Positions 1-35,253 of a stretch of 35,253 nt of DNA are shown here, one piece after another. The position numbers and the translations under genes were made by a program. The notes below the pieces were generated by a model. It was not told where the DNA came from, made no database searches, and worked only from the letters and a program-made list of their open reading frames with translations. Where the stretch lies: assembly GCA_025927935.1 (NCBI GenBank), contig JAICKM010000003.1:1-35253 (forward strand). The letters run 5' to 3'. Origin of the DNA: Chloroflexia bacterium (GTDB lineage Bacteria > Chloroflexota > Chloroflexia > QHBQ01 > JADMIH01). Position 1 is the first letter of the stretch. Each line of letters starts with the position of its first letter.

Positions 1-949
1 CCCGGCAGGCCGCTGCAAAGGCGCTCCAGCCCCGGCCCAGCGCCTGGTAATGCGCGCCCGCGCCGTCTAATCCGGCGGCAAGCGCGGGATCAGCGACCCG
101 CGTGGCGGCTTCCCGTAGCCCGGTGCCGTAGATGTGCCGGAAAAAGCCGCCGAAGCCGGTGCCCGCTTTCTCCACGTAGAGGTAGACGCCGCGCAACGCC
201 TGGCTCAGTTCGGCGGGCCCGAAGTGGTCCGGCCAGCGGGCCAGGTCGGCCACGAACATCTCCATGCCCGCCAACCCATGCCTGCCTGTCCCCGCGAAAT
301 GCGCCGCATCCACAAACGGGATGCCGTGGCCGTCGAGCAGGCGCACCGTCTCGGCAACGGCGTCCCGCATATGGGTGCCTGGATCGGGCAGGGCGGGGGG
401 CCAGCGCACCTCGTAGTAGCGGTACTCCACAGGGGCAGGGAAGGCGGTCGAGCGCCAGGAGGCGTCGAAAGCCGCCTGGGTGATCTCCTGCACGCCTGCG
501 CGGTCGTTGTCCAGCACAGACAGCGTGCCCGCCCGGTCGTCGATGCCGATGACCAGCAGGCGGTGGCCGGTGAAGTGGGTGCGCGCGTTCAAGTAGGGCA
601 ATTCGCCCACGTCGGCCAGGACGAGCGCGGGCTGCCCGGCGGCCAGCGTGGCGCGCAGCCAGGTCCAGGCCGCCTGCGGCGAGGCGGGCCTCACTTCCTG
701 GAAGCCGATGCTTAGCCGCGCGGCAAGTTGGGCTTCCAGCGGGCCGGTGCGCCCCAGCAGGTAGATCGGCGGGTCCGCGCCGGGTCGCCGCCAGTAGAGG
801 AAATCCAGCCCGCCAGAGAGCGCGAACAATAGCGCCTCGCTGGGCAGGGCGGCGTCTTGCGCGGGGCTGTGGAAGGCCACGAGATCGCGAAAGGCCGACG
901 ACGCGCAATGCCCGCCCAGCAGATGCGGGACGGGCAAGATGGTCTTCAT
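1..949 (-). CDS. BtrH-like / DUF4872-type protein, truncated by the window edge
   Basis: The reading frame is open from an ATG at 949 down to base 1, giving 316 codons without a stop; the C-terminus lies outside the window. The N-terminus reads MKTILPVPHLLGGHCASSAF. The GGHCASSA block (Cys15) followed by a segment with SEALLFALSGGLDFLYW is characteristic of the butirosin biosynthesis protein H N-terminal domain, a papain/C39-like fold. The following part resembles DUF4872. BtrH itself transfers an acyl group from a carrier protein, but distant relatives are functionally unassigned, so no substrate is proposed. The start lies 14 bases after the stop of the upstream methionine aminopeptidase gene, so the two are probably co-transcribed. 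The Arg-rich alternative frames on both strands here are shadows. Family assignment is from motif recall only. Confidence 0.75.
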   Translation of the reverse strand, partial: MKTILPVPHLLGGHCASSAFRDLVAFHSPAQDAALPSEALLFALSGGLDFLYWRRPGADPPIYLLGRTGPLEAQLAARLSIGFQEVRPASPQAAWTWLRATLAAGQPALVLADVGELPYLNARTHFTGHRLLVIGIDDRAGTLSVLDNDRAGVQEITQAAFDASWRSTAFPAPVEYRYYEVRWPPALPDPGTHMRDAVAETVRLLDGHGIPFVDAAHFAGTGRHGLAGMEMFVADLARWPDHFGPAELSQALRGVYLYVEKAGTGFGGFFRHIYGTGLREAATRVADPALAAGLDGAGAHYQALGRGWSAFAAACR

Positions 950-963
950 CGGGCGCTGGATGT

Positions 964-1707
964 TCAGACGGCGGTCACGAGCAGGGGCCGGTCGCGCGTG
1001 ATGACGATGGTGTGCTCGAAGTTGGCGACTGCGCTGTGATCGCGGGTCTTGATCGTCCAGCCGTTGGCGTCGGTCACCACGGCATCGCGGCCCGCGGCGA
1101 CGTGCGGTTCGACGGCCAGGACCAGCCCTTCGGTCAGGCGCTGCTTGGCCCGCGCGACGAAATAGTTGGGCACCGAGGGCGCCTCGTGCAGCCCGCGGCC
1201 CACGCCGTGGCCGCACAGCTCGCGCACCACCTGGAAGCCATAGCGCCGGGCGGTCGTCTCGGCGGCGGCCCCGATGCGGTTCATCGGCGCGCCCGCGCGG
1301 GCGGCGTTCAGCGCGGCGTCCAGCGTGGCGCGGGCGCAGTCACACAACTGCTGCTTGCGGGCGGGCAGGGGCGGCACGGGCACGGTCAGGGCGGCGTCGG
1401 CGAAGTAGCCGTTCAGTTCCGCGGACAGGTCGAGCTTCACCAGGTCGCCTTCGCGAATGGTGCGGTCGCCCGGAATGCCGTGCGCCGCTTCTTCGTTCAG
1501 GCTGATGCAGGCGATGCCGGGGAACTTGTAGACCAGCAGCGGGGCTGGGCGCGCGCCGTACTTCTTCAGGAACGCGCCGCCGATGGCATCCAGGTCGCGG
1601 GTGGTCATGCCGGGCTGCACCTGGGCCTGCATATGCTGTAGTGTGAGGCCCACAATTTCCCCGATCCGGCGCAGGGCGGTTAGATCTTTTTCGGTTTCAA
1701 TCGACAT
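964..1707 (-). CDS. map: Type I methionine aminopeptidase
   Basis: A 247-aa cytosolic metallopeptidase that removes the initiator methionine from nascent proteins. All five metal ligands of the family can be placed: Asp93 (KLDLSAE), Asp104 (YFADAA), His167 (CGHGVGRG), Glu200 (AVEPHV) and Glu231 (FEHTIV). The substrate-contacting His76 is in NEEAAHGIPGD. The length matches the short bacterial type I enzyme without a zinc-finger extension. The ATG at 1707 is preceded by GGAGG about 7 bases upstream, which supports this start. A BtrH-like gene follows after 14 bases, so map is the first gene of a probable two-gene operon. The bases just upstream carry an 11-bp direct repeat (1731-1741 and 1743-1753) of no known role. 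The identification is firm. Confidence 0.95.
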   Translation of the reverse strand: MSIETEKDLTALRRIGEIVGLTLQHMQAQVQPGMTTRDLDAIGGAFLKKYGARPAPLLVYKFPGIACISLNEEAAHGIPGDRTIREGDLVKLDLSAELNGYFADAALTVPVPPLPARKQQLCDCARATLDAALNAARAGAPMNRIGAAAETTARRYGFQVVRELCGHGVGRGLHEAPSVPNYFVARAKQRLTEGLVLAVEPHVAAGRDAVVTDANGWTIKTRDHSAVANFEHTIVITRDRPLLVTAV

Positions 1708-1758
1708 AACGATTCCTCCGGGCTACCATACAAGATGCCTCACAAGATGCCTCGGTTG

Positions 1759-1790
1759 GTAGTATAACCCTTCCCAGCAAACGCGTGCAA
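1759..1790 (-). promoter_or_regulatory. Possible promoter of map (weak)
   Basis: On the minus strand a TATACT hexamer (1761-1766, 5 of 6 consensus) lies about 50 bases before the map start. An 18-base spacer separates it from TTGCAC (1785-1790), a poor -35 match. Only the -10 is convincing. Confidence 0.35.
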
Positions 1791-1818
1791 GGCGGCAATC
1801 ATACATCCCTTCACAAGG

Positions 1819-1893
1819 GCACCGCACAGACGCGAAGAGCGCGAAGACCAAGATTAATACAAACGATCTTCGTGTTCTTCGCGCTTTCGCGGT
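1819..1893. repeat. Dispersed dyad repeat, copy 1
   Basis: Imperfect inverted repeat. The left arm at 1821-1849 begins ACCGCACAGACGCGAAG and the right arm at 1869-1893 ends TTCTTCGCGCTTTCGCGGT, around an AT-richer centre. A second copy with the same arms lies at 19474-19552. It sits between map and the acyl-CoA ligase gene and contains no credible ORF. The arms resemble the ACCGCGAAGACGCGAAGG-type intergenic repeats seen in many environmental bacterial genomes. It could be a miniature non-autonomous element or a REP-like sequence. Confidence 0.65.
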
Positions 1894-1925
1894 ACAGAAA
1901 CATCGTTTGTCGCCGGATAGCCGCG

Positions 1926-3683
1926 CTAGGCCGTCTCCTGGATCTCGTTCTGGAGTCCCAGTTCCTCAATCGCCTGCTTGCGCATGAGGAACTTCTGGAT
2001 CTTACCGGTCACGGTCATCGGGAAGTTGTCGACGAACTTAACATAACGCGGTATCTTGTAGTGGCTGATGCGGCCCCGGCAGAAGTTCTGAATCTCGGCT
2101 TCCGTCGCCTCGGCGTCCGGCTTCAGCTTGACCCAGGCCATGATCTCCTCCCCGTAGGCGCGGCTGGGTAGGCCGATGACCTGCACGTCGGCGATGGCCG
2201 GGTGGGTGTAGAGGAACTCCTCGATCTCGCGCGGATAGACGTTCTCGCCGCCGCGGATGATCATGTCCTTGATGCGGCCCACGATATTCACATAACTGCC
2301 GGCATCCATCGTCGCCAGGTCGCCGGTGTGCATCCAGCGCGCCGGGTCGATAGCCGTGGCGGTCGCCTCAGCATTGTTCCAGTAGCCCAGCATGACCGAG
2401 TAGCCGCGGGTGCATAGCTCGCCGGGCGTGTCGCGGGGCACCACGGCGCCGGTGCTCGGATCGATAATCTTGCACTCCAGGTGGGGCATGACGCGGCCCA
2501 CCGTGCTGACGCGCTTCTCGATGGGGTCGTCGGCCCGGCTCTGGAATGAGACCGGCGAAGTCTCGGTCATGCCGTAGGCGATCTCGACTTCCCCCATATG
2601 CATGCGGCTGTTTACTTGCCGCATCACCTCGATGGGGCAGGGCGACCCGGCCATGATGCCGGTGCGCAGCGTGGCGAGGTCGAACCGGTCGAACTCCGCA
2701 TGGTTCAACTCGGCAATGAACATTGTGGGCACGCCATGGACCGCCGTGCAGCGCTCGGCCTCGATGGCCTGAAGGGTCGCCAGCGGGTCAAAGCTCTCGG
2801 CGGGGTAGACCATCGCCGCGCCGTGGCTCACGCAGGTCAGGTTGCCCATGACCATGCCGAAACAGTGGTAGAGCGGCACAGGGATACAGAGGCGATCCTG
2901 GTCGGTAAAACGCATCATCTCGCCGACAAAGAAGCCGTTGTTCAGGATGTTGTGGTGGCTCAGCGTGGCGCCCTTCGGAAAGCCCGTGGTGCCGGAGGTG
3001 TACTGGATATTGATCGGGTCGTCGAACTCTTGCTCGCGCTGGCGGGCGGCCAATTGCTCGGGCGTGACGGCGCCCGACAGGGCCAGCAGTGCGGACCAGG
3101 TCCACATACCGGGCCGCGGCTGGTCGTCCAGCACGACCAGATCTTGCAGGTCGGGGAATCGCGCCGAGTCGATGCGCGGCGGACTTTCTGCCGCGGCGGC
3201 CAGTTCAGGAATTAACTCGTTGACCATGCCCACGTAATCGCTGCTTTTCAGCCGCGGGGCGCAGACGAGCATACGTAGCCCCGACTGGCGCACGACATAC
3301 TCCAGCTCGCTCGTGCGGTAGGCGGGATTGATGTTGACCAGAATGGCCCCGATCTTGGCGGTGGCGAACTGCGTGATGGTCCACTCGGCGCGATTGGGCG
3401 CCCAGATGCCCACCCGGTCGCCTTTCTCGATGCCCAGGGCCATGAGCGCGCGGGCGCATTCATCGACCGCTTCCTGAAGCTGCCGGTAGCTATAGCGCAG
3501 GCCCTGGTGGGGCACGATGAGCGCGTCGTGGTCCGGGTAGCGGGCCACCGTAGCGTCGAAGTTATCGCCGATGGTCTGGCCGAGGAGCGGCGTGTCCGAG
3601 GTGCCGCTGACGTAACTGAGCGGGGGCGGCGTAACGTTGGGTGTAACGGCGTCCGGCGCCGCGGTTGGGGCGAGGGTAGTCAT
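1926..3683 (-). CDS. Fatty-acid--CoA ligase (AMP-forming, ACSF2/FadD-like)
   Basis: A 585-aa member of the adenylate-forming ANL superfamily that activates a carboxylic acid, probably a medium- or long-chain fatty acid, to acyl-AMP and then acyl-CoA. The phosphate-binding motif [11 protein letters not shown] is at residues 228-238. The YGMTETSP block and the WMHTGDLA hinge region are present, and the catalytic lysine is Lys561 in VTGKIQKF near the C-terminus, so the protein is complete. The overall pattern ([25 protein letters not shown]) is closest to the ACSF2-type acyl-CoA synthetases. Chain-length preference cannot be read from sequence. The ATG at 3683 has GGAGG about 9 bases upstream. 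The gene stands alone between the dyad repeat and a repeat-rich intergenic region. Confidence 0.9.
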
Positions 3684-3770
3684 ACGAGGTGTCCTCCGCG
3701 GCAGCGGGGCCGCACCGCCGCCACTAGCCGGTAGTGCCCCGCACCACCGGGCCGTCCGTAGGTCGCCTTC

Positions 3771-3779
3771 ATTATAGCA
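3771..3779 (-). promoter_or_regulatory. Extended -10 promoter of the acyl-CoA ligase gene
   Basis: On the minus strand TGCTATAAT gives a perfect -10 (3771-3776) with the extended TG motif, about 85 bases before the ATG at 3683. No good -35 sits 16-18 bases upstream, which fits an extended -10 promoter. The upstream bases are the heptamer repeat at 3785-3806. Confidence 0.5.
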
Positions 3780-3784
3780 CAGCG

Positions 3785-3923
3785 GTCAGTGGTCAGTGGT
3801 CAATGGTCGGTGTAGGATTCCGCTGGTGGCCGCGCCACGCACAAAAAGAACAGGAGCGGGTTCATACCCACTCCTGCCGCTTATTACGCTCTCTTCATAC
3901 TGACCACTGACCACTGACCACTC
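3785..3923. repeat. Heptamer (GGTCAGT) repeats in inverted orientation around a terminator
   Basis: Three tandem, slightly degenerate GGTCAGT units at about 3785-3808 are mirrored by three units of the complement (ACTGACC) at 3899-3922, separated by about 90 bases that hold the cupredoxin terminator. A further copy of the same core is at 12479-12490. They look like short tandemly repeated repetitive sequences, with no coding potential. Confidence 0.6.
3841..3876 (-). terminator. Intrinsic terminator of the cupredoxin gene
   Basis: On the minus strand a 10-bp stem (AGGAGTGGGT with ACCCGCTCCT, one G-T pair, ATGA loop) is followed by GTTCTTTTTG. It lies about 55 bases after the stop of the gene ending at 3932. 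Confidence 0.85.
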
Positions 3924-3931
3924 GTCGGCGT

Positions 3932-4435
3932 TTACTTGACTTCGAGCGTGCCGGCCATGCCTTGCTGCTTGTGGCCGGGGATATCGCAGAGCGTGTCGTA
4001 AGTGCCGGCGGGGATATCCGCTTCCAGCATGGCGGTTGCGCCGCTGTCGATATTCGCCGTCTTCACTTCCTGGCCGTTGACGATGATGGAGAAGTTGTGC
4101 TTAAACTTACCCTCGTTCGTCACCTTGAAGGTCTGGTGCCCGGCGGGCGCCTGGATGCTCTTTGGCTCAATGGACCATTCCTTCAGGGTAACGGCAATCG
4201 GGCCGCCCGCCGCTGTGCCGCCGCTACCGGTGGATGCGGTGGTCGCGGTGGGTTCGGCGGCGGCGGGCGCGGCCGTGGTTGCCGTGGCTTCGGCGGCGGG
4301 CGCCACGGTAGTCGCGGTGGGTGCAGCGGCCGGGGCCGTGGTCGGGGTCTCGCCGCAGGCGACTAGCAGGCTAGCGCCGATCAGTAACACGCCGGCCAGC
4401 ACGAGGCGCGGACGAGCGAAGGGAAATAGGGTCAT
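3932..4435 (-). CDS. Lipid-anchored cupredoxin (plastocyanin/azurin-like)
   Basis: A 167-aa exported blue-copper-type protein. An N-terminal signal peptide ends in a lipobox with Cys27 (LLVAC), so the mature protein is expected to be lipid-anchored outside the membrane. Residues 28-80 are a low-complexity Ala/Thr/Pro linker. The cupredoxin domain spans about 80-167 with type 1 copper ligands His113 (KHNFS), Cys150, His155 and Met160 (LCDIPGHKQQGM), so the site is complete. It probably carries electrons or buffers copper; no partner oxidase is encoded nearby. The start has GAGGAG 11 bases upstream. A terminator follows, so it is a single-gene unit or the end of one with the gene at 4501-4884. 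Confidence 0.9.
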   Translation of the reverse strand: MTLFPFARPRLVLAGVLLIGASLLVACGETPTTAPAAAPTATTVAPAAEATATTAAPAAAEPTATTASTGSGGTAAGGPIAVTLKEWSIEPKSIQAPAGHQTFKVTNEGKFKHNFSIIVNGQEVKTANIDSGATAMLEADIPAGTYDTLCDIPGHKQQGMAGTLEVK

Positions 4436-4500
4436 GGGGGTTTAGGCTCCTCAGGTACGAATGGGCCGGACCGCGGTGCCCGGCCACGTTCGAGAGATTA

Positions 4501-4884
4501 CTACTCCGTGGCGCGCAGATGCCGAATGAGTTGGGCGTGGATATGCTGAAGGGTAGGTGCGTGCTCGACCAGGGCAACGGTTTCGTCCAGGGGCGCCGCA
4601 GGGGGCACCGGGGCGCCGCTGTCCGCCAGCCGGTTCAGATATTGGCCGAGCAATTCCGCGAGTGCCGTCACGTCCGCGCGGGGCAGATCCACTTCGTCAT
4701 GGCCGCCGAGTTGGTTGTAGATGCGCGCGGCCTCCGCCGTCTGCTCTGGAAAGCTGATCGCGGCCCGTCGTGGATCGAACAGGTCGCGTAATAAGCGCCG
4801 CTCAGTGTCGGCCAGAGGCACTTTCACGAGAGTTCGGGACTCCTTCTCCGCGTCACGGACGACCGGTGGTAGCACTCCGGTCAT
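4501..4884 (-). CDS. Hypothetical protein (127 aa), probable leaderless transcript
   Basis: I do not recognise a family. The predicted protein is soluble, mostly helical and acidic, with no signal peptide, cysteine or membrane segment. The central part (about 22-92) has alternating Leu/Ala-rich helices and the C-terminus (LQHIHAQLIRHLRATE) is amphipathic. The gene is supported by a near-consensus promoter whose expected transcription start coincides with the ATG at 4884, implying a leaderless mRNA. An alternative is a GTG start at codon 20 or 22 (VKVPLADTERR) with GGAG 12 bases before the first; if so the upstream bases would be leader. The cupredoxin gene follows 65 bases later in the same direction. 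Confidence 0.6.
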   Translation of the reverse strand: MTGVLPPVVRDAEKESRTLVKVPLADTERRLLRDLFDPRRAAISFPEQTAEAARIYNQLGGHDEVDLPRADVTALAELLGQYLNRLADSGAPVPPAAPLDETVALVEHAPTLQHIHAQLIRHLRATE

Positions 4885-4891
4885 TGGGCCG

Positions 4892-4921
4892 ATTATAGCA
4901 GCCTACCGCGAACACTGTCAA
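4892..4921 (-). promoter_or_regulatory. Near-consensus sigma-70 promoter
   Basis: On the minus strand TTGACA (4916-4921), an 18-base spacer and TATAAT (4892-4897) with a TG extension give consensus elements. Seven bases separate the -10 from the ATG at 4884, so the expected +1 is the start codon itself. Confidence 0.85.
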
Positions 4922-5004
4922 GAAAGGGATCTTACATTCCGGCGGTTGCCTGCCGCCGCGCCTGCGCGGTTTTGCGCACCGGTGCTGTCTATCTGTGCCG
5001 CCGG

Positions 5005-5040
5005 GAAAGCAGAAAGGCCCGGCGTTTACACGCCGGACCT
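5005..5040 (-). terminator. Intrinsic terminator of the zinc-ribbon gene
   Basis: On the minus strand AGGTCCGGCG and CGCCGGGCCT form a 10-bp stem with a 6-base loop, followed by TTCTGCTTTC. It starts 37 bases after the stop of the gene ending at 5077. Confidence 0.8.
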
Positions 5041-5076
5041 CTCTGTTATGTCCGCCGAATGGGGCGGGCAGGGCGC

Positions 5077-5505
5077 CTAGTAGCGGCGGGAGCCGCCACC
5101 ACGGTTGCCACCGCCACGGCTGCCGCCGCCCATCTGGCTGAAGCAATCCGAGCAATACACGGGGCGGTCGCCGGTGGGCACGAAGGGTACCTCGGTTTCC
5201 TTGCCGCAGTTCGAGCAGGTGACCTGGGTCATCTGGCGCGGGGCGCGCTCGCGGCCGTAGCCGCCACCGCTGTAACCGCCGCCATTGCCATAGCTGCTGC
5301 TACCCCCACCGTAACCACCGCTGCTGTAGCTGTCGCCACTGGAGCGGGCGGCTTTCTTGGCCGCGCGGCAGTCGGGGCAGCGCTGCGGCTCGGTGTAGCC
5401 ACGGCTGCTGTAGAACTCCTGCTCGCCGGCAGTAAACGTAAAGCTTTGGCCGCAATCGCGGCACACGAGAGTCTTATCCACGAAATGGAATCTCTTTCTC
5501 CTCAA
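5077..5505 (-). CDS. Gly-rich protein with two zinc ribbons
   Basis: Up to 142 aa with two zinc-ribbon modules joined by a Gly/Ser/Tyr-rich linker. The first, residues 9-46, has Cys15/Cys18 and Cys43/Cys46 and matches the probable zinc-ribbon family with TLVCRDCG...FTAGEQEFY. The linker at about 55-90 has GGY-type repeats. The second module has Cys97/Cys100 and Cys118/Cys121 (PVYCSDCF), and the tail is GGGSRGGG-rich. Such Gly/Arg tails often bind RNA, so a role with nucleic acid is inferred. The longest frame starts with TTG at 5505. Relatives usually begin just before the conserved VDKTL, so the GTG at 5481 is an alternative, although the GAGGAG at 5502-5504 then sits rather far upstream. 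It has its own promoter, a leader of about 130 bases and its own terminator. Confidence 0.85.
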   Translation of the reverse strand: MRRKRFHFVDKTLVCRDCGQSFTFTAGEQEFYSSRGYTEPQRCPDCRAAKKAARSSGDSYSSGGYGGGSSSYGNGGGYSGGGYGRERAPRQMTQVTCSNCGKETEVPFVPTGDRPVYCSDCFSQMGGGSRGGGNRGGGSRRY

Positions 5506-5642
5506 CGGGACTAAATAAATTGGGTCTTGTTCTAATGGATTAACCTTGGTGCCCTGAAACTAAATCCGGAAACCAGTCTGAGGAGACGAGATTAGGGAGA
5601 TCGTAGCGAGGGTTAAACAACAGTAGGAAATCCATCTCGGTT

Positions 5643-5671
5643 ATTATACACGATCCCGCGACAAATAGCAA
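5643..5671 (-). promoter_or_regulatory. Promoter of the zinc-ribbon gene
   Basis: On the minus strand TTGCTA (5666-5671), a 17-base spacer and a perfect TATAAT (5643-5648). The predicted start near 5635 gives a 5' leader of about 130 bases before the coding region. No known riboswitch is recognised in that leader. Confidence 0.75.
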
Positions 5672-5798
5672 GGAGAAAAATGATCAGTTTGGCAGGTGCG
5701 AAATCTGCCCTGCTTATTGCACGGTTTTGGGCAAAGCCGTGGTCCCTCAAGGGGCGACCTTCGCTCGTCGTAGCCCGCTCCTTGAGCGGCTGGGTTGA

Positions 5799-5828
5799 TT
5801 GACAGCCAGGGCGCCCCGCGACTATACT
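5799..5828 (+). promoter_or_regulatory. Promoter of the CvpA-CAP gene
   Basis: TTGACA (5799-5804, perfect), an 18-base spacer and TATACT (5823-5828, 5 of 6), about 35 bases before the GTG start at 5864. Confidence 0.8.
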
Positions 5829-5863
5829 TTCCTGATGGTTAACCGATACGCGAGGGGGAACGG

Positions 5864-6835
5864 GTGGCGGGACTGAACTGGGTGGATGGGGTGCTGCTGG
5901 TGCTGGTCGCGCTGGTGGCGTGGGGCGCGACCACGCGCGGCTTTGTGCAGGTGTTTACCGGGCTGGTGGGCTTCGTGCTGACGCTGCTGGCCGCCTTGCT
6001 CTTGACGGCCCCGCTGGCCGATTGGCTGACTCGCCAGATCGGCGTAAGCGAGTTATGGGCGGCGCCGATCGCCTTTTTGCTGATCTGGCTGGCCGCCCAG
6101 ATCGTCTTCACCGCCATCTCCCGGCTGATTTTGCATCGGACGCACTACCAGGCGTCGCGATCCACGCTGAACCGCTGGTTGGCGGTGCTGCCGGGCGCGG
6201 CGCAAGGGCTGCTGGTGGGCGGGTTGCTGCTGACTGTCCTCGCGCTGGCGCCCATCCCCGGCGTGCCGCAGCAGGCGATTCTGCACTCGGCCATCGGCGG
6301 CGAACTGGTGCGCACGACGGTTGCCTTCGAGCGGCCCCTGGAAGGGGTGTTCGGCCCGGCCCTGCGCCAGACGCTGGGCTTCCTCACCGTCAAGCCCGAA
6401 CCCGAAAGCGGCGAGACGGTGGCGCTCAAGTTTCAGGTGCCGGCGCCGGCCGTGGACCCCGATGCCGAGGAGCGCATGTTGATGCTCATCAACGCGGAGC
6501 GGAATGCGCGTGACCTGGCCCCGCTCGCCATGGACTCAGCGCTGCGCCAGTTGGCGCGGGCGCACGCCACCGATATGTTCCAGCAGGGCTATTTCTCGCA
6601 TACGAGCCAGGACGGGCGCTCACCGTTCGACCGCATGCACGATGCGCGCATTAACTATAGCGCGGCGGGCGAAAATCTGGCGCTGGCGCCCACCACGGAG
6701 TTCGCGCACGATGGGCTGATGAACAGCCCCGGCCACCGGGCCAATATCCTCAACGGTCAGTTCCACCGGGTGGGCATCGGCGTCATGGATGGCGGTATCT
6801 ACGGCAAGATGTTCGTGCAGGAATTCACTGACTAA
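5864..6835 (+). CDS. CvpA-domain membrane protein fused to an extracytoplasmic CAP domain
   Basis: A 323-aa protein. Residues 5-135 contain four hydrophobic segments with the arrangement of the CvpA/colicin V production family (WVDGVLLVL, RGFVQVFTGLVGF). Residues about 204-320 are a CAP/SCP-like domain, with NAERNARDLAPL, His234 (RAHATDM), His246 (YFSHTS), Glu270 (AAGENLA) and His291 (MNSPGHRANIL), the residues that form the CAP cavity. The CAP domain should lie outside the membrane. Its biochemical function in bacteria is unsettled; the residues present are compatible with divalent-metal binding. The start is GTG at 5864 with GAGGGGG just upstream. The helicase gene starts about 70 bases downstream and may share the transcript. 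Confidence 0.85.
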   Translation: MAGLNWVDGVLLVLVALVAWGATTRGFVQVFTGLVGFVLTLLAALLLTAPLADWLTRQIGVSELWAAPIAFLLIWLAAQIVFTAISRLILHRTHYQASRSTLNRWLAVLPGAAQGLLVGGLLLTVLALAPIPGVPQQAILHSAIGGELVRTTVAFERPLEGVFGPALRQTLGFLTVKPEPESGETVALKFQVPAPAVDPDAEERMLMLINAERNARDLAPLAMDSALRQLARAHATDMFQQGYFSHTSQDGRSPFDRMHDARINYSAAGENLALAPTTEFAHDGLMNSPGHRANILNGQFHRVGIGVMDGGIYGKMFVQEFTD

Positions 6836-6905
6836 CGCGGCCTGATTTGTGCAGTAGCCCGCCTGTCATACCGCCCACTTGTTAGAGATCGAGGAGCATG
6901 CCAAC

Positions 6906-9900
6906 TTGGACGATTCGACCCCGCCATCCGATCCGACCACGCCCGCAAAGAAGCCCCGCGCCCCGCGCAAACGGCCCACCGCGCCGGCACAGCCGATAAC
7001 GCCGGTTGAGCCGGTTGCCGCGGCGGCTGTGGACGCGCCGTTACCGCCGCCCGAACTACTGCCGGTACCTGGCGAAACCGATGTTGTCCCGCCCAGGAAG
7101 CGCCGCGCGCCGCGCAAGACGGCGGTCACGCCTCCCGCGGATGCGTTGGAGTTGCCCGTCCCGGAACCGCACGCCGGCCCCGAACCTGTCGCCGTCGCGC
7201 CCATCAACGTGGCGACCGATGTGCCGGTGGCCGAACTTGTGGCCCCGCCCCGGCGCCGCCGCACGACGCGCAAGACTGTCGAAATAGCACCGCCCCCGCT
7301 ACCCGCGCCCGGCCCGCTTGGTCCCATCGCCGAGGATTTCGACCCGCACGATCCCGTGCAACTGGTTGCCGCTTTCCGCGCCCGCTACCCGTTTCCGCTC
7401 GACGCCTTTCAGGAAGAGGCCATCGGCTTCCTGGCGGCCAACGAATCGGTCCTGGTGGCCGCGCCGACCGGCACCGGCAAGACAGTGGTGGCCGAGTTCG
7501 GCGTGTTTCGCGCCCATGCGCGCGGCTGGCGGGTCATCTACACCACGCCGATCAAGGCGCTGAGCAACCAGAAGTTTCGCGACTTGCGCGAGCAATACGG
7601 CGAAGCCGTGGGCCTGCTGACCGGCGACATCGTCGAGAACCGCGAAGGCTCGATCCTGATCATGACCACCGAGGTCCTGCGTAACATGCTGCTGCAAACG
7701 CCATCTGAGCTATGGGGCGTCGGTTGCATCGTGTTCGACGAGATCCACTATCTGGCGGACAAGGAGCGCGGTACCACCTGGGAAGAGTCGATCATCATGT
7801 GCCCGCCCGACGTGCAACTGGCCTGCCTGTCGGCCACGGTGAGCAACGCCGCCGAGATCGCCGAGTGGATCAGCCGCACGCACCGCCCGGTTCACCTGGT
7901 CTCGCACACCCAGCGTGCCGTGCCGCTGAGCTACTACTACTATCTGGATGGGGAATTGAACCTGACCATCAACGCGGCGGGCGTGCAGGTCGCCAACTTT
8001 GCGGGCGTCGGCGGGGAAGTCCGCCGCCGGGTGCGCGGGTCGGCCTGGAGCAGCGCGGGCGACGAGGACGACGGCCCACCGCGCGAACGGCCCGAGCCGA
8101 CGGCGCGCGAGATTGTCGAATCGCTGGAGCGACGCAATATGCTCCCGGCGATCTTCTTCCTCTTCAGCCGGCGCGACTGCGAGTCGGCGGCCGAGGTCTG
8201 CGCCATGATGCGCTTCCGCGCCGCCCACGAGCCGGACACCCGGCGGCGCATCGAGACCGTGATCGCCACCTACATGGACCGCCTGGCCCCGGAGGACCGC
8301 ACCCTGGAGCAGGTCCAATCGATCACCTACCTGGCCCGCCGGGGCCTCGGCTTCCATCACGCCGGCCTCTTGCCGATTCTCAAGCAACTGGTCGAAGAAT
8401 TGTTCAGCGCGGGGTTGATGCGCGTGGTGTTCGCCACGGACACGCTGGCCCTGGGCATCAACATGCCGGCCCGCAGCGTGGTCATCGGGCGCATGTCCAA
8501 GTGGGACGGCGTGCAGCGCCGCCCGCTCCTGCCCAACGAGTTCCAGCAGATGGCCGGGCGGGCCGGGCGGCGCGGCATCGACGAGCAGGGGCACGTGGTC
8601 ATCCCCTACAGCCCCTGGGTCTCCTTCGAAGATGCGCTCGCCATTGCCACCGGCCCGTTGCTGCCAGTGGAGAGCGCCTTCACCGTGCGTTACAACACTA
8701 TCCTCAACCTGTGGGACCCGCCGGACGGCGACCGGGTGCTGGATGTGATGCGCCATAGCCTGCTGCAATTCCAGCAGTCGCGCCGCTTGCTCGAACTGGA
8801 AGACACGGTCGCCGAGTGGGACCAGGCGGTGGCTGCCGTGCCCGAAGGCTGCCTGATCGGCTTGCCCGCGGGCGAGGAACTCCTCAGCGAGTACGAAGCG
8901 CTGGGCCGGGCCGCGCAAACGGGCCGGGATCGTCTGCGCAAGCTGAGCGGGGCGCGCGAACGCCTGGCCGCCCAACGCACGGCGCTGCCCTGGACGCGGC
9001 CCGACCGGGAAACGCTGCGCCGTCTGTTGCGCGTCTTTCCGCGCGGCGGGGTGGTCCATCTCGAAAACCGCGGCTGGGCGGTCTATCTCGGCCCGCGGGC
9101 GGGTGGCGCTCACCTCTTCTGGCTAGGCGATCATGTTATGGCGCTGACCGGCTACAGCACCATCGACTATGTGCCGCCTCAGCGCCCGCAGGTCACGCTG
9201 CCGCCGGAACTGGCCGACCTGGCCGACGGCGAGGTTGCCGCGCCCTCCGGCGAACCTATCCCGGTCAGCCACGAAGCGCGCGCCTGGATGGCCGAGCAAC
9301 TGGCCGGCATCGACCTGCCGGACCTGGAGCAGTGGATTCTGAGCCATCAACAGACGCAGGGCGCGGAAATCGAGGAACAGCTACAGCAGTTCGACACCCA
9401 GGTGGCCGAGGCTGAGGAGTACGTGCGCCGGGTGGCCGGGGAGGAGCGCGCACACGTCTGCCACACCTGCCCGGTGCGCAAGCAGCACCGCCACTACCGG
9501 CGCGAGCGCGGGCGCCTGGAGGCCGGGCGACAGGAGGCGGTGGACTACCTGGAGGGGCGTCGCGCCTATGAAGACACGCGCCTCCAGGCGCTGCTGGATG
9601 GCCTGGTGGCCGTGCTGCGGCGCTTCTACTACCTGACGCGCGAGGGCGAGAAGACGCCCAAGGCGGCTCGCCTCATGGACATCTTCGACACCAACGCGCT
9701 CATGATCTCCGAACTGATCGAGGGCGGCTACCTGGAAACGCTGAGCGCGCCCGACGTGGCCGAAGTGTTCTCCTGGTTTGCCTACGACCGCGATATCGAG
9801 TTCCGCAACCGCAACCTGCTGCCCGGCAACCTGGTCCACCTGCGCCGCCAGATGGACGAGTTGCAGCGCGACATCTTCGGGGCTGAGCGCCGCAACGATC

Positions 9901-10577
9901 TGATGATCACCACCGGCTACAACCCGTACTTCTACGGCGTGGTCCGCTCCTGGTGCCGGGGCGCCAGCATGGCGGGCCTGCTCGCCAAGGTGGAGTTGAG
10001 CGAGGGCGACATCGTCATGGCGATGACCAAGACGCTCGACGTGATGCGCCAAGTACGGGAGATGTTGCTCCACCACAATCCCGACAACCCGCTTTACCCC
10101 GCGCTGCGCGAAGCCGAGGGCCTCTTGCGCCGGGGTGTGGTCGAGATGGTCAACAGCATCGGCTTCGTGCGCAGCGGCCAGGAGTCGACCGAGCCGGGCG
10201 CCGCGGGGCCGGTGGCCGCCGCGGAACCGGCCAAATCCGCCGGCAGCGGCTTCGCCGACGTGGATCGTATGCTGGGCATCCTGGCCGACCCCAACTCCAC
10301 CCCGCCGCCGATCCACCCGCCGGATACCGGCTTGCAGCGCCCGGACCGCCCGGCACGGTTCCCCCGCCACGAGCGGGACGGCGAACCGGCGCGCCCGCCC
10401 CAGCACCGCACGGGCAATCCCGGCGCGGGCCGCGATCGCACCGCGCGCCCCCCGGCCTCCGGTGGGCGGGACCGGGACGCGCGCCCGCCCTACTCCGGCG
10501 GCACGCACCCTAAGCGCCGCACCCGCCCCGGTCGCGACACGCGCCCCGGCGGGAGCCCGCGCCGCGGCGGCGGTTAG
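6906..10577 (+). CDS. helY: Ski2-like DEIH-box RNA helicase (HelY-like) with basic N- and C-terminal extensions
   Basis: About 1223 aa. Residues 1-140 are a Pro/Ala-rich tail with three basic patches (KKPRAPRKRP, RKRRAPRKT, RRRRTTRKT). The helicase core has Walker A APTGTGKT at 186-193, the DEIH box at 278-281, the SAT motif near 310 and motif VI QMAGRAGRRG at 548-557. A CHTCP motif near residue 850 and a C-terminal DSHCT-type helical domain match the HelY/Mtr4 family, ATP-dependent 3'-5' RNA unwinders. The last 80 residues are Arg/Pro/Gly-rich and probably bind RNA. The frame is open from a TTG at 6879, but TTG at 6906 has GAGGAG 9 bases upstream and is preferred; no ATG serves. The stop is 2 bases before the next gene. 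The gene symbol is by similarity. Confidence 0.9.
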   Translation: MDDSTPPSDPTTPAKKPRAPRKRPTAPAQPITPVEPVAAAAVDAPLPPPELLPVPGETDVVPPRKRRAPRKTAVTPPADALELPVPEPHAGPEPVAVAPINVATDVPVAELVAPPRRRRTTRKTVEIAPPPLPAPGPLGPIAEDFDPHDPVQLVAAFRARYPFPLDAFQEEAIGFLAANESVLVAAPTGTGKTVVAEFGVFRAHARGWRVIYTTPIKALSNQKFRDLREQYGEAVGLLTGDIVENREGSILIMTTEVLRNMLLQTPSELWGVGCIVFDEIHYLADKERGTTWEESIIMCPPDVQLACLSATVSNAAEIAEWISRTHRPVHLVSHTQRAVPLSYYYYLDGELNLTINAAGVQVANFAGVGGEVRRRVRGSAWSSAGDEDDGPPRERPEPTAREIVESLERRNMLPAIFFLFSRRDCESAAEVCAMMRFRAAHEPDTRRRIETVIATYMDRLAPEDRTLEQVQSITYLARRGLGFHHAGLLPILKQLVEELFSAGLMRVVFATDTLALGINMPARSVVIGRMSKWDGVQRRPLLPNEFQQMAGRAGRRGIDEQGHVVIPYSPWVSFEDALAIATGPLLPVESAFTVRYNTILNLWDPPDGDRVLDVMRHSLLQFQQSRRLLELEDTVAEWDQAVAAVPEGCLIGLPAGEELLSEYEALGRAAQTGRDRLRKLSGARERLAAQRTALPWTRPDRETLRRLLRVFPRGGVVHLENRGWAVYLGPRAGGAHLFWLGDHVMALTGYSTIDYVPPQRPQVTLPPELADLADGEVAAPSGEPIPVSHEARAWMAEQLAGIDLPDLEQWILSHQQTQGAEIEEQLQQFDTQVAEAEEYVRRVAGEERAHVCHTCPVRKQHRHYRRERGRLEAGRQEAVDYLEGRRAYEDTRLQALLDGLVAVLRRFYYLTREGEKTPKAARLMDIFDTNALMISELIEGGYLETLSAPDVAEVFSWFAYDRDIEFRNRNLLPGNLVHLRRQMDELQRDIFGAERRNDLMITTGYNPYFYGVVRSWCRGASMAGLLAKVELSEGDIVMAMTKTLDVMRQVREMLLHHNPDNPLYPALREAEGLLRRGVVEMVNSIGFVRSGQESTEPGAAGPVAAAEPAKSAGSGFADVDRMLGILADPNSTPPPIHPPDTGLQRPDRPARFPRHERDGEPARPPQHRTGNPGAGRDRTARPPASGGRDRDARPPYSGGTHPKRRTRPGRDTRPGGSPRRGGG

Positions 10578-10579
10578 CG

Positions 10580-11002
10580 ATGGACCTCTGGGCCGCCCTG
10601 GCGACGCTGGACGCACTGGGCCTGCCCCGCGAGAGCTACGCCGTCTTCGGCAGCGGCCCGCTGGCCGCCCGTGGCCTGCGCGAAAGCGGCGACCTGGATA
10701 TTATCGTGTCGCCCGCGCTCTGGACGGACCTGGCCCAACGCTATCCGGTCCGGCACAAGGCTGAGTGGGCCGCCGTTATGATCGGTGACATCGAGGTCTG
10801 GGATCGCTGGCACCCCGCTGCCGGGCCGGTGGCCGATCTCCTGGCCGGGGCGGAGGAGATCCGCGGATACCGTTTCGTGCGCCTGGACAGGGTGCTGGCC
10901 TGGAAGGAAGCGGCGGGCCGCCCCAAGGACCGCGCCGACGCGGCCCTAATCCGGCGCTATCTAATCGAGCACCCGGATGCGCGGGACGGAACTCCGGCAT
11001 AA
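10580..11002 (+). CDS. Nucleotidyltransferase-like protein
   Basis: 140 aa. The segment FGSGPLAARGLRESGDLDII (residues 23-42) has the nucleotidyltransferase-fold signature of a GSG turn, a basic helix and two acidic residues, Asp38 and Asp40, on the following strand. A third acidic residue may be in the GDIEVWD segment, residues about 69-75. The C-terminal part (AWKEAAGRPKDRADAALI) resembles the conserved lysine and KDxxD pattern of small nucleotidyltransferase-fold proteins. Substrate and activity are unknown. The ATG lies 2 bases after the helicase stop, so translation is almost certainly coupled. A role with RNA is suggested only by this context. Confidence 0.7.
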   Translation: MDLWAALATLDALGLPRESYAVFGSGPLAARGLRESGDLDIIVSPALWTDLAQRYPVRHKAEWAAVMIGDIEVWDRWHPAAGPVADLLAGAEEIRGYRFVRLDRVLAWKEAAGRPKDRADAALIRRYLIEHPDARDGTPA

Positions 11003-11080
11003 GCCGCCTGCTCGTGTTGCGTCCCGTGATCCGGTGGACCATTGTAGCCCGCCTTACATAAACTTTTCGGCGGGCGCACA

Positions 11081-11086
11081 TATAAT
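11081..11086 (+). promoter_or_regulatory. -10 element of the cysteine-rich leader transcript
   Basis: Perfect TATAAT; the expected start is near 11093, about 20 bases before the ATG at 11114. No good -35 is visible at 16-18 bases; TTACAT is 21 bases upstream. Confidence 0.55.
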
Positions 11087-11113
11087 GCGAGAAACGCGGA
11101 GAATAGGATCCCG

Positions 11114-11293
11114 ATGATGAGCAGCAAGCAGATGCAGCAGCAGAGCACAGGCAACGCGGGCGGATGCCCCGTGGTGGCGTGTGCCGTGTGTTGTTGCGCC
11201 TGTACGGGGCTGGTTGCGTGCTGTTGTTGTACGCCCAGCTATTCTGCCCCGGCGCCCCTGCTGCTCTCGCTTGCCGAGATCCGGATAATCTAA
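11114..11293 (+). CDS. Cysteine-rich 59-codon leader peptide (putative attenuator ORF)
   Basis: ATGATG start with AGGA at 11105-11108, 5 bases upstream of the first ATG. The product has a polar Gln/Ser-rich start (MMSSKQMQQQ), then ten cysteines between residues 18 and 39 (VCCCAC at 25-30 and ACCCCT at 35-40), then a Pro/Leu tail ending LAEIRII. It has no homology I recognise. A -10 box precedes it and an intrinsic terminator follows 46 bases after its stop; a thiosulfate sulfurtransferase gene begins 188 bases after the stop. Runs of Cys codons ahead of a terminator and a sulfur gene suggest a cysteine-responsive attenuator. It could instead be a small metal-binding protein. The minus-strand ORF across this region has no such support. 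Confidence 0.65.
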   Translation: MMSSKQMQQQSTGNAGGCPVVACAVCCCACTGLVACCCCTPSYSAPAPLLLSLAEIRII

Positions 11294-11338
11294 CTTCTGC
11301 TGCCGCCTGACCGCGGTAACTGCACACCGAATCATGAC

Positions 11339-11371
11339 AGGGGTTGCCCAATGGGGTAACCCCTTTTTGTT
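11339..11371 (+). terminator. Intrinsic terminator between the Cys-rich ORF and the sulfurtransferase gene
   Basis: AGGGGTTgCCC pairs with GGGgtAACCCCT across a short AAT loop, followed directly by TTTTTGTTG. It is a strong stem with a U-tract, placed as an attenuator would be. Confidence 0.9.
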
Positions 11372-11383
11372 GTGTGCAAACAG

Positions 11384-11401
11384 CCTCACAACGGCGTGAG
11401 G
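11384..11401 (+). promoter_or_regulatory. Small hairpin in the sulfurtransferase leader
   Basis: CCTCAC and GTGAGG form a perfect 6-bp stem with loop AACGGC. Its CCTC could alternatively pair with the GAGG of the Shine-Dalgarno at 11468-11474. The role is speculative. Confidence 0.35.
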
Positions 11402-11481
11402 TGCAGGCGCCGGCAGGCCGGTCGCATCCGCCGGTGTATTTAGGAAAAGCACCACGCACCATTTTTAGAGGAGGATCAACC

Positions 11482-12399
11482 ATGACTAGCTCAGGCGTAA
11501 TTGAAGGCACCTCGCAAGCATCCGGCGAGGAGAAGTTCCAGGGCTACGCGAATCCCGATATCCTGGTCTCGACCGAGTGGCTGGCCGAGCATCTGCAGGA
11601 CACCGGCCTGCGCGTTCTCGAAGCCGACGAGGATGTGTTGCTCTACGACCAGGGCCATATCCCCGGCGCGATCAAACTCGATTGGCTCACCGAACTCAAC
11701 GACCCGCTGCGCCGCGACTACCTCGACCAGACCCAATTCGAGGCGCTGCTCTCGCGCAAGGGCATCAGCAACGACGATACCCTCATCTTCTACGGCGACA
11801 AGAACAACTGGTGGGCCACCTACTCCTTCTGGGTCTTCCAACTCTTCGGTCACACCAGCGCCAAGATCCTCGACGGCGGGCGCACCAAGTGGCTCGCCGA
11901 GGGCCGCTCCGTCGAGACCACGACGCCCAGCTACTCGCCCACCACGTACAAGGCCAAGAGCCGCGACGACAGCGCCATCCGCGCCTTCCGCGACGAGGTG
12001 CGCGATCTGCTGGACAAAGAGGGCAAGACCATCAAGGCGGGGCAGGCGCTGGTGGACGTGCGCTCGCCAGGCGAGTACAGCGGGGAACTGCTGCACATGG
12101 CGAACTACCCACAGGAAGGCGCGTTGCGCGGGGGGCACATCCCCGGCGCAGCGAACATCCCCTGGGCGCAGGCGGCGCAGGAGGACGGCACGTTCAAGCC
12201 GGTGGAGCAGTTGCGCGCGCTGTACGAAGGCAAGGGCGTGACCAAGGACAAGGCTGTGGTGACGTACTGCCGCATTGGCGAGCGCAGCAGCCACACCTGG
12301 TTTGTACTCAAGTACCTGCTGGGCTACGACAAGGTGCGCAACTACGACGGCTCGTGGACGGAGTGGGGCAACCTGGTCGGCGCGCCCATCGAGCGATAA
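11482..12399 (+). CDS. Thiosulfate sulfurtransferase (two-domain rhodanese)
   Basis: 305 aa, two rhodanese domains. The N-terminal domain (about 20-150) is catalytically degenerate and contains [13 protein letters not shown]. The C-terminal domain (about 165-300) carries the active-site loop CRIGERS with persulfide cysteine Cys263, as in the SseA/CysA-type enzymes that move sulfane sulfur from thiosulfate to cyanide or thiols. The length and the [14 protein letters not shown] motif are typical. The frame is open further upstream to 11344, but the ATG at 11482 has a perfect GAGGAGG at 11468-11474 and the family starts here. It follows the Cys-rich ORF and terminator with no obvious promoter between. 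Carbonic anhydrase, ATP-grasp and DUF4395 genes follow. Confidence 0.93.
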
Positions 12400-12400
12400 C

Positions 12401-12512
12401 GAGTGCTGAGTGCGCAATGGGGCGCGGCACAGCGCGCTGGGAGGCCGCAAGCACAGAGCTAAGTGCTGAGTGACGACGAGTGGTCAGTGGCCGTATGACG
12501 CGTGCTGAGCGC
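12401..12512 (+). repeat. Degenerate heptamer repeats (GTGCTGA and GGTCAGT types)
   Basis: AGTGCTGAGTG occurs at 12402-12412 and 12462-12472, a related GTGCTGAG at about 12502, and GTGGTCAGTGG at 12480-12490. The 234-base gap between the sulfurtransferase and carbonic anhydrase genes otherwise holds only the ribosome-binding site of the latter. Confidence 0.5.
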
Positions 12513-12633
12513 GGCGAAGTTGCTTCGTCTTCGGGTAAGGAGACGAGACTCTTCGCTGCGCTCCCTGGATAAGCCGCTGGGCGATTGGCGCTGACGGCTG
12601 ACGACATACATATAACCGGGGGGAGGACATGAA

Positions 12634-13236
12634 ATGAGCCAGATTTTAGATGAAGTGCTTGCGGCCAACAACGAATATGCAGCCAATTTCGGCGACAAGG
12701 GCCAATTGCCCATGCCGCCGGGCCGCCGTTTTGCGATTCTCACCTGCATGGACGCGCGGCTCGATCCCGCCAAATACGCGGGGCTGGCGGAAGGCGACGC
12801 CCATGTGATCCGCAATGCCGGGGGCCGGGCCAGCGACGACGCGATCCGCTCGCTGGTGATCTCCTACAAATTGCTTGGCACCCGCGAGTGGTTCGTCATC
12901 CACCACACCGATTGCGGCATGCTGACCTTCACTGATGAGGTGATCCGCGGCCTGCTCGCGCAGAGCCTGAAGACGGCCTCCGTCGATGCCGAGGGCTGGC
13001 ATGATAGCGGCGACGGCCCCGGCTCCAACGAGGCGGAGCATATCAGCTTCCTGCCCATCCGCGACCAGGCGCAGAGTGTGCTGGACGACGTACGACGCAT
13101 CCGGGCGCACGCCCTGGTGCCCGGCGACATCCCGATTTACGGCTATATCTACGACGTGAAAAGCGGACGGTTGATCGAGGTGCCCGAAGCGACCCGTGCG
13201 GGCCAGGTGGTGCGCGCGGCCGTGGCGGCCCGCTAA
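12634..13236 (+). CDS. Beta-class carbonic anhydrase
   Basis: A 200-aa cytosolic zinc enzyme that interconverts CO2 and bicarbonate. Zinc ligands are Cys38 (TCMDARLD), His91 and Cys94 (HHTDCGM), and the Asp40-Arg42 dyad of the catalytic site is present. The pattern is that of the compact clade related to mycobacterial Rv1284. The start ATG at 12634 is preceded by GGGGGAGGAC. It lies in the sulfurtransferase cluster; a possible independent promoter in the repeat-containing gap was not found. Some members of this compact clade may use carbon disulfide or carbonyl sulfide, but nothing here establishes that. Confidence 0.9.
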
Positions 13237-13275
13237 GCGCCAGCGACTGCACGCTAGAAGGGATTTAACTTTCTT

Positions 13276-14235
13276 ATGAAAGAACCGATCGGCATCCTGT
13301 ACGAGCACTCGGAATGGTTCCAGCCGCTGTTTGCCGCGCTGGATCGCCGGGGCCTGGCCTATGAGCGCATCCCGGCCCAGGAGCACCGCTTCGACCCGGC
13401 GGCCCGGTCGGCGCCCTATAGCCTGGTCGTCAACCGGGTCAGCCCGTCGTCGTATCTGCGTGACCACACGCGGGCGATCTTCTATGCCCAACAGTACCTG
13501 GCCCACCTGGAAGAGATCGGCGTGCCGGTGGTCAACGGCCAGCGTGCCTACCGCCTGGAACTGTCCAAGGCGCGCCAGTTGCAGTTGCTCGCGCGCCTCG
13601 GGCTGCCGCATCCGCGTAGCCGGGTGGTTAACGCCGTCGCGGAGCTTGCGCCCGCGGCGGCGGAACTGGTCTACCCCATCATCGTCAAGCCGAACATCGG
13701 CGGGAGCGGCGCGCTGATGCGCCGCTTCGACTCGCCCGCCGAACTCGGCGCCGCGGTGGCGGACGGCACGCTGGATTCGATCTTTGGCCTCGACTATACC
13801 GCCATCGTCCAGGAGTATCACCCGCCCCGCCACGACTCGATTGTGCGCGTGGAAGTGCTGGACGACCGTCTGCTCTACGCGATCCGCATCTACAACGACG
13901 CCCAGGACAGCTTCAATCTCTGCCCGGCCGACATCTGCCAACTACCCCCGCCGGGGGAACGCAGAGTCAAGAAGCCGTTGCGCATCGAAGCCGCCGATCC
14001 GCCCGCCTGGGTGATCGAAGCGGTGTTGCAGATCTTCCGCGCAAGCGGCATCGATGTCGGCGGGGTCGAATATCTGGAGAGCGCCCGCGACGGCGGACTG
14101 TATCTCTATGATATTAACGCCCTGTCCAACTTCGTCACCGACGCCCCGCGCATCGTGGGCTTCGATCCTTTCGAGTACTTTGTCGATTACCTGGCGCGGC
14201 GGGCCAGGCTGGCTGTAGGGGCACTGGCTCCGTAG
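13276..14235 (+). CDS. ATP-grasp ligase (RimK-like, glutathione synthetase superfamily)
   Basis: 319 aa. An N-terminal pre-ATP-grasp domain (IGILYEHSEWFQPLFAALDRR) is followed by an ATP-grasp fold: YPIIVKPNIGGSGALM (about 136-151) supplies the ATP-binding lysine and glycine loop, VQEYHPP is the adenine strand, and YDINALSNFV near residue 280 carries the metal-binding Asp and Asn. The enzyme should form an amide bond through an acyl phosphate. Automatic annotation would call it alpha-L-glutamate ligase; the true substrate is unknown. The ATG at 13276 lies 39 bases after the carbonic anhydrase stop, so the two genes are probably co-transcribed. A short-chain thiol or peptide modification would fit the sulfur context, but that is guesswork. 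Confidence 0.8.
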   Translation: MKEPIGILYEHSEWFQPLFAALDRRGLAYERIPAQEHRFDPAARSAPYSLVVNRVSPSSYLRDHTRAIFYAQQYLAHLEEIGVPVVNGQRAYRLELSKARQLQLLARLGLPHPRSRVVNAVAELAPAAAELVYPIIVKPNIGGSGALMRRFDSPAELGAAVADGTLDSIFGLDYTAIVQEYHPPRHDSIVRVEVLDDRLLYAIRIYNDAQDSFNLCPADICQLPPPGERRVKKPLRIEAADPPAWVIEAVLQIFRASGIDVGGVEYLESARDGGLYLYDINALSNFVTDAPRIVGFDPFEYFVDYLARRARLAVGALAP

Positions 14236-14275
14236 CCCAAAGCGCCAGATTTAGCACAGGGGAGGAAATCCGTTA

Positions 14276-14731
14276 ATGGCAATTTCATCAGCCGCGACCC
14301 GGCCCACGCCCGGCGATGTGCCAATGCCCATTGTTCGGCTCAACCGCTGGGTGCTGGTCGTGGGCATCGTCCTGGGTCTGATCCTTCAGCAGCCGTTGCT
14401 CACGACGCTGCTGTTTCTGATCCTGCTGCCCGCGGTTGTCATCGGCCAGCGGGCCAGCCTGATCTTCCGAGTGGGCAAGCGGTTGTTTGCGCGGCAACTC
14501 CCGACAGCCGAGCGCGAAGACCGCCGCCTGATGCGCTTCAATAACACCATCGCCCTGGCGCTGCTGGGCCTGGCCCAGGTGGCGTTCCTGATCGGCGCGC
14601 CGTTGGTAGGGTGGGTGCTGGCGGGCATGGTCGCCGGGGCCGCCGGGGTGGCCCTGGCCGGATTCTGCGTGGGTTGCTTCATCTATTACCAGTTGAAGCT
14701 GAATCGCTACCGCTTGCTGGGGATTCGCTAA
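14276..14731 (+). CDS. DUF4395 membrane protein
   Basis: 151 aa with four predicted transmembrane segments (about 24-42, 44-60, 90-112, 115-138). The motifs PIVRLNRWVLVVGIVLG, RLMRFNNT and GFCVGCFIYYQ match the DUF4395 family. The last motif gives a CxxC pair inside or next to a membrane helix, a likely redox or metal site. DUF4395 genes are often found beside rhodanese or thioredoxin-like genes, which fits the position at the end of this cluster, 40 bases after the ATP-grasp gene. Sulfur handling at the membrane is therefore a reasonable inference. The ATG at 14276 has GGGGAGG about 10 bases upstream. Confidence 0.85.
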   Translation: MAISSAATRPTPGDVPMPIVRLNRWVLVVGIVLGLILQQPLLTTLLFLILLPAVVIGQRASLIFRVGKRLFARQLPTAEREDRRLMRFNNTIALALLGLAQVAFLIGAPLVGWVLAGMVAGAAGVALAGFCVGCFIYYQLKLNRYRLLGIR

Positions 14732-14736
14732 CGCAC

Positions 14737-14762
14737 GGGGGCGTGGCGCCCGCCACGCCCCC
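14737..14762. terminator. GC-rich hairpin between convergent genes
   Basis: GGGGGCGTGGCG and CGCCACGCCCCC form a near-perfect stem between the convergent DUF4395 and threonine aldolase genes. There is no clear U-tract on either side, so its efficiency as a terminator is uncertain. Confidence 0.6.
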
Positions 14763-14773
14763 AGCCTGCGCCA

Positions 14774-15859
14774 TTATGCGGTGGCGCCGGCCAGATGCCC
14801 GGCGGTGGGCGCTTGCTCCTGGCGCAGGGCGCTCAAGCGGCTTAACGTGGCGTCGATGTCTGCCGCCGTGATGCCGTAGTGCGTCACCAGGCGCACGACC
14901 TGGGGATCGGTCGGCGCGAACAGGACGCCGGACTCGGCGGCGCGGGCCGTGAATTCGTCCGCGTTCCAGCCGGTGGCCTGCACGTTGGCGTAGACCATGT
15001 TGGTCAGCGGGCGGGTGAGATCCACCTGGAGACCCGGCAACCCGGCCAGGCCCTCGGCCAGGCGGCGGGCGTTCGCGTGGTCCTCGGCTAGGCGATCCAC
15101 CATCTCGGTGAGCGCGACGATGCCCGCCGCTGCTATGATCCCGGCCTGGCGCATACCGCCCCCGACCAGCTTCCGATTGAACCGCGCCCGCTCGATGAAG
15201 GCGCGCGGCCCGCACAGCATGGAGCCTACCGGAGCGGCGAGACCCTTGCTCAGGCAGAACATAACCGTATCGGCGGGCGCGGCGAGATCGGCGGCGCTGA
15301 TCCCGAAGGCCACCGCCGCGTTGAAAATGCGCGCGCCGTCCAGATGCAGCGGCAGGCCGTGGCTGTGGGCCAGGTCGCCCAGCGCGGCCATGTAGTCGCG
15401 GCTGATGGGCACCCCGCCGCAGCGGTTCTGTGTGTTCTCGATGCAGATCAGCGCGGTATGCGGGAAGTGATGATCCACCGGGCGGATCGCGGCGGCCACG
15501 GTCTCAAGCGGCAGCGTGCCGTCCGGCGCGTTGGGGATGCCCCACATCGCCACGCCGCCCAGCACCGAGGCGCCGCCGGCCTCGGCGTGGCGGATGTGCG
15601 CCTCCATGCCCACGATCAGTTCATCGCCACGCCCGCAGTGGGTCAACACGGCGCACAGGTTGCCCATCGTGCCGCTGGGCACGAACAGGGCCGCTTCCTT
15701 GCCCAGGGTTTCGGCGGCCAGGGCTTCCAGGCGGATCACGGTCGGGTCGTCGCCGAACACATCGTCGCCAACTTCGGCCCGGTACATGGCCTCGCGCATG
15801 GCGGGCGAAGGGTGGGTGACGGTGTCGCTACGCAGATCGATCAGGGATACAGACATCAT
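14774..15859 (-). CDS. ltaE: Low-specificity L-threonine aldolase
   Basis: A 361-aa fold-type I PLP enzyme that cleaves L-threonine or L-allo-threonine to glycine and acetaldehyde. The start IDLRSDTVTHPSPAMREAM and GDDVFGDDPTV are signature sequences. His91 region (EAHIRHAEAGG), LHLDGARIFNAA and the PLP lysine Lys205 (FCLSKGLAAP) are all in place, and the C-terminal small domain is complete. Two ATG codons in tandem begin the frame; GGAG precedes the second by 7 bases, so either may serve. The gene is convergent with DUF4395 and separated from the response regulator by 58 bases. The identification is firm. Confidence 0.95.
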   Translation of the reverse strand: MMSVSLIDLRSDTVTHPSPAMREAMYRAEVGDDVFGDDPTVIRLEALAAETLGKEAALFVPSGTMGNLCAVLTHCGRGDELIVGMEAHIRHAEAGGASVLGGVAMWGIPNAPDGTLPLETVAAAIRPVDHHFPHTALICIENTQNRCGGVPISRDYMAALGDLAHSHGLPLHLDGARIFNAAVAFGISAADLAAPADTVMFCLSKGLAAPVGSMLCGPRAFIERARFNRKLVGGGMRQAGIIAAAGIVALTEMVDRLAEDHANARRLAEGLAGLPGLQVDLTRPLTNMVYANVQATGWNADEFTARAAESGVLFAPTDPQVVRLVTHYGITAADIDATLSRLSALRQEQAPTAGHLAGATA

Positions 15860-15917
15860 AGGACTCCATGGGATTGAGGCCGAGCGGGGCCGGCTGCAAA
15901 CCGGCTCCTACAGGTAG

Positions 15918-16298
15918 CTACTCCGGCCGGCAGGCGGCGGCTACGCGCGCCAGCAATTCGTCCAGGTCGAAGGGCTTGGCGATATAGTTGCTGAAGCCGC
16001 GTTCGCGGAAAGCGCGTTCGTGATGATTGGCCGTGACGAAGATGACCGGGATCTCGCGGATCGCCGGATCTTCCTGCATCATATCGTACAATTGCAGCCC
16101 GCTGATCCCCGGCAGGTTCAGGTCCAACAGGATCAGGCTCGCTTTGACCGAACGGATGACTTCGAGCGCCTGCGCCCCGTCGTTGACCACGACCGCCTGG
16201 TAGTCCGACTCGGAGTTCAGCGTATCTTTGATTAGCTCGGCAATCGGCTCGTTGTCCTCAACGATCACAATCGCTTTTTTCTCGGGTAGGCCGTCCAT
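15918..16298 (-). CDS. Single-domain response regulator (CheY-like receiver)
   Basis: 126 aa from the chosen start. Receiver fold with acidic pocket Glu14/Asp15 (VEDN), phosphoacceptor Asp59 (LILLDLNLPG), Thr89 (FVTANH) and Lys108 (IAKPFD). It has no output domain, so it should act through protein contacts or as a phosphotransfer intermediate. The frame is open to 16391. ATG at 16298 has GGAG 9 bases upstream and gives the normal family length; ATG at 16313 is an alternative. No cognate kinase is adjacent; the PAS/GAF histidine kinase in this window is about 14 kb away. Confidence 0.9.
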   Translation of the reverse strand: MDGLPEKKAIVIVEDNEPIAELIKDTLNSESDYQAVVVNDGAQALEVIRSVKASLILLDLNLPGISGLQLYDMMQEDPAIREIPVIFVTANHHERAFRERGFSNYIAKPFDLDELLARVAAACRPE

Positions 16299-16440
16299 GG
16301 TTCGCTGCTCCATTGCCTGGAAGATATCGGTAGAAAAAGGTACAGTATGCAGCATATCCTTCCATCGCCCGCAAGAGCAACGGTGGCGCAAGACCCAGCA
16401 TGAAGTATACCCTCGTTAATTGCCTAGCGCAAGCCGAATT

Positions 16441-19302
16441 TTAGCGCGACACCTGCACTTCGGCGGGCAGCGAACGGTTCCCCGCCAGATCGACTGCGAT
16501 CACGCTCAGGTGATGCGTCCCCGGCCCCAGCGTGGCGGCGTCGACCATCAGCGTCCAGGGGCCGCTGTCCCGCCGCCCCAGCAGGCGGCCGTCGCCGTAG
16601 AAGAGCATAGCGGCAACGGCCGTGTTATCCTGCGCCTCGGCTTGCAGCGGGAACCGCTCGCCCGGCGTCAGGCCACTCAAGATGGTGGCCGGGCCGGGGT
16701 AGGTGATCCAGGCCACCGGCGCGATGTTGTCCAGGTTAATGCGGCTGCGGACCTCTAACGTGCGCCCATCGCGCAGGTGCGCCTGGAGGCGCAGGGTATG
16801 GACGCCGCCCCGGTCGCCGCTAGCCCAACTTGCCAGGGAGCGCGCGCCCGGCGCGGGGCCGCCCGTGGCGAGCGGCTGCCATTGGGTGGGCGCCGCGCCC
16901 TCGCCCCATTCGAGGCTCCAGCGGGCCAGCGCGGGGCCGTCCGCCCGCCCCTCAATCGTGATTGTGCCGCCCGCGACGGCATTGGCGGCGGGCGCGGTCA
17001 GCGCCAGGTCCAGGCCCGTGGTATCGCTCGCGCCGTCGCACGCGGGCGCATAGGCGGTGGGTGGCGACGGCAGGCCCGCCGTGGCGGCCCAGACCGCATA
17101 TTCGGCAGGCAGCAGCAGGAAGTTGCGCATGGTGTAGCTACCGGATGTGGCGCCGGGACAGGCCAGCAGGCCGCTGGCGTTGTCTACCGCCACGTCTTGC
17201 TGCCAGGTGTCGGTCGCCGTGGGCATGGTGCCCGCGATGAACCACTCACGGACGCGGTCGTGGCAGGCCGGGCCGGGCAGCAGGCCCGAACGTGGGCAGA
17301 CCTCGGCCTGCTCCAGGTCGGGCGGGCGCGGGAACCAGCGTTCGGGCAGCCCCTGGTGGATACGCTCCATCACGTCGTGCCAGATGGGCGCCGCGCCTGT
17401 CACGCCGGTCGAATCGACCATCATCGAGTTGTCGTTGTTGCCCACCCAGACGCCCGTGACGTAGTCGGGTGTGTAGCCAATCGTCCAGTTGTCGCGCCAG
17501 TCCCCGGTGGTGCCGGTCTTGACCGCCGCCCGGCGGCCCAGCACCAGCGGGCTGTTCGCGCCGAAGGCGGGCAGCCGCGCATCGTTGTCCGACAGGATGT
17601 CGCCGATGAGCCAGGCGACCGCCGCGCTGTGTGCACCGAAGAGAGGCGCCCCGGCGTCTTGCCGGACCGGGTCGGTCGCCGCATCGTACAGCACCGTGCC
17701 GTCGCTGGCGCGCACCTGCGTGATCGCGTAGGGCAGCCGTGCCCGCCCGCCGTTGGCGAAGGCGGCATAGGCGCCGGTCAGATCGACCAGGCGCACTTCG
17801 CCGCCGCCCAGGGTGAGGGCCAGGCCGAAGCGCCGGCTGTCGTCCCAGGTGGTCAGGCCCGCGGCCCGGCCCACCTCTACCAACCCCTGCACGCCGATGT
17901 GGTTAAGCGTATAAACGGCAGGCACGTTGTACGAGTTGGCGAGGGCCTGGCGCAGCCGCTGCGGCCCGTGGAACTGGTGGTCGTAGTTGGCCGGCACGTA
18001 GGTCTGGCCGTTGCCGTCGGGGTAGTCGGCGGGTACGTCGGGCAGCACGGTGGCCGCGGTATAGTCGCGGGCCAGCGCGGCGGCGTAGGTCAGCGGCTTG
18101 ATCGACGAGCCGGGCTGGCGCGGCGCGCGGGCCAGGTTTACCTCGCCATCGATGGCCGGGTCGAAGTAATCGGCGCTGCCCACCATGGTGCGGATCGCGC
18201 CGGTGGCCGCATCCAGCACGACTATGGCGCCGTTGCTTACATGCTGATCGGCGAGATCGGCCAGCCGGCGGCGCAAGATGGTCTCGGCGGCGGCCTGCAT
18301 GTCGGCGTCGAGCGTGGTCTCCACCGTCAGCCCGCCCCGGTAGACGCGCTCCGGTCCGAACTGGGCTTCCAGCAGGTCGCGCACATACATGACGAAGTGC
18401 GGCGCCGCGATGGGGAAGCGCCTCTTGGCAAAATGAAGCGATTCGGCGGCGGCGACGGTGGCCTCGGGTTCGGTGAGGTATCCGTGCTTCACCAGCAGGT
18501 CCAGCACCTCGCGCTGGCGGGCCTTCGCCGCGTCGGGATCGGCGAGCGGGTTGTAGCGCGACGGCGATTGGGGCAGCCCGGCCAGCAGGGCGCACTCGGC
18601 CAGGTCCAGATCGCGGGCCGGCTTGCCGAAATAGGCTTGCGCCGCCGCCTCCACGCCGTAAGCCATATTGCCGTAATAAATCGTGTTCAGGTAAAGGGCC
18701 AGGATCTCGTCTTTGGAATAATGGCCGTCGATGCGGAAGGCCAGCACGGCCTCGCGGGCTTTGCGCCGCAGGGTGCGCTGCCCGGCCTCTTCCGGGCTGA
18801 GCAAGACGGCGCGCGCCAGTTGCTGGGTGATGGTGCTGCCGCCCACGCCGCCCGATCCACCCTGTAAGTTGGTCCAGAGCGCCCGCGCCAGGCCCCAGGC
18901 ATCGACGCCAGGGTGCTGAAAGAAGTTGGCGTCCTCGGTCGAGATAGTCGCGTCGCGCAGGGCCTGCGGGATGGCGCTTAACGGCAGCAAGGTGCGCTGT
19001 CCGGCTTGCGGATCGACCAGGTCGTAGAGCAACCGGCCGTTGTGGTCGAGAATCCGGCTGCTCTGAAATCCGCTCTGTGCGGCCAGCCCCTCCACCGAGG
19101 GCAGGTCGCCGACCAGCCAGAAGTACCCGGCGCCGCCCAGCAGGATCAGCGCACCCAGCAGGCCGAGCAGCACCCGGCGCAGGCGGCGCGGCCGGCGCGC
19201 CCCCTGCGATCCGGCCTGGACAACCCGCCCGCGCCGCCCGGCATCCGCCGCCGCGCCGGGTGGGTGCCGGGCACGCCACGCCCGCCGGATCGAACTCGCC
19301 AT
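16441..19302 (-). CDS. Bifunctional peptidoglycan synthase, PBP1C-like, with Ig-like C-terminal region
   Basis: 953 aa. A cytoplasmic Arg-rich tail (1-43) and one transmembrane anchor (44-64) are followed by a GT51 glycosyltransferase domain with catalytic Glu123 (STEDANFFQHPG), then a transpeptidase domain with Ser399-Lys402 (GSSIKP), Ser457-Asn459 (SYN) and Lys595-Gly597 (KTG). After residue 700 the pattern CPRSGLLPGPACHD...FIAGTMP is typical of PbpC-type proteins. The C-terminal 220 residues are beta-rich, with Ig/bacterial-invasin-like segments (TITIEGRAD, HLSVIAVDLAGN). It polymerises and cross-links glycan strands outside the membrane. ATG at 19302 with GGAAGGGAG upstream is preferred over the longer open frame to 19500, which has no support. 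Confidence 0.92.
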   Translation of the reverse strand: MASSIRRAWRARHPPGAAADAGRRGRVVQAGSQGARRPRRLRRVLLGLLGALILLGGAGYFWLVGDLPSVEGLAAQSGFQSSRILDHNGRLLYDLVDPQAGQRTLLPLSAIPQALRDATISTEDANFFQHPGVDAWGLARALWTNLQGGSGGVGGSTITQQLARAVLLSPEEAGQRTLRRKAREAVLAFRIDGHYSKDEILALYLNTIYYGNMAYGVEAAAQAYFGKPARDLDLAECALLAGLPQSPSRYNPLADPDAAKARQREVLDLLVKHGYLTEPEATVAAAESLHFAKRRFPIAAPHFVMYVRDLLEAQFGPERVYRGGLTVETTLDADMQAAAETILRRRLADLADQHVSNGAIVVLDAATGAIRTMVGSADYFDPAIDGEVNLARAPRQPGSSIKPLTYAAALARDYTAATVLPDVPADYPDGNGQTYVPANYDHQFHGPQRLRQALANSYNVPAVYTLNHIGVQGLVEVGRAAGLTTWDDSRRFGLALTLGGGEVRLVDLTGAYAAFANGGRARLPYAITQVRASDGTVLYDAATDPVRQDAGAPLFGAHSAAVAWLIGDILSDNDARLPAFGANSPLVLGRRAAVKTGTTGDWRDNWTIGYTPDYVTGVWVGNNDNSMMVDSTGVTGAAPIWHDVMERIHQGLPERWFPRPPDLEQAEVCPRSGLLPGPACHDRVREWFIAGTMPTATDTWQQDVAVDNASGLLACPGATSGSYTMRNFLLLPAEYAVWAATAGLPSPPTAYAPACDGASDTTGLDLALTAPAANAVAGGTITIEGRADGPALARWSLEWGEGAAPTQWQPLATGGPAPGARSLASWASGDRGGVHTLRLQAHLRDGRTLEVRSRINLDNIAPVAWITYPGPATILSGLTPGERFPLQAEAQDNTAVAAMLFYGDGRLLGRRDSGPWTLMVDAATLGPGTHHLSVIAVDLAGNRSLPAEVQVSR

Positions 19303-19473
19303 AGCACTCCCTTCCTCTTCGCGCCCTGCTTGGCGCCCGACTACTATGCTCATAACGCCCCGAGCCGCGCGCCGGTTCCGGCGCTCCACCGGGCCGCGGA
19401 GTCTACATGGCTGCCCGTCTGGCGAGGTTACGCCGGGCCGACCCGTCTGAAATCCGGTCATAAGCGCCGTCAA

Positions 19474-19552
19474 GGCACCGCGAAGACGCGAAGGGCGCAA
19501 AGAACACGACTGATATAAATAACCTTAGCATTCTTCGCGTCTTCGCGGTGAA
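19474..19552. repeat. Dispersed dyad repeat, copy 2
   Basis: Inverted repeat. The left arm at 19474-19504 contains ACCGCGAAGACGCGAAG, and the right arm at 19531-19552 reads TTCTTCGCGTCTTCGCGGTG, around a 26-base AT-rich centre. It is related to the copy at 1819-1893. It lies between the divergent PBP and purE genes in a 358-base gap with no other credible gene. Confidence 0.7.
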
Positions 19553-19660
19553 CTCGTGAACGGATGCGAAACGCGTGGCTTGCTCTAAATATGTTATCAT
19601 GGGGCTGGATCGCCCACAAGGGCGGTGTGTCCACTTCAACCGAGGGAGATCACCAGCCAT

Positions 19661-20161
19661 ATGCAGGATGCCAACGAATCATCGCCCCTGGTGGCGGTAG
19701 TGATGGGCAGCAAGTCCGATTGGGAGACGATGCGCCACGCCGTCGAGACGCTGGACCAATTCGGCGTCCCCTACGAGCGCCGCATCGTGTCGGCACACCG
19801 CACGCCCGCCTGGCTGGCCCAGTTCGCGGCGGAGGCCGAGGGACGGGGGCTGGAAGTGATCATCGCCGGAGCGGGCGGCGCGGCCCACCTGCCCGGCATG
19901 GTCGCCGCCCAGACTCTGCTGCCGGTGCTGGGCGTGCCGATTGAGACTCACGCGCTGAAGGGTATGGACTCGCTCCTGTCCATCGTGCAGATGCCGGCGG
20001 GCATCCCGGTCGGCACGCTGGCGATTGGCCGGGCGGGCGCGATCAACGCGGCGCTGCTGGCCGTCGCCATCCTATCGGGCACCCGGCCCGCCCTGCGTGA
20101 TCGGTTGCGAACTTTTCGCGCCGAGCAGACGGCGCGCGTACTGGCCGACACGCTGCCGTGA
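19661..20161 (+). CDS. purE: N5-carboxyaminoimidazole ribonucleotide mutase (PurE)
   Basis: A 166-aa class I PurE that converts N5-CAIR to CAIR in de novo purine synthesis. The motifs GSKSDWETM (16-24), SAHRTP (44-49, with catalytic His46) and [11 protein letters not shown] are intact. The frame is open upstream to a GTG at 19625. ATG at 19661, 12 bases after GAGGGAG, gives the usual family length and is preferred. The stop overlaps the purK start by 4 bases (GTGA), so the two subunits are translationally coupled. The pairing with purK confirms the bacterial two-step route. Confidence 0.95.
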
Positions 20162-21303
20162 GCGGTCCCATTCTGCCGGGGGCAACCGTCGGCGTGCTGG
20201 GCAGCGGCCAGTTGGGGCGCATGCTGGCCCTGGCCGCCGCGCGCATGGGGTATCGGGTGCATACCTTCTCGCCGGAGCGCGACACGCCCACCGGCCAGGT
20301 GGCCGCCCGCGAGACCGTCGCCGCTTACGACGACCTGGACGCCGTGCGGGCGTTTGCCCGCGACGTGCAGGTCGTGACCTTCGAGTTCGAGAACGTCCCC
20401 GCCGTAACCGCCGCCGCGGCGGCGGCATATACGCCGGTGCGTCCGAGCGGAGCGGTACTGCACACCACCCAGCACCGGTTGCGGGAAAAGACCTTCCTGG
20501 CCGCCGCCGGGTTGCCGGTCACACCCTTCCGGCCCGTGCGCTCCCTGGCCGGCCTGACCGCCGCCCTGGCCGAACTGGGCTGCCCGGCGGTGCTCAAGAC
20601 GGCAGACTTCGGCTACGACGGCAAGGGCCAGGTGCTGATCCGCACGCCCGCCGGGGCCGCCGCCGCGCTGGCGGCCCTGGACGGGCAAGAGGCGATTCTG
20701 GAGGCTTTCGTTGATTTTGCCCGCGAGGTCTCAGTGGTCGCCGCTCGCGGACTGGACGGCGCCAGCGTGGACTATGGCCTCATCGAGAACATGCATCATA
20801 ACCACATCCTCGATGTTTCGCTGGCGCCCGCACCCGGTGACCCGGCACTGGCTCGCGCGGCGCGCGAGATCGCTCAGGCCGTGCTGGAGGCGCTGGACGT
20901 GGTTGGGGTGCTTTGTGTCGAGTTCTTCGAGACGCGCGACGGGCGCCTGCTGATCAACGAACTGGCGCCGCGCCCGCACAATTCGGGCCACCTGACCATC
21001 GACGCCTGCCTGACCGGCCAGTTTGAGCAGCAGCTACGGGCGGTCTGCGGCCTGCCGCTGGGCGCGCCGGATCTCCTGCGCCCGGCGGCGATGGCGAACC
21101 TGCTGGGTGATCTGTGGGCGGGGGGCGAACCCGATTGGGCGGCGGCCTGCGCCTTCCCGGAGGTGAAGCTGCACCTGTACGGCAAACGCGCCGCCCGACC
21201 GGGCCGCAAGATGGGCCACCTCACCGCCCTGGCTGCCACGCCGGAAGCGGCGCGGGCGCGGGTGCTGGCCGCCCGCACCGCGCTGACCGCACCCGCGCGT
21301 TGA
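20158..21303 (+). CDS. purK: N5-carboxyaminoimidazole ribonucleotide synthase (PurK)
   Basis: A 381-aa ATP-grasp enzyme that carboxylates AIR with bicarbonate and ATP to N5-CAIR, the substrate of PurE. The N-terminal [16 protein letters not shown], the central GYDGKGQ loop, [11 protein letters not shown] and the C-terminal [17 protein letters not shown] are diagnostic. The start is GTG at 20158, overlapping the purE stop. The length is normal and no domain is missing. The 249 bases after the stop hold a small hairpin (21385-21401) and the promoter of the next gene. Confidence 0.95.
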
Positions 21304-21471
21304 GCCGGAGTCGCGATTTCGCGCCGGATAACGAGACCCTTTCACCGGCGATCCATGTCGCCACCGGCTACGTTTCTATAATCAGGCTCACAATACGTGA
21401 GCGGGCTTACCGCGGGGGCCTGTTAATTGCTAGATAATAGAGCATATATGTAATAGCGCGCGCCGCGGCAG

Positions 21472-21500
21472 TTGACATTGCCCGCCTGATTTAGTATGAT
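21472..21500 (+). promoter_or_regulatory. Promoter of the A-type Fe-S carrier gene
   Basis: TTGACA (21472-21477, perfect), a 17-base spacer and TATGAT (21495-21500, 5 of 6). The predicted start is near 21507, about 45 bases before the ATG. Confidence 0.85.
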
Positions 21501-21552
21501 TTGTTTTAGAGACTTTTCGAGTCTGCGTATGCACCTATAGGAGATAACAATC

Positions 21553-21981
21553 ATGGCGACCGACATCAAGACTTCTAATCCCACCGACATCTTGACCCAG
21601 GCCGAGCCGACGCTGGTCGAGATGAGTCCCGTGGCGGTTGAGCAGCTCCAGAAGCTGCTGGCCCAGCAGGACAATCCGGAGCTGGCGTTGCGCGTCTTCG
21701 TCTATCCGGGCGGCTGCTCGGGTATGTCCTACGGCATGGCCTTCGAAGATGAATTCAGCGAAGACGATATGCTGTTCACCCAGGGCGGGATGCGCCTGGT
21801 CGTCGACGAGAACAGCGCGCACTATCTGAAGGGCGCGCAGATCGACTTCGAGGACAGCCTGATGGGCGGCGGCTTCCGCATCTTCAATCCGAACGCGGTA
21901 CGCTCCTGCGGGTGCGGCCACTCGTTCGACACGGGCGAGGATGCCGGGCAGGCTCGCGCCTGCGGCTGCGGCGGCCACTAA
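21553..21981 (+). CDS. A-type iron-sulfur cluster carrier (IscA/ErpA/HesB family)
   Basis: 142 aa. The three family cysteines are present: Cys55 (GGCSGMSY), Cys119 and Cys121 (SCGCGHSF). These bind an iron-sulfur cluster for delivery to apoproteins in the cytosol. An unusual C-terminal extension after residue 124 ends ACGCGGH, adding a second CxC pair (Cys137, Cys139). Residues 1-20 form a short non-conserved leader. The ATG at 21553 follows AGGAGATAACAATC. With its own promoter and terminator it is a single-gene unit. Which apoproteins it serves cannot be read here. Confidence 0.93.
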   Translation: MATDIKTSNPTDILTQAEPTLVEMSPVAVEQLQKLLAQQDNPELALRVFVYPGGCSGMSYGMAFEDEFSEDDMLFTQGGMRLVVDENSAHYLKGAQIDFEDSLMGGGFRIFNPNAVRSCGCGHSFDTGEDAGQARACGCGGH

Positions 21982-22055
21982 GCGCCGTTCCCCGCGCCAA
22001 TCCCTGCTCCCCTTGCCGGTCCCGGCAGGGTAGAGCACGGGTCATAGATGTAAAC

Positions 22056-22089
22056 AAAAGGGTGTGCCTTAACCGCACGCCCTTTTTGT
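22056..22089 (+). terminator. Intrinsic terminator of the Fe-S carrier gene
   Basis: AAAGGGTGTGC pairs with GCACGCCCTTT (one G-T pair, CTTAACC-type loop), followed by TTGTTG; the stem arm itself ends in T residues. Confidence 0.85.
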
Positions 22090-22117
22090 TGCCTGGCGCG
22101 GGCGCTTCTGGTATAGT
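22089..22117 (+). promoter_or_regulatory. Promoter of the CruF-like gene
   Basis: TTGCCT (22089-22094), a 17-base spacer and TATAGT (22112-22117, 5 of 6). The ATG at 22127 is only 9 bases after the -10, so the mRNA would have almost no leader. No Shine-Dalgarno is visible. Confidence 0.6.
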
Positions 22118-22126
22118 AACGCGACG

Positions 22127-22933
22127 ATGGTGCTACAGAAACTGGCGCCCGGCTGGCCCTGGCGGCTGGCGGTGCTCACGCCGTTAGGCGTCTATGGCTT
22201 CGTTTATCCCTTCGGCATCGGCCTGTTGCTGTTAGGCTGGATGCCGCCGGAGGCCGGGTGGGTCGGCGGATGCTTGCTGGCGGCGCAAGGGCTGGCGATG
22301 GCCGCCTGGTGCGGCCTCAACTACGGGGCGGCGCGCGGCCTGGGGGCGGCACTCATCATCGCGGTAGTGGCCTGGGCGCTCGAAGCGTTCGGCGTCACCA
22401 CCGGCGTGCCGTTCGGGGCCTACAAGTATAGCGCGGCTCTCGGCTTCGCGCTCGGCCCGGTGCCGGCTGCCATCCCGTTTGCCTGGATCGCCACGGTCGG
22501 TGCGGCGTTCTTCACGGCGCGGGACGCCGGGCCGCCCCGGCTGAGGATGGGTGCGCTGCCGGTGCTGTTGGGCGCCGCGCTCGCCACGCTCCAGGACGCC
22601 GTGCTGGAGACCATCGCCACCCGCGTGCAGGGGTACTGGACCTGGACCGCGCCCGGCGCGCCGTACTATGGCGTGCCCTGGGCCAATTTCGCCACCTGGT
22701 TTGGGGCGTCGCTGATCCTGGGCGCCGTGTTGCAAGCTCTGTTGCGCCCGGCGCCCGGCCGGCCCCTGCGTTATGCCGGGCTGCCGCCGCTGTTATATGC
22801 CATGAGCTTGTTGATGTTTGGCCTGCTCAACTGGAGCCGGGGCTTCGTTGTGCCGGCGGCCCTGGCGATAGTGTTGTTGCCGCCCGTACTGTGGAGATTG
22901 CGCGCATGTGTAAGCCCGCGTTGGGCGCTTTGA
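22127..22933 (+). CDS. Carotenoid biosynthesis membrane protein (CruF-like)
   Basis: 268 aa with about seven hydrophobic segments. The motifs WALEAFGVTTGVPFGAYKY, VQGYWTWTAPGAPYYGVPWAN and LNWSRG match the DUF422/CruF family, carotenoid 1',2'-hydratases (also bisanhydrobacterioruberin hydratase in haloarchaea). A role in hydroxylating the end group of an acyclic or monocyclic carotenoid is expected. No phytoene synthase or desaturase is nearby, so the pathway must be encoded elsewhere. The ATG at 22127 has no ribosome-binding site, in line with a leaderless start. The 3' end overlaps the next gene by 28 bases. Confidence 0.85.
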   Translation: MVLQKLAPGWPWRLAVLTPLGVYGFVYPFGIGLLLLGWMPPEAGWVGGCLLAAQGLAMAAWCGLNYGAARGLGAALIIAVVAWALEAFGVTTGVPFGAYKYSAALGFALGPVPAAIPFAWIATVGAAFFTARDAGPPRLRMGALPVLLGAALATLQDAVLETIATRVQGYWTWTAPGAPYYGVPWANFATWFGASLILGAVLQALLRPAPGRPLRYAGLPPLLYAMSLLMFGLLNWSRGFVVPAALAIVLLPPVLWRLRACVSPRWAL

Positions 22934-24504
22934 TCCGGCGCGGCCTCGCCGCCGCGCTGTTGCTGCTCACGACCGCCTGCCTGGGTCCCCCCGATTCCAC
23001 GCCCTCGCCCGTCGCCCCGGCGCCGGCCTTGCCCAGCGCGACGGCCCCCTTGCCCACGCCCACCGAGGTTGCGGTCGCGGGACCTACGTCCGTTGCGGCC
23101 GCGAGTCCCATAGCAACAACCACGCTGCCTGTGCTGCCCGCCGCGCCCACTCCCGCGACGCACAATCCTCTGATCCTGCGCGCCCTCAGCGCCATGGCTG
23201 TGGTGCAGAGCTACCATTACACGGCCACCGTGCAGACGTTTGACGACGGGCACAAGCTCCAATCGTCGCGCGAGGGCGATTACGCGGCTCCCGCCGGGTT
23301 GCGCTGGGTGAACGTCGTGGACAACATCACGACCACGGCGGTGCTGACCGGTAGCATGTACTACGTGGCCGTGGATACCGGCGGGTGGACCAGCGTGAGC
23401 GGTGGCGCGCAGGAGCGCGCCCACCAGCTTTCCTGGCAATTGATCGCTCGCGCGCAAGACGTGGTTGAGGCCGGGCGCGACCCGGATACGGATCCCGATC
23501 CGACTATCCACCTGACCTTCACGCTGCCGCTGGATAACCTGCCGTTGGAGGCGCGGCCCTGGCAAGTGGCCCAGGGCGAGGTTTGGCTGGGCGTGACCGA
23601 CTATCGCGTGCGTGCCTATAAGCTCGTGGCGCAAGAACCGCGCTACGAGACGACCGAGCGGGTCTTCCTGTCGGCCTACAATGTCCCGGTGCAAATCGCC
23701 GTGCCGGTCTCCGACGCGGCGGCGCCGAGCTGGCAGGGCCGGTTGCTCTACGCCCATCGAGGGCCGGGCGGATCGGATACTGCGGAGCTACGCATCCGCG
23801 ACCTGAGTTCGGGCACGGAGCAAACACTGCCCGACGCCCGCGGCACCATCTATACGGCCGCCTGGTCGCCCGACGGCCGGCAGATCGTCTACGGGACGGG
23901 CGGCAGCCTGTATTTGTTCGACCTGACGACGGAGAAATTACTGAACATCGGCCGCGGCGATGCGCCCGCCTTTGATCCGGACGGCTCTTTGCTTGCCTTC
24001 GTGCGTGGCATCGGCCAGCAGACTCACCCCTGGACGATGGATGCGCTGGGCAACAATGCGCTGCGGCTGAACGATTACTACGCCCAGCACCTTGACTGGG
24101 CGCCCGACGGCACCCGCATCGTGTTCAGCGGCTGGCCGGATACCAGTGACCCGGAAGACGACCCGGCGCAACTCTTTACCATGGCCGCCGACGGCAGCGA
24201 TGTCCAGGCCCTCCCGGCGCTGCCCGGCGCGGTCACGGCGCCGCGCTGGTCGAACGCCGGCGACCGCATCGCCCTGATCGCCGATGGGCAACTGGGCGTC
24301 GTCGATGTGGATGGGACGCACCTGGCCGTGCTGGATACCGCGAACCTGAACACCGCGCCCATCTGGAGTCCCGACGACTCCTTCCTGGCCTATGCGAACC
24401 GCGCCGGGCAGAGCGCGCCCTCGCGCATCCTCATCCGCCCAGCGACCGGCGGCGATCCTAAGCCTCTCACGGAGGGCGACGACATCCCGCTGGCCTGGCA
24501 CTAA
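22906..24504 (+). CDS. Lipoprotein with a LolA/LppX-like domain and a TolB-like beta-propeller
   Basis: About 532 aa. The signal peptide has a lipobox at Cys25 (LLLLTTACLG), so it is probably lipid-anchored outside the membrane. A Pro/Ala/Thr linker (26-90) is followed by a domain reminiscent of LolA/LppX lipoproteins (about 90-270; SYHYTATVQTF, MYYVAVDTGGW). A TolB/PD40-type propeller follows (about 280-530) with repeats such as AAWSPDGRQIVYG, LDWAPDGTRIVFSGW and PIWSPDDSFLAYA. It may bind a lipid or peptide ligand; the function is unknown. The frame is open from GTG at 22891, but ATG at 22906 with GGAG 10 bases upstream is preferred. It overlaps the carotenoid gene and is likely co-transcribed. 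Confidence 0.8.
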   Translation: MCKPALGALIRRGLAAALLLLTTACLGPPDSTPSPVAPAPALPSATAPLPTPTEVAVAGPTSVAAASPIATTTLPVLPAAPTPATHNPLILRALSAMAVVQSYHYTATVQTFDDGHKLQSSREGDYAAPAGLRWVNVVDNITTTAVLTGSMYYVAVDTGGWTSVSGGAQERAHQLSWQLIARAQDVVEAGRDPDTDPDPTIHLTFTLPLDNLPLEARPWQVAQGEVWLGVTDYRVRAYKLVAQEPRYETTERVFLSAYNVPVQIAVPVSDAAAPSWQGRLLYAHRGPGGSDTAELRIRDLSSGTEQTLPDARGTIYTAAWSPDGRQIVYGTGGSLYLFDLTTEKLLNIGRGDAPAFDPDGSLLAFVRGIGQQTHPWTMDALGNNALRLNDYYAQHLDWAPDGTRIVFSGWPDTSDPEDDPAQLFTMAADGSDVQALPALPGAVTAPRWSNAGDRIALIADGQLGVVDVDGTHLAVLDTANLNTAPIWSPDDSFLAYANRAGQSAPSRILIRPATGGDPKPLTEGDDIPLAWH

Positions 24505-24571
24505 GCCGCCTGGGTGGAGGCGTAGCTACAGCGGGCAGGTGTGCGGGTGATAGAGTAGTCCCGCCGCGGGC

Positions 24572-26134
24572 TTAAGGTGGCGCTTGCTGCGCTATGGGGG
24601 TTGGTTGGGACGCCTTGCCGCGCACCTGCAAACGGGTATTCAATCGTTCGGCCCGGCGGGCCAGCGCACGGATCATACCCTGGAAGATAATGCGGTGGAT
24701 GGGGTAGAGGCCGTACCAGTACAGCAGCCCGGCGAGACCCGTGGGATGGAAGTACGCCGTCTGGCGGAGCAGCGTGCGCCCGGCCGATGCCGGCTCGGCG
24801 CAAAACTCGAGCCAGCCGCGTCCCGGCAATTTCATCTCGGCCCGCAGCCGCAGCAACCGTCCGGGTTGCACATCCTCGACACGCCACCAGTCGAGCGCCT
24901 CGCCGGGCAGCAGGATATTGGGGTCGCGCCGGCCGCGCCGCAGGCCGACCCCGCCCACCAGGCGATCGGCCACGCCGCGCAGGCGCCACGTCCAGTTGGC
25001 GTACAGCCAGCCCCGCTTGCCGCCGATACCGGTGAAGACCCGGTAGACCAGTGCGGGCGGGGCATCCACCACCTGTTCACGGCGCTCGAACACCAGCCCT
25101 TCTTCCGCATGGGTCTGGGTGGACAGCGGGATACCGGCCGGCAGGTTGCCAAGGGCCATGGTCCAGCTTGTCTCGACATGGCCCAGGGTCAGGCGCTCGA
25201 CAGCCTGGCGTACGGCGTCCTGGTAACTCATGGGCCGGATCTGTGGGAACAGCTCGCGCGCCGCCGGATCGCGCACAACCACCGGGTTGCGTAGTCCCTC
25301 GATCAGCGACCGTGCAATCGCGCGCGGGATGGGCGTGACCAGGTTGACCCAGTGCGAGGATAGCCCCGGCGTGAGCACAGGCACCGGGATAATCACCCGG
25401 TGCAACCCCCGCACCCGCGCGTAGCCCTGCATCATCTCGCCATAGGTGAGGACGGTGCTGCCGCCGATCTCGATGACCCGCCCGGCCGACCGTGGCTCTT
25501 CAAGCGCGGCGATGAGGTAGGTCAACAGATCGCGGATGCTGATCGGCTGGCAGGGCGTGTTGACCCAGCGCGGCGTGGTCATCACCGGGAGGCGCTCGGT
25601 CAGGTAGCGGATCATCTCGAACGACACACTGCCGGAGCCAACAACAATAGCCGCGCGAAACTCGGTGACCGGCACAGGTCCGGCGCGCAGCATCTCGCCG
25701 ACCTCGTGGCGGCTGCGCAGGTGCTCGGATAGCGCCTCGTCGTCGCGCCCCAATCCGCCCAGGTAGATGATGCGGCCCACCCCGGCCGCGGCGGCGGCCG
25801 CCGCGAACCCGGCCGCCGCCTGCCGGTCCCGCTCACGAAATCCTGCTTCCCCGGCGGCCATGGAATGCACCAGGTAGTAGGCAACGTCAATATCGCGCAT
25901 GGCGGGCGCCAGACTCGCCGGGTCAAGGACATCTCCGGCGATCCGTTCGGCACGCGGCCACGGGGCCGGCCGGCCGGCCAACCGCCGCGGATCGCGCGTC
26001 AGGCAGCGTACCTGGTAGCCGGCCGCCAGCAAGCGCGGCACCAGGCGGCCGCCGACATAGCCGGTCGCCCCCGTAACCAGGATCCGCCGTGGATGCGCTG
26101 GAGTCGGGGTGCCGGTAGGGGGTAAATCGGTCAT
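24572..26134 (-). CDS. SDR-family NAD(P)-binding protein with C-terminal DUF2867
   Basis: 520 aa. The N-terminal Rossmann fold has ILVTGATGYVGGRLV (about 18-32) and an atypical, NDUFA9-like short-chain dehydrogenase/reductase fold (YYLVHSM, IIYLGGLG). A connecting region is followed by a C-terminal DUF2867 domain from about 350 (RREQVVDAPPALVYRVFTGIGGKRGW), of the START/SRPBCC type. It probably binds a dinucleotide and a hydrophobic ligand; the substrate is unknown. ATG at 26134 has GGAGG 10 bases upstream. The open frame extends to 26362 but there it runs antiparallel in frame over the relic of another gene. The gene is convergent with the lipoprotein gene, 67 bases apart. Confidence 0.85.
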   Translation of the reverse strand: MTDLPPTGTPTPAHPRRILVTGATGYVGGRLVPRLLAAGYQVRCLTRDPRRLAGRPAPWPRAERIAGDVLDPASLAPAMRDIDVAYYLVHSMAAGEAGFRERDRQAAAGFAAAAAAAGVGRIIYLGGLGRDDEALSEHLRSRHEVGEMLRAGPVPVTEFRAAIVVGSGSVSFEMIRYLTERLPVMTTPRWVNTPCQPISIRDLLTYLIAALEEPRSAGRVIEIGGSTVLTYGEMMQGYARVRGLHRVIIPVPVLTPGLSSHWVNLVTPIPRAIARSLIEGLRNPVVVRDPAARELFPQIRPMSYQDAVRQAVERLTLGHVETSWTMALGNLPAGIPLSTQTHAEEGLVFERREQVVDAPPALVYRVFTGIGGKRGWLYANWTWRLRGVADRLVGGVGLRRGRRDPNILLPGEALDWWRVEDVQPGRLLRLRAEMKLPGRGWLEFCAEPASAGRTLLRQTAYFHPTGLAGLLYWYGLYPIHRIIFQGMIRALARRAERLNTRLQVRGKASQPTPIAQQAPP

Positions 26135-26186
26135 GATAGCAGAACCTCCGCCGTGCCGCGCGCTCCCGGTGCCGCGGTTCGGCCGC

Positions 26187-26435
26187 CACATGCTGGAGTG
26201 CCCAGTTGCGGGCTTCCATATGATGGGCATAGTGCAAGCTGGGCGCGGTTCCCGGCAGCGTTCCGCCGTGCGCCCCGGCCATGCTATTATGCACGATCCC
26301 TGCCGTGGCCGGCAGGGATCGCTAGCGTGGGTGATCAATCTCACGGCGGCGCATGCGCCCACCGGCGTCCAGGCTGTAGTAGCAATAGCGCTCGATCAAC
26401 CAATGGGCCGGAGTTGCCCGGCGCAGGCACATTTG
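26187..26435 (-). pseudogene. Relic of a DUF2071 (YqjF-like) gene
   Basis: On the minus strand one frame reads HWLIERYCYYSLDAGGRMRR, REIDHPR, an amber codon (26322-26324), then RSLPATAGIVHNSMAGAHG and TLPGTAPSLHYAHHM...ALQHV. DUF2071 proteins end with a block like HWLTERYCLYT, HHPPWPLQPAEAEI, NTM and LPxxPPLLHYA. From HP to the Met of NTM the spacing is identical (16 residues), and the amber codon falls at the conserved Trp, a single-base change from TGG. Just upstream the frame shifts (a neighbouring frame has VPAPGNSG, the expected residues before HWL) and the N-terminal two thirds are not recognisable. It is therefore a decayed gene, not a functional one. It lies between the zinc-binding protein and the SDR gene. 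Confidence 0.65.
26294..26321. repeat. Perfect 12-bp inverted repeat
   Basis: CGATCCCTGCCG and CGGCAGGGATCG flank the loop TGGC. It lies directly after the amber codon of the DUF2071 relic. No U-tract follows on either strand, so it is not an obvious terminator. Confidence 0.7.
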
Positions 26436-26561
26436 TCGCCCCCTATGGCTCAGACGTGGGGGAGAAGACGCTGGGCCGATCTCTAACCCACCAGACGGGG
26501 AATGAGTCCGGGTATCCTCCGCAAATGGATTCATTACCGCACTGAGTAGGGAATCCCGGCA

Positions 26562-26596
26562 GCAAAACGCCCCTCCGCGGCGGGCACGGAAGGGGC
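26562..26596 (-). terminator. Intrinsic terminator of the small zinc-binding gene
   Basis: On the minus strand GCCCCTTCCG and CGGAGGGGC pair with one bulged T, followed by GTTTTGC. It lies about 25 bases after the stop of the gene ending at 26620. Confidence 0.75.
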
Positions 26597-26619
26597 TGGG
26601 CATGTCGCGGGCGCGCGGG

Positions 26620-26940
26620 CTAGAACTCGCCCGCGTCCTCGCAGTTCGTGCAGAGATCGGGGACCATGATCGACCGGCCCTCGTCGCTGAGCGCCTGCCC
26701 GCAACTGCGGCAGGAGTCCGCGGCGCCGCCCCGGAAATGCTCGGCGGGCACCGACTCGGCCTGGAGCTTGCGCCCGTTCTCCTTGCCCGCCGTCACGGTG
26801 AATAGGCCGAAGCCCTGCGGGTCGTACCCGCCATAGGTCAGGCGGGTGTTCGGCGGCAAGGTAATCTCCCGCCCCTTGGCATCCTGGAAGGTGGTGGCCT
26901 GGTCCAGGCGATACTCAAATGTCGATTGCTGCTTTTTCAT
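26620..26940 (-). CDS. Small protein with a C-terminal CxxC-CxxC zinc site
   Basis: 106 aa, no family recognised. Residues 1-60 are predicted as a beta-rich domain (EYRLDQATTFQDAKGREITLPP, YGGYDPQGFGLFTV). The C-terminus carries CRSCGQ and LCTNCEDAGEF, two CxxC pairs about 18 residues apart, a typical zinc knuckle. ATG at 26940 has GGAG 8 bases upstream; TTG immediately before it is also open. It ends in its own terminator, so it is a single-gene unit. The function is unknown; a nucleic-acid or stress role is a guess from the zinc site. Confidence 0.75.
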   Translation of the reverse strand: MKKQQSTFEYRLDQATTFQDAKGREITLPPNTRLTYGGYDPQGFGLFTVTAGKENGRKLQAESVPAEHFRGGAADSCRSCGQALSDEGRSIMVPDLCTNCEDAGEF

Positions 26941-27075
26941 CAAGATTACTCCTACTGCCGGCTGGGACCGGGCGAACCGGTGTGACTATTCTCCCCCAAT
27001 TATACCAGAACTGGTGTTCTAATACTAATTGGCTGTACCTGCGCGGCAAGCGCGGCGTCAGCTATCTGGGAACAC

Positions 27076-28359
27076 TTAGCGGGTGGCGATGCGCTGCAAG
27101 GTGCCGATCAGCCGGTCGATCTCGTCGAGGGTGTTATAGTGCGCCGCGCCGATGCGCACCGCGCCGCCTTTGTCCTCCAGCCCCAGGCGCTGCATGATTT
27201 CGAGCGCGTAGTAGTTGCCGGTCCAGGCGAAGATGCCCGCCTGGCCGAGCGCGCGCCCCAGGGCGGCGGTGGCGTGGCCGTCGATGGTGAAGGCGAAGGT
27301 CGGCACGCGCTCGGCCAGGCGGGCCGGGTCGGCGATGCCGTAGAGGCGCAGGCCGGGCACCGTCGCCAGCCCAGCGAGCATGGCCGCGCTCAACGTCTGC
27401 TCATAGGCCCGGATGGTGGTCATGGCGCGCAGCAGGGAGGGACGGCGCGGTTCGGTATCGGGCACCGCGCCGTCGGTGGCCCGGCGGCCCACCTCGGCCA
27501 GATAATCGAGCGTGGCGACCAACCCGGCCAGGCACTCGTGGTTCTTGGTGCCCCGTTCGTACTTCTCTGGGACCGTGTGCGGCGCGGGGCGCAACTGGTG
27601 CGGGGTGATGCGCTCCAGCAGATCGGCGCGGCCATAGAGTACGCCCAGGTGCGGCCCGAAGAACTTGTACGACGAGCAGACCAGGAAGTCTACATCCAGC
27701 GCGCGCACGTCAATCGGCCCATGCGGGCCGTAATGCACGGCGTCTACCCAGACCATGGCGCCGGCCTGGTGCGCCAGCCGGGCGATGGCGGCGATATCGG
27801 TTACGGTGCCCACGGCGTTCGAGGCATAGGTCACGGCGACGAGGCGGGTGCGCGGCGACAACAGCCCGGCCAACGCTTCCATATCGAGCGTGCAATCCTC
27901 CGCGCGTACGGGCGCGCGCCGGATCACCACGCCGCGTTCGGCCAGGTCCAGCCAGGGCGAGACATTGGCGTCATGATCCAGTTCGGTCACGACCACCTCA
28001 TCGCCGGGTGCGAAGTCGCGGCCAATGGCCTGGCTAAACAGGTAGGTCAGCGTGGTCATGTTGGGTCCCAGGACGATCTCGCGGGGCGCCGCCGCGCCGA
28101 GGAAATCGGCCAGCGTCTGGCGCACCGTGCCCAGCATAGCGTCGGTGCGCTCGCTGGTCAGGAAGGCGCCGTGGACGTTTGCGTTGGCCGTGCGCAAATA
28201 GGCGCTGATGGCGGCAATGGTGCGCTCCGGTACCTGCGTCCCGGCGGGGTTGTCGAGATAGACGACGGGCCGGCCATCTTGTTGCAGATCGAGGGCTGGG
28301 AACTGCGCGCGAATCCAGCGGTGGTCGAGCCCGGCGCCTACCTGTTGCGTCGTGGTCAT
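27076..28359 (-). CDS. SufS-like class V aminotransferase (cysteine desulfurase-like protein)
   Basis: A 427-aa PLP enzyme of the aminotransferase class V fold. YLDNPAGTQVPE, NVHGAFLTSERTD, Asp206/His209 (WVDAVHYGPHG) and the Schiff-base lysine Lys232 (CSSYKFFGPHLG) place it in the SufS-like subfamily often labelled cysteine desulfurase-like. The canonical catalytic Cys loop of SufS (RxGHHCAQP) is absent; the equivalent region reads AVRIGAAHYNT. Desulfurase activity is therefore doubtful and another beta-elimination or transamination is possible. ATG at 28359 follows AGGAGGAG. A very long open frame continues upstream to 29796 but is antisense to the next gene and is rejected as coding. The gene is divergent from the LLM oxidoreductase gene, with a 129-base gap. 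Confidence 0.85.
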   Translation of the reverse strand: MTTTQQVGAGLDHRWIRAQFPALDLQQDGRPVVYLDNPAGTQVPERTIAAISAYLRTANANVHGAFLTSERTDAMLGTVRQTLADFLGAAAPREIVLGPNMTTLTYLFSQAIGRDFAPGDEVVVTELDHDANVSPWLDLAERGVVIRRAPVRAEDCTLDMEALAGLLSPRTRLVAVTYASNAVGTVTDIAAIARLAHQAGAMVWVDAVHYGPHGPIDVRALDVDFLVCSSYKFFGPHLGVLYGRADLLERITPHQLRPAPHTVPEKYERGTKNHECLAGLVATLDYLAEVGRRATDGAVPDTEPRRPSLLRAMTTIRAYEQTLSAAMLAGLATVPGLRLYGIADPARLAERVPTFAFTIDGHATAALGRALGQAGIFAWTGNYYALEIMQRLGLEDKGGAVRIGAAHYNTLDEIDRLIGTLQRIATR

Positions 28360-28488
28360 TGGGTATCTCCTCCTGGGGGCGCCCGCGCACCGGGCGGGGC
28401 ACCTTTCGTGCTCAAATAGGGGCGGCGATACCCTATGATAACATGGCGCGGACCTGCGCGCTACCGGTGCTACCCGAGAGGAGTTTTG

Positions 28489-29406
28489 ATGTCTCGTATT
28501 CAGTTTGGCTGGTCGGTTGCGCGTGGCGCGCGTGACAAAGACCGCCGCACAACCTATTTGGCCGATGTGGGGCGCGGCTTCGACCTGGTGCGCGGCCATT
28601 TCGATTCGGCCTGGTTTACCGATCACCTTCAGTATGAGAATCAGGATGTGCTGGAAGGCTGGACCGCCCTGACCTACCTGGCCGCGCAGCACCCCGAATT
28701 CCAGTTCGGCCACGCCGTGCTCTGCCAGTCGTTCCGCAACCCGGCCCTGCTGGCGAAGATGGCCGCCACGTTCCAGTTCATGAGCGGCGGGCGCTTTATC
28801 CTCGGCATTGGCGCGGGCTGGAAGGAGGATGAATACAAGGCATACGGCTACGACTACCCCCGTGCGGGCGTGCGCGTGGATGAGTTGGACGAGGCGATGC
28901 AGATCATCCGGGCGCTCTGGACCGAAGAGCGGGCCACGGTCCAGGGTAAGCATTACCAGGTGATCGATGCCTGGTGTGAACCCAAGCCCGAGCCGCGGCC
29001 CACCATCATGATCGGCGGGGCCAAACCGCGGATGTTGCGCCTGGTTGCCCGCCACGCCGACTGGTGGAACGTCTCCTGGACCGGTATCAAGGACTATCGG
29101 GCGCAGGTGCCGGAGTGCGAACGGGCCTGCGCCGAGGTCGGGCGCGATCCGCAGACGCTGCGCCGCACCTGGTTCGGCGGCTGCCTCTGCGCACCCACCG
29201 AGGCCGCCGTGCAACAACTCAACCTGACGGGTATGTCGGCGGCTAATGCCTTCGTCGGCACGCCCGCCCAACTGATCGAGCAGATGAGTCCCTTTGTGGA
29301 ATTGGGCGTAGACTACTTCATGCTCGGCTGTGGCGGCTTCCCGGAGTTGACCACCCTGGAGATGCTCGTCCACGAGGTGCTGCCCGCGCTCAACCGCGGC
29401 CGGTAG
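28489..29406 (+). CDS. LLM-class flavin/F420-dependent oxidoreductase
   Basis: A 305-aa TIM-barrel protein of the luciferase-like monooxygenase superfamily. FDSAWFTDHLQYENQDVLEGW, the GRFILGIGAGWKEDEYKAYGYDYP block and MIGGAKPRMLRLVARHADWWN are family signatures. Such proteins use F420 or FMN as cofactor; F420 is more likely in Chloroflexota but is not proven by sequence. The substrate is unknown. ATG at 28489 follows GAGAGGAG by 6 bases; the frame is open upstream to 28435 but this start is preferred. The next two genes are tiny and lie 102 bases downstream. Confidence 0.88.
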   Translation: MSRIQFGWSVARGARDKDRRTTYLADVGRGFDLVRGHFDSAWFTDHLQYENQDVLEGWTALTYLAAQHPEFQFGHAVLCQSFRNPALLAKMAATFQFMSGGRFILGIGAGWKEDEYKAYGYDYPRAGVRVDELDEAMQIIRALWTEERATVQGKHYQVIDAWCEPKPEPRPTIMIGGAKPRMLRLVARHADWWNVSWTGIKDYRAQVPECERACAEVGRDPQTLRRTWFGGCLCAPTEAAVQQLNLTGMSAANAFVGTPAQLIEQMSPFVELGVDYFMLGCGGFPELTTLEMLVHEVLPALNRGR

Positions 29407-29508
29407 GCCCCGTCCGTTCCACATGCTACGGCACCGGCGGCTTGGCCTGGTATTTGCTCTAAAAATGGGAGCGACCGCGTTGTTTAGCGGAGCGAAAGGA
29501 GGTCCAAT

Positions 29509-29679
29509 ATGCCACCTAGAGGGGTTAAGGAAGGCAGCAAACGCGACCGCCAGTACGAGCATATCAAAGATTCGTATGAAGATCGCGGGGTTTCCGAAAA
29601 AGAAGCCGAGGAGCGCGCTGCGCGCACGGTGAATAAGGATCGCCGCGAAACGGGAGAGACCAAGAAGGACAAAGACTAA
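29509..29679 (+). CDS. Small basic protein of the plasmid-stabilization-annotated family
   Basis: 56 aa. The sequence MPPRGVKEGSKRDRQYEHIK, then SEKEAEERAARTVNKDRR, matches a family of short, highly charged, Lys/Arg/Glu-rich proteins found in many soil bacteria and often labelled plasmid stabilization protein. That label has no experimental basis I know of; they are likely small stress or nucleic-acid-associated proteins. There are no cysteines or membrane segments. An excellent AAAGGAGGT lies 6 bases before ATG at 29509. A 43-base gap separates it from the next tiny gene, which also has a strong AAAGGAG; the two are probably one transcript ending at the hairpin near 29905. Confidence 0.8.
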   Translation: MPPRGVKEGSKRDRQYEHIKDSYEDRGVSEKEAEERAARTVNKDRRETGETKKDKD

Positions 29680-29722
29680 GTACGCTGCGGCCTGTATGGC
29701 GCCGCGGAAAGGAGCAATCCCA

Positions 29723-29860
29723 ATGGCTGAGCAGAAATGCGCGAACTGTGGAATGGCGAAAAGCGAGTGGCAAGGCAACAACGGCCAGGGCATCACCCTG
29801 GGCGATAAGACCTATTGCTGCCAGGGCTGCGCCATCGGCACCGGGTGTACATGCAAATAA
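29723..29860 (+). CDS. 45-aa cysteine-rich metal-binding-like protein
   Basis: The sequence begins MAEQKCANCGM and ends YCCQGCAIGTGCTCK, with seven cysteines (6, 9, 32, 33, 36, 42, 44). The KCANCG knuckle plus a CCxGC...CTC cluster would form a treble-clef- or metallothionein-like zinc site. Short proteins with a CCxGCAxGTGCTC ending occur next to stress genes in several phyla, as far as I recall. It has a strong ribosome-binding site (AAAGGAG, 8 bases upstream) and sits directly before a strong terminator. The function is unproven; metal buffering or stress response is an inference. Confidence 0.8.
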   Translation: MAEQKCANCGMAKSEWQGNNGQGITLGDKTYCCQGCAIGTGCTCK

Positions 29861-29889
29861 GCCCGGTGGACCTTTGACGAAAGCATAAG

Positions 29890-29930
29890 TAAGCGGCGGG
29901 CCGCCCGGCCCGCCGCTTATTACATTTTAC
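29890..29930. terminator. Bidirectional terminator between convergent genes
   Basis: TAAGCGGCGGGCC and GGCCCGCCGCTTA form a perfect 13-bp stem with a GCCC loop. The plus side is followed by TTACATTTTA. It closes the small-gene transcript and faces the end of the histidine kinase gene. Confidence 0.85.
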
Positions 29931-31966
29931 GGCGCTTGTTCAGAACGGGGAATGCCGTGCAGCGGGATCGTGAAGTGGAAGACGGACCCCGCACCCAGGC
30001 TGCTCTCGACCCACACCTGTCCGCCGTGCATCTCCACGATTTGCCGCACGATGGGTAGCCCCAGGCCCGTGCCCTGGATATGCCGGTTGGCCGCCGATTC
30101 GACCCGCGCATAGCGCTCGAAAATCGTCTCCAGCGCTTCGGTGGGGATGCCCAGCCCCTGGTCGCGCACCTCGACATGGGCCAGCGGCCCCTCGACGTGG
30201 CCGGCGACGACGATCTCGCCGCCGTCCGGCGAATACTTGACCGCGTTATGCAGCAAGTTCGTCAGGACTTGGACCAGTTTGTCCTGATCGCCCTCGAAGA
30301 TGGGCAGGTTCGGATCGAGGGCCAGGCAGAACGTATGGCCGGGCGCATTGGGACGCATGCGCTCGATCACTTCCGTAATCACTGCGTTCAGATTGATTGC
30401 TTGCCGGTGCAGAGTCATCCGGCCCGACTCCATCCGTTCGAGATCCAGTAATTCGTTGATCATCCGGTTCAGCCGCACCGCCTCGTTGTTGATGTCGCCC
30501 GCGTATTCCTTGATTTCCTCTGGATCGATTTCCTCATCGCGCAGCATTTCGCTGAAGCCCTGGATCACCGTGAGCGGGGTGCGAAACTCGTGGCTGACAA
30601 TCGAGATGAAATCGCTTTTGGCCTGATTGAGTTCCGCGAGTTGCCGGTTGGCGGCCTGTTGTGCGGCCAGGGAGGCGGCCAGCGCCTCCTCGGCTTGCTT
30701 GCGGGTGGTGATGTCCTCGACCACGCTGATGACAAACTGGGGCGCGCCCGATTCATTGCACACCAGCGATACGGTGCGCCGGCCCCACAGCACGCTGCCG
30801 TCCTTGCGCAGATAGCGCTTCTCGACCTGGTAGCTGTCGCGCTGTCCGGCAAGCAACTCCGCATAGCGCGGCAGTTCCAATCCGGCGTCATCCGGGTGGC
30901 CGGCTTCCTGGGAATACAGCCCGCTCAACTCCTGGTCGCGGTAGCCCAGCATTTCCTGGAGCGCCCGGTTGCTTTCGATTACGGCGCCGCTGAGATCGGT
31001 CAGGGCGATGCCCATCGCGGCGCTGTCAAAAATCGCGTGGAAGCGCCGCTCGCTCGTGCGCAGGGCCTCGTCGACTTGCTTGCGCCCGGTGAGGTTACTG
31101 ACCACGCCGATGGTGCCGGCGATGGCGCCGTCGACCCAGCGGGGGGCGAGCGTCATCAGGGTGTGTACGGGAGTGCCGTCGTCCCGCTTCAGGCGCGTTT
31201 CATAGATCGTGACGCCTTCCGGAGTCTTCCCGGCCTGGGTTTCGCGCGGCAACTCGTCCGCCGAGAACGTCACATCGCGCAGGGACCGGCCGATCAAGGC
31301 GCGCTCTGTTGTGCGCAGCAGCCGGGCGAAGGCCGGGTTCACATATTCGAAGCGCCCGGCGGAGTCTGCGGTGTAAAGCCCCTGACCCATCGTATTCATC
31401 ACTTGCAGCCCGAAATCGCGCTGCTGTTGCAGTTCTTGCTCCAGCCGGTCGCGGGTGGACTGTTCCCGCTCTCGTTCGACGGCGCTCGCCAGCAGATGGG
31501 CCAGCACTTCCAAGAGTTGGGTTTCCGCCGGCGTAAACGGGTGCGACGCCGGGTCAATCGCACAGAGGGTACCATAGACGCTACCGCCGGGGAGACGCAC
31601 CGGCACGCCGATGTAACTGCGCGCCTGGCGCGGGGCGGCCGGCCGTCCGCCGTTCAGCGCGGGATCGCCATCCACATCGGCCACGGCTAACGGCGCGGTC
31701 CCTGCGACCAGGGGCAGGATGGTGCCGGAGGTCAGGGCGCCGCGACCGGCTGCGTGATAGACGGCCACCACCTCCACCTGGTTCTGCTCCGGCAGCAGGC
31801 GGGTGAGGAAACTGGATTCCATAGCCAACTGCTCCGCCGCCGCGCGCAGAATGGCGTCGATGGTCTCCTGGGGTGCGGCAAAGGGACGGGCGGCCAGCGC
31901 CGCCAGCGCGCTGAGGTAGAGCGAGTCTGTCGTGGATAGTGGAACGGGCGGATCGCTGTGAACCAT
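29927..31966 (-). CDS. Soluble hybrid-free sensor histidine kinase (GAF-PAS-PAS-HisKA-HATPase)
   Basis: 679 aa with no transmembrane segment, so cytosolic. Domains in order: GAF (about 15-165), PAS (about 185-295), PAS (about 305-425; YRDQELSGLY, SVVEDITTRKQ), a short coiled linker, HisKA with phospho-His459 (SHEFRTPL) and HATPase_c with the N box (LLHNAVKYS), G1 (DQGLGIP) and G2 (GTGLGLP). It senses an internal signal and phosphorylates an unlinked response regulator. ATG at 31966 with GGAG 11 bases upstream gives the natural start; the longer frame to 32077 has no conserved content. The single-domain regulator at 15918-16298 is a possible but unproven partner. The 342 bases upstream contain no recognised gene. 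Confidence 0.9.
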   Translation of the reverse strand: MVHSDPPVPLSTTDSLYLSALAALAARPFAAPQETIDAILRAAAEQLAMESSFLTRLLPEQNQVEVVAVYHAAGRGALTSGTILPLVAGTAPLAVADVDGDPALNGGRPAAPRQARSYIGVPVRLPGGSVYGTLCAIDPASHPFTPAETQLLEVLAHLLASAVEREREQSTRDRLEQELQQQRDFGLQVMNTMGQGLYTADSAGRFEYVNPAFARLLRTTERALIGRSLRDVTFSADELPRETQAGKTPEGVTIYETRLKRDDGTPVHTLMTLAPRWVDGAIAGTIGVVSNLTGRKQVDEALRTSERRFHAIFDSAAMGIALTDLSGAVIESNRALQEMLGYRDQELSGLYSQEAGHPDDAGLELPRYAELLAGQRDSYQVEKRYLRKDGSVLWGRRTVSLVCNESGAPQFVISVVEDITTRKQAEEALAASLAAQQAANRQLAELNQAKSDFISIVSHEFRTPLTVIQGFSEMLRDEEIDPEEIKEYAGDINNEAVRLNRMINELLDLERMESGRMTLHRQAINLNAVITEVIERMRPNAPGHTFCLALDPNLPIFEGDQDKLVQVLTNLLHNAVKYSPDGGEIVVAGHVEGPLAHVEVRDQGLGIPTEALETIFERYARVESAANRHIQGTGLGLPIVRQIVEMHGGQVWVESSLGAGSVFHFTIPLHGIPRSEQAP

Positions 31967-32308
31967 CGACGGTTTCTCTCCTGATCGGGACGGATTGGGC
32001 CGGCGCCCCTTCGTAGCGGTGGATGGCGGCGCGGCCACCGGGTGCCGCATTATATGCTCGCGGGATCGTCTGATCATGCTGGCGCTCAGAGGTGTGCCTC
32101 GCCCGGCAGCATTCCGCCGCGGAGCACCGGCGATTCTCCGCGGCGCGCTGACGAGTCGTGGCGGCTGCCGCTTCCAGCAGCATTTTACCTCGTCTCTGCT
32201 GCTATACGGATAATACCCAATTCACCGGGTCGCTGTCTAGCCGGGCGCTGCGGCGACCGGGGTGTTAGGCCCTATCCAGGCGGGCGGCGCGTACCCTCGG
32301 CCCATTTG

Positions 32309-33187
32309 CTATACGTCCTCCGGACTTGTTTCCTCCAGAAACCGGCTGACCACCTGGAGAAACTTCGCCGGTTCTTCGATGAAGGGGAAATGGCGCGAGT
32401 GCGCGAAGATCTCCAGCCGGGCGTTGGGAATAGCCCGCGCGGTGGCGGCGGCCATGGCAACCGTCGGCATGTCGCTCGCCCCCGCGATGACGAGCGTGGG
32501 CACTCCGATCTCGCCCAGCCGATCCGCGACATCGAACGCGGCCAGCGTGCCCGTCACGCGGAACTCGGACTCCTCGCCCCACATAGTCCGGTAGACATCG
32601 TAGGCGAGCTTGGCGAACGTGTCCTGTAGATAGTCGGGCGGTGGCACGCTGATGTAGACCGGCTCATAGGCCCGATCGAGCGCCGCCTGATATTCGGCGG
32701 GATACTGGTCGCCGACTTTGTAGAGGCCCGCGCGCTCGTAGCGATCATAGATCGCCTGCGTTTCAGCGGGCATGGCCGCGCGCATGCGTGCGAGCGCCGC
32801 GTTACAGTCGGCGATGGAGGAGAAGGTATCGGCCAGGATCAACCGGATGACGTGCTGTGGGTACTTCAGCACGTAGGCTTGCGCCAGCATCCCGCCCCAG
32901 GAGTGCCCCAACACCCCGCACGGCCCTAGTTGCAACGCCTCGCGCAGGTTCTCGACATCCTCCACGTTCGCGTCGATGGTGTAGCCCGCCGGATCCACCC
33001 GGTCCGACTTGCCGGTGCCTCGCTGATCGAAAAAGACCAGGTTGGCGTAGGGTGCGAGCATCTGTAGCTGTTGCAAATAATCGTGCGGAAAGCCGGGGCC
33101 GCCGTTCAGCAGCAGGAGCGGCTCGCCCTGGCCGATCATCTCATAGTAGAGCCGCACCCCGTTCGAGTAGACATACCCTGTCTCCAT
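32309..33187 (-). CDS. Alpha/beta hydrolase, proline iminopeptidase-like
   Basis: A 292-aa alpha/beta hydrolase fold. The oxyanion segment NGGPGFPHDY corresponds to the HGGPG of proline iminopeptidases, but with Asn in place of the first His. The nucleophile elbow is GHSWGGM (Ser96), the acid is Asp239 (IAGASDM) and the catalytic His is His266 (HSRHFPF). FFDQRGTGKSDR is typical of the S33 family. It probably hydrolyses a peptide, ester or amide of unknown type. ATG at 33187 is preceded by GGAGGGCCAAG. A -10 box lies 62 bases upstream. It is divergent from the SDR gene. Confidence 0.85.
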   Translation of the reverse strand: METGYVYSNGVRLYYEMIGQGEPLLLLNGGPGFPHDYLQQLQMLAPYANLVFFDQRGTGKSDRVDPAGYTIDANVEDVENLREALQLGPCGVLGHSWGGMLAQAYVLKYPQHVIRLILADTFSSIADCNAALARMRAAMPAETQAIYDRYERAGLYKVGDQYPAEYQAALDRAYEPVYISVPPPDYLQDTFAKLAYDVYRTMWGEESEFRVTGTLAAFDVADRLGEIGVPTLVIAGASDMPTVAMAAATARAIPNARLEIFAHSRHFPFIEEPAKFLQVVSRFLEETSPEDV

Positions 33188-33248
33188 GGCTTGCTTGGCC
33201 CTCCTCGCTACTTGCCGCCCGGCCCGGCTGCGGCTACCGGGGTCCTCT

Positions 33249-33254
33249 CTATTA
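33249..33254 (-). promoter_or_regulatory. -10 element upstream of the hydrolase gene
   Basis: Minus-strand TATAAT (33249-33254), placing +1 about 55 bases before the ATG. No convincing -35. The rest of the 294-base divergent gap has no recognised feature. Confidence 0.4.
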
Positions 33255-33481
33255 TAGACGATCCTGTCGGGCCGTTGCGTCCCCTGGAATGCTCTTCCTC
33301 CCGCATGTCGAGACTGCCCTACATTTGTCGCTTTATCGTACGCGGCGGAGGTGCCGTGGTCATAGACTTGCTAATAACGAGCTTGTCATGAGGGTCGGCC
33401 TTGCGGCCGACCGGCGGGCACCGCCAGGTGCTTGCCGAGGGAGAGGAATACCGATTGGCAACCAATCAGGAGGGGAACACG

Positions 33482-34486
33482 ATGCGACCTATCAACGACC
33501 AGGTTGTCGTCATCACGGGCGCATCGTCAGGTATTGGCCGGGAGACTGCGTTGCAGTTTGGGCAGCGCGGGGCGTCGGTCGTCCTGGCGGCGCGCAACCT
33601 GGTCGCGCTGGACGAAGTCGCCCGGCAGGTACGCGACGGCGGCGGGCAGGCCCATGTGCTCGTCGCCGATGTGGGCGAGTGGGAGCAGGTGCGCCACCTC
33701 GCTGAGGAAGCGGTCGCGTGTTTTGGGCGCATCGATACCTGGGTCAACAACGCGGGCGTCACGGAGTACGCGACCGTCGAGGACACCACGGCGGAGGAGT
33801 TTAACCGGATCATCCAGGTCAACCTGCTGGGGCAGATCTACGGCGTGAAAGCTGCGCTGCCCTACATGAAGCGTGCCGGCGCCGGCACGATCATCAACGT
33901 CGCCTCCGGTCTGGGTATGCGCGCCGTGCCCTGGCAGTCGGCCTATTGTGCGTCTAAGCATGGCATCAAAGGCTTCACCGAGTCGCTGCGGCTCGAACTG
34001 GCCCATCAACAGAGCGGGATCGTGGTCACGACCATCCTGCCGTCCTCGATGAACACGCCGCTGTTTCGTCATGCCCGCTCCAAAATCGGCGTCAAACCGC
34101 TGCCGTTTCCCCCGGTGTACGACCCGCGCGCCGTGGCCGAGGCCATCGTCTTCGCCACCGAGCATCCGCGCCGTGATATCTATGTCGGCGCCGCGGGCAA
34201 GGTGCTGGCCGTACTGGAGGGCTGGAATCCTGGCCTGGTGGACCGCATGTTCCTGGCGGGCAACTCTGTCTTCAAGCTGCAACAGACCGGCGAGCCGGAT
34301 GACGGGCAGGACAACCTCTTCCTGCCGATGGACGCGCAAGGGGCCATCCGCGGCGAGTTCGGCGACCGGGCGCAACCAACCAGCCTCTATACCCGGCTGC
34401 TGGATCTCTACCCCAACCGGAAACGGCTGCTGCTGACCGCCTGCACGCTCGGCCTGGTGGCGCTCATCCGGCGCGCCGGTCGCTAG
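33482..34486 (+). CDS. Short-chain dehydrogenase/reductase
   Basis: A 334-aa classical SDR. The cofactor loop TGASSGIG is at about 12-19, NNAG at about 90, the catalytic Ser in NVASGLG, and the Tyr/Lys pair in YCASKHG at about 157-161. The C-terminus (280-334) ends in a basic hydrophobic stretch (LLLTACTLGLVALIRRAGR) that could be a membrane-associated helix. Such SDRs with a hydrophobic tail are common in actinobacteria and Chloroflexota; the substrate is unknown. The ATG at 33482 follows AGGAGGGG. The next gene starts 9 bases after the stop, so the two are co-transcribed. Confidence 0.88.
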   Translation: MRPINDQVVVITGASSGIGRETALQFGQRGASVVLAARNLVALDEVARQVRDGGGQAHVLVADVGEWEQVRHLAEEAVACFGRIDTWVNNAGVTEYATVEDTTAEEFNRIIQVNLLGQIYGVKAALPYMKRAGAGTIINVASGLGMRAVPWQSAYCASKHGIKGFTESLRLELAHQQSGIVVTTILPSSMNTPLFRHARSKIGVKPLPFPPVYDPRAVAEAIVFATEHPRRDIYVGAAGKVLAVLEGWNPGLVDRMFLAGNSVFKLQQTGEPDDGQDNLFLPMDAQGAIRGEFGDRAQPTSLYTRLLDLYPNRKRLLLTACTLGLVALIRRAGR

Positions 34487-34495
34487 GCGCCGTCC

Positions 34496-35253
34496 ATGCA
34501 GATGCTGACTTGCGGCTCGATTACGCCCGCGGATGAGGAGAGCGTGGAGGACGGGACCAACCCGGATATTCTCCGGCTCTATGGCCCACCGTTCGATCTC
34601 ACCTCGGATATGCTGTTCGTGGCGGCGCTCGCCCCCGCCGATCCGCTACGCCGCGCCTTTCCGGGCGTGCCGTTTCTGGCCCTGGCGGGCCGGATCCCGC
34701 TGCTGATGTGGTTCAGCCGGATCAAGCAAGCCTGTTTCCAGGATGGGGCCGGGCAGACCCGCTGCCTGGGCGGGCCGGAGAGCGTACTTTACAACGAACT
34801 CAACGTCCTCGCTCTGCTGCGCCGTCCGGCGATGTTCGTCCCCGGCATTTATGCCACCAGCCCGCTAACCATCCGCCTGGGCCGGCGCTACGGTATGCCC
34901 AAGCAGCCGGCGACGATGGGCCTGGCGACGACGCGACGGCAGATCGCCTCGCGGGTGATCGACGGTGGGCGGCAAAGCTTCGTGCGTGCGCGGTTGCTGG
35001 GATCGGGGGACGGGCTGGGTGGGATAGTCACGCAGTTCTGGCCGTGGTCGAGCATACCGGTGCGGTTCCCGGACGGGCGGCGGGTGCGCGCCCGCATCCT
35101 GGCGACGCCGCGCGTGCAGTTTGCGCGGGTGCGCGGCGGGCGGCTGGCTCTGGCCGCGGCGTGGTTGCCGCACCCGGTGCCGTTGCTGCCCCTGGGAATC
35201 TATGTGCCCGACCAGCGCATGCAGCTTCCGCCGCCTGATGATCTGCGCTGGTC
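34496..35253 (+). CDS. Acetoacetate decarboxylase-like protein, truncated at the window end
   Basis: The frame from ATG at 34496 (or ATG at 34502) runs to the window end without a stop, about 252 codons. The segment SPLTIRLGRRYGMPKQPATMG resembles the active-site region of acetoacetate decarboxylases, where GRELYGYPKK carries the Schiff-base lysine; here the YGMPK lysine is in the same place. YNELNVLALLRRPAMFVPGIYAT fits the preceding strands. Family membership is likely, but members are often not decarboxylases, so no reaction is assigned. No Shine-Dalgarno is visible; the start is 9 bases after the SDR stop and is probably coupled. Confidence 0.65.
   Translation, partial: MQMLTCGSITPADEESVEDGTNPDILRLYGPPFDLTSDMLFVAALAPADPLRRAFPGVPFLALAGRIPLLMWFSRIKQACFQDGAGQTRCLGGPESVLYNELNVLALLRRPAMFVPGIYATSPLTIRLGRRYGMPKQPATMGLATTRRQIASRVIDGGRQSFVRARLLGSGDGLGGIVTQFWPWSSIPVRFPDGRRVRARILATPRVQFARVRGGRLALAAAWLPHPVPLLPLGIYVPDQRMQLPPPDDLRW

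Follow-up and report, generated by a model that had tools for sequence, protein, structure and literature searches.

Putative cysteine-sensing attenuators with polycysteine leader ORFs ahead of sulfurtransferase and cysK-family genes in Chloroflexota

Known Polycysteine Leaders

Classical attenuators, exemplified by trp, his, leu, and ilv, combine a leader open reading frame (ORF) rich in the sensed residue with a terminator and an alternative antiterminator. The putative system described here differs from these in that the sensed residue would be cysteine, in that transcripts of most leader-bearing relatives look leaderless, and in that the first gene encodes a sulfurtransferase.

For cysteine, the experimental evidence comes from mycobacteria. 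The mycobacterial gene cysA2 is preceded by a conserved upstream ORF (uORF) that contains a run of Cys codons and displays ribosome occupancy (Shell 2015, PMC4633059, in its accessible text). Cysteine-responsive attenuation was shown in mycobacteria by Canestrari 2020, as related in the accessible portions of PMC9031893, PMC13236596, and PMC9094748. Earlier, for Actinobacteria, Seliverstov 2005 (PMC1262725) had put forward Cys-run leader peptides as candidates ahead of cys operons and cbs; the available part of that paper reports no conserved hairpin able to serve as a terminator and suggests a role for Rho. In the literature found, as far as its accessible text extends, cysteine-directed attenuation has been demonstrated experimentally in mycobacteria alone, and the related actinobacterial leaders lack terminators. 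Another prediction is the uORFC-8-2 motif before cysS in Rhodobacterales, which pairs a Cys-codon uORF with an intrinsic terminator and is read, in the portion of the paper available, as ribosome-mediated attenuation (PMC8632094).

The locus considered here lies in a stretch of 35,253 nucleotides from a Chloroflexia bacterium (GenBank assembly GCA_025927935.1, contig JAICKM010000003.1), the whole of which we call the window. By the similarity of its sulfurtransferase, too, the window falls near Chloroflexota. Like the mycobacterial polycysteine uORFs, as the accessible sources present them, it has a short Cys-run ORF before a thiosulfate sulfurtransferase (ST) gene. Most leader-bearing Chloroflexota regions also resemble the leaderless mycobacterial uORFs in that the ORF starts 5 to 9 nt past a -10-like site, whereas the ORF in the window, which belongs to a different phylum, has a 5' leader with a Shine-Dalgarno (SD) sequence. 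Unlike the mycobacterial uORFs, again as the available text describes them, the window has an intrinsic terminator (11339-11364) and a predicted antiterminator; no common leader sequence is apparent. The actinobacterial cys leaders share Cys runs with the present leaders, but terminators are present only here, judging by the accessible text (PMC1262725). As for uORFC-8-2, the seen part of its description gives two tandem Cys codons before cysS in Alphaproteobacteria (PMC8632094), in contrast to ST and cysK-family genes, Chloroflexota, and mostly longer Cys runs here; the first gene in the window is a rhodanese gene.

The preliminary description of this DNA, made from its letters, knew of no such system in Chloroflexota, and our search for literature on leader peptides or attenuation in Chloroflexi or Anaerolineae, which left most subscription papers outside its reach, likewise found no description of one. 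PMC4833913, which mentions Chloroflexi, has nothing on cysteine, and PMC2965389, on attenuators in general, has cysteine in its reference list only. What is new is thus a terminator-equipped polycysteine attenuator, if the reading below holds, in a further phylum; polycysteine sensing itself was already known.

The Leader Region in the Window

The features of the putative attenuator are as follows, with positions counted in the window.

11081 to 11086, + strand: -10-like TATAAT of the leader transcript, from sequence, without a good -35
11098 to 11108, + strand: SD-like GGAG (11098-11101) and AGGA (11105-11108), 5' of the leader ORF
11114 to 11293, + strand: polycysteine leader ORF, ATG start, 59 codons, 10 Cys
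11189 to 11197, + strand: Cys codons 26-28 (CCC run), from folding one of the two sites at which a stall is predicted to weaken the terminator
11219 to 11230, + strand: Cys codons 36-39 (CCCC run), from folding the main predicted stall site
11245 to 11260, + strand: predicted antiterminator strand, pairing with 11338-11343, 11345-11348, and 11353-11358 (16 pairs)
11339 to 11364, + strand: intrinsic terminator stem-loop AGGGGTTGCCC-AATG-GGGTAACCCCT, 11 pairs, loop of 4, -20.5 kcal/mol
11365 to 11372, + strand: terminator T tract TTTTGTTG, directly 3' of the stem
11467 to 11475, + strand: SD AGAGGAGGA of the sulfurtransferase gene
11482 to 12399, + strand: ST gene, presumed regulated gene, with two rhodanese stretches (PF00581, E 7e-36)

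The preliminary description had listed a TATAAT, a 59-codon Cys ORF, an SD, a terminator, and then a sulfurtransferase, with the terminator stem beginning 46 bases past the leader stop codon (11291-11293); each part is in place, and the distance is correct. Cys occupies codons 18, 23, 26-28, 30, and 36-39 of the leader ORF, giving the tandem codons for one amino acid that characterize an attenuator (runs CCC and CCCC), and no other ORF among the 319 of 20 to 100 aa on both strands of the whole window has as high a Cys count. The start is SD-led, in contrast to most leader-bearing relatives, with 27 nt between the -10 and the ATG. The best -35 candidate for the TATAAT is TAAACT, a poor match.

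The terminator stands between the leader ORF and the first gene, as in an attenuator, and this arrangement recurs in relatives; ST starts 188 nt past the leader stop. The scan of 10500-12500 picked out three sites that look like terminators, where 1.3 would be expected; apart from the one above, they have 5 to 7 pairs. The preliminary description had suggested that control might extend to the carbonic anhydrase, ATP-grasp, and DUF4395 genes, an idea to which a promoter and terminator scan 3' of ST lent no support: it gave two weak candidate terminators of 5 pairs each, with 1.3 expected, and one of them separates ST from the carbonic anhydrase gene. A promoter scan of 10500-12500 found no sigma-70-like site, not even the leader's own TATAAT. 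This result agrees with the earlier statement that no clear promoter lies between the leader and ST, and so nothing favors an independent promoter past the terminator, although the leader's -35 is equally poor.

The presumed regulated genes fall within the metabolism of the sensed amino acid, ST being a sulfur-transfer enzyme, to which the cysK-family genes discussed below are added. An Rfam scan of the window returned no families at gathering score, and a riboswitch was rejected as an explanation, since there is no Rfam match and the Cys runs would be left unexplained. The leader peptide has no match in Pfam.

Recurrence Ahead of Sulfurtransferase Genes

A scan of genome contigs provided 80 loci with ST homologues, the best 67% identical to the window ST, and among them actinobacterial ST at 57 to 64% identity. 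The window has the mycobacterial arrangement of a Cys-run uORF ahead of what these homologues suggest is a cysA2-type sulfurtransferase. The 80 loci and the window together hold 12,252 short ORFs (1.58 Mb, both strands counted), of which 88 have at least five Cys per 25 codons. A terminator follows six of these 88 at a distance of up to 170 nt. Half of the six are located directly 5' of ST, namely the window ORF (10 Cys), L005 (8), and L003 (5, a count that ties with the remaining three). The genomes of L003 and L005 belong to the same family. L003 has a promoter, TTGACA-18-TATATT, seven bases 5' of its ATG, encodes the leader MMTMPLYPPAVCCPTCCCTQRFMLPARGGMSVI, and carries its terminator at 528-548. 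The L005 leader peptide is MQNFPCCPMCCRACAPCLMVCGVSMCGGSPYPA, and its terminator is bulged, as detected by a custom script and missed by the standard scan. Searching the genomes of two relatives with the 59-aa window leader yielded nothing beyond weak matches, and L005's own leader escaped the search, which indicates that searching by sequence fails to recover these leaders.

The preliminary description had proposed looking for Cys-rich ORFs 5' of this sulfurtransferase in related genomes, and the search proved productive. ST is present in 137 of the 154 genomes of the Chloroflexota order that contains L005's genome, and the order sample comprises 107 distinct places, fewer than the 137 genomes with an ST match. 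The test applied to 183 distinct ST-upstream regions asked for an ATG ORF that has a CC run, contains at least three Cys per 25 codons, and is followed no more than 140 nt past its stop by a terminator. Thirty-seven passed. L186 was dropped because it shares its genome with L031, which leaves 36 of 182. Of these, 34 come from the 107 regions of the one order, one (L052) from the 74 regions outside it, and the last is the window itself. The other 73 of the 107 order regions did not pass. A class-wide ST search added one more pass (L317) among 27 further loci, two of which repeat earlier ones (L312 is L002, and L319 is L004).

This recurrence is specific for cysteine. When the same test was applied to other residues in the same 183 regions, the highest counts were 13 for Arg, 12 for Met, and 10 for Gly, compared with 37 for Cys. 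Moreover, runs of three occur in 22 regions for Cys and in at most 3 for any other residue. None of 3,000 random windows passed; most of the DNA in these controls probably codes for protein, and the residue comparison within upstream regions is therefore the fairer control. Conservation of the Cys codons and terminator among relatives, on which the first proposal had been staked, is thus seen in the order (34 of 107) and fails in part in L293 and L294, which keep a CCC leader and lack the intrinsic terminator. It is this comparison among relatives that bears the main weight of the case for the putative attenuator.

One ST-upstream region, L034 from Kineococcus, contains an ORF (MMTGLSAECRRLRHRRRRHIDLCRSVTTACPR) that may resemble actinobacterial leader peptides.

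Leader Types and Promoter Geometry

Leaders of different types before ST vary in length and sequence and have little in common beyond their Cys runs. Two types recur among the relatives. Type A leaders are MMTxxLYPxxCCxMCCxC-like, with a TATATT 7 nt 5' of the ATG. Type B leaders have about 20 codons, with two to four Cys in a run close to the stop, which is TAG (TAA in L052 and L211) and is mostly followed directly by GCGGG; a terminator like AAGTCAACCCGC..GGTTGGCTT lies 42 to 46 nt past the stop in the 16 leaders of this type. By sequence, the window leader is of neither type and has no evident similarity to either.

R1, a covariance model built for type B, was run against 396 genomes of the class. 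Its 11 strong matches (E at most 1.1e-17) lie directly before ST without exception. Five of these came from outside the training set (L206, L207, L208, L211, and L213), and one of the five, L208, has no ATG ORF passing the Cys test. Weak matches (E 2.8e-6 and worse) were examined in 19 loci, 17 of them without ST, including L214 and L215; L217 is before ST, yet no Cys ORF passed there. Another weak match, L230, lies in genome G067 before a second ST, a paralogue with 50% identity; a Cys-rich ORF with a terminator stands ahead of the gene there, at 1357-1488 (+).

A script found a -10-like hexamer 5 to 9 nt before an in-frame ATG in 29 of the 36 leaders. Promoter scores of at least 8 were obtained for 25 leaders compared with 18 of 3,000 random ATGs, in a comparison that tried several in-frame starts per leader and one per control ATG; L085's promoter is unconvincing. 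Judging from this spacing, the transcripts of most leader-bearing relatives look leaderless.

Predicted Alternative Folds

We placed a ribosome at each codon in turn, with footprint offsets of 12 to 16, and folded the RNA that it leaves uncovered. In the window, the terminator is predicted to form with a probability of roughly 0.9 or more at most codons, dropping to 0.36 to 0.40 at the weakest. All five codons with the lowest values are Cys at offsets 15 and 16, as are four of five at 13 and 14 and three of five at 12; at offsets 12 and 13, the weakest codon is Thr40, directly after the Cys run. The alternative fold is predicted to make up about half of the ensemble when a ribosome stalls on the Cys runs, and its antiterminator strand begins 15 nt past the last Cys codon. 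Dinucleotide shuffles matched the window switch in 4 of 200 cases by the minimum and in 1 of 200 by the mean. The corresponding figures are 0 of 200 for L003 and 25 and 24 of 200 for L005, which does no better than shuffles.

An equilibrium switch, defined as a terminator probability below 0.5 at a Cys codon and above 0.7 at the stop, is predicted for 13 of the 36 ST leaders and is absent from 23. In nascent-RNA folding of the 36 leaders pooled, 24 lie above their own shuffle mean (KS p = 0.002, with related sequences treated as independent). Taken singly, four of the 36 reach at most 5 of 100 shuffles, and the window is unremarkable (33 of 100).

In type B, the GCGGGT directly past the stop can pair with the terminator's ACCCGC. 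Five or six of the six pairs are retained in 11 of 16 rows, and the remaining five rows break outer ones. L191 keeps six of six by a two-sided change at the first pair in alignment A1, whereas alignment A2 misplaces L191 by one base. Counted covariation in the type B antiterminator and terminator was nothing above shuffles. Taken together, the predictions support a fold switch in the window and part of the leader set, and elsewhere the layout suggests one.

A Second Gene: the cysK Family

The same arrangement precedes a second gene family. A cysKM search within one family, from which 41 genomes were drawn, returned 30 loci, all examined, and nine have a polycysteine ATG ORF and hairpin upstream (L234, L235, L236, L237, L244, L251, L252, L255, and L257), with the leader stop 110 to 399 nt before the cysKM match. 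Three have weak hairpins of -4 to -6 kcal/mol (L244, L252, and L257), leaving six convincing cases, and an equilibrium switch is predicted in one of the nine (L255). Five of the nine genes reach the curated cysKM threshold of 344 bits (L234, L235, L236, L237, and L244), and the other four score 331 to 337.

In genomes G040, G042, G070, and G096, cysE adjoins the cysK-family gene; the cysE loci L263, L267, L268, and L269 repeat four of the cysK-family places. Leaders before cysK-family genes, four of which adjoin cysE, tie the leaders to cysteine supply. The 60 loci scanned for these leaders contain two more ORFs that pass the same test at positions not before cysK (one in L235 and one in L237/L263). 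The leaders of L244, L252, and L257 share CLNAGR/CLNGG stretches along with their weak hairpins and are perhaps a further family without a strong terminator.

Proposed Mechanism and Competing Explanations

We consider it likely that the feature in the window is a ribosome-mediated transcription attenuator that reads the supply of cysteinyl-tRNA. The share of about 0.4 that the terminator keeps in the predicted ensemble at its weakest codon tempers this view slightly. The parts of the system are present, and they recur before ST and cysK-family genes. The preliminary description had arrived at a cysteine attenuator too, and that reading gains support from the recurrence before ST (36 of 182) and before cysK-family genes (9 of 30), from the specificity for Cys, and from folding of the window. 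Leader translation, stalling, and the response to cysteine are what we infer. Transcription would start just past the TATAAT, and a ribosome would translate the polycysteine leader behind RNA polymerase. With ample Cys-tRNA, the ribosome would reach the stop, past 11245-11260, so that the hairpin at 11339-11364 would form and transcription would end. When Cys-tRNA is scarce, the ribosome would stall on the CCC or CCCC run, and 11245-11260, just past its footprint, would be free to pair with both terminator arms. With the arms engaged, polymerase would continue into the sulfurtransferase gene.

An alternative is that the polycysteine ORF acts through translation or Rho-dependent polarity, as reported or suggested for mycobacteria, with the hairpin ending transcription constitutively or only in part. 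There is precedent in the conserved Cys-run uORF of cysA2 (PMC4633059), whose action was later termed translation attenuation (PMC13236596), and in the actinobacterial cys leaders without terminators (PMC1262725), each as given in the accessible text. The relatives closest to the window by ST, L293 (73%) and L294 (72%), bear on this alternative as well. Their leaders, at 1354-1410 (+) in L293 (MSERNNLFSHRSNLCCCK) and 1210-1266 (+) in L294 (MSERTMKYSRRSSLCCCR), end in CCCK or CCCR and are preceded by an SD-like GAGGGGAG; an intrinsic terminator was not found in either locus. The window leader sequence, sought in these closest relatives, is not shared. By eye, a hairpin surrounds the Cys codons of both, with arms CTCCAATC/GATTGGAG versus CTCCAGTT/AACTGGAG that differ in matching ways, and these leaders may be a translational version of the system; in L295, the third closest by ST, the upstream sequence is too short for a leader to be assessed. 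The lack of an equilibrium switch in 23 of 36 leaders also speaks for control without a fold switch. Against it, a hairpin and T tract follow the leader in 36 regions, which was the search criterion itself, yet other residues give far fewer regions. Moreover, the type B hairpin keeps its place 42 to 46 nt past the stop in 16 leaders, and in the window the 188 nt between the leader stop and ST contain the terminator. On balance, we regard translational or Rho-dependent control as unlikely for the window.

A further proposal is that the ORF encodes a real peptide (metal-binding, membrane, or modified Cys-rich) and that the terminator simply ends that gene. At 59 aa, the product is long for a leader, and by eye it has a hydrophobic Cys-rich stretch with GG ahead of the first Cys. 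Also, a near-identical predicted protein, P0001, the one match to the window leader among about 5.8 billion proteins, is identical over the first 56 residues. P0001 lacks a stop at codon 60, and its 81-codon frame ends inside the terminator in window coordinates; if P0001 is real and translated, a ribosome on this frame would reach the hairpin. As read back from the protein sequence, P0001 keeps the residues that encode the 5' arm and differs in the loop codon, which fits a kept hairpin. The absence of a Pfam match, the variation of ST leaders in length and sequence with little common across types but Cys runs, and the same feature before cysK-family genes all count against a functional peptide, which we hold to be very improbable; on these grounds, a modified-peptide or metal-binding gene was rejected. 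Finally, chance, that is, an intergenic Cys-rich stretch that happens to precede a terminator, could appeal to the single window and a leader without evident similarity to type A or B, but with 0 of 3,000 random windows passing, an ORF richest in Cys of 12,252, and recurrence before ST, it is hardly credible.

Returning to attenuation at the level of transcription, we advance a broader proposal tentatively, as having somewhat less than an even chance of being right. In one uncultured Chloroflexota order, cysteine supply (sulfurtransferase and cysK-cysE) may be controlled by polycysteine transcription attenuators that evolved separately and act on leaderless transcripts. On such a transcript, the first ribosome would load directly on the 5' AUG, and sensing would begin with the first RNA nucleotides. 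Gain or loss of the terminator between relatives would convert transcriptional into translational attenuation and back. Should the attenuator reading hold, terminators coupled to polycysteine leaders in a second phylum, often on leaderless transcripts and set before cysK-family genes as well as a sulfurtransferase gene of the same family as in mycobacteria, would indicate wide emergence or persistence of polycysteine sensing and would offer a ready comparison of transcriptional and translational polycysteine control. The leader ORFs also represent extra short genes that annotation may miss.

Elsewhere in the window, at 29696-29860 (+), a 54-aa ORF with seven Cys and no Pfam match looks like a small metal-binding protein.
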